Source of the DNA: Candidatus Eiseniibacteriota bacterium
Lineage (GTDB): Bacteria > Eisenbacteria > RBG-16-71-46 > CAIMUX01
Length of the DNA stretch: 53,277 nt
NCBI GenBank assembly: GCA_903844735.1
Contig: CAIMUX010000061.1
Span: 1 to 53,277, forward strand
Direction: 5' to 3'
Shown here: positions 1 through 53,277 of the stretch, in pieces
How positions within the stretch are numbered: the stretch's first letter is position 1
Layout of the letters: the number at the start of each line of letters is the position of its first letter
Notes under the pieces: model-generated
What the model was told of the DNA's origin: nothing
Databases searched by the model: none
What the model saw: the letters and a program-made list of their open reading frames with translations, nothing else
Translations under genes and position numbers: made by a program

Positions 1-259
1 ATGGGCGATCGTCAGACCGAAAACAGCGCGCACTTCGCGTTCTGATCCTCCGAAGCAGAGCACCGCGTCCCTGTTGGGCCGATGTTCGCGGCGGTCGCCA
101 CAGATCCATCCCGCCAACACGGGCCGTAGGTCGCGCCCGACGTCACCCCCCCCGCCCGGGCGTCAAGCCCGCCGAACTCCGGCCGATGGCCAACTGAGAC
201 CGATCCCGGAAGCTGCTGGCCCGCCCGCGTATGTCGAGCAACAGAAGTCGATCCATAAC

Positions 260-1762
260 CTAGAGGGTTCCGGCCAGTTCCCTCCCCGCCGACCGCACCT
301 CGTCCAGGATCCGGTCGAGCAATGCCTCGGTGCAGCGCGGATGCAGGATGACGGCGCGGAGGATCGTCCGCCGGCGGTAGTGCGGCAGGCTCAACCAGCC
401 CAGGCCCGAGGCCTCGATCCGCTCCTGGATCTTCGTGTTGATGAAGTCGAGCCGCTCGTTGTCGGCGATCCGGTTCGCGCCCGTCCGAACGCCCCGGTAG
501 CGGAAGCAGACGATGTTCAGTTCCGGGTGGTGGAGAAGCTCGAGCTCGGGACACGCGGCGATCGCCCCCGCGAAGTTCTGTGCCAGGTCGATCTGACGTT
601 CGATCATGCGAGCCAGCCGGGCGCGACCGAAGTGCTCGAGAGTCAGATAGAGTTTCAGCACGTCGACCCGCCGCGTGCCCTGCAGAGTCCACTCTCCCAG
701 GTTCACCCGGGTGCGTCCCTGCGTGGTGCGGTTGCTCATGCCGTAGACGAACGCCTCACGCAAATGGAGCTCGGGCTGGTGCCGGTCGCGGAAAAGGATA
801 GAGGCGCAGGTCTTCGGGACGAAGAGCCACTTCTGGGGGTTGAAGGTGACCGAGTCGGCGTGCTCGATGCCGGCGAGGCGCGGCCGCAGCCGGTCGGAAA
901 ACGCGATCGCTCCTCCGTAGGCCGCATCAACGTGGAACCAGAGCCGCTCGCGGGCCGCCAGTTCCGCGATCTCCTCCAGCGGATCGACTGAGCCGGTCAC
1001 CGTGGTACCGGCCACCCCGACAACGGCACACGGTATCTTGCCGGCGGCGCGGGCGCTGCGGATCGCCGCCGCCATGGCGTCGACGCGCACGCGGCCGTCG
1101 TCCTCGGCCGGGATCTCGACCCAGCCTTCGCGGCCAAGGCCGAGCAGGTTCGCCGCCTTGCGAAACGAGAAGTGCGCGTTCTCCGAGGCGAAGAAGACGT
1201 AGGGCGGCTGGCCGAAAAGGCCGTGCTCGTCCATGGTGGAGCCGCCGCGAGCGTTGCGCGCGACCCACATCGCGGTCACGTTGGCGAGAGTGCCGCCGCT
1301 AACAAGGTGTCCGACGGGGCGGCGTTCGGAATCGTCGGGATCCTCAGGTGTAGCACCCAAGCCGAACAGACCGCACGTCCACCGCATGACCCGCTGCTCC
1401 AGCTCGGAGAATACGGGCGACATCTCCCAGGCGAGCATGTTGTTGTTGAGCGACGAGACGATGGCGTCGGAGAAGATCCCGATGGCGGAAGCCAGCGTGT
1501 CCATGTGTCCCATGTAGCCCGGGTGGGCAGGGTTCATGCCGCGGTCGAGGAACCCACGGATCTCGTCGAGCAGGAGATCGACGTCGCGACCCTCCTCGGA
1601 CGGAGCGTAGTGCTCGCCGATCAGGCCGGGGTCGCGATTCAGCGGCATCCTCTCCGCAGCGCGGGACGCCGACTCGACCAGGAGGTCCACAAACCGATAA
1701 CCCAGGCGGCGGACCTCTTCGCGATTGCTGCCATCCGGTTCGATGAAGAGCAGGTCCTTCAC
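260..1762 (-). CDS. PLP-dependent group II decarboxylase (aromatic-L-amino-acid/glutamate decarboxylase family)
   Basis: About 500 aa with the full fold-type I decarboxylase layout. The PLP aspartate lies in HVDAAYGG (D279) and the Schiff-base lysine in NPQKW (K311; the family usually has NPHKW). A ring-stacking histidine is in ENAHFSF (about H197), and the N-terminal PGYMGHM segment forms part of the active-site entrance in aromatic amino acid decarboxylases. Expected reaction is decarboxylation of an L-amino acid to an amine in the cytoplasm; the sequence does not fix the substrate (Tyr, Trp, Glu or Asp-type are all possible). I chose the GTG at 1762 because a purine-rich AAAGGGGGT lies just upstream. 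A GTG at 1813 would add 17 poorly conserved residues. It is transcribed in the same direction as the dehydrogenase upstream, with a 280-bp gap and a hairpin between, so co-transcription is uncertain. Confidence 0.88.
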   Translation of the reverse strand: MKDLLFIEPDGSNREEVRRLGYRFVDLLVESASRAAERMPLNRDPGLIGEHYAPSEEGRDVDLLLDEIRGFLDRGMNPAHPGYMGHMDTLASAIGIFSDAIVSSLNNNMLAWEMSPVFSELEQRVMRWTCGLFGLGATPEDPDDSERRPVGHLVSGGTLANVTAMWVARNARGGSTMDEHGLFGQPPYVFFASENAHFSFRKAANLLGLGREGWVEIPAEDDGRVRVDAMAAAIRSARAAGKIPCAVVGVAGTTVTGSVDPLEEIAELAARERLWFHVDAAYGGAIAFSDRLRPRLAGIEHADSVTFNPQKWLFVPKTCASILFRDRHQPELHLREAFVYGMSNRTTQGRTRVNLGEWTLQGTRRVDVLKLYLTLEHFGRARLARMIERQIDLAQNFAGAIAACPELELLHHPELNIVCFRYRGVRTGANRIADNERLDFINTKIQERIEASGLGWLSLPHYRRRTILRAVILHPRCTEALLDRILDEVRSAGRELAGTL

Positions 1763-1851
1763 AACACCCCCTTTCCGCAAACCAGGAACCGCAGCACCCA
1801 ACGAGCCGTTCACCCTCGTAGGCAGCCGGATGGACGAGCAAGAGTAACAGA

Positions 1852-1878
1852 ACCGGCCCCGCCGAGAGCGGGACCGGT
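1852..1878. terminator. GC-rich hairpin between dehydrogenase and decarboxylase genes
   Basis: An 11-bp stem with one mismatch (ACCGG-CCCGC against GCGGG-CCGGT) and a 5-nt loop. A second small G5/C5 hairpin follows at about 1894-1906. It lies about 165 nt downstream of the dehydrogenase stop. No U-run follows on either strand, so it may be a pause site or mRNA end rather than a canonical intrinsic terminator. Confidence 0.3.
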
Positions 1879-2042
1879 GGAGTCGGGGGAACCCCCCTCT
1901 GGGCCGCAGATGGGGAGGTAGCAGTCGTTGTGGGCGTGCCCTGCGTACCGGAAGGCTCGGTTCCTCCCGCCGCTCCCCCGCGCCGGGCCGTCCATCGAGG
2001 CGCCTTCCCGAACCCCGCCGTACGAATTGCGGACGCGGTGGG

Positions 2043-3083
2043 TCAGAACTTCGTGCAGTCGATCACGAACCTGTACTTGACCGCTCCCCGGACGGCCCGG
2101 TCGAACGCTTCATTGATCTGCGTGGGTCTGATCCTTTCGATATCGCTGGTGATCCCGTGCTTCCCGCAGTGATCGAGCATCTCTTGCGTCTGAGGCAGCC
2201 CGCCGACGAGAGACCCCATGATCCGCCGACGCCCGAAGATGAGCGGGAACGCGGCTAGAGGAAACGGAACCGGCGAGGCCCCCACCAGAATCAGGGTGCC
2301 GTCCCTCTTCAGGCAGTTGAGATGGCTGTTCAGATCGTGTTGGGCCGACACCGTGTCGAGGATGACGTCGAAGCGTCCGGCGAGCGGAACGAGCGCATGG
2401 GTCCCGCTGGTGAGCACGAAGTCGTGCGCCCCGAGGCGCTGCGCATCTGCCGCCTTCGAGGGCGAGTGACTCAAGACGGTGACTTCCGCACCGAAGGACG
2501 CCGCCAGCTTCACTCCCATGTGGCCCAGGCCTCCAAGACCCATCACCGCGACACGCATTCCCTCGGACACGCCGAGGTGGCGAAGCGGGGAGTAGGTCGT
2601 GATGCCCGCGCACAGGAGCGGCGCGGCTGCGGCTGGATCGAGGGAGGCCGGGATTCTCAGAACGAACTCCTCGTCCACGACGATCTGGGTCGCGTAGCCG
2701 CCGTAGGTCGGGCTCGTTCCGTCCGCTTCCAGACTGCCATAGGTCATCCGGGCGCCGGGCTCGCAGTAGTTCTGCAGTCCATCCTTGCAGCTCGCGCAGG
2801 TTCTGCAGGAATCGACAAAGCAGCCGACGCCCACCAGATCGCCCTCCCGATACCGGGTGACGCCGCCTCCGACCTCAACGACGCGGCCCACGATCTCGTG
2901 TCCGGGCACGCAGGGGTAGGTCGTGAACTGCCACTCGTTGCGCGCGAAATGGATGTCAGAGTGGCAGATGCCACAATGGTCGATCTGGATCCGAACGTCC
3001 TTCGGCCCCGGACTTCTTCGGTCGAACTCCCAAGGGGCCAGGGGAGAGTCGGCCGACCGGGCCGCATATCCTCGAACCTTCAT
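2043..3083 (-). CDS. Zinc-dependent NAD(P) alcohol dehydrogenase (MDR, cinnamyl-alcohol dehydrogenase/YahK-like)
   Basis: 346 aa, the usual length for the medium-chain dehydrogenase superfamily. Catalytic zinc ligands are visible as C37 in CGICHSD and H62-E63 in PGHE. The structural zinc lobe is complete (C93, C96, C99, C107). The Rossmann dinucleotide motif is GLGGLGHMG. This pattern (CGICHSD plus GLGGLGHMG) is that of the cinnamyl-alcohol/YahK aldehyde reductase branch, which reduces broad-range aldehydes with NADPH. The ATG at 3083 is preceded by AAAGGAG at 6-nt spacing. It could act on the aldehyde derived from the amine made by the neighbouring decarboxylase, but that coupling is only inferred from adjacency. 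Confidence 0.93.
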   Translation of the reverse strand: MKVRGYAARSADSPLAPWEFDRRSPGPKDVRIQIDHCGICHSDIHFARNEWQFTTYPCVPGHEIVGRVVEVGGGVTRYREGDLVGVGCFVDSCRTCASCKDGLQNYCEPGARMTYGSLEADGTSPTYGGYATQIVVDEEFVLRIPASLDPAAAAPLLCAGITTYSPLRHLGVSEGMRVAVMGLGGLGHMGVKLAASFGAEVTVLSHSPSKAADAQRLGAHDFVLTSGTHALVPLAGRFDVILDTVSAQHDLNSHLNCLKRDGTLILVGASPVPFPLAAFPLIFGRRRIMGSLVGGLPQTQEMLDHCGKHGITSDIERIRPTQINEAFDRAVRGAVKYRFVIDCTKF

Positions 3084-3262
3084 ACATCGCTCCTTTGTTA
3101 GCCGCGGACCTCACACTCGGTCCGCGCAGTGTTAGCGGATGGGCACTGTGGAGATTCACGTCCGCAGGCACAACTCTACAAGCCTCACGCCTGCGGAGCG
3201 CTTCAATGTAATGCCGTGGTCCACGGGAAGGAAGCTGGATTCCGTCGGAACAGCGGCCAGGT

Positions 3263-5071
3263 CTACGCCTCCCCCAGCACAAGCTTCAACTCACGCACCC
3301 GCTCGTTCACGGCGCCCAAACTCATCGAGCGATACCGCGCCGGCAGGAACCGTGTGTCCGTACACTCTTTCACAGCGAGCAGGTCCATGAGCTCCAGGCG
3401 CTCCGTATGCGCCGAGGGCCGGAAATCGGCTACCACCTCCGCGATCACCTCCGGCATCGGCCGCACTGGACTTCCTTCAGGCTGTGTCTCATACACCCGC
3501 AGGGCCCGGACCAGCACCCCCTCCATCTCGTTGCCGCCGATCTGGTCGTTGTCGGGGAGCGAGGGGAGATCCACCTGAGCGATCTCCATCTTGAGCTTGC
3601 GAGCCATGGCTCCGAAGAGCGCCTGCCGGCTCTCCTGGTCCTGGGGTGGGAAGAGCGGAATGTGCACGTCCAGGCGCCCCTGCCGCTTCAAGTCGACCTC
3701 CAGGAGGTCCGGCCGACTGGTGGCGAAGATCCAGATGATCTTGCCGCGGTTGCGCGTATCGCTCATTTCCGCGGCCAGCATAGCGTAGATCCGGCCCGAG
3801 AGCCCTGCATCTCCTTCGCTGCCGCCGCGCTTGCCGGTCACCTGGTCGGCCTCATCGACGAAGACGAAGACCTGCCCCAGGGCATGCAGGACGTTGAAGA
3901 CCTTCTCGAGATTTCCCTCCGTGGCGCCGACCCACTTCTCGCGGAAGTTCTTCAACTCCACGCACGGGACGCCGACCTCGCCGGCGAGACACTGTACAAG
4001 AAACGTCTTGCCCGTTCCGATACGGCCAGTCAGCAGATATCCCATCGGGATCGCCCGCGTGATCCCCTTCTTGAGCAACTGAGCGTCCTGGCGCAGCCAG
4101 GCCTTGGCTTCCGCGTGACCCGCGACGTCGTCCAGGGTGCGGTCGGACTCCATGAACTCCAGGCGCCCGAACGCCTCCTTTTCGATGAGCTCCTTCTTGA
4201 CCTTCGTGAGGTACTTGCCCGTGATCGTCTCACCCGCCGAAAGGGCGCGCTGGACGAGATTCCTGGCGTTGACGCGAGACAAGCCGACCAGCCTCTCCGC
4301 CAGCACGTCCCGTGGCACTTCGCAGACCCGATCGAACTCGGCCACGTCGGCCGCGAGGTCGCGCATGTAGTCTTTCAGCTCCGCGGCATCCGGCAGGCCG
4401 ATCCGGATCTTCGCGGCGTAGGGGTTCTCCACCAGAAGACCGTTCAGATCCGCCAGCGTCTCGGTGATGAGGACCGTGGTCACGAACGCCCCGGTCACGG
4501 CTGGATCACTGGACCAGTCCAGGATCTGGATGATCGACTGGCTTAAGTCTCCCGAAATGTACAGAGGCTCGCCCGCGGGCGCGATGTAGTGTGCGTAGTC
4601 GATCAACACGGCGATCTTGAGAGGATCGGCGACCGGCTTGCCGTCCACCGGACGCGTCCGGGCGAGCCCGGCCCGAAGGAAACGGTCGATCAGCTCCAAT
4701 GCGCGCTTGGGTTCCCGTGGCAGTTGCCCGGAGAGGTCGAGAGTCTCCAGCTTGTCGGTCCCCGTGTCGGGAATGGAGGCCCAGGATGTACCCTGGAAGG
4801 TGTCAAACATCTTCAGGAAGCGATGAAAGAGGTCGCCTCCCTTGCGCACCCGGATGCCCTTTCCTCGGTCGTAAAGAAGCACCACATCGAACGGGGCAAA
4901 CATCGTCTCCGTCAGGAATCGCCGCAGCGAGACATATTCCGCGGCGCAAGCCTCTTTCACCACCGGCTGCAGATCGGAGACGTTTCCGTAGAGGACGAAC
5001 TGACTGGTGGTCCCGGAACGGAAGATCTGACGCATCTCTTGGGCCCAACCACTGAGCGTATCGCCGGCCAT
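3263..5071 (-). CDS. Ycf46-like classic AAA+ ATPase with degenerate N-terminal ATPase domain; last gene of the PspA/ABC operon
   Basis: 602 aa. The C-terminal half is a classic AAA module: Walker A GRIGTGKT (349-356), Walker B VFVFVDEAD (about 401-409), second region of homology FATSRPD...RQGRLD (449-468) with arginine-finger candidates. The N-terminal half (about 20-240) looks like an inactive P-loop domain: it has strand-like FVLYGN and IAVLIDYAHYI but no Walker lysine. This two-domain plan is typical of cyanobacterial/plastid Ycf46 relatives, whose substrate is unknown. There is no signal peptide or TM segment, so it is cytoplasmic. The start at 5071 is supported by AGAGGAG 6 nt upstream; an ATG further upstream lacks an RBS. 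It follows the coiled-coil membrane gene by 69 bp. Inference: it remodels the PspA-like or membrane proteins of the operon, as Vps4 does ESCRT-III. Confidence 0.9.
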   Translation of the reverse strand: MAGDTLSGWAQEMRQIFRSGTTSQFVLYGNVSDLQPVVKEACAAEYVSLRRFLTETMFAPFDVVLLYDRGKGIRVRKGGDLFHRFLKMFDTFQGTSWASIPDTGTDKLETLDLSGQLPREPKRALELIDRFLRAGLARTRPVDGKPVADPLKIAVLIDYAHYIAPAGEPLYISGDLSQSIIQILDWSSDPAVTGAFVTTVLITETLADLNGLLVENPYAAKIRIGLPDAAELKDYMRDLAADVAEFDRVCEVPRDVLAERLVGLSRVNARNLVQRALSAGETITGKYLTKVKKELIEKEAFGRLEFMESDRTLDDVAGHAEAKAWLRQDAQLLKKGITRAIPMGYLLTGRIGTGKTFLVQCLAGEVGVPCVELKNFREKWVGATEGNLEKVFNVLHALGQVFVFVDEADQVTGKRGGSEGDAGLSGRIYAMLAAEMSDTRNRGKIIWIFATSRPDLLEVDLKRQGRLDVHIPLFPPQDQESRQALFGAMARKLKMEIAQVDLPSLPDNDQIGGNEMEGVLVRALRVYETQPEGSPVRPMPEVIAEVVADFRPSAHTERLELMDLLAVKECTDTRFLPARYRSMSLGAVNERVRELKLVLGEA

Positions 5072-5140
5072 CAACGTCTCCTCTTTCACCGGGCACGTGA
5101 AGCCCGGAATCACCAAGCGTTCACGGACAATCCAGGCCCG

Positions 5141-6022
5141 TTACTGTTTCTGTTTCCGCGGACCCTGGGCCAGAGGCGGAGGGCTCGGCGCCTCGCCCAC
5201 CGTGTCATCGACGGAAAGCGAAGTGAAAAGCTCCGCGTGCTGGTCCATCCACGTAGACGTCTCAGTGAGGGTCGTGGACACAGCGTCGAGGCGCGCCGAC
5301 AGAACCTCAGGCCCCCCGGAGACCGCTGACTCCTCGCGAATCAGACGGACCTGTTGCTCGATGCGCTCCAGCTCCGCGTCGATGACTTCAAGACTCCCTT
5401 TTGCCCGGGCCAGGTTGTCGAGGCGCTTCGTTTCGATCTCAAGGGTGGCCTGGACCGACCGGGCCAGCGCTCCATCGGGCGGGGCCGCGGCGAGCTTCTG
5501 CTTGAGCCGCTCCACATCCCCTTCCAGCGTCTTCTTGTCAACCAGGCCAAGGGTCCCGAGGAGGTTCTCTCGCGAAGAGAGCAGCCGTACGAACAGGAAG
5601 AGAAGGGAGTTCAGCCCTTCCGCGCGCGAGTCTTCCAGCGTGGCCGAGGGTCCGAGAGGAGTGTTGATGCCCAGGATCAGCCGGCACTGCTCGAAGATCC
5701 GGCGGTATCGCTCAGCCGATGGCGGGGTGAGAAAGTTCACGGTCTGCTGGATCGACGGCCTGCCGTCGGGGCGCCCCTTCAAGAGCGCCTCCCCCTCAAC
5801 CAGCTTCTGGAAGCGAGCGTTGCCGGCCAGCGCCGCCAGGTAGGCGATCTCGATCGCTCCCCCCATGAACCAGAAACCGGGATTCCGCGAGGCCGCGCCC
5901 AGAACGGCAACGGTGAACAGCGCGATGTAGTTATACGGCACATATCCGAGAAGCGGAACGCGCGCCCTTCGCTTGAAAGCGGCTTTCACATAGTCCCAGT
6001 AGCCAAGCGACCGCGCGGACAT
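5141..6022 (-). CDS. Two-TM, coiled-coil membrane protein of unknown family in the PspA/ABC operon
   Basis: 293 aa, not recognised as a named family. Two hydrophobic segments lie near residues 26-45 and 48-68 with a short link. A long polar, helix-rich region follows (about 70-265) with heptad-like stretches (DVERLKQKL, ETKRLDNLARA, IDAELERIEQQVRLI), and the tail is Pro/Gln-rich. Expected topology is a membrane hairpin with a cytoplasmic coiled-coil domain. The ATG at 6022 starts 2 nt after the stop of the ABC ATPase gene, so translation is probably coupled. Its position between an ABC ATPase and an AAA+ ATPase suggests an adaptor linking the transporter or PspA polymer to the AAA+ motor. The long same-frame extension upstream of 6022 is only a shadow of the ATPase gene. 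Confidence 0.75.
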   Translation of the reverse strand: MSARSLGYWDYVKAAFKRRARVPLLGYVPYNYIALFTVAVLGAASRNPGFWFMGGAIEIAYLAALAGNARFQKLVEGEALLKGRPDGRPSIQQTVNFLTPPSAERYRRIFEQCRLILGINTPLGPSATLEDSRAEGLNSLLFLFVRLLSSRENLLGTLGLVDKKTLEGDVERLKQKLAAAPPDGALARSVQATLEIETKRLDNLARAKGSLEVIDAELERIEQQVRLIREESAVSGGPEVLSARLDAVSTTLTETSTWMDQHAELFTSLSVDDTVGEAPSPPPLAQGPRKQKQ

Positions 6023-6024
6023 GG

Positions 6025-6870
6025 TCAGCCTCTTCCCGCCTTCTCGAGGTCCCGAAAGACCTGGGCCACCTCGGCCACCGCGTCCTTGAAGGCCCGACCT
6101 TCCTGCATCACAAGAGGATCCTCGCCCCGCGTGCGCGGAATGGAGTCGATAATCTGCTTCCCGAGCCTGCCCGGCGCCGGGGTCATGATCCAGACCCGGT
6201 CTCCCAGGTATACCGCCTCGGCCAGAGAGTGGGTGACAATAAAGACAGTGGTCTCGACCGCTTGCCAGATCCCCATGATCAGTCGCTGCATCTCGATGCG
6301 GGTCGGTTCGTCCAGGGCCGAGAACGGCTCGTCCATGAGGATGATCTTGGGGCTTAGCACCAGCGTCCGGGCGATGGCGACCCGCTGCTGTTGGCCCCCG
6401 GAGAGCTGATGCGGGTACTTGGCCTCGTGTCCGCGCAGCCCCACCTTGCCCAGCCACTCCATGGCCAGATCGTCCCTGGCCGACGGGGAAAGACCCAGCT
6501 CGGCCCGGTTCAGCTCCAGGCCGAAGGTGACGTTTTGGCGCACGGTCAGATGCGGGAACGAGGTGTATTTCTGGAAGATCATCCCGCGGTCCCGGCCCGG
6601 CCCCTCGACCACCCGGTCCCGTACGAGAACCTCTCCGCTGGTGGGCGGGTAGACATCCGAAAACCCCTGGATCAGGTTCAGAATCGTGGACTTCCCGCAC
6701 CCCGAGGGACCGACGATGGCGATGAACTCGCCGATCCCTGGCGTGTCATCGACCCGAAACGAGACGTCCCGCAGGGCGATGAACTCCCGCGGTGTCCCGG
6801 GATTGAACGTCTTGGTTACGTTGCGGAACTCCACCACAGCGGGGAGCGCCGATGATTCCCGCGCGCTCAT
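6025..6870 (-). CDS. ABC transporter ATP-binding protein (nitrate/sulfonate/taurine SsuB/TauB type)
   Basis: 281 aa with every nucleotide-binding motif: Walker A GPSGCGKST, Q-loop FQKY, signature LSGGQQQRVAIAR, Walker B ILMDEPFSALD, D-loop, and switch histidine in IVTHSLAEAV. The SsuB/TauB/NrtD class normally energises import of sulfonates, nitrate or thiamine precursors. The start codon at 6870 overlaps the permease stop in an ATGA arrangement, so the two are translationally coupled. Unlike stand-alone importers, this one sits in an operon with PspA-like and AAA+ genes, which questions a simple nutrient role. Confidence 0.94.
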   Translation of the reverse strand: MSARESSALPAVVEFRNVTKTFNPGTPREFIALRDVSFRVDDTPGIGEFIAIVGPSGCGKSTILNLIQGFSDVYPPTSGEVLVRDRVVEGPGRDRGMIFQKYTSFPHLTVRQNVTFGLELNRAELGLSPSARDDLAMEWLGKVGLRGHEAKYPHQLSGGQQQRVAIARTLVLSPKIILMDEPFSALDEPTRIEMQRLIMGIWQAVETTVFIVTHSLAEAVYLGDRVWIMTPAPGRLGKQIIDSIPRTRGEDPLVMQEGRAFKDAVAEVAQVFRDLEKAGRG

Positions 6871-7793
6871 CCCTTGGCCTCCCGGTACGGGAAGAGGCGT
6901 TTCTCCCCCGCGCTCCATGCCTTGTCCGTGAGAAACGCCACGAGGACGATGACGACGAGGATGAGGTAGATGTGCTCCCTCGGCCCGCGCCGCTGAGAAA
7001 CGATGATGAGGCCGCCGAGCCCCTTTCCGATGTCGACCATCTCGGCCAGCAGGATGTAGCTCCAGCCCACTCCGAAGCCGAGACGCAAAGCCCGGTAGAT
7101 CTGCGGCCAAGCCATCGGCAGCAGGACCTTGGTCACCGCCGAGCGCCGGCCGGCCCCCAGGGTGTAGGCGGTCTTGAGGTAGGTGTCGTCCACTCTGTCC
7201 ACGGCCGCCACGATCAACGGGAGCAAGTAGACCGAAAAGGCCAGCGCCAGGAAGATCAGCTTCTGGCTCTCCCCGGTTCCGAAGAGGCTGAGGGTCAGCG
7301 GCACCAGCGTGGGAATCGGCAAGTAGGCGCCGAAGAGCGCGAGCGGCGTGAACGCGGCCTTGATCTTGGTGAACGAACCCATGAAGAGCCCGAGGGGGAA
7401 CATCAGCGCCACCGCGATACCGAAACCTCCGAGCACCCTCGCGAACGATACGAAGAGGTTTCGCATCAGGGCCCGGTCGAACCAAAGCGCCGGGAACGAC
7501 TTCACGACCTCCAACGGGCTCGGCAGGATCGTGGGAGAAATGTGTCGAGCCTCGGGGGTGGATCCCGCTGTCATGAGGGACCAAACCCCCAGGAGGAGCA
7601 GGATCGGGATGATCCCCAGCACGATCCACATCCAGCCGGAAATCGTCTCCCGGATTCGCAGATCCAAGAACGAGTTGCTGCCCCCGACGCCTGCCTTGAG
7701 CTTCACCCGAACCGCCGACTCCGCGGTCGCCCCGCCCGCGCCCGAGCCGGTGCCTGCACCCGAGGTCGTCGTCTGCTTCTTCTCCTCAGCCAT
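6867..7793 (-). CDS. ABC transporter permease (SsuC/TauC type)
   Basis: 308 aa. A Ser/Thr/Ala/Gly-rich cytoplasmic N-terminal extension of about 45 residues is followed by roughly six TM helices in the binding-protein-dependent inner-membrane fold. The EAA-like coupling loop is visible as TLGAGRRSAVTKVLLPMAWPQI around residues 215-236, with the invariant glycine. It pairs with the ATPase at 6025-6870. The start at 7793 is only 9 bp from the stop of the binding-protein gene. The long, low-complexity N-terminus (TTTSGAGTGSGAGG) is unusual for the family and could be an interaction tail. Confidence 0.92.
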   Translation of the reverse strand: MAEEKKQTTTSGAGTGSGAGGATAESAVRVKLKAGVGGSNSFLDLRIRETISGWMWIVLGIIPILLLLGVWSLMTAGSTPEARHISPTILPSPLEVVKSFPALWFDRALMRNLFVSFARVLGGFGIAVALMFPLGLFMGSFTKIKAAFTPLALFGAYLPIPTLVPLTLSLFGTGESQKLIFLALAFSVYLLPLIVAAVDRVDDTYLKTAYTLGAGRRSAVTKVLLPMAWPQIYRALRLGFGVGWSYILLAEMVDIGKGLGGLIIVSQRRGPREHIYLILVVIVLVAFLTDKAWSAGEKRLFPYREAKG

Positions 7794-7802
7794 GGTTCGC
7801 CG

Positions 7803-9542
7803 TCACTTGGCTTCAGGCGGGTAGACCGAGATCTCCACGCGCCTGTTGAGGGCATGGTTGTTCGGGTCATCGGCGTTCGCGGGGCGGTCCCACGCCGCGC
7901 CCTCGACGATGAACTTGTTGGGATCAAAGCGATACTTGGTCACCAGCGCCTTCTTGACCGAAGCCGCGCGGTCCAGGGAGAGTTGCTTCACATCTTCGTA
8001 ACGCGGCCCCTTCCCCTTCATGGATGCGTCGGTAAACCCAACGACCGCGATGACCGCGCGTTCGTACTGACCGGCGAGCCGGGCCACCTTCTCCAGGGTG
8101 GTCTCCACGCTGGGGTCGTAGAGCGTGTTGGGCACGGGGCGGCCCAGCTCATTGTGCTCCGGCTCGTAAATGTTGGCGCTGTTCGGGTAGAAGTTGATGC
8201 GGATGGTTTGCGTGAGGATGGGCGCCTCGGCCTGAACTTTGGCGAAGGTCGTAGGCGCGAAGGACGACCGGTACTCATCGCGCTGCGTCTTGAAGGCCCC
8301 CTCCGCGTCGAGTTGCTTGAGGACCGAGAAGTCCATCACCTCGTCGAAGCGGACCGGGGTCCCGATGAGGTTCAGCTCCCGATAGACGAAGGTGACGTTT
8401 TTCCAGGTGCGCTCGAAGTTGGCGGGATCGTTTTGGTTCAAGAAGAAGGTCTTGTTTTCGGCGAAATTGGTGGAGTGCGCGTCGTTCTGCATGGAACGTA
8501 CGTCATCGACCGGTATGCCGTATCCCTCGGACATCCACTGAAACGCCTTCTCCTTGAAGCCGGGGTCGGTGAGCTGCCCCATCCCCTCGAAGATTCCCGC
8601 CACCAACCCCTTGACGATTTCCGGGTGGTCCTTGGCGAAATCGGCCCGCACGGCCCAGACATCGGCGATGAGCTTGTTCGCGTCGGAGGTGGTGGTCAGG
8701 ATGCGTGTGCCCGCGACCTTCTCGGGGATGTTATAGATGTCAGGCGCCCAGCTTACACAAGCGTCAATCCGCTTATCGGCGACAAAGGCCGCCGCGGCTT
8801 CGAAGGCGGTTGCGGTGTACTTGTGCGTCACCTCACCCGGCTGGAGCCCGGCCTGCAGCAGCAGGTTGTTGATGAAGTACTGAGAAGGGCTGTTCTGGGC
8901 GTAGACGACGATCTTGCCCTTCAGCTCCTGCACCGATCGGATGTTGCCCCGCACGACGATCCCGTCCCCGCCGTTGGACCAGTCGATCTGCTGGTAGATG
9001 CGCGGAGCTGTGCGCGAGTCCTTCATCAGGTCCGGAGCGAAGAGCGCCATCATGTCCAGGGTTCCCCAAAGAACATGGCTCTCGCCCGCGGCATAGGCAT
9101 CCCGGGCCACCACGGGGTCATCGATGAGCTTCAGGTTCATCTTGAACCCGTACTTCTTGTAGAAGATGCTCTCGGTGTTGGGCGCGAACCCGTGGTTTGC
9201 CGCCACAATCGGGAGCCACCCGATCCAGACGTTGATCGGAAAGTTCACCACCTTCTCGGTCGGATTCCATTTGTAGCCGCTCACCCCCTTTACGGCCGGC
9301 AGCTTCTCCGAGGGGAGGTAGGCGTACTCGTTGACGGTGGTGATCCCCTTAGTGTCCGGCGCCTCCACCTTCCCGACCTGGTTCTTGAACGCGTCTAAGT
9401 CGATCTTTCCCGGCGCACCCGCACCGCCGGGGAAGATCACCCCGCGGAAGTAGTAGCCCGCTCCGCCGATGAGACCCAGGACGACCAGAGTGATGACGAT
9501 CTTGCCCAGCGGCGTCATCCCGACTTTCTGCGTGTCTGCCAT
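7803..9542 (-). CDS. Membrane-anchored SsuA/NMT1-like substrate-binding protein fused to OmpA-like peptidoglycan-binding domain
   Basis: 579 aa. Residues 1-12 are cytoplasmic and 13-31 form an uncleaved-looking TM anchor (no signal-peptidase or lipobox motif). Residues about 80-420 are a NMT1/SsuA-type periplasmic binding fold: WIGWLPIVAANHG, the usual start of these domains, and ELKGKIVVYAQNSPSQYF. Residues 447-579 are an OmpA C-terminal domain with both peptidoglycan-binding residues (D505 in GFTD, R525 in LSLDRA) and the closing NRRVEI (566-571). It would therefore tether a solute-binding domain between the inner membrane and the cell wall. Stand-alone SsuA proteins are free or lipid-anchored, so this fusion is unusual. 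It sits 13 bp after the PspA-like gene and 9 bp before the permease. Substrate is unknown. Confidence 0.9.
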   Translation of the reverse strand: MADTQKVGMTPLGKIVITLVVLGLIGGAGYYFRGVIFPGGAGAPGKIDLDAFKNQVGKVEAPDTKGITTVNEYAYLPSEKLPAVKGVSGYKWNPTEKVVNFPINVWIGWLPIVAANHGFAPNTESIFYKKYGFKMNLKLIDDPVVARDAYAAGESHVLWGTLDMMALFAPDLMKDSRTAPRIYQQIDWSNGGDGIVVRGNIRSVQELKGKIVVYAQNSPSQYFINNLLLQAGLQPGEVTHKYTATAFEAAAAFVADKRIDACVSWAPDIYNIPEKVAGTRILTTTSDANKLIADVWAVRADFAKDHPEIVKGLVAGIFEGMGQLTDPGFKEKAFQWMSEGYGIPVDDVRSMQNDAHSTNFAENKTFFLNQNDPANFERTWKNVTFVYRELNLIGTPVRFDEVMDFSVLKQLDAEGAFKTQRDEYRSSFAPTTFAKVQAEAPILTQTIRINFYPNSANIYEPEHNELGRPVPNTLYDPSVETTLEKVARLAGQYERAVIAVVGFTDASMKGKGPRYEDVKQLSLDRAASVKKALVTKYRFDPNKFIVEGAAWDRPANADDPNNHALNRRVEISVYPPEAK

Positions 9543-9555
9543 GGCTTGTCTCCCT

Positions 9556-10383
9556 TCACTCGCTCTGCTTCGCCGCCGGTCCCATGTCCTTCTGGGGCGG
9601 CTTGACCTCGGTCGTGGCCTCGGCGGCCGGCCTGTCCCCGACTGGGGGCTTGCCCCCGACCGCGGGGGCGGCCGACGCGCCCTCTGTTGAGGCCGCGGCC
9701 GCCGGCATCTCCAGGCCGTAGGAAGCGGCGAACTCGACCAGCGCCTGGTCCGCCAGCGCCTGCTGCTCGGCCTCCATCAGTTCCACCTTGGAGGAATCGA
9801 TCGAAGTGGCGGCCACCCGGGCTCGCCCGGCCGCCTTGTCCCGGCGCTCGGTGAGATATTCCTCCACCCGGGCGACGGTGTCACCCGATCCGCCGATGGA
9901 GGAGATCATCCCCTGCGCCATCTCCTGAAGCTCGGCTTGAGCCTCCAGCATCTCGGTCTCCGTCAGCATCCGCTTCAGTTGCTCGATCTTCTCGTGGGCC
10001 TCTTTCACCGAAACGTCGCGGGCCTGGACGAGTTTCTTGAACGTCTCCTCTGCGGCCTGGAGCTGTGAGCGGTTCTCCTCGATCTGCTCCTTGACCGTCT
10101 TGAGCTGCAGAGCGTACTGGCCGGCCGCGGCGCGGTTTCCCACCTTGAGGTTGGCGGCCGCCTTGGCGGTCAGATCCCGCTCCTGCACTTCCTGGTTCTT
10201 GACCTGCCGCATCAGCCGCTCGCAGAACCCGGCGTGCGTGGCCAGGTTGTCGTTGAAGCGGGCGATCTGCTTGCGCAGGTTTTCCTTTTCGGCCTCGATG
10301 AGCGCCCGGGGATTCTGCTTCTCCAACCCGCTGACGAAGAGGCTCATAAAGCCCGATACGAGGTTCCTGATGCGAGCCCACAT
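9556..10383 (-). CDS. PspA/IM30 (phage-shock protein A, ESCRT-III superfamily)-like protein, first gene of operon
   Basis: 275 aa, nearly all helix. The N-terminal amphipathic segment MWARIRNLVSGFMSLFVSGL is typical of the membrane-binding helix 0 of PspA/Vipp1. A long coiled-coil hairpin follows (about 25-150; charged heptads around NLRKQIARFNDN and IEQLKRMLTETEMLE), with further helices to about 225 and a Pro/Ala/Lys-rich tail unlike E. coli PspA. The family polymerises on stressed inner membranes and belongs to the ESCRT-III superfamily. I start at the ATG at 10383 (GGGAGGGATGG upstream); the same frame stays open upstream but only across unrelated DNA. It probably leads the operon of six genes down to 3263. 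Confidence 0.88.
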   Translation of the reverse strand: MWARIRNLVSGFMSLFVSGLEKQNPRALIEAEKENLRKQIARFNDNLATHAGFCERLMRQVKNQEVQERDLTAKAAANLKVGNRAAAGQYALQLKTVKEQIEENRSQLQAAEETFKKLVQARDVSVKEAHEKIEQLKRMLTETEMLEAQAELQEMAQGMISSIGGSGDTVARVEEYLTERRDKAAGRARVAATSIDSSKVELMEAEQQALADQALVEFAASYGLEMPAAAASTEGASAAPAVGGKPPVGDRPAAEATTEVKPPQKDMGPAAKQSE

Positions 10384-10439
10384 GGTTCCATCCCTCCCGC
10401 GAGGCCCGGCGGGGGCCGGCGCGTGGCCATCCTTGAACG

Positions 10440-10482
10440 CTTCCTGGGGGCGCATGATAGCACCGGGGCGGCGGGGGGGGAA
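10440..10482 (-). promoter_or_regulatory. Candidate promoter of the PspA/ABC/AAA+ operon with poly-G tract
   Basis: Reading leftward, a TATCAT -10 element lies at 10459-10454, about 70 nt before the ATG. The -35 region is poorly conserved because it falls in a run of cytosines on this strand (eight consecutive G on the + strand, 10473-10480). No sigma-54 TGGCAC-N5-TTGC element, as in E. coli psp, is visible. Support is from motif spacing only. Confidence 0.3.
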
Positions 10483-10562
10483 GTGGGGAGAGCTGGGGCA
10501 GCGGCAAGTCCGCGAAGACCACACCCCGAGACGGGATGGACTGGCGGTGGCGTTCATGGCTC

Positions 10563-10865
10563 CTAGGGCGCCCGAGACGCCGATGGACTCAGGAACCGCT
10601 CCAGTCTCCTCCGGAGTTTCCCGGGGTCCCGGGTTTCGCACTCCCAGACAGTGAGCACGCTCCAACCCTCGCGACGGAGGCAGCGCACGACACGGATGTC
10701 GCGGGCGGCGTTTGTCTGACGCTTGGTGCGCCAGAATTCCGCGTTGGTCTTGGGCTCCACGCGTCCAAACCTGCAATGGTGTTGGTGCCAGAAGCAACCG
10801 TGGACGAATATCAGCTTCCCACGGCCAGGAAATACCAGATCTGGCCGGCCGTCGATGTCCTTTGC
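10563..10865 (-). pseudogene. vsr: 5'-truncated Vsr-type very short patch repair endonuclease
   Basis: The frame encodes the C-terminal two thirds of a Vsr nuclease: GRPDLVFPGRGKLIFVHGCFWHQHHC, then EFWRTKRQTNAARD, then LRREGWSVLTVWECE. These are the catalytic core and zinc-site residues of this family, which nicks T:G mismatches at sites methylated by a cognate C5 methyltransferase. The normal N-terminus (about 40-50 residues with the RxKDTxPE motif) is missing. In frame there is a TAG at 10872-10874, and an ATG at 10871 precedes the core by only 7 codons. No methyltransferase is nearby. The upstream side abuts an AIPR fragment on the opposite strand, so a rearrangement probably removed the 5' end. 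Confidence 0.75.
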
Positions 10866-11180
10866 GTCCATCTACTTCACCAAGAAGAAGAGCCCAGAGG
10901 TGGACCTCCGACGCGTGCGCGTGCCAGCCAAGGTCATCGTTCTGCGGTCGCAAGATCCAGCGGATGAGGAAGCCCTGATCTCCGACACTTCCCGGTACGC
11001 CAACAGCCAGAACGCCGTCAGGCAGTCTGACCTCTCGGCGAACAAGCCCTTCCATGTCGAATTGGAGAAACTCGCCCTGACTACATACTGCCCGGACGGC
11101 GTCGGTCGGTGGTTTTACGAGAGGGCGGCGGGAAGCTACAACACGATGTTGGCTAGGGAGGAAGCGACTCCGGCTCACGT
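10862..11180 (+). pseudogene. Internal fragment of an AIPR (abortive infection phage resistance) protein
   Basis: The + frame reads RVRVPAKVIVL, SRYANSQNAVRQSDLSANKP, FHVELEKLA, then YCPDGVGRWFYERAAGSYNTML. This matches the core of AIPR-family (PF10592-type) proteins, in which a SRYxNSQN motif and WFYERxxGxY box are the hallmarks. Neither N-terminal nor C-terminal parts are present: similarity begins at the Vsr junction near 10862 and stops near 11180 after MLAREEATPA. There is no credible start codon or RBS. AIPR, Vsr, a DNA C5-methyltransferase, MutL-like and Z1 proteins are known to travel together in a class of restriction-modification loci, so this and the Vsr piece are probably scars of one such locus. 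Confidence 0.7.
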
Positions 11181-11882
11181 TTCGGAACCAGCTACAAACG
11201 TGGGCCAGGGAAGTGCATGCCGTGCTCCATCGCACCTCGAACGGCCGGATGATCGCTCAGTAACAAGAAACCCGACTTCAGCCGCGGCACCCCGGCGGTT
11301 CGGGGCAAGAACGTGAAGATCCGTCGTGTTCCCCCTCGGGTCTGGTCCGTTCCTGACGAGGGCAGTCGTGCACCCCAGCGGTCAGCACCTGTCCCGGGCG
11401 AGAGCAGTCGTGCTTCGGCTCGGTCAGCATCGAGCCATGCCGCTGGAAACGGTGCCTGAGACGCGGACAGCATCATGACGGGGAAGCCGCAACCGTGCAT
11501 ACGGGGGGCACGATGGCGAAATCCCGAAAGATGTCCAGCGGAGGTCTGGGAGGGCTCTGTACCGACCGTGTGCAGCGTTGCTCCCGGCCGGGACAGACTG
11601 CGACCCGACCCTATGCACGAGTGATTTTCACATTCTTGGAGCGTGCCGGGGCAGGTACACGAGAAGACTCGGCTTTCTGTCGTCCGCGCTGACGGCCCGC
11701 CCGGCCTCTTCCTACGGGGATGGGGAGCCCCCGGGGGGGCAGCGGGTGGTCCGGCCTCCCGCGCGATGGCTTCCGAAACGCCGCGGCCGATCCGCCGTTC
11801 CGGACGACCGTATCCGGGAGCGCCCCATGGGGCGGAGGCGCGGTCACCGCCGGGCGGCGGCCGCCAGGGCGCCCGCTCCGGA
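11181..11882. other. Gene-free region with a candidate small inverted-repeat element and a 42-bp tandem duplication
   Basis: No frame looks protein-coding. Imperfect inverted repeats (19 of 23 positions) occur at about 11310-11332 and, reversed, 11617-11639; both begin CAAGAAYGTGAARATC when read inward. Within the enclosed segment a 42-bp period duplication covers about 11355-11438 (shared core GCAGTCGTGC...CGGTCAGCA). A perfect 14-bp palindrome CGCCCCATGGGGCG lies at about 11823-11836, close to the hipA stop. This may be a degraded MITE or IS scar. Confidence 0.35.
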
Positions 11883-13112
11883 TCACCCCAATCGAGGCAG
11901 ACGCCTGGCGATCTCCCGAATGGTTCCCGCGGAAACACCCGCCCGGGTTGCGTTGCGTTTCCACTCCGCGACGGCGGCTTGCACCTCCTCGATGATGCGG
12001 TCCGCGTCCCGCCCTGCAATGTCGGCTTGCCCGGCCAACTGACGGATGTGCGGCCGGCCCGGGGCGCGCCCCTCACCGGCCAGGGTCATGGAGTGCTCGC
12101 CACCAGGTCCCGGGGCGTACAGCAGGTCATAAGCGGGCGACAGCGACCAGTCGCCGGTGGCGTCGTCGAGGAGGAAGGCGAAGTTCTTCACATGATCGTC
12201 ACGGTTGTAGGCCATCACGTTGAAGACCATGCGGCGGAAGGCCCGTAAGACATCCTGATGATTCCGCGTCAGGAGCGAGGTGGCCTTGAGTAGATCCGCG
12301 TAGTCGGCTGAGGGAATGCGGAAATCGGCGTGAATCAGATTGCCGAAGGTGTGGATGTGAAAACGCCGGTTCCCCTGACGGTCAAATCGCCTGACGCCGA
12401 AGAATCGCTTGCCCGCCGGGGTCTCAAACAACCTCGTGGGGGGCATGTCAATGCCGGCCGCGGAAGCCATCAACGAGTAGGCATACTCGATGGCGCCGAC
12501 ATCGGAAGGATCGGACGTGGCTGGGAACTTGACGATCCAGTGCTCGAACCCGTCGGGCAGGTCGTCTTCGCCCGAAACGATGACGTCGGCGGCAGCGTTG
12601 TAGCCCACCAGCACCTTCGGCCGAGCACCGCCGGGAGAGCCGCCGGCACGCAGGAGTTGAGGCAGCGCATCCTTGGCCGTGCCGGCAAGAACCTGCTGAG
12701 ACTGACGGGCGAGGTTGTGTAGGTCAAACACGCTCTCATCGAGCTGCTCTCTCTCGGCCGGGGGGTGATATGTGAGCGCACCCATCGTCTGCGTGCCGAG
12801 CCAGGCGAGTCGACCCAGCGAGCTGACCTCGGCCACGTTCAGGTCGAGCGATCGGAAGTGACCGTCCATCAGCAACCGGCCCCAACCATCGGGCAACGAG
12901 TCGTCGAACACGCCCGGCAGGGGACCGAATTCGCGATCGCGGTGCTCGAACAGTCCGGGCTCGAACGGCAGGCGGAAGGGCGACAGATTCAGGCCCGTGG
13001 ACAGAAATCCAGGGTCATACTCGAAATACACCCGACTACGATCCTCGGCCAGCGTGCCGCCAGGCAGCCAGTCGCCGGGACCTCGCGTGAACCGGACCTC
13101 CAGCTTCTTCAG
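11883..13112 (-). CDS. hipA: HipA-type toxin Ser/Thr kinase
   Basis: About 409 aa. The N-terminal HipA_N-like domain includes LPDGWGRLLMD. The kinase-like C-domain includes the loop GGARPK, a conserved lysine in HWIVKFP, the catalytic segment NRDDHVKNFAF (about 303-313) and the metal-binding aspartate in LSPAYDLLYAPG (about D329). HipA kinases phosphorylate translation-related targets such as glutamyl-tRNA synthetase to cause persistence. The start is odd: the frame is open to 13151 with no ATG/GTG/TTG before the GTG at 13031, which would cut off about 27 family-like residues (KKLEVRFTRGPG...). A CTG at 13112 overlaps the antitoxin stop as CTGA and would restore a normal N-terminus, so I use it. 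A pipeline may call 13031 instead. Confidence 0.88.
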   Translation of the reverse strand: MKKLEVRFTRGPGDWLPGGTLAEDRSRVYFEYDPGFLSTGLNLSPFRLPFEPGLFEHRDREFGPLPGVFDDSLPDGWGRLLMDGHFRSLDLNVAEVSSLGRLAWLGTQTMGALTYHPPAEREQLDESVFDLHNLARQSQQVLAGTAKDALPQLLRAGGSPGGARPKVLVGYNAAADVIVSGEDDLPDGFEHWIVKFPATSDPSDVGAIEYAYSLMASAAGIDMPPTRLFETPAGKRFFGVRRFDRQGNRRFHIHTFGNLIHADFRIPSADYADLLKATSLLTRNHQDVLRAFRRMVFNVMAYNRDDHVKNFAFLLDDATGDWSLSPAYDLLYAPGPGGEHSMTLAGEGRAPGRPHIRQLAGQADIAGRDADRIIEEVQAAVAEWKRNATRAGVSAGTIREIARRLPRLG

Positions 13113-13420
13113 ATGCGGCCTCGTTTCCGACTTGGAGTCGCGGCCTGCCGCTCAAGGTGCTCGATGCTCTGGGCCTGCGGAGGATGGAACGGTTTGTTGA
13201 ATTCCTCCAGCCGGGACAGGGCATGAGCCACCTTGAGGACGAGGTCCAGCGATGCCATGCCTGTGGTCTCGAACCGCTTGAGTGACGCCGGGGAGATGCC
13301 TGCCCGCCCGGCCAGGGTGTCCCGCGTCCAGCCTTTCAGCAAACGCAGGGCCTTGGCGCGATCGGCCAGGGATTTGCCCACTTCAGTGGGGCTCAGCAGG
13401 GTCAGCAGCGGGGTGTCCAT
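13109..13420 (-). CDS. hipB: HipB-type antitoxin, XRE-family DNA-binding protein
   Basis: 103 aa with a Cro/C1-type helix-turn-helix in residues about 15-70 (KSLADRAKALRLLKGWTRDTLAGRAGISPASLKRFE). It is followed by a short basic tail (PSRKRGR). It precedes the hipA kinase with an overlapping stop/start, the normal order for these modules. By family knowledge it binds the operator upstream of the operon, alone or with HipA, and neutralises the toxin. The ATG at 13420 lies just beyond an AT-rich promoter region. Confidence 0.88.
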   Translation of the reverse strand: MDTPLLTLLSPTEVGKSLADRAKALRLLKGWTRDTLAGRAGISPASLKRFETTGMASLDLVLKVAHALSRLEEFNKPFHPPQAQSIEHLERQAATPSRKRGRI

Positions 13421-13436
13421 GGTGGGATCTTAGCTG

Positions 13437-13510
13437 GAGATTCCCATGAGGTCAATATCTTGTCCATAACATTCAAATTGACACCACATAGAGTAACATA
13501 GTGACCATTG
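13437..13510. promoter_or_regulatory. AT-rich divergent promoter/operator region of hipBA
   Basis: This is one of the few AT-rich stretches in the window. Leftward, TGTCAA (13483-13478) and GATATT (13459-13454) are 18 nt apart and could drive hipBA. The same hexamer read rightward is a consensus -35 TTGACA, but no good -10 follows. ACATAG is repeated 10 bp apart at about 13486-13502, a plausible HipB contact. The rest of the 397-bp gap to the kinase gene (13511-13817) shows no gene. Confidence 0.35.
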
Positions 13511-13817
13511 TCATGGCACACGTGGTGTCCGAAAACTCAGCCGTGCTGGCGAATCGCCCAGCCGGCGAACGTCGCGAGGAGCAACTGGAGATGGATTGCT
13601 TCTACCATAGATCGGGCTCCGGCGCGCCCCGCACGGAATCCTGGACCGCTCAGCGGGTGGAGCGAAAGGCGTTGCGTTTCGCGGAATGACCGTCGAACAT
13701 CGGGCCGAGATGCAAGTGTAGATCCTTCCCGGTTGGCGCCCCCTGTGATCGCGCTGGTAGCAACGGCACCAGTCGCTCCGGCCGTCGGAAACACGGAGCG
13801 CCCGGAGGTGCGGCATC

Positions 13818-16800
13818 ATGAGATGGGTGATCAGGCACCGGTTCTGGCTCGCGGTCCTCCTTCCGGTGCTCTCCTCACATTTCTGCCCGACGTCGTGGCC
13901 TGCGGTCGAGGAGGTACCGTACGGCGCGGTCGCAGCCATCAGGACCGCAGACCTGGGAACCCCAGCCGCCGGGACCGCGGCCAACGGCGCCGAAGCCATC
14001 CATGCCGCCGACGTCCTGATCTTGAATTCCTATCACCCGGGCTATCCCTGGAGCGACGGCGAACAGAAAGGAATCCTGGAGGTCTTCGCGAAAGCGGATG
14101 AAGCCGCCGAGCCTTCGATCGAGTACCTGGACTGCAAACGCTTCCCCGAAACCGAAAAGGCCGCGTGGCTGCACAGCTACCTTCGCACCAAGTACGCGGC
14201 CCGGCGGTTCAAGCTGCTCATCCTCATGGACAACCCGGCCCTGAGTGTCGGGCTCGCCGTCCGCGACGAGATCTTTCCCGGCGCTGCCGTCGTGTTCTGC
14301 GGCGTGAACGGCTACAGACCGGAATTGCTGGCCGGGCGGCCCCGCGTGACCGGCGTCACCGAAATGCTGGACGCGGCCACCACGGTCGACGTGGCCCTGC
14401 GCCTCCACCCGCGGGTCCGGGAGGTCGTAGCCGTGAGTGACTCCACGGTGACGGGTCTGGCGACGCGCCGGGAGTTGGAAGACGTGCTGCCGCGGTTTGC
14501 CGGACGGGCATCGTTCCGCTTCACGGCGAATCTGCCGATCGAGGCGCTGGCCAGACAACTGGCGGCGCTCCCGCCCGACCGGCTGGTCGTACTCCTGTCC
14601 TACGCCACCGACCGCAATGGCGTCGTGTTCAGCCACGCGGCTTCGACCCGCCTCCTGTGTGCGTCCTGCCCGGTCCCGGTCTACGCGGTCCACGAGTTGC
14701 GTCTGGGATATGGCATCGTCGGCGGCAGCCTGCTGGACGGCCGCCTGCACGGCGCCAGAGCCGCGGAAATGGCCCTGCGCATCCTGCGCGGAGAGGATGT
14801 CGCCCGGATTCCGGTCGAGCTTAACAGCACCTCGAGGCTCATGTTCGACCACCGGCAACTGGTCCGGTTCGGCATTCCGCGTTCCGGCGTGGGGGCGGGC
14901 AGCATCGTCATCAACCAACCGGAGGGCCTCTACCACACGCACCGGAATCTGATCCTCGGCGTGGCGATGGCCCTGGTCGTCCTGACTATCGCCACGCTCG
15001 TCCTCGTCGGCAACATCCTCCGCCGTCGCATGGTGGAACGGGCGCTTCGGGAGGGCGAAGAGCGTTACCGCGCCCTCTTCCAGAGCAGCGCTGACGCGCT
15101 TTTCGTCCTCGATGCCGACGGGCGAATCCGAGACGCGAACGATGTGGTCGTCCAGCGGTACGGTTACAGCCGCGCTGAGCTGCTTGACGTGTTGGTTCCC
15201 GACCTGTCCGTTCTGTCGATGCAGGCCGGCGTGCCGGACCGGCTTCGCCAGGCGCTGCAGCGCGCCATTCAGTTCGAGTCGATCCACCGCCGGAAAGACG
15301 GGACCGAGTTCCCGGTGGAGGTTTCGGCGCGACCGATCACTCTCGGGGGCAGACCATTCGCCTTCAGCACTGCCCGCGATGTGACCAAACGCAAAGAAGC
15401 GGAAGCTGTATTGCGCGATCTCACCCTCCGCCAGGAGGCGATCCTGGCCTCGGTACCGGACATCATCGCCCAGACCGATGCCCGGAAGGTCTACACCTGG
15501 CTGAATCCGGCCGGGCTGCACTTTCTCGGAGAGGACGCCATCGGCAAAGAAGCGTCGTTCTACTTCGACGGGGAACAAGATACCTACCAGATCGTCCAAC
15601 CGCTCTTTCGCGGCGACGAGGACGTGATCTACGTCGAAAGCTGGCAGCGACGGCAGGATGGGGAACGGAGACTCCTGGCCTGGTGGTGCCGGGTCACGAA
15701 GGACGAACACGGAAACGTCACCGGGGCGCTCTCCACGGGACGGGACATCACGGCCCTCAAGCTCGTCGAAAGGGAGCTTCGCGAGCGAGGCGAGGAATTG
15801 GCGCGGGCGAACGAGGCGCTGCGCCTGTCAGTGCAGGCGGGGAACGTCGGGCTCTGGGACTGGGACCTCCAGACCAACCAGGTCCGCTATTCGCCGGAGT
15901 GGAAGCGGCAGATCGGCTACGAGGACCACGAAATCGGCAACGACTTGCGGGAGTGGGAGCACCGGGTGCATCCGGATGACCTGGAAGACACGCTGGCGAG
16001 GATCCGCGCGTATCGGGAGAACCCCGGGCCTGGCTACGAGGTGGAATTCCGCTTCCGGCACCGGAACGGCTCGTACCTCTGGATCCTGACCCGGGGATCG
16101 GCCGTCTGTGACGAAGACGGCAGGCCGGTCCGGCTGCTTGGTTCACACGTCGACATCACCGAGCGCAAGCAGGCAGAGGCGGAACGCGAGCGCCTTCTAC
16201 GGAAACTCGAGAGCAAGAACCACGAGCTGGAAAGCGTTCTCTACGCCGCCTCCCACGACCTGCGCGCGCCGCTCGTAAACATCCAGGGATTCTCCAAGGA
16301 AATCGAGAACACCTGGCGTGAAACCGAGTCGCCCGAACGCGAGGACGCGCTCGACTCGGCCATGCACTATATCCGCAGCAGCGTCCGCAAGATGGACGCG
16401 CTGATCGAAGGGATGCTCAAGGTGTCGCGCACCGGGCGGACCCCGCTTCACCTCGAACCGCTGGACGTGGCCAGGATTCTGGAGGACGTCACCGCCTCTC
16501 TCTTCTATCAGATCCAGTCGGCGGCCGCAGAAGTGACGATCGAGCCGCTTCCTGACTGCCTCGGTGATGCCAATCAGATCAACCAGGCTTTCACGAACCT
16601 CGTGGACAACGCGCTGAAGTACCGCGACCCTGGGCGGCCGCTTCGCATCACCGTGAGTGGAAAGGCAAAGGACCGGGAGGTCACCTACTGCGTGGAAGAC
16701 AACGGTAGCGGGATCCCGCCGAAGGAGCAACCGCGCATCTGGGAACTCTTTCATCGCCTCGACCCTCACGGAGACGTGGAGGGCGAGGGCGTCGGGCTCA

Positions 16801-16907
16801 CTTTGGTGCAGAAGATAGCGGAGCGGCACAACGGACGGGTCACGGTGGAATCCGAGCCCGGGAAGGGGAGCCGGTTCTACTTGGCCCTGCCCCGGGCAGG
16901 CTCGTAA
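13818..16907 (+). CDS. Membrane sensor histidine kinase: ABC-substrate-binding-like sensor, three PAS domains, HisKA, HATPase
   Basis: 1029 aa. A signal/TM segment opens the protein (IRHRFWLAVLLPVLSSHF). Residues about 65-360 resemble the ABC_sub_bind sensory fold (LILNSYHPGYPWSDG, VFCGVNGY, GSLLDGR), so the periplasmic part probably binds a small ligand. TM2 covers about 376-398. PAS domains lie at about 415-530, 540-655 and 672-790; each ends in an ITERK/DVTKRK-type boundary. HisKA has phospho-acceptor H813 in SHDLRAPL. HATPase boxes are NLVDNALKY, DNGSGIPP, LFHRLDPHGDVEGEGVGLTLV. The ATG at 13818 has GGAGGTG 7-9 nt upstream. No response regulator is adjacent, so its partner is elsewhere. 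This phytochrome-like kinase core often partners stand-alone receivers. Confidence 0.92.
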   Translation: MRWVIRHRFWLAVLLPVLSSHFCPTSWPAVEEVPYGAVAAIRTADLGTPAAGTAANGAEAIHAADVLILNSYHPGYPWSDGEQKGILEVFAKADEAAEPSIEYLDCKRFPETEKAAWLHSYLRTKYAARRFKLLILMDNPALSVGLAVRDEIFPGAAVVFCGVNGYRPELLAGRPRVTGVTEMLDAATTVDVALRLHPRVREVVAVSDSTVTGLATRRELEDVLPRFAGRASFRFTANLPIEALARQLAALPPDRLVVLLSYATDRNGVVFSHAASTRLLCASCPVPVYAVHELRLGYGIVGGSLLDGRLHGARAAEMALRILRGEDVARIPVELNSTSRLMFDHRQLVRFGIPRSGVGAGSIVINQPEGLYHTHRNLILGVAMALVVLTIATLVLVGNILRRRMVERALREGEERYRALFQSSADALFVLDADGRIRDANDVVVQRYGYSRAELLDVLVPDLSVLSMQAGVPDRLRQALQRAIQFESIHRRKDGTEFPVEVSARPITLGGRPFAFSTARDVTKRKEAEAVLRDLTLRQEAILASVPDIIAQTDARKVYTWLNPAGLHFLGEDAIGKEASFYFDGEQDTYQIVQPLFRGDEDVIYVESWQRRQDGERRLLAWWCRVTKDEHGNVTGALSTGRDITALKLVERELRERGEELARANEALRLSVQAGNVGLWDWDLQTNQVRYSPEWKRQIGYEDHEIGNDLREWEHRVHPDDLEDTLARIRAYRENPGPGYEVEFRFRHRNGSYLWILTRGSAVCDEDGRPVRLLGSHVDITERKQAEAERERLLRKLESKNHELESVLYAASHDLRAPLVNIQGFSKEIENTWRETESPEREDALDSAMHYIRSSVRKMDALIEGMLKVSRTGRTPLHLEPLDVARILEDVTASLFYQIQSAAAEVTIEPLPDCLGDANQINQAFTNLVDNALKYRDPGRPLRITVSGKAKDREVTYCVEDNGSGIPPKEQPRIWELFHRLDPHGDVEGEGVGLTLVQKIAERHNGRVTVESEPGKGSRFYLALPRAGS

Positions 16908-16914
16908 CCGGCAT

Positions 16915-17290
16915 CCCCGCGATGGAGAACGCGGCCTTGCGCCGGCAGCTCCTGGTGCTCAATCTGCATCTCTTGCACGGCGGAACCGTGGCCGGCGTCG
17001 AACCGATGCGTGGCGGTTTCTTCCTCATCGCATGCGGCGCCTCGTCCGGCGACCCGCCGAAAAGGACACGCTGGTAACCCCGCAGCGTCTCGGCTTCGTC
17101 CTCGTCCATCGTCTTCCGGTTCGCGATCGCGACCACGGCCATGCCGCCTGCCCAAACGTCCGGCCGGCAGCCCATCGTCAGGAGCGTCAGATAGCCACCG
17201 GAGGATCCACCGGTGATCAACACGGCATCGGGTAGGGCAGTCTTGATATCCGCCTCTACCCCGTCCGTATCCGGCATCGCTTCGTCACAC
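16915..17290 (-). pseudogene. Relic of S9 family (acylaminoacyl/prolyl oligopeptidase-like) serine peptidase
   Basis: On the minus strand, about 17150-17280 encodes the nucleophile elbow region LITGGSSGGYLTLLTMG (GxSxGG) and continues to RGYQRVLFGGSP. A different frame at about 16987-17009 encodes HRFDAGHG, the catalytic-histidine segment of S9 C-termini, followed by QEMQIEHQEL. The stretch normally between these (about 60-80 residues, with the catalytic aspartate) is missing and the frame changes. This is therefore a decayed, internally deleted 3' end. It is wedged between the histidine kinase stop at 16907 and the CDF relic. Confidence 0.6.
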
Positions 17291-17960
17291 ACACGTTGTC
17301 CTCAAACGACTCGAACTGGATCGTCGCATGCTCGATCCGGTACCGATCGTGCAACTCCCGGCGGATGCGCATCAGCAGATCGTTGTTCAACGTGGGCTGT
17401 GAGAGCACGAGATGCACCGTCATGGCCGCGTCCGCGGTGCTCAAGCCCCAGACGTGGAGATGGTGCACTTCCTGCACGGTCGGCAGTCCCGCCAGGTACG
17501 CCTGTACCGCCTCGGTGTCGATGTGCGACGGCACGGCATCGAGCGCCAGGTCGACCGACTCGCGGAGCATCCACCAGGTCCAGGCGAAGATGACCGCGGC
17601 GATCCCCAGGCTGACGACCGGATCGATCCACGGAAACCCCGTGCGGAGGATCAACAGGCCTGCGACCACCACGCCGGCCGAGATCGCGGCGTCGGCCATC
17701 ATGTGAAGGAACGCCCCGCGGATGTTCAGGTCTTCCTTCCGCCCTCGGAGAAACATCATCGCGGTCGCGGTATTGATCACGATTCCCACCGCGGCCACCC
17801 AGGCCACCGTGCCGGCCTGGATCGTCTCGGGCCCGCGGAAGCGCCGGAGCGCCTCCCAGGAGATGCCGCCGATGCTGACGAGCAGGATGACCGCGTTGAT
17901 CAGCGCGGCCAGCACCGAAGATCGCCGCAGGCCATAGGAGTGCTTCCGCGTCGGCTGCCA
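17256..17960 (-). pseudogene. 5'-truncated cation diffusion facilitator (CzcD/ZitB-like zinc/cobalt/cadmium exporter)
   Basis: About 235 codons match the second half of CDF transporters. They begin abruptly at TRKHSYGLRRSSVLAALINA and run through LNIRGAFLHMMADAAISAGVV (the conserved HxxxD metal site on TM5) to the cytoplasmic C-domain VQEVHHLHVWGLS. The first two TM helices with the partner metal residues are absent, and upstream codons are unrelated. No start codon with an RBS lies near the junction. A truncated protein would lack half of the transport site, so I call it a pseudogene. It still has an intact frame, which suggests recent truncation. Confidence 0.65.
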
Positions 17961-17984
17961 TTGTCCGGAGTGGCAAACCAGCGT

Positions 17985-18040
17985 CCGGTGACCGCCCACA
18001 ATTCTTTGCCGGGAATGTTCTTCGAGTTTTCTGGACCGAC
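17985..18040. repeat. Dispersed intergenic repeat, copy A
   Basis: The 25-nt block at 18016-18040 (TGTTCTTCGAGTTTTCTGG...) matches 22 of 25 positions of 45133-45157. A second block at 17985-17999 (CCGGTGACCGCCCAC) matches 45104-45117, at almost the same distance from the first. Both copies lie in non-coding DNA. Confidence 0.5.
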
Positions 18041-18268
18041 GGAGCGACGTTCCGGCCGGGAGCGCTCCCGGCGGTCGCGACCGGAGTTGATTCCGGCGCA
18101 ACACGCGGCTTCCCATCGCCGTACGTGGGACGGTCTGGGGCCTCCTGCCCGGGCACCTGCATGAAGCGGAGGAAAGAGATGGCATCGCAACGGTCCACCG
18201 TCCCACGCCTGCCCGTCCCGCCCCCCCCGTCCCCTAAAGCACCTCTGCTCCAGAGGAGAGTCCGGATC

Positions 18269-20866
18269 ATGAGAAAAAGCCATCCCTTCATTCGCACGGT
18301 CGTCACCCTGCTGGCCCTTGCCGCTCAAGCTCAGGTCGCCCACGCCATCGCGGGGTTCGACCCGCACGGCCGGGGATCCGACTACCCGGACTGTGCCAAC
18401 GGCCGCCTGACCAACCCACCCTCGCTCCCGGCCCACCGGATCGAGCGCGCGCCGATCAAGATGGACGGGCTCCTCAACGAACGCGACTGGATTGCCGCCC
18501 CCGCGGCCACGGGGTTTACCCAGTTCGAGCCTGACCGCGGGGGTGAGCCGGCCGAGGAGACCGTCCTCAAGGTCATCTACGACGACGACGCGATCTACTT
18601 CGGCATCGCCTGCTGCCGCTCCAACGGTACGCCGGTCACGAGCAGCCTGGCCCGCCGGGACAACATCGTCGGTTCCGATCTGATCCGGCTCTACCTCAGC
18701 CCCTATCACGACATGGTCACGGGCTACCACTTCCGGATCAATCCGGACGGGGTCAAGGAGGACTACTACAACTACGGGGACCTCTTTCACGACGTCTCGT
18801 GGGACGCGGTTTGGGACGCCGAAACCTCCACCGACCCGGACGGCTGGTACGCGGAGATCCGCATCCCCTTCTCCTCGATCCGGTACCGGCCGGCCGAGTC
18901 GATGACCTGGGGACTGAACTTGTTCCAGCACATCTACAGTCGCGGTCAGCGCACGGCATGGTCTAACTGGACCCGCGAACAGCAGGGGTTCATGAGCCGT
19001 TCGGGCACCGTGACTGGGATTGAAGGGATCCGGCCGCCGCGCCAGATGGAGATCACTCCGTATGTCGTGGGGAGCGTGGCCGACGGCGCCGCCCTGAGCG
19101 CCCGGGGCTCTCAGGACCAGGACTGGGGTCACTTCGGGAACCTCGGCGCCGATCTCAAGTGCGGGGTGACCGCCGACCTCACCTTGAACGCCACCTTCCA
19201 ACCCGACTTCGGGCAGGTGGAAGCGGATCCATCCCAGCTCAACCTTTCCCCCTTCGAGACCTTCTACGAGGAGAAACGTCCCTTCTTCATCGAGGGCGCC
19301 CAGTTCTTCGAACACCCGAGCTTCAACATGGTCTACTCCCGGCGCATCGGGACCGGCAGCGAGAACTCGCGGATCCGGTTCGCAAGCAAGCTGACCGGCA
19401 AGGTGACGGGCAACCTCTCCACCGCCGTCCTCCTCGCAGCCACGGACGAGACACAGGAGGGTCAGGCTCACAATCCATTCCGCGCGGGAGAAAACCGCAC
19501 GGTCTACGCTATCGGTCGCTTCGGCAAGCAGTGGGGCGGCGACATGCACAGCTTCCATCTCATGCAGACCGCGGTCCGCCGGGACCGGCACCACTTTGCC
19601 GCCCGCACACGAGACGGCTACACCACGGGCGCCGACTTAGAGATGAACTTCAAGGATCGAATGTACCAGGCCTCGGGCTCTTTCGTCGGGAGCATCATCG
19701 ATTACCAGGCCGACCCGGCGAAGCCACGTGGAAACCCCAAGCCCATCTACGGCACCGGGAGCCGCTCCGAGTTCGCGAAGACTTCCGGCGACTGGCGCTA
19801 CGCCCTGACCACGCGACATCAGGGCGACAAGCTCGACCTGAATGATCTCGGCTACATCAGCGATGCCAACCACTACGCGGTCCAGGCCTGGCTGCAGCGC
19901 GCCTACAACGCAGACGACGAAGGCCGGGGTTTCATCACCAGCGCCAGCGGACAGGTGCGGTTCTATCGAAGCTGGATCTTCGCCGATCGAACCTACCGGG
20001 ACCCGCGCGATTCCACCCAGGTGCTCTGGTCCTACCGGCGCGGCCACGATCTGCAGATGAACTGGGTCTTCAACGGCAGCCTCGCGACGCGGGACTTCTG
20101 GTCCGCCCACGGCAACTTCGAGTACGTTCCGGAGAGGACGGAACTCTACGCGACCCGCCTGGTGCCGGGCGGGAGTTCGCGCGGACCGCTCATGAGGTTA
20201 CCGGAGAGCTACAGCAGTTCCGCCGGCGTGTCCACCGACAGCCGCAAGGCCTACGCGCTCAGCCTGGACGGCGAGTGGAACCGGGACGGAGCGGGGAGCC
20301 GGGTTCAGTCCGCCGCGCTGGGTCTCGCGTGGGTGCAGAACAGCCGGGTGACGCACCAGGTCTCTTCCTCGGTCCGGTTTGTGCACGACGAAGCCCAGTG
20401 GGTCGGCAACTTCGAGAACCCCGAGGGAGCGATCGGGGGCGTGAGCTATGCCTTCGCTCCGCTCGACCAGCGGACCTGGGACGTCACGCTGCGCAGCAGC
20501 ATGCTCTTCACCCGCGACCAGTCGCTGGAGCTCTATGTACAACCGTTCCTCACCACCGGAAGCTACGGGTCGGCACACGAGCTGGCCCGGCCCGACAGCC
20601 GCGACTTCCGGCCGCTGGCCGGGATCAACGCGGCGAACCAGGATTTCTCGTACGGGGCTGTGAACCTCAACATGGTCTACCGGTGGGAATACCGGCCTGG
20701 TTCGACGTTCTACCTCGTCTGGACGCAGTCACGCAGCAAGTTCGACATGCGGGCGGACCACGATGTCGCTTCGGACTTCGACAACGGCTTCGGTTTGGAT
20801 CCGCTCTTCCGCAACCGCGGGGAGAACAGGATTCTGGCGAAGTTCACGTACTGGACTCCTGTATGA
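18269..20866 (+). CDS. DUF5916-type outer-membrane beta-barrel protein with N-terminal CBM9-like domain
   Basis: 865 aa with a signal peptide (RTVVTLLALAAQAQVAHA). Residues about 50-240 resemble the carbohydrate-binding family 9-like domain (IKMDGLLNERDW, YFGIACC, GWYAEIRIPFSSIRY). The long rest is the DUF5916 region (FQPDFGQVEADPSQLNLSPFETFYEEKRPFFIEGAQFF), ending in an aromatic barrel-closing strand NRILAKFTYWTP. DUF5916 proteins are predicted outer-membrane barrels, often beside peptidases or polysaccharide enzymes; the exact substrate is unknown. I use the ATG at 18269 (AGGAG upstream, then a proper signal peptide). An in-frame upstream extension from 18125 is low-complexity. No partner gene is adjacent. 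Confidence 0.87.
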   Translation: MRKSHPFIRTVVTLLALAAQAQVAHAIAGFDPHGRGSDYPDCANGRLTNPPSLPAHRIERAPIKMDGLLNERDWIAAPAATGFTQFEPDRGGEPAEETVLKVIYDDDAIYFGIACCRSNGTPVTSSLARRDNIVGSDLIRLYLSPYHDMVTGYHFRINPDGVKEDYYNYGDLFHDVSWDAVWDAETSTDPDGWYAEIRIPFSSIRYRPAESMTWGLNLFQHIYSRGQRTAWSNWTREQQGFMSRSGTVTGIEGIRPPRQMEITPYVVGSVADGAALSARGSQDQDWGHFGNLGADLKCGVTADLTLNATFQPDFGQVEADPSQLNLSPFETFYEEKRPFFIEGAQFFEHPSFNMVYSRRIGTGSENSRIRFASKLTGKVTGNLSTAVLLAATDETQEGQAHNPFRAGENRTVYAIGRFGKQWGGDMHSFHLMQTAVRRDRHHFAARTRDGYTTGADLEMNFKDRMYQASGSFVGSIIDYQADPAKPRGNPKPIYGTGSRSEFAKTSGDWRYALTTRHQGDKLDLNDLGYISDANHYAVQAWLQRAYNADDEGRGFITSASGQVRFYRSWIFADRTYRDPRDSTQVLWSYRRGHDLQMNWVFNGSLATRDFWSAHGNFEYVPERTELYATRLVPGGSSRGPLMRLPESYSSSAGVSTDSRKAYALSLDGEWNRDGAGSRVQSAALGLAWVQNSRVTHQVSSSVRFVHDEAQWVGNFENPEGAIGGVSYAFAPLDQRTWDVTLRSSMLFTRDQSLELYVQPFLTTGSYGSAHELARPDSRDFRPLAGINAANQDFSYGAVNLNMVYRWEYRPGSTFYLVWTQSRSKFDMRADHDVASDFDNGFGLDPLFRNRGENRILAKFTYWTPV

Positions 20867-21543
20867 CGCTTCGTCTGTTACTGGAGGATGTCACCGGCGA
20901 GCCGTTTCCCCAGTTGCTTCTCCTACCCGTTGCCGGAAGCGTGGCAGAAACGCGGGGCTTGACCTTGGTGAACGACCGCACTAAGGGCTCGACAACGTTT
21001 TGATCGCCGGCGCTCCGACCATGAGCGAGGGCCGGATGGAGGTAAGAGACCGCCTCGGCGGGTTGCTGAACTACTACTGCCGGGAGTCGGCGGGCTCCAT
21101 CACCCCCACGAACGCCGCGCCGCCTGATACACGAAGCAGCCTTCACCTATCGCTCCTACCCTCGGCATCAATGCGCCCAGGCTTCATCTTCACGACCCGG
21201 GTGCGGGCCACTCGGCTACCCGTCACGTCCTGGTCACCAGCCTGCGGCGCGCGAGAGGCCCAAATCGAGCCCAGAGAATGGGTCATCAGGGGTTTCAACT
21301 CAGCAATTCGGGATTCCCCCCGCTGGGGACACGGCGGGGCGGACGCCCCCCCACCGAGGCCTTGGAAACGATGATTACTCATCCCTTGCGAATCGGTATG
21401 ATGAAACAAGAAGGCTGCGGGAAGTCACAAGGGCCTGGACGACTTGGAGTCGCTCCCGCTACGCCCTACACCGTCTCGATGATGACGAAGGCGGTTCCCG
21501 GGTGCGCGCATGACGGCGGGCCGCGTTGGGGAGGCACAGACCC
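20867..21543. other. Gene-free region with possible insertion-sequence scar
   Basis: No convincing gene. A + frame at about 21027-21084 reads EVRDRLGGLLNYYCRES, which resembles the closing residues of integrase-core transposases (RLGGLLxYYxRxA), but only about 17 residues match and the frame upstream is unrelated. GC-rich inverted segments occur near 21317-21350. Without database comparison this is only a hint of a mobile-element remnant. Confidence 0.25.
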
Positions 21544-23577
21544 GTGGGTTCGCAGCCGGTATCGACGCCCGCGCGCGTCAAGGAGTTCTCTCTCCTCCAC
21601 CCCGGCCGTTGGGTCGCGGCCTGGACGTTGACCGCCTTCCTCCTGCGCCTCGCAAACTCGCTCGCGCAGCGCCGCAACCCGTTCCTGGCATATCTTCCCG
21701 TTGACCAGGGTTCCTATGACCGCTGGGCGAGCCGGATCGCCGGAGGTGAGTGGCTAGGGCACGGCATCTTCTACCAGGATCCGCTCTACCCATACTTTCT
21801 CGGGCTGCTCTATGCGACGATCGGCCGTCACCTGGTTGTGGTGCTCGTTGTGCAGGGACTCCTCGGCGCGCTGAACGTGCCGCTCCTGTGGGGCATCGCG
21901 ACGCGCCTCTGGGGCGAACGCGCGGGACGGATCGCAGCGCTCCTTGCGGCGCTCTACGCTCCATTCATCTTCTACGACGGGCTGGTGCTGAAGACGTTTC
22001 TGGAGGTCCTCTTGTTGAATGCCGCGGTGCTGGCGACGCTGTGGGCCGCCGACGCCGTGGACCCGAGTCGAGAGAAGAACAGCCCGGCCGGCGGTCGCCC
22101 CGCGGCCACAGTCGTGCGTCGCGGTCTCCTGGCGGGCCTGCTCCTCGGCATCGGTTCGCTCGCGCGAGCGAACTACCCGCTGCTGGCGCCAATCCTGGCG
22201 GCCTGGGTGCTCCGGGCCGGTGGCCGGCCGATGCGTACCCGCGCCGGCTCGATCGGCGCCGCGGCGGTGATCGCCGGGATGCTTCTCGTGCTGCTGCCGG
22301 TACTGATCCGCAACCGCGCGATCGGGCACGACTGGGTCCTGACCACCTCGCAGGCGGGGCAAAATTTCTATATCGGAAACTGCGCCACAAATCAGAGCGG
22401 CGCCTATCAGGCTCCGCCTTTCGTGCGTCCCGACCCGCAGCACGAAGAAGAGGACTTCCGGAACGAGGCACAACGGCGACTCGGGAGCTCCCTGAAGCCG
22501 TCGCAGATCTCACGCTACTGGGCGAGGGAGGCGTGGAGCTTCATTTGGGCCCACCCGGGGCGGTTTGTCGCTCGCAGCGTGACGCGCCTCGGACTGCTGC
22601 TGCACCGGTACGAGATCCCGGACAACGAGGACTTCCGCGTCTGGGCCGGCTACTCACCGTGGCTGCGGTTCAATCCGGTGCGGTGGGACATGGTGGGGCC
22701 ACCGGCCATCGTCGGTCTAGCCCTCTGCTGGCGACAGCGGCGGCGCGCATGGCTTCTCTATGGGCTCACCGGGGTCTACGTCTTCTCAATGGCGGCATTC
22801 TTCGTGCTCGGCCGGTATCGACTGCCGGCGACCTCGCTGTTGCTGGTCTTCACAGCCGGAGCGATCGATGCGGGGTGGACAGCATGGAAAGCGCGGGACC
22901 GTCGCAGGCTCGTCATCGGCGGAGTGGCGCTGCTCCTTGGGATCGTCATCGTACACAGGCCGAACCGGGAGGAAAAGCCGGCTACGTCTCCCGCGTTGTA
23001 CTCTCTCCTGGGAGCGGCCGAGCTCGCTGCGGGCAAGGTGGACGAAGCGCTGGCAGCGCAGCGAAAGGCCGTGGAGCTGGGGCCGAACTCAGCCGAGCTG
23101 CGTTACAACCTTGCGAGCACCCTCTACAGCGCCGGGCAGCTCGACGAAGCGATCGCGGAGTTCCGCCGGGTCACGGCAATGACTCCGGACTACGCCGAGA
23201 CCTGGTCCTTCCTGGGAAATATCCTCGTCGAAAAGGGAGATATCGAGGGAGCCGTGGCGGCGCAGAGGCGCGCCCTGGCGATCCAGCCGAGACTCGGGAT
23301 TCACCTCTACAACCTGGCGCGCGTCCTGGCCCACGCCGGGCGCGATGCCGAGGCGAGCGCTGTCCTCGACACATTGGACGCGGTGAAGGACCCGAAGTAC
23401 ACGCAGGAGGGGAGCATCATCCGCGCCACGCTTTTCGCGAACGCCGGGCGTGTTGCCGATGCGGCGGCGATCGTTCGGGACTACCTGCGCGCCAATCCCG
23501 TTGCTCGCACCCGCCCGCAACTGGAGGCGTTGCTGCGCGCTTGGGAAAAGGGCCAGGTGGGGGCGCAGCCGCGATAG
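21544..23577 (+). CDS. GT39-like (PMT/ArnT-type) polytopic glycosyltransferase with C-terminal TPR domain
   Basis: 677 aa. The N-terminal about 470 residues have some ten TM helices and the GT-C type loop DQGSYDRWASRIAGGEWLG...YQDPLYPYFLGLLY, with acidic residues in the first periplasmic loop where GT-C enzymes bind metal or polyprenyl-phosphate sugar. The C-terminal about 480-665 holds roughly four tetratricopeptide repeats (AELRYNLASTLYSAGQLDEAIAEFRRV, WSFLGNILVEKGDIEGAVAAQRRAL). Likely role is transfer of a sugar from a lipid-linked donor to protein or lipid at the periplasmic face. The TPRs may present the acceptor. The GTG at 21544 follows GGGGAGG by 9 nt; the in-frame TTG at 21526 overlaps that RBS and is unlikely. 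Confidence 0.82.
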   Translation: MGSQPVSTPARVKEFSLLHPGRWVAAWTLTAFLLRLANSLAQRRNPFLAYLPVDQGSYDRWASRIAGGEWLGHGIFYQDPLYPYFLGLLYATIGRHLVVVLVVQGLLGALNVPLLWGIATRLWGERAGRIAALLAALYAPFIFYDGLVLKTFLEVLLLNAAVLATLWAADAVDPSREKNSPAGGRPAATVVRRGLLAGLLLGIGSLARANYPLLAPILAAWVLRAGGRPMRTRAGSIGAAAVIAGMLLVLLPVLIRNRAIGHDWVLTTSQAGQNFYIGNCATNQSGAYQAPPFVRPDPQHEEEDFRNEAQRRLGSSLKPSQISRYWAREAWSFIWAHPGRFVARSVTRLGLLLHRYEIPDNEDFRVWAGYSPWLRFNPVRWDMVGPPAIVGLALCWRQRRRAWLLYGLTGVYVFSMAAFFVLGRYRLPATSLLLVFTAGAIDAGWTAWKARDRRRLVIGGVALLLGIVIVHRPNREEKPATSPALYSLLGAAELAAGKVDEALAAQRKAVELGPNSAELRYNLASTLYSAGQLDEAIAEFRRVTAMTPDYAETWSFLGNILVEKGDIEGAVAAQRRALAIQPRLGIHLYNLARVLAHAGRDAEASAVLDTLDAVKDPKYTQEGSIIRATLFANAGRVADAAAIVRDYLRANPVARTRPQLEALLRAWEKGQVGAQPR

Positions 23578-23609
23578 TTGCACCCCAGCCTTGGTAGAAT
23601 GCGGCGTCG

Positions 23610-25646
23610 CTACAGAACCTTTCCATCTCGATAGTGGAAGCTGTCTCCCTTGCTCAACGCAGCCAATTTCACCGTCGCCGGGAAGGCGGTGCCCAACTCA
23701 GTGACAAAGTCCCTGAGCCGCACGCCATACTTGCCGCCGTGCATCGGGAAGAACACCTTCGGCTGCAACTGGGCAAGCTGGTACTCGACGCCGATCTTCA
23801 CCGCGACCTGGTCGCCGAAGTTGCACCCCGAGACCGGCAAGAACGCTAGATCCGGACGAACGCCTCTCGCCACCAAACCGTCGATCTGCGGCTTGAACGG
23901 CCCGGACATGTCGCGGTAGCGGTTGGCGTGGTCGCCGGCATGGAAGATGGTGACACCATCCACCTCCACCAAGAACCCGACGCCGCTGTCGTTCGACTCA
24001 ATGGTTGTCACCTTCATGCCGTCGATGTTCTTGCTCTCCCCGGGGGGCAGGTACACATAGTCGGTCGGCTGGACTTGCGGCGGTGCTTGCGTCTGGGCTT
24101 GCGTCTGGACTTGTCCCGGGGCCGGCCGCGGCCGGAAGCCCATGAGGTAGCGAATCCGCGGTATCTGCTCCTTCCACGTGAAGATCGCCGGATCGTAGTG
24201 GTCTCCGTGTTCGTGCGAAACAAAGACGGCGACGTCCTCGCCCGCCAGCTCCATCGGATTGATGCTGCCGTTCTGCAAGCTCGGCTGATCCGGATTGCGC
24301 CCCATGACCCCCGCATCGAAGATCAAGACGTGGTTCTTCGTCTTCGCCGCCCAGCCGCTGTGGCCCAAGCTCCACACGAACGCCTCGTCCGATCCCGGTC
24401 TCGGCAGGACAAACGGCGCGGACGATGCGCCATCGCGGTCCGATGCCGACTGCGCGCCGGCGGCTGCCAGCGCCTCGACCACACCCCGTTGCCCGTACTG
24501 AAGCGCCACGTCAAGAGGCGTGCGCCCTTCACGATCGCGGGCATTGACCTCAACACCCCTTGACAGGAGGTTCTCCGCCACATCGCGATAGCCGAGAAGC
24601 GCGGCGAGATGCAGGGGCGTCATCCCGAAGTCAACCTGGGTCGGTTTGGGGTCCGCACCGGCCTTGAGGAGCAGGTCCACGGTCTCGGCATTTCCATTGT
24701 CCACCGCGACCAAGAGGGGTGTCTGCCCCCATTCACTTCGCACATCGGGCTTGGCGCCATGCTCCAGCAGAAGCTGCACCATCGGCGCCCCTCCATGCGA
24801 TGCCATGATGATCGGAGTGGAATTCCGACGATCGACGGCGTTGACATCCGCCCCGCGCGCCAGCAAGACCCGCGCAACGTCCGGGCGATCGAACATGGCG
24901 GCATAGTGCAGCGGTGTTGTCCCGTCGGAGTCAGCCGCTGCGACGTTGGCGCCCCGGGCGATCGTCTGTTCCACCCGCTCGGGGAAGCGTCCCTGGCAGA
25001 CCAGATGCAGGGGCGTCCGTCCCTCCCCGTCGCCCCGATTGATATCGCCGCCTGCGGCGAGGATCGGATCCACCAGTCCCCACAACCCGCGCGAGCAGGC
25101 ATAGTGCAACAAGGTTGTGCCCTGTGGCGTGCAGAGATTCAGATCGGCGCCCGCATCAAGGATCAGGCGCACACAAGCACTGTCCCCTCCGCTGGCGGCG
25201 AAACTCAGGCTGTAAGCACCGTTCTTGTCGCGCCGGTTGACATCGGCGCCCCGAGAGAGAAGAAAGCGCACCATCTCCGGCTTGCGGACGACCGCCGCAC
25301 AATGGAGTGCGGTGCTGCCATCGCTGTCGATGCCCTCGATCTCTCCGCCCGCGTCCAGCAGCAATTGTGCGATCTCCACCTGCCCGGCGTAGGCCGCGGT
25401 GTGTAGGGGCAGATCCCTCGTCGGGTTCTCGTTCGGCGCGCTGGCCAGGGATGGATCCTGCCGCAGCAACGCCTCGACCCTCGCCCTGTCGCCGGCCGTG
25501 ATCGCGTCGTGGATCTCACCGGCGTGAGCTAGCGGCGCTGCGATCGCGGCCAGGATCATCACAAGACTCATGACGAAAACCGGCCCGCGCAGATCCCCGC
25601 GCCGGCCCCGGTGAACGACAGGTCTGGACTGCGTGCTCGAGTTCAT
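23610..25646 (-). CDS. Exported ankyrin-repeat protein fused to metallo-beta-lactamase-fold hydrolase
   Basis: 678 aa. A signal/TM segment at about 24-42 precedes roughly eleven ankyrin repeats (about 45-400; recurring DxxGxTPLHxAA with RGADVNA). A metallo-beta-lactamase domain runs from about 420 to 678 with the metal motif SHEHGDHYD, a later FHAGDHANRY and the closing HGGKYG. The MBL part resembles the UlaG-like L-ascorbate-6-phosphate lactonase/Zn-dependent hydrolase group. A Gln-rich insert (QVQTQAQTQAPPQVQ) interrupts the MBL domain. The ATG at 25646 has GGAGG 8 nt upstream. It lies 126 bp downstream of the LytTR regulator gene on the same strand and may be its target or operon partner. 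Function is unknown; the Ank-MBL fusion is unusual. Confidence 0.88.
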   Translation of the reverse strand: MNSSTQSRPVVHRGRRGDLRGPVFVMSLVMILAAIAAPLAHAGEIHDAITAGDRARVEALLRQDPSLASAPNENPTRDLPLHTAAYAGQVEIAQLLLDAGGEIEGIDSDGSTALHCAAVVRKPEMVRFLLSRGADVNRRDKNGAYSLSFAASGGDSACVRLILDAGADLNLCTPQGTTLLHYACSRGLWGLVDPILAAGGDINRGDGEGRTPLHLVCQGRFPERVEQTIARGANVAAADSDGTTPLHYAAMFDRPDVARVLLARGADVNAVDRRNSTPIIMASHGGAPMVQLLLEHGAKPDVRSEWGQTPLLVAVDNGNAETVDLLLKAGADPKPTQVDFGMTPLHLAALLGYRDVAENLLSRGVEVNARDREGRTPLDVALQYGQRGVVEALAAAGAQSASDRDGASSAPFVLPRPGSDEAFVWSLGHSGWAAKTKNHVLIFDAGVMGRNPDQPSLQNGSINPMELAGEDVAVFVSHEHGDHYDPAIFTWKEQIPRIRYLMGFRPRPAPGQVQTQAQTQAPPQVQPTDYVYLPPGESKNIDGMKVTTIESNDSGVGFLVEVDGVTIFHAGDHANRYRDMSGPFKPQIDGLVARGVRPDLAFLPVSGCNFGDQVAVKIGVEYQLAQLQPKVFFPMHGGKYGVRLRDFVTELGTAFPATVKLAALSKGDSFHYRDGKVL

Positions 25647-25772
25647 AGCGGTATCCTCCTCGGTTGGTCACGGCTTACGGAGACTGTGCGCTCGGGGATG
25701 CCACCGGGGTGCCAAAATGCGACGAACCGGTCCGGACAGGGGATGAAGGGGCACCACCGGGCGACGAGATGT

Positions 25773-26684
25773 CTACAGGCGGTCGCCTAGGAGTATCTCC
25801 AATTTCTCTCGGTAGATCCTGGTGAGCTTCAGTTCACGGCCGGTGGTGAGGCGAACCAAGTGCTCGCCGCGCGACGCCGGTTCGAGATCCTTCACGCGGT
25901 CCAGATTGACGATGGCGGATCGGCTGGTTCGGGCGAAGTCTCGGGCCGGCAGACGTATCTCCATCTCATTCATGGTGCGCCGCAGCAGGTACGACTGCGT
26001 GCCGACATGCAATCGAACATAGTCACCATAAGCCTCAATCCAATCCACGGTGGTGATCCGGAGGAAAAAGACCCGCCCGCTGCTCTTGATGACAAACCGG
26101 TCGAAGAGCGGGTCGGCAGCGCCGGCGGCGGGCACGGCACGGTCTGCCGTTGCGCCGGATCGAGAAACGCCGGGCGGGGTCACCTTGGTCCCGTCCTGGG
26201 CGTCGCCGGAACGGGGAGCGGGTTCCGAGAGCTGGAATAGCGGCTCCGCGCGCTGTGCCCTGCCGTCAGGAGTCATCTCGCGGCCCGCTCCGCCCCCGGA
26301 TCCCAATCGCCGCATCTCGGCCACCCGCTGGCGGCAGGCCTGCAGTGTCTCGGCGAATCGTTCCTCCTCGATCGGCTTCAGCAGGTAATCGAGGGCATGC
26401 ACCCGAAACGCCTCAATGGCGTAGCGATCGAACGCGGTGATGAAGACGATGGCCGGCAGGCTCTCGGCCTCAAGCCGCTCGATCACCGCAAAGCCATCGA
26501 GGTCGGGCATGCGGATGTCGAGAAACACAAGATCGGGACGCATCCCGGCGATGGCCCCGATCGCCTCGCGGCCGTTGGCGCATTCGCCGACGATGACGAA
26601 GTCGTCAATGCCCTGCAATCGCAGACGCAGGTTCTCGCGCGCCAGCGTCTCGTCGTCAACAATCAGGGTCCGAATCGGATCCAT
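25773..26684 (-). CDS. LytTR-family response regulator
   Basis: 303 aa. The receiver domain (1-120) has acidic pocket DDE near residue 9-11, phospho-acceptor D in VFLDIRMPD, Thr in FITAFD and Lys in YLLKPIEEE. After a Gly/Ser/Pro-rich linker of about 80 residues comes a LytTR DNA-binding domain (about 205-300; FLRITTVDWIEAYGDYVRLH, FARTSRSAIVNLDRV). The ATG at 26684 lies inside the end of the kinase gene (29-bp overlap), so the two are translationally coupled. It forms a pair with the LytS-like kinase; likely targets include the downstream ankyrin-MBL gene. Confidence 0.92.
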   Translation of the reverse strand: MDPIRTLIVDDETLARENLRLRLQGIDDFVIVGECANGREAIGAIAGMRPDLVFLDIRMPDLDGFAVIERLEAESLPAIVFITAFDRYAIEAFRVHALDYLLKPIEEERFAETLQACRQRVAEMRRLGSGGGAGREMTPDGRAQRAEPLFQLSEPAPRSGDAQDGTKVTPPGVSRSGATADRAVPAAGAADPLFDRFVIKSSGRVFFLRITTVDWIEAYGDYVRLHVGTQSYLLRRTMNEMEIRLPARDFARTSRSAIVNLDRVKDLEPASRGEHLVRLTTGRELKLTRIYREKLEILLGDRL

Positions 26685-27825
26685 TTCCTCCACCGCTTTC
26701 TGCCCGCCGAAACGGAATGTACATGGTCGCAAGCGTCCCGCCTCGGAGCGCCGCGCTCAGCGAGAAACTGTGCCCCCCCGGATAGAGCTGGACCAGGCGC
26801 TCCCGGATGTTTCGCAGACCGATCCCCTTTCCAGACATCTGGGCTTCCTGCAAACCCGGGCCATCGTCCTCCACCTCGAGGACCACCGCGTCACCGCGGC
26901 GGCGTGCCCGCACGATAATCGTTCCGCCGTCCGGGCTCTGACCGATCCCATGTTGGATCGAGTTCTCGACCAGCGGTTGCAGGATGAGGCTTGGCACCGC
27001 AGCCACGAGAACATCTTCCTCCACCTGGGTCTGCACCGTGAGGCGATCACCGAACCGTACCTTCTGGATCCGTAGGTAGGCGTCCAGGAACTCAAGTTCC
27101 AACGCCAAGGACACCGTTTGCATCTGCGCGCTCTCCAGTGTCAAGCGCAGGAATCGACTCAACTGGGCAAGCATCTGGTCGGCCGCTCGGGCGTCACCCT
27201 TCAGCACCAGGGTCGAGATGGCGTGGAGCGTGTTGAACAGGAAGTGCGGCTGGAGTTGCATGCGCAGCGCCTCCAGCCTGGCCTCCGAGAGGGAGGCTCG
27301 AAGCTGCGCTCGCTCCAGCACGAGCACCGCCGTCTCCCGCTCCCGCTCCCGGTCGCGCGCGTAGGTCTCAACCAACCAGGTGCCCCCCGCGATGATCAGA
27401 TAGAACATAATTCCGCGGTCCATGATCGACGCGACCATCTTGGGAATGGTCTCGACAAACGTCTTGGCATCAAACGGCTTAGGGTTTTGGAAGAGGAAGT
27501 ACCAAAGCTGAAAGGTGACGGTATGGAGCACCGTGAAGACAACGATCCCCGCGGCATGGACGAGGATCGCGCGCCGGCGCTTCCCATCCTCCCAGGGAAA
27601 CCGGCGAGCCAGCCAGATCACCGGTGTCGTGAAGAGTGCCACGAAGACCCAGAACGGCAGGTTGGCCTGGATCAGCTTCCCCCAAACCACCGCGTCGCCT
27701 TTGGCCGCCGAGATCAGGACGAACCAGGCAACGTCCAGAAACCCAAGGATCTGCCAGAAACCAAACGCGATGAGCAGCAGCAGCCACCATCTCGGGCCCG
27801 GCTTCATCGTGAGTTGCGAGTCCAT
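26656..27825 (-). CDS. LytS/YehU-type sensor histidine kinase
   Basis: 389 aa. Four hydrophobic segments fill the N-terminal about 155 residues (LLLLIAFGFWQILGFLDVAW, NLPFWVFVALFTTPVIWL, ILVHAAGIVVFTVLHTV, IMFYLIIAGGTWLV). A short coiled coil follows, then the His_kinase domain with H194 in LQPHFLFNTLHAIS and the ATPase boxes LQPLVENSIQHG and VEDDGPGL...GIGLRNIRERL. No extracellular sensing domain of any size, so the signal is probably membrane-related or carried in the membrane. ATG at 27825 follows GGAGG closely (3 nt); an in-frame ATG at 27846 is an alternative. Confidence 0.9.
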   Translation of the reverse strand: MDSQLTMKPGPRWWLLLLIAFGFWQILGFLDVAWFVLISAAKGDAVVWGKLIQANLPFWVFVALFTTPVIWLARRFPWEDGKRRRAILVHAAGIVVFTVLHTVTFQLWYFLFQNPKPFDAKTFVETIPKMVASIMDRGIMFYLIIAGGTWLVETYARDRERERETAVLVLERAQLRASLSEARLEALRMQLQPHFLFNTLHAISTLVLKGDARAADQMLAQLSRFLRLTLESAQMQTVSLALELEFLDAYLRIQKVRFGDRLTVQTQVEEDVLVAAVPSLILQPLVENSIQHGIGQSPDGGTIIVRARRRGDAVVLEVEDDGPGLQEAQMSGKGIGLRNIRERLVQLYPGGHSFSLSAALRGGTLATMYIPFRRAESGGGNGSDSDPDC

Positions 27826-27846
27826 TTTCCTCCAAACGCGACGCAT

Positions 27847-28826
27847 GACGGCGCCGGCACGAGTCGACGTGTCTTCGGAGTCTACTCCCTCGGCTTCATC
27901 TCCCCGGTCAGTATCGCCGACACGTTCCAGGCGCTGAACGAACCGCCTTCCGAAGCACCCGTCGGAATCGTGACGGAGAACTTCTGTCTCCCGCGTGCAA
28001 CACCCGGCAGCGGAATGGCGAACGGCTGGACCGTCGCCTGTCGGTCCAGCCGTGTCCCCTGCGGGTGCAAGCCCGCGCCATCGGCCGGATCACGCCGCAC
28101 GTCCGTGTTCGGGCCGCGAGCGGTGACAACGAAGCCCGTGCGCGGTACGGCCCGGCGGCGTGGGTCCCTGTCCTTCCCGAACATGCGAACCGTTCACTCG
28201 GCGGGAAGTGCGCCGCTCGCATATCAGAACAGGACAGCCTGGAAGCACAACATAGACGGAGTCGTCACCAGATCATGCAATATAGGCGGCCTTTCACACC
28301 GGCAGATGATCTACCCATGACCAGCCTGTTTCGGGTGCTCTCGCAAGACTTCCAAGACATGCATGGCCTCGGTCACGTCTGGTCGCTCCGTCCACTTGAC
28401 TCGATGGGAACGTGCTTTCCGTTCCTTTCAAGCCAGTCACGCACCATCGCCTCGCGTCGCACATCCTCATCCACATGCAAGACGGTGTAGAACCGTAAGA
28501 GTTCGGCCCGATGGCCCACCTGCGCAGTAACGACTCCGGGCAGCTCGCCGAACGCCAGACGCGTGCGCAGATCGGTGAAAGGAAGGGGCTTCGCGACACC
28601 CTTCCGATCTGCCCATGAGAAAGCGCGCGGGGAGTCGGCGGAGTTCGTTTCCTCGGGCTTGGGCGGACGCTCGGTCAGCGTCAACGGGTAAAGGCGATGG
28701 TGAAGGCTTCGACCCGGCAGAAGGTCCGCACCGGTCTGGCGCAGCTTGCGAGCCGCGCTGCCGCGGAGCACAACACGCCGCCGCGCCTTGTCACTGTCGT
28801 AGAGATGCTGGGGTTCGCGACCCGGA
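27847..28826. other. Region without a recognisable gene; two unidentified minus-strand reading frames
   Basis: Minus-strand frames at about 27882-28184 (ending VTIPTGASEGGSFSAWNVSAILTGE) and 28373-28771 (containing GVVTAQVGHRAELLRFYTVLHVDEDVRREAM) have a protein-like composition. Neither has an RBS-supported start, and I recognise no family. The first ends 36 bp before the kinase gene and could be the 3' remnant of a lost gene. Both may be relics like others in the window. Confidence 0.25.
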
Positions 28827-29111
28827 TCACACCATCCGTTCCACGCCCCAGACGATCATCCGCATCTTCTCGCGGCAGTCGGAGCACTGCGTGTCGATGT
28901 CCGCGAGCAACTCGTCGACCTTCGCCTTCTCCACCACTGTGAAGATGATCGACGAAGTCTCGGGGAAGGCCCGCGAGCCCAGTCGCATCCCGGTCCGGCC
29001 TGTTCCGTAGACGGTGGGAATCTCCGTGTAGCCGAGAACCGCGTGCTCGGAGAGGGCCGCTTCGACCTTCTCCTTGTGCGTGCTCTCCACCACGATCATG
29101 AGCATCTGCAT
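28827..29111 (-). CDS. P-II-like small signalling protein at the end of an RND efflux operon, with CxxC motif
   Basis: 94 aa with a ferredoxin-like P-II pattern: MLMIVVESTHKEKVEAAL, a T-loop-like segment YGTGRTGMRLGSRAFPETSS, and a second beta-alpha-beta unit. This matches the PII-like proteins found beside RND and carbonate/metal transporters rather than GlnB/GlnK (no uridylylation-type YRG loop). A CSDC pair at C76/C79 could bind a metal or be redox-active; that is an inference. It starts 32 bp after the DUF2892 gene (RBS AAAGAGGTG). Likely role: sensing a ligand or metal and modulating the pump. Confidence 0.75.
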   Translation of the reverse strand: MQMLMIVVESTHKEKVEAALSEHAVLGYTEIPTVYGTGRTGMRLGSRAFPETSSIIFTVVEKAKVDELLADIDTQCSDCREKMRMIVWGVERMV

Positions 29112-29143
29112 CGGGTCACCTCTTTCCCTGTTGCGTTTCGGGA

Positions 29144-29332
29144 TTACTCCCTGACCCCCGCCTTACGCAGAACGGTGATCATCGGGCACCACTTCGTGAA
29201 CGCCGACTGCAGCAGATTCAAACCGATGAAGGCGGTGAAGTAGTACCAGTTCGGGCTGACGAAATGTCCGAGCACCACGGAGAGAAGGGTCAAGATACCC
29301 GCAATCGCCCGCAGCCACTGATTCAGGTCCAT
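29144..29332 (-). CDS. DUF2892 (YgaP-like TM domain) small membrane protein
   Basis: 62 aa with two TM helices (AIAGILTLLSVVLGHF and WYYFTAFIGLNLLQSAF) and the family hallmark KWCPM with its single cysteine. In E. coli the same domain is the membrane part of the rhodanese YgaP, under an ArsR-family regulator. Here it stands alone in an ArsR-linked efflux operon. AAGGAG 6 nt before the ATG; 30 bp after the RND gene. Confidence 0.85.
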   Translation of the reverse strand: MDLNQWLRAIAGILTLLSVVLGHFVSPNWYYFTAFIGLNLLQSAFTKWCPMITVLRKAGVRE

Positions 29333-29362
29333 GAGGTTCTCCTTTCAAGGTCTGTTCGGTCA

Positions 29363-32300
29363 TTAAACGGCCGTTCGCGACCGCGGCTCCGCCGCCTTAG
29401 GCTGCCGCCCACGCATGTACATGTAATAGAGCAGCGGAATCACGACCAGAGTCAGAGCTGTGGCCACCACGACACCGAAGATCAGCGACACCGCCAGCCC
29501 CTGGAAGATCGGGTCCAGCACCATCACGAATCCGCCGGCGACCAGGGCCGCTGCCGTCAGCACGATCGGCCGAAAGCGCACAGCCCCCGCCTTCACCACG
29601 GCATCCTGCAATGGCGTCCCCGCCTCGATCTCCAGGTTCACAAAGTCGACCAGGAGGATCGAGTTGCGCACGATGATCCCAGCCAGCGCGATGAACCCGA
29701 TCATGGAGGTAGCGGTAAAGAAGATCCCGGTCATCCAGTGCCCGGGCAGGATCCCGATGAGGGTCAGTGGGATCGGCGCCATGATGATGAGCGGAGTGAT
29801 GAAGCTGCCGAACCAAGCCACCACGAGGACATAAACCAAGAGCATGACCACGCCGAAGGCGATCCCCATATCGCGTCCCACTTCGTAGGTGATCTGCCAC
29901 TCGCCGTCCCACTTCAGGGCGAGCAGGTCGTCGTTCTTCGGCAGATCGCGATACAGCTGGCTGATCTCGTATCCCTCGGGTAGCCGGATCGCCTTGATCT
30001 TCTCTTTGAGGTTCAAGACTCCGTAGATGGGGCTCTCCTGTGATCCCGCCACTTCTCCGGTGACATAGACGACGCGCCGGAGGTTCTTGTGGTAGATCGA
30101 GCGATCCTCCTTGACTCGCGTCGCGTCGACCAGTTCGGAGAGCGGCACCATGCGCCCATCGGGAGAGTGCAGCGACACGCTGGACAACTCGGCCAGGCGT
30201 GTGCGCGCTCCGCGCTCCATGCGCAAGACGATCGGCACGGTTTCCCGGCCTGTCTCTGTGTGCAACATGCCCACGTCGGCGCCGGCGCCAAGAATGTAGA
30301 GACTCTGTGAGATCATCTCCGGGGTGATCCCGGCCTGCGCGGCCCGCTCAAGGTCCACCCGGAAATCAATCCGATCCTGCGGATCCTCAACAAACCAGTC
30401 GACATCCGCGATGCCCTCGGTGGACTCGAAAATCCGCTTCACCTGGGCCGCCACTTCGGTCTGCCGTGCGAGGTCGGGACCGTAAATCTCCGCCACCATG
30501 GTGGAAAGAACCGGTGGCCCGGGCGGTACCTCAGCGACCTTGACCCGCGCACCGTATCGCTCGGCCACCGGTTGCAGCAAGGGGCGTACCCGCTTCGCGA
30601 TGGCGTGGCTCTGCGTATGGCGGTGCTTCTTCTCGGCCAGGTTCACCTGGATGTCCGCGACGTGCGGCCCCTGGCGCAGGAAGTAGTGCCGGACCAGACC
30701 GTTGAAGTTGATCGGCCCGGAGGTCCCGACGTACACCTGCATGTCGGTCACCTCGGGCTGCTCGCGCAGCACGGCGGCAAGCGCGCAGGTCGCCGCCTTG
30801 GTCTGCTCGAGGGACGAGCCCTCCGGCATGTCGACCACCACCTGAAACTCGCTCTTGTTGTCGTAGGGGAGCATCTTCACCCGCACGGCGCGAACCAGAA
30901 CCAGGCCGATCGACCCCGCGAGGAGAAGCACCACGGCGCCGAGGGCGAGATTGCGCAGCCCGGGACGAAGGATCAACGGCGTCACGATTCGCGAGTACAC
31001 CCGCTCGATCCGCCCCTCCGCCGGTGTCTCGGCCGCGGGCCCACCGTGCCCACCTTGGGATGTGTCCCCCCTCTGGGGGCCGTGCCCACCTTCGAGAGCG
31101 CCCACCTTCTGGAAACCGTGCTCGCCGAGGTGCGGCCCCTTCTTGAGTACGCGCAGGGTGACCCACGGCGTGACGACGAAGGCCACCAGGAGCGAAAAGA
31201 ACATCGCCGCGCTGGCGTTGATTGGGATCGGCCGCATGTAGGGCCCCATGAGCCCGCTGACGAACGCCAGCGGCAGCAGGGAGGCGATCACCGTGAAGGT
31301 GGCCAGGATGGTCGGGTTGCCTACCTCATCGGTCGCGTAGATGGCGGCGCGCAAAGGCGTCGTCCAACCCATCTGGAAGTGACGGTGGATGTTCTCCACC
31401 ACCACGATGGCGTCATCGACCAGAATTCCGATGGCGAAGATGAGTGCGAAGAGGGTGACGCGATTGAGGGTGTAGCCCATGAGATAGCTGAACGCGAGGG
31501 TGAGGGCGAGCGTCACCGGCACGGCCACCGCCACCACCACTGCCTCGCGCCGACCGAGGGCGAAGAACATCAACAACACGACCGCCAGTGTGGCGATAAG
31601 AACGTGGCCGATCAGTTCGTTGGACTTTTCCGCGGCCGTCTCGCCGTAGTCGCGGGTGACCGTAACCTCCACACCGCTGGGAAGAGACGAGCGCCTCATT
31701 CGCTCCACTACCGTCATCACCTGCTTGGCCAATGCCACAGCATTGCTGCCGGTTTTCTTGGAAACGGCGATGGTGACGGCGGGAAGGCCGACCGGGTCCC
31801 CGCTGATCCCCTTGTCGGCGCTGAGGGGGCCGGCTCCGAAGAGAACCATGCTGGCCAGTTCCTCGGGGCCGTCGGTCACCGTAGCCACCTCGCCGAGGCG
31901 AATGGAACGACCGTCGCGCACGCCCACCACCACCTCACGAACATCGTCCACGGTGCGGAGGAACCGCCCGGAACTCAGGAGCACCTCGCGGTCCCCTTCC
32001 GAGAAGGAACCCGCGGGGAGTCTCCAGTTCGCTTGCTTGAGAGATTGCGCGACCGAAAGGCCACTCACTCCGTACGCCTCGAGACGCTCGGGGTCGAGGA
32101 TGACGCGCACCTGGCGCCGCTCCCCGCCGATCAGATCCACGGCGGAGATGTTGGGGATCTTCTTGATCTCCAGCGCCATCTCGCCGGCGATCGAACGGAG
32201 CTGGAACCCATCGTGTTCGCGACTCCAAAGCGTGAGCGCCACAATCGGCACATCATCAATCGACTTCGGCTTCACCAGGGCAGGGCCCGCACCCGGCGGC

Positions 32301-32725
32301 ACCCACTCCGGGTGGGCCATGATCTTGGTATACAGCTTGACGAGGCTCTGCTCCGGATCAGAACCAACCTTGAAACGGACGATGGCCATCCCGAAGCTCG
32401 GACTCGATGTGGTATAGACATACTCCACGCCGGGGATTTCCCACAGGAGCCTCTCCAGCGGTGTGGCGATGCGCTCTTCGACCTCCTTCGCCGAGGCGCC
32501 GGGGAACGGAACCATCACATCGATCATCGGGATCTTGATCTGCGGCTCTTCCTCGCGGGGGGTGATGATCACCGCGAAGATGCCGATGGCCAGCGCAGCC
32601 ACCACGAGAAGAGGCGTGAGCTTGGAATTGATGAACGCCTGCGAAGCCTTGCCGGCCGGGCCGAGCGCTTTGCGGGCCATCTTCAGATGGGCGGCCTCGC
32701 GATCGCGGTCACTCTGCCCACTCAT
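29363..32725 (-). CDS. RND superfamily efflux pump inner-membrane subunit (AcrB-like, HAE type)
   Basis: 1120 aa, somewhat longer than AcrB. It has the duplicated RND layout with twelve TM helices and two large periplasmic loops. TM4 carries the proton-relay pair in GILVDDAIVVVEN (the HAE pattern; metal pumps usually have VDA). Early porter-domain signature: VPFPGASAKEVEERIATPLE. A Gly/His-rich insert of about 50 residues around position 550 (GGHGPQRGDTSQGGHG) in the central cytoplasmic loop is unusual. Function: proton-driven export through adaptor and TolC channel; substrate unknown. It overlaps the adaptor stop (ATGA). DUF2892 and P-II-like genes follow in the operon. Confidence 0.94.
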   Translation of the reverse strand: MSGQSDRDREAAHLKMARKALGPAGKASQAFINSKLTPLLVVAALAIGIFAVIITPREEEPQIKIPMIDVMVPFPGASAKEVEERIATPLERLLWEIPGVEYVYTTSSPSFGMAIVRFKVGSDPEQSLVKLYTKIMAHPEWVPPGAGPALVKPKSIDDVPIVALTLWSREHDGFQLRSIAGEMALEIKKIPNISAVDLIGGERRQVRVILDPERLEAYGVSGLSVAQSLKQANWRLPAGSFSEGDREVLLSSGRFLRTVDDVREVVVGVRDGRSIRLGEVATVTDGPEELASMVLFGAGPLSADKGISGDPVGLPAVTIAVSKKTGSNAVALAKQVMTVVERMRRSSLPSGVEVTVTRDYGETAAEKSNELIGHVLIATLAVVLLMFFALGRREAVVVAVAVPVTLALTLAFSYLMGYTLNRVTLFALIFAIGILVDDAIVVVENIHRHFQMGWTTPLRAAIYATDEVGNPTILATFTVIASLLPLAFVSGLMGPYMRPIPINASAAMFFSLLVAFVVTPWVTLRVLKKGPHLGEHGFQKVGALEGGHGPQRGDTSQGGHGGPAAETPAEGRIERVYSRIVTPLILRPGLRNLALGAVVLLLAGSIGLVLVRAVRVKMLPYDNKSEFQVVVDMPEGSSLEQTKAATCALAAVLREQPEVTDMQVYVGTSGPINFNGLVRHYFLRQGPHVADIQVNLAEKKHRHTQSHAIAKRVRPLLQPVAERYGARVKVAEVPPGPPVLSTMVAEIYGPDLARQTEVAAQVKRIFESTEGIADVDWFVEDPQDRIDFRVDLERAAQAGITPEMISQSLYILGAGADVGMLHTETGRETVPIVLRMERGARTRLAELSSVSLHSPDGRMVPLSELVDATRVKEDRSIYHKNLRRVVYVTGEVAGSQESPIYGVLNLKEKIKAIRLPEGYEISQLYRDLPKNDDLLALKWDGEWQITYEVGRDMGIAFGVVMLLVYVLVVAWFGSFITPLIIMAPIPLTLIGILPGHWMTGIFFTATSMIGFIALAGIIVRNSILLVDFVNLEIEAGTPLQDAVVKAGAVRFRPIVLTAAALVAGGFVMVLDPIFQGLAVSLIFGVVVATALTLVVIPLLYYMYMRGRQPKAAEPRSRTAV

Positions 32726-33855
32726 GGCCGCGCCTCGATGGAAGCGCCGACCTCAAGCTCCGCGGGCGGATCGAGAATGACCTGATCACCGGACTTGAGC
32801 CCGGAGAGCACCTGGGGGTTCTCCGGTCGGTCCTCTTCGAGGCTCACCATGCGCAGGATCGCGTGACCCGCCTCAGCCACGAAGACCCCCGGCACGCCAC
32901 CACGCTGCACAATGGCCGCCCGGGGCACCCGCAGGGCCGTACGCTGGCCCAGGGGCAGCCGCGCGCGGCCGAAAAGGCCAGCCCGAAGCTCCGGGCTCTC
33001 CTCAAGGTCGATCTTGACGAGGATCGAACGGGTGACCGGGTCGGCCGTCGGAACCACCTCCGCAACGGTGCCACGGAATACGCGGTTATCGATCGCCGGC
33101 ACCTGGACCTCCACCGGCGCCCCTACCTGGGCGGCGGCAGCCCTCGTGCCATCGAGCGAGGCATAGAGCCGCAGCTTGCGCGGGTCCTCGATTTTCATGA
33201 GAGGCCGGCCCGGAGAAGCCATGTCACCCTGCTCGCAGAAGCGATCGACCACGCGGCCGGAGAACGGTGCGGGAATCTCGGCATACGCCTTGTACGAGCC
33301 GGCCGTCGCAACAGCGCCCTCGGCCTGCTGGACCGCCCCCTTCGCGGTGTCGTACTGGTAGCGCGCCTGGTCCAGCTCGAGTTGTGAGGCGGCGCCCCGG
33401 GCAAGGAGTTGCTCGAAGCGGCGGAAGTTCGTCTCGGCCAGAGCCGCGGCTGCACGCGCCTGGGCCAAAGAACCTTGCGCCTGCATCACCTGGCCGCTCA
33501 CATCTCGACTGTCGATGACAAGGAGGATCTCCCCTTCACGCACGGCATCGCCGGCGCTATGACGGATCTCGATGATCGTACCCATCACTTTTCCCGAGAT
33601 GGTCGCCTCGCGAGCCGCGCGCAGAGTGCCGACGGCCTCCGCTGTGGCGCTCTCGGTGCGCGCGACCAGCACATCGGTGCGTACGCGCACAGCCGCCGTG
33701 GTGTGCCGGTCCGGCTCGTGCTTGGCACAGCCGGACAGGACCGGACCGCCAGCGAGGAACGCCAGCAGCGCCAGCGAGGCCGCTTCCAAGGCGCGCGATT
33801 TGCGGCGGATTCTCGTGGTCGCCGGCTTCGTCTCATTCGTGCGATCGTGTTCCAT
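32722..33855 (-). CDS. RND periplasmic adaptor (membrane fusion protein), lipoprotein
   Basis: 377 aa. After a basic N-region, a hydrophobic stretch ends in lipobox LSGC, so it should be lipidated at the outer face of the inner membrane. The barrel-sandwich halves flank a helical hairpin (LAQARAAAALAETNFRRFEQLLARGAASQLELDQARYQYD). A beta-barrel and membrane-proximal domain complete the HlyD/AcrA-like fold. I use the ATG at 33855 with AGGAGG 9 nt upstream; the in-frame TTG at 33873 is part of that RBS. It links the TolC-like channel and RND pump of this operon. Confidence 0.92.
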   Translation of the reverse strand: MEHDRTNETKPATTRIRRKSRALEAASLALLAFLAGGPVLSGCAKHEPDRHTTAAVRVRTDVLVARTESATAEAVGTLRAAREATISGKVMGTIIEIRHSAGDAVREGEILLVIDSRDVSGQVMQAQGSLAQARAAAALAETNFRRFEQLLARGAASQLELDQARYQYDTAKGAVQQAEGAVATAGSYKAYAEIPAPFSGRVVDRFCEQGDMASPGRPLMKIEDPRKLRLYASLDGTRAAAAQVGAPVEVQVPAIDNRVFRGTVAEVVPTADPVTRSILVKIDLEESPELRAGLFGRARLPLGQRTALRVPRAAIVQRGGVPGVFVAEAGHAILRMVSLEEDRPENPQVLSGLKSGDQVILDPPAELEVGASIEARP

Positions 33856-33869
33856 GGAAATGCACCTCC

Positions 33870-35339
33870 TCAACGTATTGCCTCGGGAACGGCCGAGCCG
33901 CCTACCGCAAATGACAGGGTTCGCGCAGCTAACTCCAAGTCGGTGTGGGCCTGGACTTCCCGCACGCGGGCCTGGTGGGCCATGGTTTCGGCGTCGAGCA
34001 GGTCCGTGATGCGGGCCACGCCCTGCCCAAATCGATCTTCGAGAATGGTGAGTGCCTTCTCCGCCGCCTCGACGCCGCGGGCGCCGACTTCCAGGCGTGC
34101 TCGCGCCTCCTCCACTCCCTGCCAGGATTGCCTCACCTCAAACTCGACCTGCTGGCGGTAGCCCCGGCGAGCCTCTTGCGCCGCTCGGTGCTCGCTCTCG
34201 CTGCGCGCCACGCGAGTGAAGGTCTGGCCCCAGTTCCACACCTTCCACGACGCCATGGCCCCAACGGTGTAACTGCTGCCGTGGGCACCGAAGAGTCGAT
34301 CGTCATTGAGCGCATACTTCGCCATCAGTCCGACCTGGGGGAAGAGCTCACCGCGCGCGCGGGTCACGCCGGCGCCGGCAGCCTCCACCTTGCGATCGAC
34401 AGCCTGCAGGTCGCGGCGCACGGTCATCGCCTGGGCGAGTGCATCATCATAGCTCGCCGGGAGCGGGTCGGCGAACGGGCCGGGCTCGGCCAACTCAAAG
34501 ACCCGGTCCTGTGCCAGCCCCATGGCGCGGGCGAGGCCGGCGCGCGCGAGGCGGGCACCGTTGCGGGCGCGAATCACCGTCTCATCCATCTCCGCCAGCT
34601 TCACCTTCGCCTGCAACAGGTCGCTCTCCACCAGCATCCCCACATCGAAGAACGCCTGCGCCTGCTCCACATGTCTTGCCGTGGTGGCCCGTGCTCGCTC
34701 CGCCAGTTCGAGGAACCGATCCGCCAACCGGCAACCAAGGAACGCCTGAGAGACACCCAGCTCTACCGCACGGTCGGTGTGGGCCTGCACCGCATCCGCG
34801 GCTTTCGCCATCTTGCCGGCCTGCTTGATCCCTGATTCCAGCGACCACCCGGTGAAGAGCGGCAAGGATGCCGAGAGTTCCGTGGTGACGTTGTCAAACG
34901 GGGCCGGTTGATTCGGGTCGCTCATGGTGAAAGCCGGGAAGGAAAAACGTTCCTGCATGAGTTGCATACCGAAGACATCGGCCGGCGAGTCGGTTCGCAC
35001 AGCGATCTCTTTCGCCTCGATGGCGGGCAGGTGATAGAGCCACGCCTCGCGCCTGGCGGAGTGCGCCGCGTCGCGATTCGCCTGCGCCTCTCGGATCGCC
35101 GGACTGTTCTGCCTTGCCAGCTCGACTGCCCGGATCAAGGTCAGCGGTTCTCCGGAGGCGGCCGCCCGCGCCTCGCCTTGAACCGAGGGCGGCGCAGGCG
35201 TCACGGCCAGCGTGAGGGCCACCAGCAGGGCCGGCAGCAAGCCCGCCATCCGGGCCCGCCGCGACGCCCGCGGAGTCGGCGACACCGGACTCGGGGCTGT
35301 GGGCCTCGCGCCTCTTCTCTCGCTTCGGGTCTGTCCCAT
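33870..35339 (-). CDS. TolC-family outer-membrane efflux channel
   Basis: 489 aa with a signal peptide (about residues 33-55, after an unusually long basic, Pro/Ser-rich N-region). Two homologous helical/barrel repeats follow, typical of OEP proteins: LTLIRAVELARQNSPAIREAQANRDAA near the start, LPLFTGW before the first barrel strands, and the second repeat VEEARARLEVGARGVEAAEKAL. First gene of the pump operon, 14 bp before the adaptor. The ATG at 35339 follows AAGGAG by 5 nt. Promoter is described at 35451-35479. Confidence 0.9.
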   Translation of the reverse strand: MGQTRSERRGARPTAPSPVSPTPRASRRARMAGLLPALLVALTLAVTPAPPSVQGEARAAASGEPLTLIRAVELARQNSPAIREAQANRDAAHSARREAWLYHLPAIEAKEIAVRTDSPADVFGMQLMQERFSFPAFTMSDPNQPAPFDNVTTELSASLPLFTGWSLESGIKQAGKMAKAADAVQAHTDRAVELGVSQAFLGCRLADRFLELAERARATTARHVEQAQAFFDVGMLVESDLLQAKVKLAEMDETVIRARNGARLARAGLARAMGLAQDRVFELAEPGPFADPLPASYDDALAQAMTVRRDLQAVDRKVEAAGAGVTRARGELFPQVGLMAKYALNDDRLFGAHGSSYTVGAMASWKVWNWGQTFTRVARSESEHRAAQEARRGYRQQVEFEVRQSWQGVEEARARLEVGARGVEAAEKALTILEDRFGQGVARITDLLDAETMAHQARVREVQAHTDLELAARTLSFAVGGSAVPEAIR

Positions 35340-35450
35340 CACCACTCCTTCCGATCGGTTCGGTCTGCCGGCCTGTCATTCCCGTTGCCGTTCGTCTGCC
35401 CGGCGAGCACAATGGAACTAGATCTCCATCTGCATATATAACTGATGTCG

Positions 35451-35479
35451 AATATACTCATTCGATTGACACTTGTCAA
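35451..35479 (-). promoter_or_regulatory. Sigma-70 promoter of the efflux operon with overlapping palindromic operator
   Basis: Reading leftward, a perfect -35 TTGACA (35479-35474) and a near-consensus -10 TATATT (35456-35451) are separated by exactly 17 nt. The -35 lies in the palindrome TTGACA-CT-TGTCAA (35466-35479), an obvious site for the divergently encoded ArsR repressor. Rightward, TATACT at 35453-35458 could be the -10 of the arsR gene. The region is AT-rich compared with its surroundings. Confidence 0.7.
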
Positions 35480-35513
35480 GTCGCTGGTTCTTGACGGGAC
35501 GTTCGGAGGGGCA

Positions 35514-35885
35514 ATGAACGAGCGAACGCTGGAGATGGTGGCCGAACGGTTCCGGGTCCTCGGTGACCCCCTCCGCTTGCGCCTCCTGCAAGCCCTGAGC
35601 AAGGGAGAACTCTCTGTGGGCGAACTGGTTACGCGTACCGCCACGTCCCAGGCAAACATCTCAAAGCATCTCGGCATGATGCTCCGGGCCGGGCTGGTTC
35701 AACGGCGCAAGGAGGGGCTGAAAGTCTTTTACGCCCCGGCCGATCCCTCGGCCTTCAAGATCTGCGACTTAGTGTGCGGAAGTCTGCAGGATCGGTTAGA
35801 GCGGGAACTGTCCGATCTCGGGGGGGCCGCTCCGACCCGGACACGACGTCCGCCTGCCGCGAGGAAACCACGGGGCTCCCGGTGA
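35514..35885 (+). CDS. ArsR/SmtB-family transcriptional repressor with two-cysteine motif
   Basis: 123 aa. Winged-helix fold: RFRVLGDPLRLRLLQAL, recognition region TATSQANISKHLGMML, wing RRKEGLKVFYAPAD. C84 and C88 in FKICDLVCG lie in the C-terminal helix, where ArsR proteins can carry a thiol sensor for metals or reactive sulfur; there is no CxC arsenic motif in the recognition helix. GGAGG 4 nt before the ATG at 35514. Divergent from the tolC operon and sharing its operator, so it is probably its repressor and autoregulated. The basic Pro/Arg tail (TRTRRPPAARKPRGSR) is unusual. Confidence 0.9.
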   Translation: MNERTLEMVAERFRVLGDPLRLRLLQALSKGELSVGELVTRTATSQANISKHLGMMLRAGLVQRRKEGLKVFYAPADPSAFKICDLVCGSLQDRLERELSDLGGAAPTRTRRPPAARKPRGSR

Positions 35886-36628
35886 GCCCACCGGCGCGGA
35901 CGAACCTGATCCGGCGTGGGTGGTCTCGCCTGCTTACCACCGGCCCGAAGCGGTCGCTCGACTACGCCCGCCACCAGGTGTCCGAGCGCTACCACGAGAC
36001 CCGCATCGGCATCCGCACCGCGGGTTCCATGAAGACCGCCGCCGTCACGCGCCGTCCCGGGCTCTGCAAGCCGTACGCACCGATTCCTTACCGGAGTTTC
36101 TTCGCCGTCATGCGGGAGGTGGAAATCCGCCCGCTAGAGGACGTCTTTCTCGACTACGGCGCGGGCCGCGGCCGGGCGATGATTCTGGCAGCGAGACTGC
36201 CCTTTCGCCGGGTCCTCGGTGTCGAGATCGAACCGGGCTTGGTCGAGACCGCACGCGAAAACATCCGGCGGGTCTCCCACCGCCTATGCTGCCGTGACGT
36301 GGAGGTTGTGACAGCCGACGCGGCGGAGTTCGGCTGCCCGGACGACGCCACCGTGCTCCATTTCTTCGATCCCTTCGCCGGCGTCATCCTGGAGCAAGTC
36401 ATCGAGCAAGTGCGGGTTTCGCTGCGGCGAGCGCCCCGGAGACTCACCATTCTCTTCGCCGATCCCAATCACTTCGCGCCACTCGCGGCGTCTTCGGGCT
36501 GGCTCGTCAAGCAAGGAGAGGTCCCGTATCCGTTCGTCCGGGGAATGGAGTTGATTCGGGAGTCGTATTTCATCTACGAGGCGCAATCATCACCAGACAA
36601 AGATCAAGGCATCAATCCCTCGGGATGA
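35882..36628 (+). CDS. Class I SAM-dependent methyltransferase coupled to arsR
   Basis: 248 aa. Rossmann motif I is FLDYGAGRGRAMILAA (about 88-103), the acidic end of strand 2 is GVEIEP, and a motif IV-like FFDPF follows. The GTG at 35882 overlaps the arsR stop (GTGA), so translation is coupled, and no ATG candidate is better placed. The N-terminal about 80 residues (basic, YHETRIGIRTAG) precede the fold, as in some histone-methyltransferase-like/DOT1-type bacterial enzymes. Substrate unknown; the coupling to ArsR suggests a role in detoxification, perhaps methylating a metal(loid) or thiol, but arsenite-methylase cysteines are not seen. Confidence 0.82.
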   Translation: MSPPARTNLIRRGWSRLLTTGPKRSLDYARHQVSERYHETRIGIRTAGSMKTAAVTRRPGLCKPYAPIPYRSFFAVMREVEIRPLEDVFLDYGAGRGRAMILAARLPFRRVLGVEIEPGLVETARENIRRVSHRLCCRDVEVVTADAAEFGCPDDATVLHFFDPFAGVILEQVIEQVRVSLRRAPRRLTILFADPNHFAPLAASSGWLVKQGEVPYPFVRGMELIRESYFIYEAQSSPDKDQGINPSG

Positions 36629-36806
36629 AACCAGGTTAGCCCCCATTTCGGCCGGGACGACGCCGTCCAGGAGGACACCGCCCGTCGCTATTCGATTCGC
36701 TGCGGCCGGCAGGTGATGAGTCATCCCGCTGGCGGCAGACACCACCGGGCCGATCTGATCGCGGCGGGATGCGAAGGAACTGGCTGCAGAATCAGTCTCG
36801 CGGCGC

Positions 36807-36853
36807 TACAATCCCCGCGGCCACGAGCGAGACTGAAGAAAAGGAGGAAATCC
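36807..36853 (+). promoter_or_regulatory. Candidate -10 element and strong RBS for the lipoprotein gene
   Basis: TACAAT at 36807-36812, with a poor -35 (CTGCAG) 17 nt upstream. The RBS AAAGGAGG ends 7 nt before the ATG at 36855. Confidence 0.4.
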
Positions 36854-36854
36854 C

Positions 36855-37454
36855 ATGCGCCGGCTGAAAATGGCATTGGTCGTGTTGATGTCTCTTGCCC
36901 CGGGGTGCGCCGGTCCGGGGATTCCGCAGGGCGCGGATCCGGGCACGCTGCCCCCACCGGTCGAACTCCGGCCCGCGACCACGCCGGCCTCGGGCCAGAT
37001 ACTGACCCTCGAACGGCTTCGCAACACCGCCTATCCCCTGCCCGAGGCCAACGGCAACTTGATCCAGTTCACCGACGGCAAGTTCCGGGGCCCGGTGGTG
37101 CTGGGATCGACCGAGGAGCTCCGCTTCACCCTGTTGGATCGGGTCGGTCGCGGGGACCTCGATGGCGACGGCGTCGAGGACGTGGCACTACTCATGATTA
37201 AAGACCCGACCGGCGACAAACCCGAGTACACGCTCTGGGCCGTGATCAACCAGGGTGGGGCGCCCGACCCGAGGGGGGTGGTCCTCCTCGGCGAGGAAGT
37301 TCAGGTGGGCGGCATGATCATCGAGGATCTGAAGATCTTCCTCGATGTCGTGCGCCCGGGGCCACAGGACATCGTGGGGATGCCCACACGGCGCATCAAA
37401 GAGAGCTACAAACTCCTGGGAAATCGCCTGGAACGCGCGGACACGTTCCGCTAG
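36855..37454 (+). CDS. Predicted lipoprotein with Ca-binding-like DxDxDG loop; function unknown
   Basis: 199 aa. Signal peptide with lipobox APGC (C18) predicts a lipid-anchored protein. A Pro/Thr-rich spacer follows, then a domain of about 140 residues. GDLDGDGVEDVALL resembles the calcium loop of FG-GAP/dockerin-like repeats; only one copy is present. I do not recognise the rest. RBS and start are clear. Its last nine codons are partly duplicated 40 bp downstream. Confidence 0.75.
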   Translation: MRRLKMALVVLMSLAPGCAGPGIPQGADPGTLPPPVELRPATTPASGQILTLERLRNTAYPLPEANGNLIQFTDGKFRGPVVLGSTEELRFTLLDRVGRGDLDGDGVEDVALLMIKDPTGDKPEYTLWAVINQGGAPDPRGVVLLGEEVQVGGMIIEDLKIFLDVVRPGPQDIVGMPTRRIKESYKLLGNRLERADTFR

Positions 37455-37491
37455 CCGATTCACTCGCCTGGAACGTGCGGCTACCTTCCGC
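37425..37491 (+). repeat. 40-bp tandem duplication across the lipoprotein stop codon
   Basis: Copies at 37425-37451 and 37465-37491 share CGCCTGGAACG-GCGG and CTTCCGC-type ends with about four differences in 27 nt. The first copy encodes the last residues (RLERADTFR); the second lies after the stop. A small CCGGCC/GGCCGG hairpin follows at 37491-37507. Confidence 0.55.
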
Positions 37492-37691
37492 CGGCCGGTG
37501 GGGCCGGGGTTCCATGCGATTCGAGATCCCGGGTCCCGACCGGCCTCCTGCCGCAGCACCGACCGTACAATGGCGAAGAGGATCAACTCGCGGAGAACGA
37601 GCCTGGTCCAAGAGGCGGGCCACGGCAAGGGCGATAACGGGGCCGCGCGGGAGTCCCTCGCCGTGACGCAACGGGTTCTGCCGCACAGAGA

Positions 37692-38135
37692 CTATGCCTT
37701 CCGCTCCCTCAAGAGGTCCCGGATCTCGCCGAGCAGCGTCTCGGATGGCGTTGGCTCGGGGGGCGGGGCCGGCGCCTCGTCCTTTTTCGACTGCAAGCGG
37801 TTCACCGCCTTGACGATCATGAAGACCACGAACGCCACAATGAGAAAGTCGATGGCGGCGTTGATGAAGAGCCCGACATTGATGGTGGGGACGCCGGCGG
37901 CCTTGGCCTGGGCCAGTGGAACAAGCGAGCCATCCGCAGCCCGGGCCTTCGCCAGATTCAGCGGGATGTAGATGTCGCTGAAACTGACGCCCCCCATGAC
38001 GCGCCCGATCGGCGGCATAATCACATCGTTCACCAGCGACGACACAACCTTGCCGAAAGCGCCACCCATGATAACGGCGACAGCGAGGTCGAGGACGTTT
38101 CCTCGGGCGATAAAGGCCCGAAATTCCTTGAGCAT
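37692..38135 (-). CDS. mscL: Large-conductance mechanosensitive channel
   Basis: 147 aa with the full MscL signature: N-terminal MLKEFRAFIARGNVLDLAVAVIMGGAFGKVVSSLVNDVIMPPIG (amphipathic helix, TM1 gate). A periplasmic loop precedes TM2 (INAAIDFLIVAFVVFMIVKAVN). A cytoplasmic C-terminal helix follows after a Pro-rich linker (PAPPPEPTP). It releases solutes upon hypo-osmotic shock. AAGGAGAG lies 6 nt before the ATG at 38135. Its 5' flank abuts a response-regulator relic on the other strand. Confidence 0.97.
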   Translation of the reverse strand: MLKEFRAFIARGNVLDLAVAVIMGGAFGKVVSSLVNDVIMPPIGRVMGGVSFSDIYIPLNLAKARAADGSLVPLAQAKAAGVPTINVGLFINAAIDFLIVAFVVFMIVKAVNRLQSKKDEAPAPPPEPTPSETLLGEIRDLLRERKA

Positions 38136-38146
38136 GTACGTCTCTC

Positions 38147-38292
38147 CTTTCAGAAAGCGGTGTTGCGTATCCTGGACAGGCTCGGCTATCACGCGGATGC
38201 GGCGGGAGACAGCCGCGAGGCTCTACCCGAGCACTCACGAGCCTATCGTACAACATCGTCCTCGCGGACTGCCGAGGCCGCCGATGCATGCT
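38147..38292 (+). pseudogene. Frameshifted fragment of a response-regulator receiver domain
   Basis: Translation starts in one frame as QKAVLRILDRLGYHADAAGDSREAL and then, after a +1 shift near 38225, continues as ALTSLSYNIVLADCRGRRCM. This is the alpha1-beta2-alpha2-beta3 part of a CheY-like receiver, with the phospho-acceptor aspartate in VLADCR. The domain start and everything after the phosphorylation loop are missing. It begins about 12 bp beyond the mscL start. Confidence 0.6.
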
Positions 38293-38668
38293 CCGGGCAC
38301 ACAACGGACCGGCCCGGCGGGGAGGACGACCCCCCACCGGGCCTGACGTCCGGTCGCTCGGGTGGGCGGGAAACGCACCCTGCGACATCGTGTCAGCCCA
38401 CGGACGGTGTGGGACCGATCCCTTGTTGCGAATCGCGCCGTGGTGACGGCGTAGCATAGCGCAGCCATCAAGGCGGCGCCATCCACCCTGACACGAGATC
38501 TTCGGAGTTCCTCCCGGCACCCTCGCCGGTGGCAGTCTCCGGCAGTTCGTGCCCGAGGGACGGATCGAGACGATTCAACTCGAAACACCGGAGCGTCGGC
38601 GTCGATGACGCAGCATCTACGGGATTGCGATTCTGCGGCGCGAAGAAGCGCACAGGCATCCGCCGCGA
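38293..38668. other. Gap between receiver-domain relic and M14 peptidase gene
   Basis: No gene recognised. Short frames exist on both strands but none has a start with an RBS or a family resemblance. Confidence 0.4.
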
Positions 38669-41035
38669 TTACCGAATGACGACGATTTTCTGCTCCGAGA
38701 CGTGCGCGCCCGCTTCCAACCGGGCGAAGTAGAGTCCCGCCGGCAGGGTCGACACATCGAATCGATCCTCCACCGTCCGCCCCGGAGAAGCCGCACCGCC
38801 AACCATCCCGTTCCGCAGCATCGCCACGTTGCGGCCGGTCACATCGTGCACCGTGAGGCACAACGGATCGCCCACCCGCGCCGACGCAGGCACGGTGAAG
38901 CCGAGCCGGGTCTCACCCCGTACCGGGTTCATCCCCTGCAGTTTGAGTCCACGCCACGGAATCTCCTGTGCGCTCTCGTCCACACCCGCGCCGGCCATGA
39001 CGACCACATGCTTCGGTGGGCCCCAGACCGACACCTGCCCCTCGGCATCGATCGATTGCGCGAGGAAAGAAAACGCCCCGAGGGTGTGGCTGGCGAAGGT
39101 GTACTGGGCCTGGCCGAGGTTGGACGCCACGGAGGTCTCTGTGGTAAACAGATCGCTCGGCTCGATGTCGTCCACGTACCAACCGGTGTCGGTGGTCCAT
39201 CCGTCGGTGTTGTACCGGAAGCGGACCCAGATCACCTGTCCCACGAAGGCCGAGATGTCAAAGGTGGCCTGGGCCCAGGTCGCAGCAACGCCGGTGATCC
39301 CGTTGCCGAGGTTGCGTTGGTTCGGATCGGCCGTGGTCGTGATGGAACCGGGGATCGTGACGAAATTCCTCGCGTCGGTGGCGACCTCGACGTAGCCGTA
39401 GTCATAGGCGGTCTCGGTGCGGTACCAGGTCCAGAACTTGAGTTGCTCGCCCGGCATCACCAGGTGGCCGCGTCGCGAAACCAGCACATTGTTCAGGTTG
39501 TTTGCATTGCCGCCCCAGAAGCTATGGTTCGCGGAGTGATAGCGGCTCGTGCTCCAGGTCCAACCGTCGGCGGTCCAACGACTTTGGTTCGTCCCTTCGA
39601 GATTGTCCTGCCCAACGCTGGGGCCGATCGCCTCAACCAGGTTCCAGGCTACCGCCGGGTTGTCCGCGTCGGGAAGGGGTGCGGTCCACGTGAGGGTGAA
39701 GTCGCTGCCCACTGTCCCAGGCGAGGAAACGATCGCGATACCCGGAGGCAAGACCCGGTAGGGATTGTCCGCCAGTTCGACCATGCGGAGATTCGGTTCC
39801 CTATTCTCGGCGCAGAGGGCCGGGATCCGCGACTCCGCCGGCCAGAAACCATCAGTGCTCGTCCCCATCTCGGTGACCAGGGAGAGGATCTTCGGCTTGC
39901 TGATGACATCCCCGGTCATCCAACTGTCGGCGTCGCCGTTGGTGAGGTAGAGGATCTCCCAGGCGGTGCCGGTGTTGTAGCCCCCAGCGGCGGCGCGGCG
40001 CATCCGGCCCAACTCCAACTGGGTGTCGTAGTCGCTCGCGTGCACGTTGTTGTAGCCGGGCGCAAACAGGTGGTAGCCGCCGTAGGAGTGAAGATTGATG
40101 GCCGTCTTGAAATGGCGGGAGATGACGAAATCCCGCATCGCCTGCGTTTCGAGTTCGCTGAAAGGACCGGTTCCGCGATAGGTTTCGTCGGAGCCGTAGG
40201 GGCTGGAGCCCTGGTCGTCGTAGCCCCACGCCTCCCCGAAGTTGCGGTTCAGGTCGATGCCGTAGCTGCCGTCGCCGTTGTTGTGTCGGTTTTTCCGCCA
40301 CATCCCGCCGCCGGTCGGATTTGTCAGCACGTTGTACTGCACCCCATCGGGGTTGACCACCGGCTCCAAGAAGATCTCCCGCGAATCGACGAGCGTGGTG
40401 GCGCGCGGGTCGGAGCCATAGCCATTCACCAGGTACTGGGCCAGGTCATAGAGCACTTCGAAGGTGATGACCTCGCGAGCGTGGGTAAAGGAGTTGAAGA
40501 AAATCTCAGGCTCATTCTCGTCCGTACCCGGATTGTCCGAAATCTTATACACCCAAAGAGATCGTCCTTCGAGGGTCGTGCCGATCGACTGCTTGGTCAT
40601 GATCGTCGGGTGCGCGGCCATCAGCGCATCCATGGCAGCGATCGCCTCGGTGTAGCTGCGATACAGCCCGAAGTCGTCGCGGGACCCCAGGCGCGAGGCA
40701 TAGAACGACTCCAGGTCCGGGACCGCGATCGTAACGGCGAAGCCGAGCGCGGTAAGCTCCGCGGCCCGGGCCTCGTCGGCGGGAAACTCGAGGGCTTGCC
40801 CATCGGAAACCGCCCCACAGTCCCGCAGCTCGGGGATGAGGAGACGCAGTTGGAGAAACTGGGCCTTGTCCGCCGGAGTCACGCGGAGGAGCTGCGTAGC
40901 AGACACCGGAGCCGCGATGAGAACGAGGGCTGCCAGGGTCAGGGCTAGCATGACCAGGGCCACGAGGGGGTGGCCGAGCGCGGATCGCGGGTCAGGGCGG
41001 TTGAGAACGACGGCCGCGGGACGGACGCAAGACAT
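38669..41035 (-). CDS. Secreted M14 zinc carboxypeptidase with MAM/immune-inhibitor-A-like and C-terminal sorting-type Ig domains
   Basis: 788 aa. A signal peptide (LVALVMLALTLAALVLIAAPVSA) is followed by a propeptide-like region. The M14 catalytic domain (about 120-420) shows zinc ligands in HAREVITFE (His, Glu) and INLHSYGGY (His), substrate arginine/asparagine in IDLNRNFG and catalytic glutamate in LVTEMG. A jelly-roll module follows (about 455-620; GWTWSTSRYHSANHSFWGG, WYVDDIE), like immune inhibitor A domains. The C-terminus (about 690-788; GMNPVRGETRLGFTVP, VHDVTGRNVAML, LPAGLYFARLEAG) matches the FlgD-Ig/type A sorting-like domain seen in FCB bacteria. GGAGG 4 nt before the ATG at 41035. 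Role: extracellular removal of C-terminal residues from peptides. Confidence 0.93.
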   Translation of the reverse strand: MSCVRPAAVVLNRPDPRSALGHPLVALVMLALTLAALVLIAAPVSATQLLRVTPADKAQFLQLRLLIPELRDCGAVSDGQALEFPADEARAAELTALGFAVTIAVPDLESFYASRLGSRDDFGLYRSYTEAIAAMDALMAAHPTIMTKQSIGTTLEGRSLWVYKISDNPGTDENEPEIFFNSFTHAREVITFEVLYDLAQYLVNGYGSDPRATTLVDSREIFLEPVVNPDGVQYNVLTNPTGGGMWRKNRHNNGDGSYGIDLNRNFGEAWGYDDQGSSPYGSDETYRGTGPFSELETQAMRDFVISRHFKTAINLHSYGGYHLFAPGYNNVHASDYDTQLELGRMRRAAAGGYNTGTAWEILYLTNGDADSWMTGDVISKPKILSLVTEMGTSTDGFWPAESRIPALCAENREPNLRMVELADNPYRVLPPGIAIVSSPGTVGSDFTLTWTAPLPDADNPAVAWNLVEAIGPSVGQDNLEGTNQSRWTADGWTWSTSRYHSANHSFWGGNANNLNNVLVSRRGHLVMPGEQLKFWTWYRTETAYDYGYVEVATDARNFVTIPGSITTTADPNQRNLGNGITGVAATWAQATFDISAFVGQVIWVRFRYNTDGWTTDTGWYVDDIEPSDLFTTETSVASNLGQAQYTFASHTLGAFSFLAQSIDAEGQVSVWGPPKHVVVMAGAGVDESAQEIPWRGLKLQGMNPVRGETRLGFTVPASARVGDPLCLTVHDVTGRNVAMLRNGMVGGAASPGRTVEDRFDVSTLPAGLYFARLEAGAHVSEQKIVVIR

Positions 41036-41133
41036 GGGACCTCCGGGGTAGGCGTGCTGCATGCCGGTTCGCCGGGATCGGGTCCGGCGGAACTTCCATT
41101 GTACCTCATTTCTTGCCGAAACGGCGAACTTCC

Positions 41134-41200
41134 GAAGCCCGAAGACAGTAGACAGTAGACAGTAGACAGTAGGCGGAAGTCAGGATTCTGAAGCCCGAAG
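41134..41200. repeat. Four tandem GACAGTA units flanked by direct repeats
   Basis: Four exact copies of the 7-mer GACAGTA occupy 41144-41171. The 11-mer GAAGCCCGAAG occurs at 41134-41144 and again at 41190-41200. The sequence is purine-rich and non-coding, between divergent genes. Confidence 0.85.
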
Positions 41201-41313
41201 CCTGTCCCGTTTCCTCCGCACCCCGAATCTTAGAAAGCCCGCCCGCGCGTTGACATCCCTCGCTCCCGGTGGTCCAATCCGGACGGCCGCCAACCCATGG
41301 GAAGGGGATGACC

Positions 41314-42303
41314 ATGCCGCTGCTCCTGACCCGCCGCGATGTCGAGTCGGTTCTGACCATGAAGGAGGCGATCGCCGCCGTGGAGGAGGGGCTGACGCGC
41401 CTCGCTCTAGGCCGGGCAATCATGCCCCAGCGCACAGCCATTCGCATGACCGGACACCACGGGCTGCACCTCGGCATGCCGGCGTTCATCGAAGGCGAGG
41501 GAGACGACCCCGGGGTCCTGGCCTTGAAGGTCGTTACCGTCTATCCCGACAACCCGGCGCAACACTCCCTGCCCACGACCATCGGAACCATCCTGCTGAA
41601 CGACCCGCGGACCGGCGCCCTTCTGGCTGTCATGGATGCAGGGTTCCTCACTGCCATGAGAACCGGCGCCGCCTCGGGCGTCGCCACGAGATATCTGGCG
41701 CGCCCCGATGCCCGCAGTTGCGGCGTCTTCGGCGCCGGGGCCCAGGCGCGCACCCAACTCCTAGCGGTGGCCGAGGTGCGACATCTCGACCGGGCGGTTG
41801 TCTGCGACCTGCAGGTCGAGACTCGGACACGGTTCGCCGCCGACATGTCGGTTCGTCTGGGCATTCCGGTGACCGAGGGTGACACTGAGGCCTGTCTCGG
41901 CTGCGACATCGTGGTCGCCGCCACATCCAGCACCACGCCGATCTTCGAGGGATCGCGCCTGCGACCCGGGACCCATGTCAATGGCATCGGCGCCCACGCC
42001 CCCGCACACCGGGAGCTCGATGCCGAGGCCGTGCGCCGATGCACGGTGATCGCCGACTACAAACCGGCATGCCTCGCGGAAGCGGGGGACATCCTCATGG
42101 CCATCCGGGAAGGCGCTATCACCGAGGATCACATCCGGGCGAGTATCGGCGACGTCGTGGCGGGACTGAAGCCGGGGCGCACCTCGGCGGAGGAGATCAC
42201 GCTGTTCAAGTCGGTGGGCCTTGCCGTGGAGGATGTTGCGACCGCCGCGCTGGTGTACAAGCTCGCGATCGCGGCCGGTGTCGGGAAGCCGATCGAGATC
42301 TGA
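41314..42303 (+). CDS. Ornithine cyclodeaminase/mu-crystallin family NAD(P)-dependent enzyme
   Basis: 329 aa, normal for the family. N-terminal substrate domain with LGMPAFIEG and the catalytic-lysine strand LALKVVTVYPDN. The dinucleotide region is DAGFLTAMRTGAASGVATRYLARPDA followed by FGAGAQARTQL. The C-terminal loop is NGIGAHAPAHRELD. Members include ornithine cyclodeaminase, alanine dehydrogenase, and ketimine/pyrroline reductases; the sequence alone does not choose. I use the ATG at 41314 with GGAAGGGG about 6 nt upstream; an ATG at 41308 has no room for an RBS. Confidence 0.92.
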   Translation: MPLLLTRRDVESVLTMKEAIAAVEEGLTRLALGRAIMPQRTAIRMTGHHGLHLGMPAFIEGEGDDPGVLALKVVTVYPDNPAQHSLPTTIGTILLNDPRTGALLAVMDAGFLTAMRTGAASGVATRYLARPDARSCGVFGAGAQARTQLLAVAEVRHLDRAVVCDLQVETRTRFAADMSVRLGIPVTEGDTEACLGCDIVVAATSSTTPIFEGSRLRPGTHVNGIGAHAPAHRELDAEAVRRCTVIADYKPACLAEAGDILMAIREGAITEDHIRASIGDVVAGLKPGRTSAEEITLFKSVGLAVEDVATAALVYKLAIAAGVGKPIEI

Positions 42304-42376
42304 ACAAGGGCTGGCGGAGCGGGAAACCGATCAGGGTCTCATCGTGGACGGCTGAGCGAGTTCCAGGGGTGGCATC

Positions 42377-43237
42377 GTGCGCTGTTTCTTTGTCTCCGAC
42401 CTGCACGGCCGGACCGACCGCTATGAGAAGCTCTTCGCCGCCATCCGCGCCGAGCATCCCGCTGCGGTGTTTATCGGCGGGGACATCCTGCCGACCGGGT
42501 CCTTTGTCCGCGCGGCGCTCGACCCGGCCCATGACGATTTCATCCACAACTACCTGACGCCGGCCTTCCTGACGCTGCGGAAGGACTTAGCGCCGGCCGC
42601 GCCGGAGGTCTTCCTCATCCTCGGCAACGACGACGCGCGGATTGAGGAGGAGTCAATCATGCACGCCGAGACGCGCGGCTGCTGGCACTACGCGCACGAA
42701 CGAAAACTCTCGCTCGGGCCCCATGCCGTCTATGGGTATGCCTGCGTGCCACCCACCCCGTTTCTTCTCAAGGATTGGGAGCGGTACGACGTCTCGCGCT
42801 ACGTTGACCCGGGTTGCGTCTCGCCCGAAGAAGGCTATCGGAGCGCCGAGATCTCTCCGGACGAGGTGAAGTGGTCGACGATCCAGAAGGAGCTCGCACG
42901 CCTGGCTGGGGACGATGACCTGGCCGAGGCGATTTTCCTCTTTCACTCGCCACCGCATGAGACACAGCTCGACCGCGCGGCCCTCGATGGACAGACAGTG
43001 GAAGGCGTTCCACTCGATCCCCACGTCGGGAGCATAGCGATCCGCCGCTTCCTAGAGGAGCGAGGCCCGCGGGTCTCGCTCCACGGACACATCCACGAAT
43101 CGGCACGGCTGACCGGCTCGTGGCGCACGATGGTGGGCCGCACCCACGCCTTCTCGGCGGCCCACGACGGGCCGGAGTTGGCGCTGGTGCGTTTCGACTC
43201 ACAGCGACCGGAGGCGGCGACGCGGGAGATCCTTTGA
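42377..43237 (+). CDS. Calcineurin-like metallophosphoesterase
   Basis: 286 aa with the five dimetal motifs: FVSDLHGRTD, FIGGDIL, ILGNDDAR (family GNHD, here His replaced by Asp), FLFHSPPHET, and SLHGHIHES. Likely a cytoplasmic phosphoesterase of unknown substrate, resembling the YfcE/ICC-like group. The GTG/ATG region near 42377 follows the dehydratase-family gene by 73 bp on the same strand, so they may be co-transcribed. The GNDD variation in motif III is worth noting, since this His usually helps protonate the leaving group. Confidence 0.9.
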   Translation: MRCFFVSDLHGRTDRYEKLFAAIRAEHPAAVFIGGDILPTGSFVRAALDPAHDDFIHNYLTPAFLTLRKDLAPAAPEVFLILGNDDARIEEESIMHAETRGCWHYAHERKLSLGPHAVYGYACVPPTPFLLKDWERYDVSRYVDPGCVSPEEGYRSAEISPDEVKWSTIQKELARLAGDDDLAEAIFLFHSPPHETQLDRAALDGQTVEGVPLDPHVGSIAIRRFLEERGPRVSLHGHIHESARLTGSWRTMVGRTHAFSAAHDGPELALVRFDSQRPEAATREIL

Positions 43238-43495
43238 GGCTCGTGGCCGCACCGTCGGCCAGGCCGTCGGCGGTATCGTCAGCCATGCCGTCGCACCTCG
43301 CGGGCAGGCAGAGGAACCGGGTGCAATGGAGCAATGGATCCACGGCAACATAGTGTAGTCTCGTTTGGCTGGGTGCTGAGAATTCATAGCCGTCGCGGCC
43401 GGCCTCCACGACAGCGCATCATCCTCTGGCGGAGAGCTGAGGAGTTCGCTCTCGCCCAGCCGAGTTCTCTCGCCGGCCTCAAGGAAAGGACCCCC

Positions 43496-44986
43496 ATGCA
43501 AGCCAAGAGCGACCTCCCCGCTTACGAGAGTCTCGAGCCCGCCGCCGTCTGGAAGTTCTTCGCCGGATTGTCCGCCCACCCCCGCCCCTCCAAGAAAGAG
43601 GAGCGCGTGCGCGCCCACCTCGAGGGCGTGGCCCGCGAGCTCGGGCTCGTGACTCGCACCGACGCCGTGGGAAACCTCGTCATCGAAGTGCCGGCCACGA
43701 CCGGTTGCGAGGCGGGGCCGGTCACCGTGCTGCAGGGGCACCTCGACATGGTCTGCGAGAAGAACAGCGGGACCGCTCATGACTTCGACCGCGACCCGAT
43801 CAAGCTGATCGTCGACCGCGACGCAGAGGAAGGACGCATCGTCGTCCGCTCCGACGGCACCACCCTCGGTGCCGACAACGGCATCGGCTTGGCACTCGCA
43901 CTCGCCGCCGCCACTTCGCCCGAGGCCACGCACGGGCCGCTGGAGATTCTCTGCACCATCGACGAGGAGATGGGAATGGGCGGGGCCAGCGCGCTCAAGC
44001 CGGAGTTCCTGCGCGGTCGCCGCTTGCTGAACCTCGATTCAGAGGATAGCGCGCTCTACATCGGCTGCGCCGGCGGGTGCGACGCCACGCTGCGGTGGAA
44101 TCTGGCAGGCGAAGTGCTGCCCGCGTCCTCCACGTTTTGTCGCATTACGGTGAGCGGCCTGCGCGGCGGTCACTCGGGCGGCGATATCCACCTGCACCGC
44201 GCCAATGCGATCCGCACCCTCGCCCGCACACTCCTCGAAGACGAAGTGCCGTCGTGGCGCCTGGTGCAGGTCGAGGGCGGCAGTCTGCGCAATGCGATCC
44301 CGCGCGAGGCTTTCGCCATCGTGGCGGGGGCGACCGGTCTGGCCGCGGCCCTGACGACGGCGGCAGCACACGTGCAGGCCGAGACCGCGGCGCTCGGGGA
44401 GGAAGGCTGCCGGATCACGGTGGAGTCGATCGCGACCGACGGGCGCCGCGCCCTCTCCGGGGAACAGAGCGTCGTCTGTCTGCGCACGATCCTGGCCATC
44501 CCGCACGGCGTCCTCGGATTGGTCGTCGAGATCCCCGGCCTCGTGGAGTCCTCAAACAACGTCGCGACCGTGAAGACCGAGACACTCGGGGAACGAATCG
44601 CTGTCACCGTCGGCTGTATGGCGCGCAGCTCCTCGATGCCGGAGTTGCATTTGGTCGCGGGACAGATCACGTCGGTGGGGCGGCTCGGCGCGGCTCAGGT
44701 CGAGGTCGGCAACGCGTATCCGGGCTGGAAGCCGAGCCTCAACTCGCCGGTCCTCAAGATCTGTCAGGCGGTGTACCGAAAGATCTACGATACGGAGCCA
44801 CTCGTCACCGCCATCCACGCGGGCCTCGAATGCGGGATCATCGGCGAGCGGGTGCCGGGGATGGACATGATCTCGTTCGGACCCGACGTGCGGGGGGCGC
44901 ACTCGCCGGACGAGAGGTGCTATGTGGATTCGGTGCAGCAGAACTGGGAGTACTTGAAGGGGGTGTTGCTGGAGTTGTCCAGGTAG
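43496..44986 (+). CDS. pepD: Aminoacyl-histidine dipeptidase (PepD/cytosol nonspecific dipeptidase, M20 family)
   Basis: 496 aa, the PepD length. Metal ligands are in LQGHLDMVCEKN (His), TTLGADNGIG (bridging Asp), TIDEEMGMGGA (catalytic Glu and ligand Glu) and LNLDSED (Asp). The lid domain contains GLRGGHSGGDIHLHRANA and the C-terminal catalytic half AIHAGLECGIIGE and SFGPDVRGAHSPDE. Hydrolyses dipeptides, including Xaa-His, in the cytoplasm. The ATG at 43496 follows AAGGAAAGG by 6 nt; the upstream frame is non-coding. Confidence 0.95.
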   Translation: MQAKSDLPAYESLEPAAVWKFFAGLSAHPRPSKKEERVRAHLEGVARELGLVTRTDAVGNLVIEVPATTGCEAGPVTVLQGHLDMVCEKNSGTAHDFDRDPIKLIVDRDAEEGRIVVRSDGTTLGADNGIGLALALAAATSPEATHGPLEILCTIDEEMGMGGASALKPEFLRGRRLLNLDSEDSALYIGCAGGCDATLRWNLAGEVLPASSTFCRITVSGLRGGHSGGDIHLHRANAIRTLARTLLEDEVPSWRLVQVEGGSLRNAIPREAFAIVAGATGLAAALTTAAAHVQAETAALGEEGCRITVESIATDGRRALSGEQSVVCLRTILAIPHGVLGLVVEIPGLVESSNNVATVKTETLGERIAVTVGCMARSSSMPELHLVAGQITSVGRLGAAQVEVGNAYPGWKPSLNSPVLKICQAVYRKIYDTEPLVTAIHAGLECGIIGERVPGMDMISFGPDVRGAHSPDERCYVDSVQQNWEYLKGVLLELSR

Positions 44987-45495
44987 CGACGAAGACGTCG
45001 GCCGCGACGACCTCCTTCAGCCGGGCCGGGCTCGAAAGAGCCGGGCGCGGGAAGTCCGGTCGGCCGGCCGGATTCCGGGCCGGGGAGCGGCCAGCCGGGA
45101 ATTCGGCGACCCGCCACCTCCGCGGCCAGCGGTGTTCTTCGGGTTTTCGGGGCCGACTGATGACCCGGGATTCGCTCAAGCCCCCCACCGCTTGAGTTGG
45201 AAGCGGGAGGACCTTTCGCCTCATGGCGAGATAGGGTGTGAGGCCCCCCCCCCATGCCGGCGCACCGTACAAGCGACATGTTCCGGGTACCGCTGTCAAT
45301 GCTGCCGACGTGCGGTCAACCGTCTCGACGCTCATGGAGGGTGGATCGAGGGCGCGTTTCACCGAACGGGTGTGGACCGTTTGCCGGGTGACTGTTCTCA
45401 GAACTCTCGGGCAGTTCATTCGGCTGGAGCCCTGACGCCGTTGTGTGTGGTGAAGCGGGACACCCGGCGCAATCGGCAGAGGTCTTGGGCCTGGG
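44987..45495. other. Non-coding region containing dispersed repeat copy B
   Basis: No gene seen. It contains the repeat at 45104-45157 and GC-rich palindromic stretches near 45055-45105 (CCGGTCGGCCGGCCGG, GGGCCGGGGAGCGGCC). Confidence 0.4.
45104..45157. repeat. Dispersed intergenic repeat, copy B
   Basis: Partner of 17985-18040, same orientation. The 25-nt block at 45133-45157 matches 22 of 25; the CGGCGACCCGCCAC block lies 15 nt upstream (16 nt in copy A). Confidence 0.5.
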
Positions 45496-45625
45496 TCAGA
45501 ATCCTTCGATCAGTCGCGCGTTCGCGTCCTGAACAGTGCCGTCTTATACGACGCGGTATAGCCCGAGCTATAAAGGGAGCTCCCGTCAGAGGCCCACCTC
45601 ACGTCCACAAAGCTAGTCTTGATTG
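45496..45625 (-). pseudogene. Decayed paralogue of the TolB-like propeller gene 3' end
   Basis: Minus-strand translation gives VRWASDGSSLYSSGYTASYKTALF, and then in another frame DANARLIEGF followed by a stop. The intact gene at 51951 reads VRWAPDGHSLYASGWSDSEQKTLF ... DANVWLIEGF-stop. About 40 codons between the two blocks are deleted, with a frame change. DNA identity continues a few bases past the stop codon (TCAGAATCCTTCGATCAG on the + strand in both). It is a broken duplicate of the propeller gene. Confidence 0.75.
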
Positions 45626-45873
45626 AGGCCTACAGCCTGATCCCGATCCATCTCGCGCAGACGAAAAGGGAGGATTTGAACCCCAAAACCCTCGCTTCGT
45701 ATCCGTCGACAGCCCTTGTCCTCGGATAACCATCTCATCGTCCGCTGGAAAGACCTTGCACTCGCCCGCAGAGCTCCGACAGAATCGGGCAGGTCGCCAC
45801 ACCGTTCGACGGTGAACAGGGACAATGATCGCCGTGGCGCGGAGCGGCAATTGGGCCGGGAGGCGAACGCGTA
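45626..45873. other. Leader region of receptor kinase gene
   Basis: No gene recognised. It may contain further decayed propeller sequence on the minus strand, but I could not align it convincingly. GGGAGG at 45858-45863 is the likely RBS of the kinase GTG start. Confidence 0.3.
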
Positions 45874-47856
45874 GTGACGGATCAAGGAGATCTCTTCCAG
45901 AGTGCCATCGATGCCGCGCTGAACGGGGAGAACGTCGACTGGGGCCGGATCAAGGATCTCGTGCAGGATCCAGCGGATCTCGCGACCTTGGAGAACGTGC
46001 GCAGGATTCTCGGAATCGCGGAGTTCTATCGAGCCGAACTCCAGCCGGCGTCTGCGGGTGGGTCCACTCTTGCCGATGGCCTAGACCAGACCGATTCTCG
46101 CGTGTCTTGGGGAAGTCCGCGTGGGCTTGCCGCCGGGGAACGTAGGCCGCCCGAAACGTGGGGAAGGCTCGAGATCAAGAGACAGATCGGGATCGGTGGC
46201 TACGGCACGGTCTTCCTGGCCTGGGACCCCAAGCTGCACCGCGAGGTCGCCCTGAAGCTGCTCGAGAGACCGGAACCCGTTCCGGGACGATCGGTCCAGG
46301 CAGCCTTGGATGCTCTTCTTCTGGAAGCGAGAATGATTGCCCAGGTCAAGCATCCGAACGTCGTCGTGATCTACGATGCGGACGAAAACGACGGTATCCC
46401 CGGGATCTGGATGGAGTACATCCCGGGAAAGACACTGCATCAGATCATGCAGGAGAAGGGGCCGCTTGATTGGAGGCAAGTCGCCCAGTTTAGCCTTGCG
46501 CTTTGTGATGCCGTCGGGGCGGTCCATTCCAGGCACAAGATCCATCGGGACATCACGGCGAAGAACCTGATGATCGAAGATGGCGGCCGGGTGGTTCTCA
46601 TGGACTTCGGGATCGGCCGGGACGCGCCCGCGGTGGACTCGCGCAGCACTCATCATATCATGGGGACGCCCCCGTACATGGCTCCGGAGATTTTCCTGAG
46701 GGGTAAGTACTCGACGGCGACGGACATCTATAGCATCGGAGTCCTCCTGCACTACCTCATGACCGGGGAGTATCCAGACGCGTTCGCCGACCGAACGCGA
46801 CTGCTTCGGGCGAAGGCAGTGCCGCCGGCGTTCATGGCCACGATCGAGAAGGCGCTTGCCCTGGATCCTGCGCTTCGTCAGGAGTCGGTCCGAGAGATCA
46901 GGCACGATGTCGGTGAGGTTCTGGTCCGGCCCGATGGCCTGGCATCACGGCGGAAGCGTCGTCTCCCCGCGCTGCTCGCGGGACTCCTTCTGATCGCGAC
47001 CGCATCGGGCCTGGTTTGGTTTCTCGGCATGGATCGGTCCTCTTCGGTGGTTCAGAGGCTCGAACGCGGTGCGGCGCAGGTGGCACAGCACTCCGCCGGA
47101 GTGCCGGCATCGCAGCCCGGAACGACCGACCGCACTATCACGGGGGGATTGGACTCAGCGCAGGCGCGGCTGGCGGCCCCGAAGGGCCCGTTCTTACGGG
47201 TGGCTCAGGCTTCGGGCCATCCGGTGCCGGATCTGCTTTCGCTACCGGGCGTTGCCTCGGTTGAGCCGAGGAATGGACGGAACGGAACCCGGCCGGATGT
47301 CATCCGGCCTCGTGTCGACACCCGGTCACCGACCGGGGCCGGCGGCTCTGTCGGCACCCCGCTGCCAAAGGCCGCCTTGGCGTCGGTCAACCCCACGGTC
47401 TCCGACCGGGTCGGGCCCCCGCTCGTGCTTCTGCCCACCGTGGTGCAGCAGCTTGCGGAGTTGCGGATCAACACGGGGAAGAAGGCGGTGCAACGTGACG
47501 GCAGCTACAATGCCGTCTATAACAGAAAGACGCCGGGAAGGGGGCGCACCTTTCTCAACTTCCACATGGAGGTGACGAGCGAGGGACCGCTGAAGTTGCG
47601 ATCGACCGACCTGCGCTTGGAGCCGACGGGGAAAGGGGGAGCGGCGTACATTCCGTTCGACTGGTTTCTCGACCTCGGGCTCGTTGAGGAGCGGGGCGAT
47701 TCGCTGATCGTTCCCGGGGCAGGGATCGTGCAGTTCACCGCGGAAGTGCCGACCGTCGATGTCGAGTCGTTGACGCTTGTGGTGGCCGGACAAAGGGTGG
47801 GTACGGTGGCCGCCATTCGCGAGAAGATCCATTCACGGACGAATGGCGGAGAGTGA
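45874..47856 (+). CDS. Receptor-like Ser/Thr protein kinase with atypical catalytic loop and extracytoplasmic C-terminal domain
   Basis: 660 aa. A helical N-terminal segment (1-95) is followed by a Hanks-type kinase domain (about 96-350): Gly loop GIGGYGTVF, K128 in VALKLL, DFG at D244, APE in APEIF. The catalytic loop is HRDITAKN (224-231). Ser/Thr kinases normally have HRDLKxxN with lysine two after the aspartate; here the lysine is four after, as the arginine is in tyrosine-kinase HRDLAARN loops. One TM (364-385) leads to an exported region of about 270 residues: a low-complexity spacer, then a beta-rich domain (about 535-650; NFHMEVTSEGPLKLRSTDL) I do not recognise. GTG start with GGGAGG 10 nt upstream. 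217 bp before the second kinase gene. Confidence 0.88.
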   Translation: MTDQGDLFQSAIDAALNGENVDWGRIKDLVQDPADLATLENVRRILGIAEFYRAELQPASAGGSTLADGLDQTDSRVSWGSPRGLAAGERRPPETWGRLEIKRQIGIGGYGTVFLAWDPKLHREVALKLLERPEPVPGRSVQAALDALLLEARMIAQVKHPNVVVIYDADENDGIPGIWMEYIPGKTLHQIMQEKGPLDWRQVAQFSLALCDAVGAVHSRHKIHRDITAKNLMIEDGGRVVLMDFGIGRDAPAVDSRSTHHIMGTPPYMAPEIFLRGKYSTATDIYSIGVLLHYLMTGEYPDAFADRTRLLRAKAVPPAFMATIEKALALDPALRQESVREIRHDVGEVLVRPDGLASRRKRRLPALLAGLLLIATASGLVWFLGMDRSSSVVQRLERGAAQVAQHSAGVPASQPGTTDRTITGGLDSAQARLAAPKGPFLRVAQASGHPVPDLLSLPGVASVEPRNGRNGTRPDVIRPRVDTRSPTGAGGSVGTPLPKAALASVNPTVSDRVGPPLVLLPTVVQQLAELRINTGKKAVQRDGSYNAVYNRKTPGRGRTFLNFHMEVTSEGPLKLRSTDLRLEPTGKGGAAYIPFDWFLDLGLVEERGDSLIVPGAGIVQFTAEVPTVDVESLTLVVAGQRVGTVAAIREKIHSRTNGGE

Positions 47857-48073
47857 GCCCGCTCTTGGCACTCCTCCGGGCCTCGGCCGGGGCTCCCCGC
47901 ACACGGACTTCGCGTCGCGCCCGTGAAGCCCCCAGTTCCCCCGCGGAAAGTCGCTCAGAACATCGTGTTCGCAGTTGCTCTGCTCCTGGTTGGTCGCTAA
48001 TCTGCGATCCGGCTCCAACGCTGGCGGCCGGTTGCCCCCCGACTGGTTCGATTCGCCTTCGGAGAGAACGCGC

Positions 48074-51000
48074 ATGATCATCCCCCTGAAGATCGGCCGC
48101 TACCCCATCATCCGCGAGCTGGGTCGCGGGGGGATGGGCGTGGTGTATCTCGCCGAAGACCCAACCCTCGAACGCGTAGTGGCGATCAAGGTGCTGCCGG
48201 CCGAGGTGGCCGACAGCCCGATTCGTCTACAGAGGTTCGAGCGGGAGGCCAAGCTCCTGGCCTCGGTGAGCCACCCCAACATCGCGATGATCCACAGTCT
48301 GGAGCGGGAAGAGAACGGCACCGCGTTCCTGGTGCTGGAGTTGGTCGAAGGGCAGAGCCTGCGCGAGCGGCTGGACGATGGCACGCTGCCCTGGCGGGAG
48401 GCCCTCATGCTCGGCCTCCAAATCGTCGCTGCCCTGGAGGCGGCGCATGCCCGCGGCGTGGTGCACCGCGACCTCAAGCCGGCCAACGTCCTGGTCACGC
48501 CCGACGAAGTGGTGAAGCTGATCGACTTCGGCATCGGCCGCCGCGAGGGAGACGGGGGCGATGACCTGGCGATCACGCGCCAGGGCGAAATGATGGGCAC
48601 GCCCGGCTACATGAGCCCCGAGCAGGTCCGGGGTGAGTCGATCGATCGGCGCACCGACATCTTCACCTTCGGTTGCCTGGTCTACGAGTGCCTGTGCGGC
48701 AAGAAGGCGTTCGGCGGAAGCATGGTGGAGGCGCGCGTATCGGCAATCCTGGGGGCCGATCCGGACTGGTCGGCGCTTCCTGCCGATACTCCGCCGGTGG
48801 TGAGGTCGTTGCTGGAGCGCTGCTTGGCGAAGGAACCGAGCGCGCGCCTGCAGCACATCGCCGAGGTGCGCCTGGCGCTGGAAGCGCTGATGTTTCCAAC
48901 GAACCCCGGGCTGCCGCAGGCGGTCTTCTCGCCGGCTCCGCCCGCGGGCCGGCCGCATAACCTGCCGCGTCGGTTGACAAGTTTCATCGGGCGGGAGCGT
49001 GCGCTGCAGGACGTACGGGTGGCCCTGGAGGGATCAGCACTGTTGACGCTGACGGGGACGGGAGGATGCGGCAAGACGCGCCTGGCGCTGCGGGTGGCGG
49101 AGGAGATGCTGCCCGCATTCGCGGGTGGTGCGTGGCTGATCGAGCTGGCCGGTGTCACCGACCCGCAACTTGTGGAGTCGCAGGTGGCGGTCGTGCTGGG
49201 CGTCGGGCAAGAGGGCGTCGGGCAAGATACCGGCGGACAAGATGGCAGCGGGACAAAGAAAGGTGGCGCCGCCCCGCTGCGAGCACTCCTGGTGTATCGA
49301 CTGACGGCCGACCCTACGCTTCTCGTCTTCGACAACTGTGAACACCTCCTGGGCGCGGTGGCCGACCTTGTATCGGCGCTTCTTGCCGCGTGCCCGGATC
49401 TGCGAATCCTGGCGACGAGTCGTGAAGCGCTCGGCATCCCGGGGGAGATCACGTGGCGGCTTCCGTCGCTCGAACTGCCTATCGAGGAGCCTGCGCTGTC
49501 CGCGCCGGTACCGGGAGACGCAGCCTCGAAGTCCCCGGCCACCCGAGCCGCCTCCCATCCCGCGCATGCCGCCGCGGAATCCGGCGCCGAGGCCCGGCTC
49601 TCGGCCATCCGTGGGGCCGAGTCGGTCTGCCTTTTCGAGGAGCGCGCCCGCAGCGTGGTCCCCTCGTTTCGTGTCGAGACGGCCAACGCGGAGGCCGTGG
49701 CGCGGATCTGTCGGCGGCTCGACGGGATCCCGCTGGCGATCGAGCTGGCGGCGGCCAAGGTACGCGTTCTCACCTGCGCCGAGATCGAAGCGAAACTGAG
49801 CGACCGGTTCCGCTTGCTCGCCGGAGGCGGTCGAGGCGCGATGGAGCGCCAGCGCACGTTGCGCGGCGCCATCGACTGGAGTTACGGGCTCCTCGACGAG
49901 GACGAGCAGCGCCTCTTCCGCGGCCTTTCGGTCTTTGCGGGTGGGTGGACCCTCGAAGCCGCCACCGCGGTGTGCGGTGACGGGTGCGACGAGCTGGACG
50001 TGCTCGATCTGCTGGCGCGGCTGGCCGACAAGTCACTCGTTCAGGCCGAGGAGCGGAATGAGGCGACGCGCCATGGGATGCTCGAGACGATCCGCGAATA
50101 CGGGCGGGAGGAGTGTGATCGGCGGGGGGAGTCGGCGGCGTTGCGGGATCACCACCTTCGGTTCTACCTGGAGTTGGCGGAGACGGCGGAACCGCATTTT
50201 GCGTACGACCTGGATGAGGATCCGGAACCTTGGTTCGCACGGCTCCTGCTCGACCGGGAGAACTTCCTGGCGGCGTTTCACTGGAGCGAATTCGCGGAGG
50301 GGGGGACCGACCTCGGCCTGCGCATCTCTCTCGCAGTGAGGAAACTGCTTTGGGAAAAGGACGAGCACACACTCGTCCTCGCGATGGATGCCGAGCTCTT
50401 GAGGCGAGGTGGCGGGTCGCCTCTTCTGCGAGCGAAGTTTCTGCGCCGGGCAGGATGGGTGCTCACATACACCGATATCCCTCGTGCCGTCTCTCTGCTT
50501 CGAGAGAGCGTCGCGCTGGCACGCGATATCGGTGACTCAAGAGAATTGGCGATCGGTCTCCGACATCTGGCAGCGATTGTTCCCGAAGCGGGGTTTGAGG
50601 AATCCGAATCAAGCGCCTACCTGGCAGAGAGCCTGTGGATTTCTCGTACCCAGGGAGACCGGGACGGGGAGGCACGCGCCCTCGAAGCGCGGGGTGAGCT
50701 TCTCTGGCGTGCCAATCGAATGGAAGAAGGACGCGCCTATTTGCACGAGGCGGCCGAGACCTATGGAGAGCTCGGGAAGCGGGGCGCGCAAGCCAGGCTT
50801 CTTGGCTCCCTCGGCTGGTTGGCGATGAAACAGGACGAGGATCTTGACGCAGCGCGTCGGTACTGCCTGGAATCCAGGGACTTGTGGGCCCGATTTGGCA
50901 GATCGGGGTATGCGAAAAGTGCTGGACGGCGGGGTCAGCTAGCCATCATAGAGACACGGGCGGGCCGGTTTTCGGAAGCTCGGAAGTTGATCGAGGAAGC

Positions 51001-51805
51001 GATCCCCGTCGCGAGGACCTACCTCAACCCCGCGGGGATGTGGTATTTCGAGAGCCTGCTGACCCAGCTCGCGATCGCCCAATGCGACTACCCCCTGGCC
51101 CGCCGCCACGGACTCCTCGCACTCGACCACGGCCGAAGATCCCCCTATCCGATGCGCGCATTCACTTCCGAATGCGCGTTGGCTACTGTCGCCTTGGCAG
51201 AAGGGGAATTCGAGGAGTCCTGGTCCTTCCTTGGCGCGGCACTCGCGCGCGCGCGAAGCGTGGGTTGGCGGGTACAAGCCGCCAACGTTCTCGCCCAACA
51301 GGCCGATCTTGCACTGGAACGCGGACAGATCGTGGAGTCTCTCCGCGTCGCGCACGAATCGGTCGAGGCCTCGCGAAACCTGAACTCCAGCGAGGCTCTC
51401 CAGAGCTCTCTACCGACACTCGCGCGGGTCATGGCCGCCAGCGGCGCCCGCGGGGAAGCCTGCGCGGCCCAGCTTGAACACCTTCGCCTCCTGCCCACCG
51501 ACCGTGTCATGCCGCTGTGCCAGGGCCTCGAGGCGCTGGCCGAGATGGCTGCCCGCCTGGACGAGCCGTCCCGGGCCGCCTGGGCCTGGGGCGCCGCGCA
51601 GGCGATCCGTGAACACAAAGGCCAGCCGCTCTCTCCCCATGATCGCCTCCGTCGTGAAGAGCATTGGATCCGCGCCCGCGACACTCTGGGTGCCGACGCC
51701 TTCGACGCCGCGTTCGAAGAGGGCCGCGCTCTGGATCCCCCGGTCGCTCGTGAACAAGCGGAGGCCTGGCTGCAAGCCGAGGCGGACAACGGCGCCGGGG
51801 GCTAG
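48074..51805 (+). CDS. Ser/Thr protein kinase fused to COG3903/AfsR-type P-loop ATPase and helical repeats
   Basis: 1243 aa. Kinase domain 7-275: GRGGMGVVY, K39, HRDLKPAN (D133), DFG (D151), SPEQ. A STAND-like NTPase follows: Walker A GTGGCGKT (328-335), Walker B LLVFDNCEHLL (416-426), ILATSREALG sensor, GLPLA-like DGIPLAIELAAAKV, and a winged-helix-like LDEDEQRLFRGLSVFAGGW. The C-terminal about 480 residues are TPR-like helices. No LuxR helix-turn-helix closes the protein, unlike the LAL/AfsR regulators with the same ATPase. No TM segment, so cytoplasmic. Gly/Gln insert between Walker A and B (GQEGVGQDTGGQDGSG) is low-complexity. Start ATG at 48074 with GGAGAG 7 nt upstream. Confidence 0.93.
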   Translation: MIIPLKIGRYPIIRELGRGGMGVVYLAEDPTLERVVAIKVLPAEVADSPIRLQRFEREAKLLASVSHPNIAMIHSLEREENGTAFLVLELVEGQSLRERLDDGTLPWREALMLGLQIVAALEAAHARGVVHRDLKPANVLVTPDEVVKLIDFGIGRREGDGGDDLAITRQGEMMGTPGYMSPEQVRGESIDRRTDIFTFGCLVYECLCGKKAFGGSMVEARVSAILGADPDWSALPADTPPVVRSLLERCLAKEPSARLQHIAEVRLALEALMFPTNPGLPQAVFSPAPPAGRPHNLPRRLTSFIGRERALQDVRVALEGSALLTLTGTGGCGKTRLALRVAEEMLPAFAGGAWLIELAGVTDPQLVESQVAVVLGVGQEGVGQDTGGQDGSGTKKGGAAPLRALLVYRLTADPTLLVFDNCEHLLGAVADLVSALLAACPDLRILATSREALGIPGEITWRLPSLELPIEEPALSAPVPGDAASKSPATRAASHPAHAAAESGAEARLSAIRGAESVCLFEERARSVVPSFRVETANAEAVARICRRLDGIPLAIELAAAKVRVLTCAEIEAKLSDRFRLLAGGGRGAMERQRTLRGAIDWSYGLLDEDEQRLFRGLSVFAGGWTLEAATAVCGDGCDELDVLDLLARLADKSLVQAEERNEATRHGMLETIREYGREECDRRGESAALRDHHLRFYLELAETAEPHFAYDLDEDPEPWFARLLLDRENFLAAFHWSEFAEGGTDLGLRISLAVRKLLWEKDEHTLVLAMDAELLRRGGGSPLLRAKFLRRAGWVLTYTDIPRAVSLLRESVALARDIGDSRELAIGLRHLAAIVPEAGFEESESSAYLAESLWISRTQGDRDGEARALEARGELLWRANRMEEGRAYLHEAAETYGELGKRGAQARLLGSLGWLAMKQDEDLDAARRYCLESRDLWARFGRSGYAKSAGRRGQLAIIETRAGRFSEARKLIEEAIPVARTYLNPAGMWYFESLLTQLAIAQCDYPLARRHGLLALDHGRRSPYPMRAFTSECALATVALAEGEFEESWSFLGAALARARSVGWRVQAANVLAQQADLALERGQIVESLRVAHESVEASRNLNSSEALQSSLPTLARVMAASGARGEACAAQLEHLRLLPTDRVMPLCQGLEALAEMAARLDEPSRAAWAWGAAQAIREHKGQPLSPHDRLRREEHWIRARDTLGADAFDAAFEEGRALDPPVAREQAEAWLQAEADNGAGG

Positions 51806-51822
51806 GAGCGTGTGTGTAGCGG

Positions 51823-51859
51823 TTCGTTCGTCTAGTCGGTGTACGACTAGGCGGACGGG
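51823..51859. terminator. Long hairpin between convergent kinase and propeller genes
   Basis: Arms 51823-51838 and 51844-51859 pair over 16 positions, four of them G-U wobbles on the + strand, with a 5-nt loop. The core CGTCTAGTCG/CGACTAGGCG is nearly perfect. It lies 18 nt after the kinase stop and about 90 nt beyond the propeller stop, the right place for a bidirectional terminator, although neither strand has a clear U-tract. Confidence 0.55.
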
Positions 51860-51950
51860 AAGGTCTTGGGGGAAGGCGGCGAAGTCGGAGGAACGACAGG
51901 AGACGGAGCTCTCGCGTTCCGGCTCCCTCGGCAGAGACTTTGGCCCTTGC

Positions 51951-53277
51951 TCAGAATCCTTCGATCAGCCACACGTTCGCGTCTGTAACCAGCTCGCCGA
52001 AGGCGAGGCGCTTTCCGTCGGGTGAGGGGACAGGAATCGCCAGCCAGTTCGGATCCTCAGTCGGGCGTCGAAGGAGATACTCAACCCGTCCATCCAGGTA
52101 AACCTTGAACAGCGTCTTCTGTTCGGAATCGGACCAGCCCGAGGCGTAAAGGGAGTGTCCGTCCGGAGCCCACCGGACATACTGATAGATATCGTTCTCG
52201 TGAGCGGCGATGTCCCGAATGCCGGCGGTTGCCATGTCGACCAGACGAACTCCCAGTCGGGATCCGGACCGATCGACGATCGCTGCTTGCGAACCGTCGG
52301 GAGACAGTGCCCATTTGGGATCTTCTCCGTCCTTGCATTCATAAGCCGCCAGGTGATCTCCGAGTCCGCGTTGGAGATCGAGCGCTCGGAATCGAAGCGA
52401 ATCGCCATCTCTACAGGCGTAGACACATCTCCCGTCGAGCCCCGACGAACAGTCGAAGGACGGATCGGTACTCATCGGGGCACGAAGGAGAGCACGTGCC
52501 AGCCCCCCTGCCAGGGGTATGAGACAAACATCGGAGGAGTCGGTCCTTGATGGGTGCCCGACAGAGCCCCTCGCGGACTGCTGATAGATGACCTCCGTGC
52601 CCGTGGGAGTGACCCGGGCTCCCCACCGCGACGCGGGCGGGTTGTCCACCAGCACCCTCGGCGCGGAGGACTCCATCCCCTGCACGAAGATGTCGTCGGA
52701 CCCATTGCGATCCGAGGTGAAGATGATGGCGTTTCCGTCTGCCGTCCAGGCGTTTGGTCGGTCATCCCGAGACGATTGCGTCAGGCGCTTCACCGGGCCG
52801 AGACCGTGACCTTCTCCGGGAAGCTCCGCGACAAAGATCTCGAGTTGGTGGAGCGTCTGGAGGGAGGCCAGTCGCCTGCCGTCACGGGATGCGCTCAAAT
52901 CGGCCGGGAAATGACTGTCTTCGAATGTGAAGATTCGATGAGGCTGCCTGGCGGGATGTCCTGTTATCGGATTGACTCTTATCCACCAGAGATCGACCGG
53001 ACTACGGCCGATCTGGTTTTCGCGGGTGGTCGCGTAGACAAGCCGACCGTCGTCCATCCAGAGCCAGGCGGACGGGCGGTATTCTCCGGCCAAGCTCATC
53101 GGAGAGAGAATCGTCACTCCCTCCCGACCCATCGTGTCGAAGCTCTTCGCGTGCGTGACATCCAGGCTGTCCCATAGAACATAGACCCACCGCGATCCAC
53201 TCGTGCCCCAGGGTCCGCTCAAGGTTTGCCCCCTGGGCTGCTGAGGGGTCGCGTACGAGCCAAGGGTCGTACCTAGG
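51951..53277 (-). CDS. TolB-like/PD40 beta-propeller protein, C-terminal part (5' end beyond the window)
   Basis: At least 442 codons; the frame remains open through the right edge, so the 5' end is missing and a TTG at 53222 should not be taken as the start. Repeated propeller blades carry PD40-like motifs: RPNAWTADGNAIIFTSDRNGSDDIFV, DPKWALSPDGSQAAIVDR, VRWAPDGHSLYASGWSD, PVPSPDGKRLAFGEL. Such propellers are often the C-terminal half of large bacterial Ser/Thr kinases or of exported TolB-like proteins. Its location opposite two kinases makes a kinase fusion plausible. Convergent with the kinase-ATPase gene. A decayed copy of its 3' end lies at 45496-45625. Confidence 0.85.
   Translation of the reverse strand, partial: LGTTLGSYATPQQPRGQTLSGPWGTSGSRWVYVLWDSLDVTHAKSFDTMGREGVTILSPMSLAGEYRPSAWLWMDDGRLVYATTRENQIGRSPVDLWWIRVNPITGHPARQPHRIFTFEDSHFPADLSASRDGRRLASLQTLHQLEIFVAELPGEGHGLGPVKRLTQSSRDDRPNAWTADGNAIIFTSDRNGSDDIFVQGMESSAPRVLVDNPPASRWGARVTPTGTEVIYQQSARGSVGHPSRTDSSDVCLIPLAGGLARALLRAPMSTDPSFDCSSGLDGRCVYACRDGDSLRFRALDLQRGLGDHLAAYECKDGEDPKWALSPDGSQAAIVDRSGSRLGVRLVDMATAGIRDIAAHENDIYQYVRWAPDGHSLYASGWSDSEQKTLFKVYLDGRVEYLLRRPTEDPNWLAIPVPSPDGKRLAFGELVTDANVWLIEGF

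Follow-up and report, generated by a model that had tools for sequence, protein, structure and literature searches.

The window examined here (the whole stretch of DNA, 53,277 nucleotides) encodes a protein, SBP-OmpA, in which an N-terminal hydrophobic helix, a solute-binding fold and an OmpA_C domain are joined in one chain. We consider it likely that this protein is the membrane-anchored, wall-docked binding subunit of the ABC importer encoded beside it, and that its work is linked to membrane upkeep by PspA and an AAA ATPase. Neither the architecture nor the gene cluster is new. A PBPB+OmpA protein (example OGG56892.1) that occurs with an ABC ATPase, a permease, PspA and an AAA ATPase is described in the passage of Ravi et al. 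(2024, mSystems, PMC11237479) on the PspA/Snf7-AAA-ABC operon, where it is proposed that OmpA touches the wall and that PBPB feeds the transporter. The window cluster matches the operon of that passage both in the fusion of a binding protein with OmpA and in the grouping of PspA, AAA ATPase, ABC ATPase and permease genes, and the same gene set was given nearly the same reading there. The passage is silent on three features described below, the membrane anchor, the PspA tail motif and the secreted paralogue. The literature searched yielded no experimental test of the combination of importer and membrane remodelling. A binding protein held by membrane and wall, if that is indeed the arrangement, would be an unusual importer design.

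The reading frame reported by the first-pass annotation is real, with the correction that it lies on the minus strand, which had not been stated; its ATG is at 9542, its stop codon ends at 7803 and it encodes 579 amino acids. Pfam identifies OmpA at residues 476-563 (E 8e-9) and NMT1 at residues 198-322 (E 2e-6), each scoring better than its curated cut-off, and both families are matched by all 67 of the 67 aligned family members. The alignment of these 67 sequences was the input for an AlphaFold2 model (pLDDT 88.8, pTM 0.82) in which a transmembrane helix at residues 11-31 is followed by the binding fold at about 96-410 and OmpA_C at about 442-575, the lowest confidence being found at residues 37-63. 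The model, Pfam and the structure matches agree with the earlier description of a single chain combining the three parts. Relatives of SBP-OmpA are found in 79 loci with 46-80% identity over most of the protein, and because of this the architecture is far beyond chance. The features of the cluster are collected in the table.

Table. Features of SBP-OmpA and its gene cluster (positions in the window unless loci are named)
Feature	Position	Strand	Basis or remarks
SBP-OmpA protein, 579 aa	7803..9542	-	membrane helix, linker, binding domain, OmpA_C
Predicted N-terminal membrane helix, residues 11-31	9450..9512	-	AlphaFold2 model, hydropathy
Binding domain of TauA/SsuA/NMT1 fold, residues 96-410	8313..9257	-	structure comparison, Pfam NMT1
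OmpA_C domain, residues 442-575, with D505 and R525	7818..8219	-	TagL structure match, Pfam OmpA
PspA-like protein, 275 aa, KDMGP tail	9556..10383	-	Pfam PspA_IM30 (below cut-off), family profile, tail
PspA-like tail KDMGP	9556-9600	-	compared with PspA-like proteins of L002-L077
ABC permease, 308 aa	6867..7793	-	Pfam BPD_transp_1; nearest NCBIfam models SaoP/TauC
ABC ATPase, 281 aa	6025..6870	-	Pfam ABC_tran; Walker A/B, signature, H-loop present
Coiled-coil protein with two hydrophobic helices, 293 aa	5141..6022	-	AlphaFold2 model; no Pfam family
AAA ATPase, 602 aa, CDC48/VCP-like AAA domain at 340-520	3263..5071	-	
Tandem anchored and secreted SBP-OmpA loci	L035, L037, L038, L039, L042, L043, L044, L045, L047, L050		

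The fold of the binding domain is held in common with TauA (Z 28.4 over 286 residues), SsuA (Z 25.7) and CmpA/NrtA (Z 23-24), Z scores of about 23-28 overall, with an identity of only 14-17%. These binding proteins are free or lipid-anchored and have no OmpA domain. TauA/SsuA-type systems also resemble the window in their partners, as a TauC/TauB-like permease and ATPase likewise adjoin the SBP-OmpA gene. The aromatic and acidic residues W106, W109, W159, D163, D187, W265 and D268, which are invariant in the 67-sequence alignment together with Q184 and S220, suggest that one ligand or ligand class is bound throughout the family. Homology makes a small anion or amide the likeliest class. The best NCBIfam matches, TIGR03427 and SsuA_fam, lie far under their cut-offs, and the substrate-named models for urea, sulfonate and taurine binding all missed theirs (73.6 vs 333.9, 62.1 vs 163.5 and 36 vs 490 bits); since all named-substrate models score so far below the cut-offs, no substrate name is given to SBP-OmpA. 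The shared-gene survey of the loci found no gene beyond the six of the cluster that was common to most of them, and no additional conserved neighbour that could serve as a clue to the ligand.

The C-terminal domain aligns with the peptidoglycan-binding domain of TagL (Z 15.1, rmsd 2.2, 112 residues), and the stretch from residue 447 to 579 is thus predicted to fold as OmpA_C, as had been supposed. In an alignment with Omp38, its D505 and R525 fall on the Asp and Arg of the OmpA_C motif. Both of these peptidoglycan-contact residues had been named beforehand, and they prove to be invariant in 67 of 67 sequences, along with the OmpA_C consensus residues G502, L521, S522, R567, R568 and V569. The fold and the Asp/Arg pair are the same as in the OmpA_C domains of Omp38, TagL, PomB and YiaD, and SBP-OmpA probably grips the cell wall through this domain. 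OmpA domains occur at nine places in the window genome, which indicates that wall-binding proteins are usual in this organism. In Omp38, TagL, PomB and YiaD the OmpA_C domain is joined to a barrel, a lipoprotein, a stator or a secretion anchor, whereas in the window protein the partner is a substrate-binding domain. MotB and PomB share with SBP-OmpA a single N-terminal helix and a C-terminal OmpA_C; however, SBP-OmpA lacks an acidic residue in the helix, has a folded binding domain between the two ends, and is not accompanied by a MotA gene in the cluster. A MotB-like stator was ruled out, as columns 15-30 of the 67-sequence alignment contain no D or E at all. A Pal-like lipoprotein was also ruled out, since the first 60 residues of the window protein include no Cys for a lipobox.

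The helix at the N-terminus reads as an uncleaved, N-in anchor. In the window protein the hydrophobic stretch has no charged residue; in the anchored members of the family a short conserved sequence, often of the form GPTxLGK, comes before it, and no conserved signal-peptidase site is visible. Support for the anchor comes from the Riflebacteria/Ozemobacter group, all ten loci of which carry two tandem SBP-OmpA genes. One copy has the GPTxLGK anchor and the other an apparently typical Sec signal peptide that ends in sequences such as AFA-QE; the two types of N-terminus are easily distinguished, the window protein belonging to the anchored one. In those loci where this was checked, a PspA-like gene lies between the two copies. 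The secreted second copies imply that the anchor is not indispensable to every member of the family. They might also be taken to mean that the helix of the window protein is a cleaved signal peptide, which would leave the protein tethered to the wall only, and the G-G-A at residues 26-28 could serve as a weak cleavage site. This is very unlikely in our judgement, given the hydrophobic helix of about 20 residues with its aromatic-basic flank and conserved GPTxLGK start, the lack of a shared AxA site, and the clear distinction between anchored and secreted copies in the ten two-copy loci. Neither the anchored/secreted pair nor the PspA tail motif was found described in the literature searched, which covered the operon passage of PMC11237479.

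Compared with the window protein, relatives have a mean identity of 66-79% in the binding domain, 64-69% in the OmpA region and 39% in the linker that joins helix and SBP, so that the binding domain is the best conserved part of the protein and this linker the least conserved. The linker ranges from 20 to 52 residues across the relatives, whereas the connection from SBP to OmpA (residues 411-441) is nearly constant at 30-33. Such a pattern fits a floppy membrane tether and, attached to it, a stiffer SBP-OmpA unit that has a specific ligand; it does not fit a ruler. Of the first-pass annotation, the inner-membrane anchor, the binding domain and the peptidoglycan-binding fold are supported, but its suggestion of a gauge for inner-membrane-to-wall distance or tension is not. 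A chain with its helix and its OmpA_C domain at opposite ends is what a gauge might look like. However, the linker that would have to serve as its measure is predicted to be disordered, is modelled with low confidence and varies freely in length; sequence is conserved most in the binding domain, and strongly in the ABC motifs; and paralogues of the Sec type exist as second copies in ten loci. Variation in linker length disfavours a ruler or tension gauge, which we regard as highly improbable, and a transporter is favoured over a tension sensor.

The partners of this transporter are encoded in a cluster of six genes, all on the minus strand, in the order PspA-like protein, SBP-OmpA, permease, ABC ATPase, coiled-coil membrane protein and AAA ATPase. 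The first five are 0-13 bases apart or overlap slightly, and the AAA gene is about 70 bases off. By tblastn over 80 loci, that of the window included, the PspA-like gene was found in 69, the permease in 67, the ABC ATPase in 65, the coiled-coil gene in 63 and the AAA gene in 51, many of the loci being truncated at contig ends. Three loci, L052, L055 and L061, showed neither the permease nor the ABC ATPase gene in the stretch fetched around SBP-OmpA. The earlier proposal that the binding protein serves an adjacent permease is upheld by the permease and ATPase genes directly downstream, which are conserved together with it. The importer looks functional, judging from a TauC/SaoP-like permease and an ABC_tran ATPase with Walker A, signature, Walker B and H-loop. 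Two observations on the other loci may be added. The Riflebacteria permease at 9654-11015 (+) of L042 has 453 amino acids, with a long extra stretch after the first hydrophobic segment, and a further conserved protein of about 217 amino acids is encoded near the cluster in L053, L055, L058, L061, L066, L068 and L071.

Most likely, SBP-OmpA binds the substrate for an ABC importer from the taurine/sulfonate/nitrate/urea class. The uncleaved helix and flexible linker would hold it at the inner membrane and keep the binding domain within reach of the adjacently encoded permease, while OmpA_C would dock it on peptidoglycan, a contact that could further limit its movement. The permease and ATPase are presumed to be homodimers because there is one gene of each, and transport would be powered by the neighbouring ABC ATPase. 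Since the transporter is encoded with PspA/ESCRT-III-like, membrane coiled-coil and AAA proteins, import probably works together with maintenance or remodelling of the inner membrane. The same linkage may be read differently, with the binding domain mainly a ligand sensor, the wall-docked SBP signalling via the ABC proteins to the PspA/AAA module to set membrane-stress repair, and transport secondary. The constant linkage of PspA-like and AAA genes is in keeping with this, as are the conserved PspA tail and the fact that a search of the genome turned up no PspA match other than the PspA-like gene of the window. However, the permease and ATPase look complete and the cluster contains no signalling domain, and a role mainly in sensing appears unlikely to us.

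The PspA-like protein scores 29.6 bits with Pfam PspA_IM30, under the cut-off of 33.9, and the profile of its family matches Vipp1/PspA structures. A strict [KR]x[MLI]GP tail is present in 60 of the 64 PspA-like proteins of the cluster, mostly 1-8 residues from the C-terminus, and in L071 it is present twice. The linker that precedes it varies freely but the motif itself does not. Shuffled tails gave the motif at a rate of 0.3% per tail, a comparison that overstates significance because the sequences are akin. The motif is missing from the single control, E. coli PspA, whose last residues are ...KAKMKQDNQ; among close relatives there was only one weak other PspA match in 45 genomes, and hence no tail-motif control there. 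The conserved tail might be a contact motif that recruits the AAA ATPase of the cluster, in which case it would parallel the MIM motifs of ESCRT-III. Taken further, the cluster could be a bacterial counterpart of ESCRT-III and Vps4 with a wall-docked importer, in which the MIM-like tail recruits the AAA protein to dismantle PspA assemblies at sites set by the wall-anchored SBP and the transporter; we offer this tentatively and rate it as rather doubtful. The passage of Ravi et al. (PMC11237479) gives the regulation of PspA that lacks an associated AAA ATPase as unknown. The cluster supplies a PspA-AAA pair together with a short candidate contact motif that can be mutated, and the steady company of the two proteins offers a route to test for a dedicated Vps4-like disassembly enzyme of bacterial ESCRT-III relatives.

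In the AAA protein the active AAA domain lies at 340-520. A sequence comparison of the N-terminal half with the PDB gave no match, and this half shows no detectable resemblance to the C-terminal one; its interpretation as the degenerate (inactive) AAA copy of which Ravi et al. write thus found no sequence support, although it may still be right. In the AlphaFold2 model of the coiled-coil protein there are two hydrophobic helices and long helices. Snf7 was not among the Pfam families shown for it, and a fold search returned generic helical matches only (best Z 10.6, which has little meaning for helical bundles), with BAR-domain proteins among them and ESCRT-III not standing out. It was rejected as a PspA homologue, the hhalign probability being only 3%. 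This protein may be what Ravi et al. refer to, in the passage concerned, as 'Snf7 homologs with a TM segment'.

Relatives of SBP-OmpA carry the labels of at least a dozen phyla, including Acidobacteriota, Planctomycetota, Riflebacteria, Elusimicrobia, Armatimonadota, Aminicenantes and Krumholzibacteriota, although most of the records are metagenome-assembled genomes and the labels may be wrong. Within the phylum of the window itself, a search of 46 other genomes for the SBP-OmpA gene and of 44 others for the AAA gene gave no hit, which indicates that the system is dispensable there and points to horizontal gain or to mis-binning of the contig. Horizontal gain is slightly favoured because another gene of the contig has relatives of 57-58% in the same order. 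The nearest relatives are labelled Acidobacteriota. Elsewhere in the window, a HipA-like kinase gene at 11883-13420 (-) and a small upstream gene have the look of a HipBA-type toxin-antitoxin pair, and a gene at 23610-25646 (-) encodes ankyrin repeats with a C-terminal stretch that matches Lactamase_B_3.

Follow-up and report, generated by a model that had tools for sequence, protein, structure and literature searches.

The locus considered here raises the question of what a single predicted protein that joins a long ankyrin solenoid to a metallo-beta-lactamase (MBL) domain might do, and whether the two-component system encoded beside its gene controls it. The gene lies in a stretch of 53,277 nucleotides from Candidatus Eiseniibacteriota bacterium (contig CAIMUX010000061.1), hereafter referred to as the window. 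A first-pass annotation had described the product as one exported chain with eleven or so ankyrin repeats ahead of the enzyme domain. Both points are borne out: one 678-residue open reading frame (ORF) carries both Pfam parts, export being predicted, and the model contains eleven repeat helix pairs. The gene and its parts are as follows.

23610..25646, minus strand: Ank-MBL fusion gene, 678 residues (ORF list, Pfam, whole-length model)
25518..25646, minus strand: putative signal peptide, residues 1-43, AHA/GEIH (hydropathy maximum at residue 23; by eye)
24462..25487, minus strand: eleven ankyrin helix pairs, residues 54-395 (model secondary structure and Pfam Ank)
23613..24389, minus strand: MBL domain, residues 420-678 (Lactamase_B_3, model of residues 415-678, Foldseek)
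24078..24119, minus strand: low-confidence Gln-rich loop, residues 510-523 (pLDDT below 50; shorter in relatives)

The ORF starts with ATG, with GAGGAGG eight bases 5′ of it. Pfam recognises PF00023 (Ank) at E 2.8e-67 and 219.2 bits (cut-off 21.1) and Lactamase_B_3 (PF13483) at E 7.1e-6 and 26.5 bits, above a curated cut-off of 24 that is also passed by all eight MBL-bearing relatives scanned (8/8). The full-length model, built on an alignment of 33 proteins and giving no interdomain error estimate, has a mean pLDDT of 89.1 and a pTM of 0.83; the linker is poorly modelled (residues 403-411, pLDDT below 50), and the MBL fold begins at residue 421. The N-terminal hydrophobic segment ending AHA/GEIH, as read by eye, is a putative type I signal peptide, and many related ORFs start similarly. 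The Gln-rich insert previously noted inside the enzyme domain is real (about residues 505-531), but it occupies a low-confidence loop of variable length that is some 16-18 columns shorter in the nearest relatives.

The surroundings of the gene are varied. A convergent gene at 21526-23577 (plus strand) matches PMT_2 weakly and encodes TPR repeats at its C-terminus, and 18125-20866 (plus strand) encodes a DUF5916 protein (PF19313, 194.8 bits). On the minus strand, a 94-residue P-II family protein (28827-29111; PF00543, 36.1 bits) adjoins an ORF of 1120 residues (29363-32725) which, by eye, resembles an RND efflux transporter; relatives of P-II are known beside RND genes for metal efflux.

Directly upstream of the fusion gene lies the kinase-regulator pair.

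25773..26732, minus strand: LytTR response regulator (Response_reg and LytTR, Pfam; likely true start ATG 26684, by eye)
26656..27846, minus strand: membrane histidine kinase, PF06580 and HATPase_c, motif QLQPHFLFN (Pfam; hydropathy)

The regulator combines a receiver with a LytTR domain (PF04397) that scores 65.8 bits against a cut-off of 22.6. Simple hydropathy places hydrophobic segments within residues 19-155 of the kinase, which is probably multi-pass and devoid of a recognised input domain. The label of LytS/LytTR pair given in the first-pass annotation holds for the LytTR regulator and for a PF06580 kinase but not for the LytS input domain, since PF07694 was not listed up to E 1 for the kinases of the window, L016 and L021, in a search whose HMMER filters drop most matches above about E 0.1.

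Homologues of the pair are found upstream of the fusion gene at four other loci. At L016, L018 and L023, they are immediately adjacent, in the same order and on the same strand (42-43% identity to the window for the kinase, 42-44% for the regulator), and at L021 they lie 2.4 kb upstream with other genes intervening (kinase 36%, regulator 47%). In these four genomes, the regulators concerned are the highest-scoring matches to the window regulator. A kinase homologue was found in 4/43 sequences searched, several of which have flanks below 600 bases and are not judgeable for the pair, and the other regulator matches were partial. Neither gene was found in a second set (0/17 sequences, three with less than 1 kb of flank), and the pair is absent beside the fusion copies of genomes G005 and G046. 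Conservation of the pair beside every family member is ruled out by these last two observations. Only three LytTR matches occur in the 5.4-Mb window genome, so that chance adjacency to the fusion gene is unlikely. Related regulators are nevertheless common in the class (26/47 genomes match at E 1e-24 or better, and most of them lack the fusion gene), so that the window pair represents a single branch within a large family. The regulator has a close paralogue (L176, 175-975; 69% identity in the receiver and 58% in the DNA-binding domain) at the very start of contig C26, where any kinase belonging to it falls off the contig. This paralogue was considered as the mark of a second target and rejected, as nothing precedes the regulator on its contig and the next noteworthy ORF is oriented the opposite way.

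The gap between the regulator and the fusion gene contains a repeated element.

25718..25768, minus strand: predicted LytTR-binding array with a period of 21 bp (sequence pattern)
25760-25768, minus strand: array half-site CTCGTCGCC (sequence pattern)
25739-25747, minus strand: array half-site TTCATCCCC (sequence pattern)
25718-25726, minus strand: array half-site TTCGTCGCA (sequence pattern)

The search for a LytTR site upstream of 25646, suggested beforehand, thus returned a predicted array of LytTR type. In the portion of PMC4847170 consulted, almost all LytTR sites are described as 9-11 nt repeats with 11-13 nt spacers, and the 9-nt half-sites of the window at 21-bp steps (9+12) fit this format as a sequence pattern. 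The element before the window fusion gene, GGACCGGTTCGTCGCA (25718-25733), has related elements before the fusion genes of L021 (GGACCGATTCGTCGCA), L023 (GGACCATTCGTCGCT), L016 (GGTCCATTCGCCGCA) and L018 (GGACCGTCTGTCGCA, spotted by eye). Copies resembling TTCGTCGCA stand 21 or 42 bp apart in 4/5 loci, with half-sites before the fusion gene at -122, -101 and -80 in the window, -138 and -96 in L021, -163, -142 and -100 in L016, and -164, -143 and -101 in L018, the second copy being weak in L023. The window and L021 share 15/16 bases of GGACCGnTTCGTCGCA. With up to one mismatch, the L021 16-mer has a single match in the 53-kb window, at the array, for 0.01 expected; with up to three mismatches, its matches in the window do not exceed chance (4 against 4.6 expected). 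A period of 21 scores 21.3, against 12.3 for the next best of 29 periods, and this value is reached by 0/5000 shuffles and by 0/2000 when each shuffle is free to pick its best period (mean 14.4, largest 18.7); the score weights three branches equally, and the motif was found by inspecting the same five loci, three of them close relatives.

Across the window genome, the two-half-site pattern has one exact match (25718-25767) and the single motif one, at the array; the patterns were drawn partly from the window site, and these counts show just that no second perfect copy was found. Elsewhere in that genome lie 18 one-mismatch matches to the single motif. With up to two mismatches, the two-half-site pattern gives 66 matches against 49 for a reversed control, and the single motif gives 232 matches against 122, coding and upstream sequence being pooled in both cases; because the match lists are not sorted into the two, further targets in the window genome are possible. 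Within the L021 locus (12.7 kb), the highest-scoring array (17) stands directly before the fusion gene and a weaker one (14) further upstream, while in L023 the only pair of half-sites scoring 14 or more falls inside the fusion gene and not before it. Upstream regions were compared for five loci with the kinase-regulator pair and 40 without it, omitting L020 and L037 (start unclear), L004 and L005, and broken, cut, masked, ankyrin-less or duplicate entries (L029, L031, L040, L042, L046, L049, L050, L149, L154 and L155). Array scores are 13-17 in the presence of the pair and, in its absence, 14 for L015, 13 for L033 and 12 or less for the other 38. A sigma-70-like promoter was sought and not found. 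The site is conserved and evenly spaced, and the regulator probably binds it to switch the fusion gene on.

How far these loci count as separate cases depends on their history. In a tree of 59 MBL domains, from which L042, L049 and L050 were left out, the window, L021 and the L016/L018/L023 group fall in one clade of 20 (99/96) whose branch order is unresolved. The 15 other members, in which the pair was not seen (some have short flanks), group weakly (84/80). This clade structure gives three branches with the pair rather than five independent cases, and the association between pair and fusion may have arisen once. End branches of 0.54 and 0.73 for the MBL domains of the window and L021 indicate that the two are far diverged.

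Altogether, these observations lead us to favour, with a probability of roughly 0.6, a model in which a LytTR two-component circuit dedicated to one gene induces an exported, ankyrin-docked UlaG-like hydrolase. The membrane PF06580-type kinase would sense a signal and phosphorylate the LytTR regulator, which would bind the repeats of 21-bp period that lie immediately before the fusion gene and would thereby activate the gene. The fusion protein would then be exported by the Sec route and work in the periplasm or outside the cell. Its eleven-repeat ankyrin solenoid would hold an MBL hydrolase with a UlaG-like metal site, in which Asp stands for the third His. As the repeat type suggests, the ankyrin part could dock the enzyme on a partner protein or on a carrier of the substrate (the first-pass annotation had proposed that it could bind a protein inhibitor or present substrate), and the enzyme would hydrolyse an ester, lactone or phosphodiester bond. 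The fusion, its domains, their conservation, the gene order and the site array were computed here, and phosphotransfer, DNA binding, the direction of regulation, export, catalysis and docking are inferred. The control circuit envisaged in the first-pass annotation is thus strengthened by the pair upstream in four other loci and by the array, regulation itself being predicted.

The alternative that survives best, although unlikely, is that the pair is merely a neighbour, the fusion gene being constitutive or read through from the transcript of the pair, and the repeats a remnant of ancestral synteny. Read-through would be possible across the short gap that follows the regulator stop codon, few family members have the pair nearby (4/43 and 0/17, as above), and the second half-site of L023 is poor. 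It is, however, harder to reconcile with the 15/16 bases that the window and L021 keep despite their far-diverged MBL domains, with the 21-bp periodicity, and with the position of the strongest L021 array before the fusion gene despite the intervening genes. The L023 result and the one-mismatch near-matches led us to weigh the dedicated circuit slightly lower, and mere adjacency slightly higher.

The second part of the preferred model concerns the enzyme, whose metal site comprises the following residues.

24198..24215, minus strand: HEHGDH metal motif (HxHxDH), residues 478-483 (row conservation)
23988..23990, minus strand: Asp553, in the column of the canonical third metal His (alignment column)
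23928..23942, minus strand: HAGDH, residues 569-573, with Asp572 (39/39 rows) and His573 (38/39)
23739..23741, minus strand: His636, the last metal His (39/39 rows)

The metal motifs had been described as intact, which is correct for HxHxDH, Asp572 and His636 but not for the third His, replaced here by Asp553. Conservation was assessed over 39 rows, comprising the window and L013-L050; one row is truncated ahead of the first motif. H478, D482 and H483 are kept in 38/38 rows with a letter there and H480 in 37/38, Cys608 is kept in 38/39, and the third-His column holds Asp in 38/39 and Glu in 1/39. In nine more distant rows without ankyrins (L051-L059), the same column has Asp in six and His in three. 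The presence of Asp in 6/9 ankyrin-less rows indicates a change wider than the ankyrin family, which, judged from these rows, predates the fusion or had more than one origin. HxHxDH, a later Asp, a last His and no third His together make up a metal site of UlaG type.

Modelled alone, the MBL domain (residues 415-678, 264 residues) reaches a pLDDT of 89.9. Foldseek returns UlaG (2wym) as its first match (E 1.9e-14, 16% identity); a full-length fold search was filled by ankyrin matches. VIA-align Z values are tied or nearly so for CPSF73 (21.7), Igni18 (21.4), TM_1162 (20.9), UlaG (20.6) and RNase J (20.6), and this DALI-like comparison did not separate UlaG from CPSF73, Igni18 or TM_1162. By sequence profile, the closest solved structure is the UPF0173 protein TM_1162 (3x2z; E 1.2e-9), and the NCBIfam model PRK00685 (UPF0173-type hydrolase) scores 30.3 bits against a cut-off of 144. 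The earlier designation as UlaG-like therefore stands on the Foldseek ranking but not on Z, and the domain is a predicted UlaG-like hydrolase. The term metallo-beta-lactamase is used as a fold name only, and drug resistance is not claimed.

The tied Z values of CPSF73, Igni18 and RNase J also suit a different activity, in which the MBL domain would be a nuclease or phosphodiesterase of CPSF73/RNase J/RNase Z type acting on exported or environmental nucleic acid, with the ankyrins as a scaffold. This appears rather unlikely, since the domain of 264 residues, judged from its model, would leave no room for a beta-CASP domain, UlaG tops the Foldseek matches, and Asp replaces the third His of zinc-dependent MBLs. 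The same loss of the third metal His could instead point to a non-enzymatic metal- or ligand-binding module, the ankyrins doing the work in the way that AnkB supports catalase; periplasmic ankyrin proteins needed for catalase activity are indeed known (extract of PMC7567364). This reading is improbable, because the other metal residues and His573 are kept (37/38 to 39/39 rows) and a dead enzyme would hardly be expected to keep them. A UlaG-like hydrolase thus remains the preferred reading of the domain.

The fusion itself is not confined to the window. Among 99 genomes, the window's own included, three others belonging to its order or class have the MBL domain at 54-61% identity; the fused ORF is complete in two of them and truncated by the end of the contig in the third. 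Three more distant genomes have weaker MBL matches. The distribution is patchy: of the 46 other genomes of the class, those three alone have the MBL domain. Scanning named genomes yielded 68 loci, and 47 of them were read. Ankyrin repeats, recognised by a simple pattern (regular expression), and the MBL domain share one frame in 33/36 loci (L013-L048); the ankyrins of L029 and L031 lie in another frame directly upstream of the MBL domain, and L040 has none. One of the 33, L015, duplicates the contig of the class relative L005. Both parts were confirmed by Pfam in 6/6 fused relatives scanned. Contig ends truncate L049 and L050, and ankyrins were looked for in L051-L059 and not found. Among 16 further loci from the phylum of L018, including L149 (the same locus as L031) and the partial L154, 14 align through both parts, and 20/80 genomes of that phylum have a match at E 1e-30 or better. 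An architecture search for Ank plus MBL, asked for beforehand, has thus found a fused family across several phylum labels, the records being assigned to Eisenbacteria, Krumholzibacteriia, Zixiibacteriota, WOR-3, Cloacimonadota, Aminicenantes, Bacteroidetes and Phycisphaerae, among others. The Ank-MBL fusion is a real family common to many uncultured bacteria. That the assembly joined two separate genes, a proposal for which no supporting point was found, has a negligible probability and is ruled out by the recurrence of the fusion in 33/36 loci and among genomes of the window's own order and class.

A viral origin was likewise rejected, the viral_contigs scan having given 102 pattern matches and no relative, and plasmid records gave seven MBL matches at 23-28% identity. 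Two family members occur in one record in two instances (L026 with L037, and L033 with L042; CP070824.1 and CP070813.1), which indicates that the family has paralogues. Ten neighbour genes of family loci were scanned as a clue to the substrate. They vary in kind (serine beta-lactamase fold, ABC ATPase, PQQ propeller, Ntn hydrolase, PALP, sensor kinase and others, with one lacking a match) and share no common theme. A serine beta-lactamase-fold protein with TPR repeats directly precedes the fusion gene at L022 (3046-4524), and a CBAH-type hydrolase with TPR repeats directly follows it at L035 (6786-7997). In Cloacimonadota, an ABC ATPase ends 19 bp before the fusion gene at L028 (3182-3883, by Pfam) and 8 bp before it at L032 (3905-4564, by BLAST cluster), and large permease-like ORFs are seen by eye around both.

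More tentatively, and at somewhat less than even odds, these proteins would form a new, widespread family of exported, ankyrin-docked MBL enzymes with a mononuclear UlaG-like site, partly under a single-target LytTR circuit whose operator, a 21-bp tandem of TTCGTCGCA, is conserved between Eisenbacteria and Krumholzibacteriota. If so, a periplasmic UlaG-type hydrolase would be aimed at its target by an ankyrin solenoid, and an enzyme family that has no name but is widely shared and apparently exported would gain testable predictions for its regulator, operator and active site. A laboratory host would suffice to test the regulator-operator pair, with no need to grow the source organism, and the ankyrin part would offer a handle for pulling out the partner.

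Comparison with known systems places each element of the model. UlaG, an L-ascorbate-6-phosphate lactonase, is described in PMC3219644 as lacking the third metal His, with Asp184 as the nearest residue, and as using Mn. The present domain resembles it (2wym, 2wyl, 3bv6) as the first Foldseek match and in having Asp553 in the third-His column. The two differ in that identity is 16% and an ankyrin solenoid precedes the domain here, whereas UlaG has N-terminal helices (a three-helix arm) and C-terminal elements for oligomerisation, and in that Asp572 and His573 are neighbours here, unlike Asp226 and His228 of UlaG (same extract of PMC3219644). UPF0173 TM_1162 (3x2z) is the closest solved structure by profile, but the PRK00685 score falls far below its cut-off; the distant rows L056, L057 and L059, UPF0173-like by eye, keep the third His. 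AnkB-type proteins likewise place ankyrin repeats in the periplasm, as predicted here, but the part of PMC7567364 consulted mentions no MBL domain for them, and no catalase was found among six window genes scanned with Pfam.

On the regulatory side, the closest analogy may be with BtsS/BtsR and YpdA/YpdB of E. coli, in which, according to the section of PMC5552118 seen, BtsR and YpdB each control one gene; a LytTR regulator with a membrane kinase and apparently one target would recur here. The same section defines LytS kinases by 5TM-5TMR_LYT (PF07694), and by that definition the window kinase, for which PF07694 was not listed to E 1, is not of LytS type. In contrast to both E. coli systems, this domain was not detected and the target is a hydrolase, theirs being a transporter. 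The likeness to AlgZ/AlgR is one of DNA sites: the AlgR core is CCGTTCGTC (excerpt of PMC4064291), and the half-sites CGGTTCGTC of the window and CCATTCGTC of L023 are one base off it. AlgR sites lie at several promoters (algD, algC, fimU and rhlA, in the same excerpt), whereas tandem 21-bp repeats stand at one gene here. No description of a bacterial Ank-MBL fusion was found in the part of the literature searched; in giant viruses, some MBLs have been annotated as ankyrin repeat proteins (extract of PMC10340364). Each domain and the type of circuit are thus of known kinds, and what is new is their combination, its spread and the operator.
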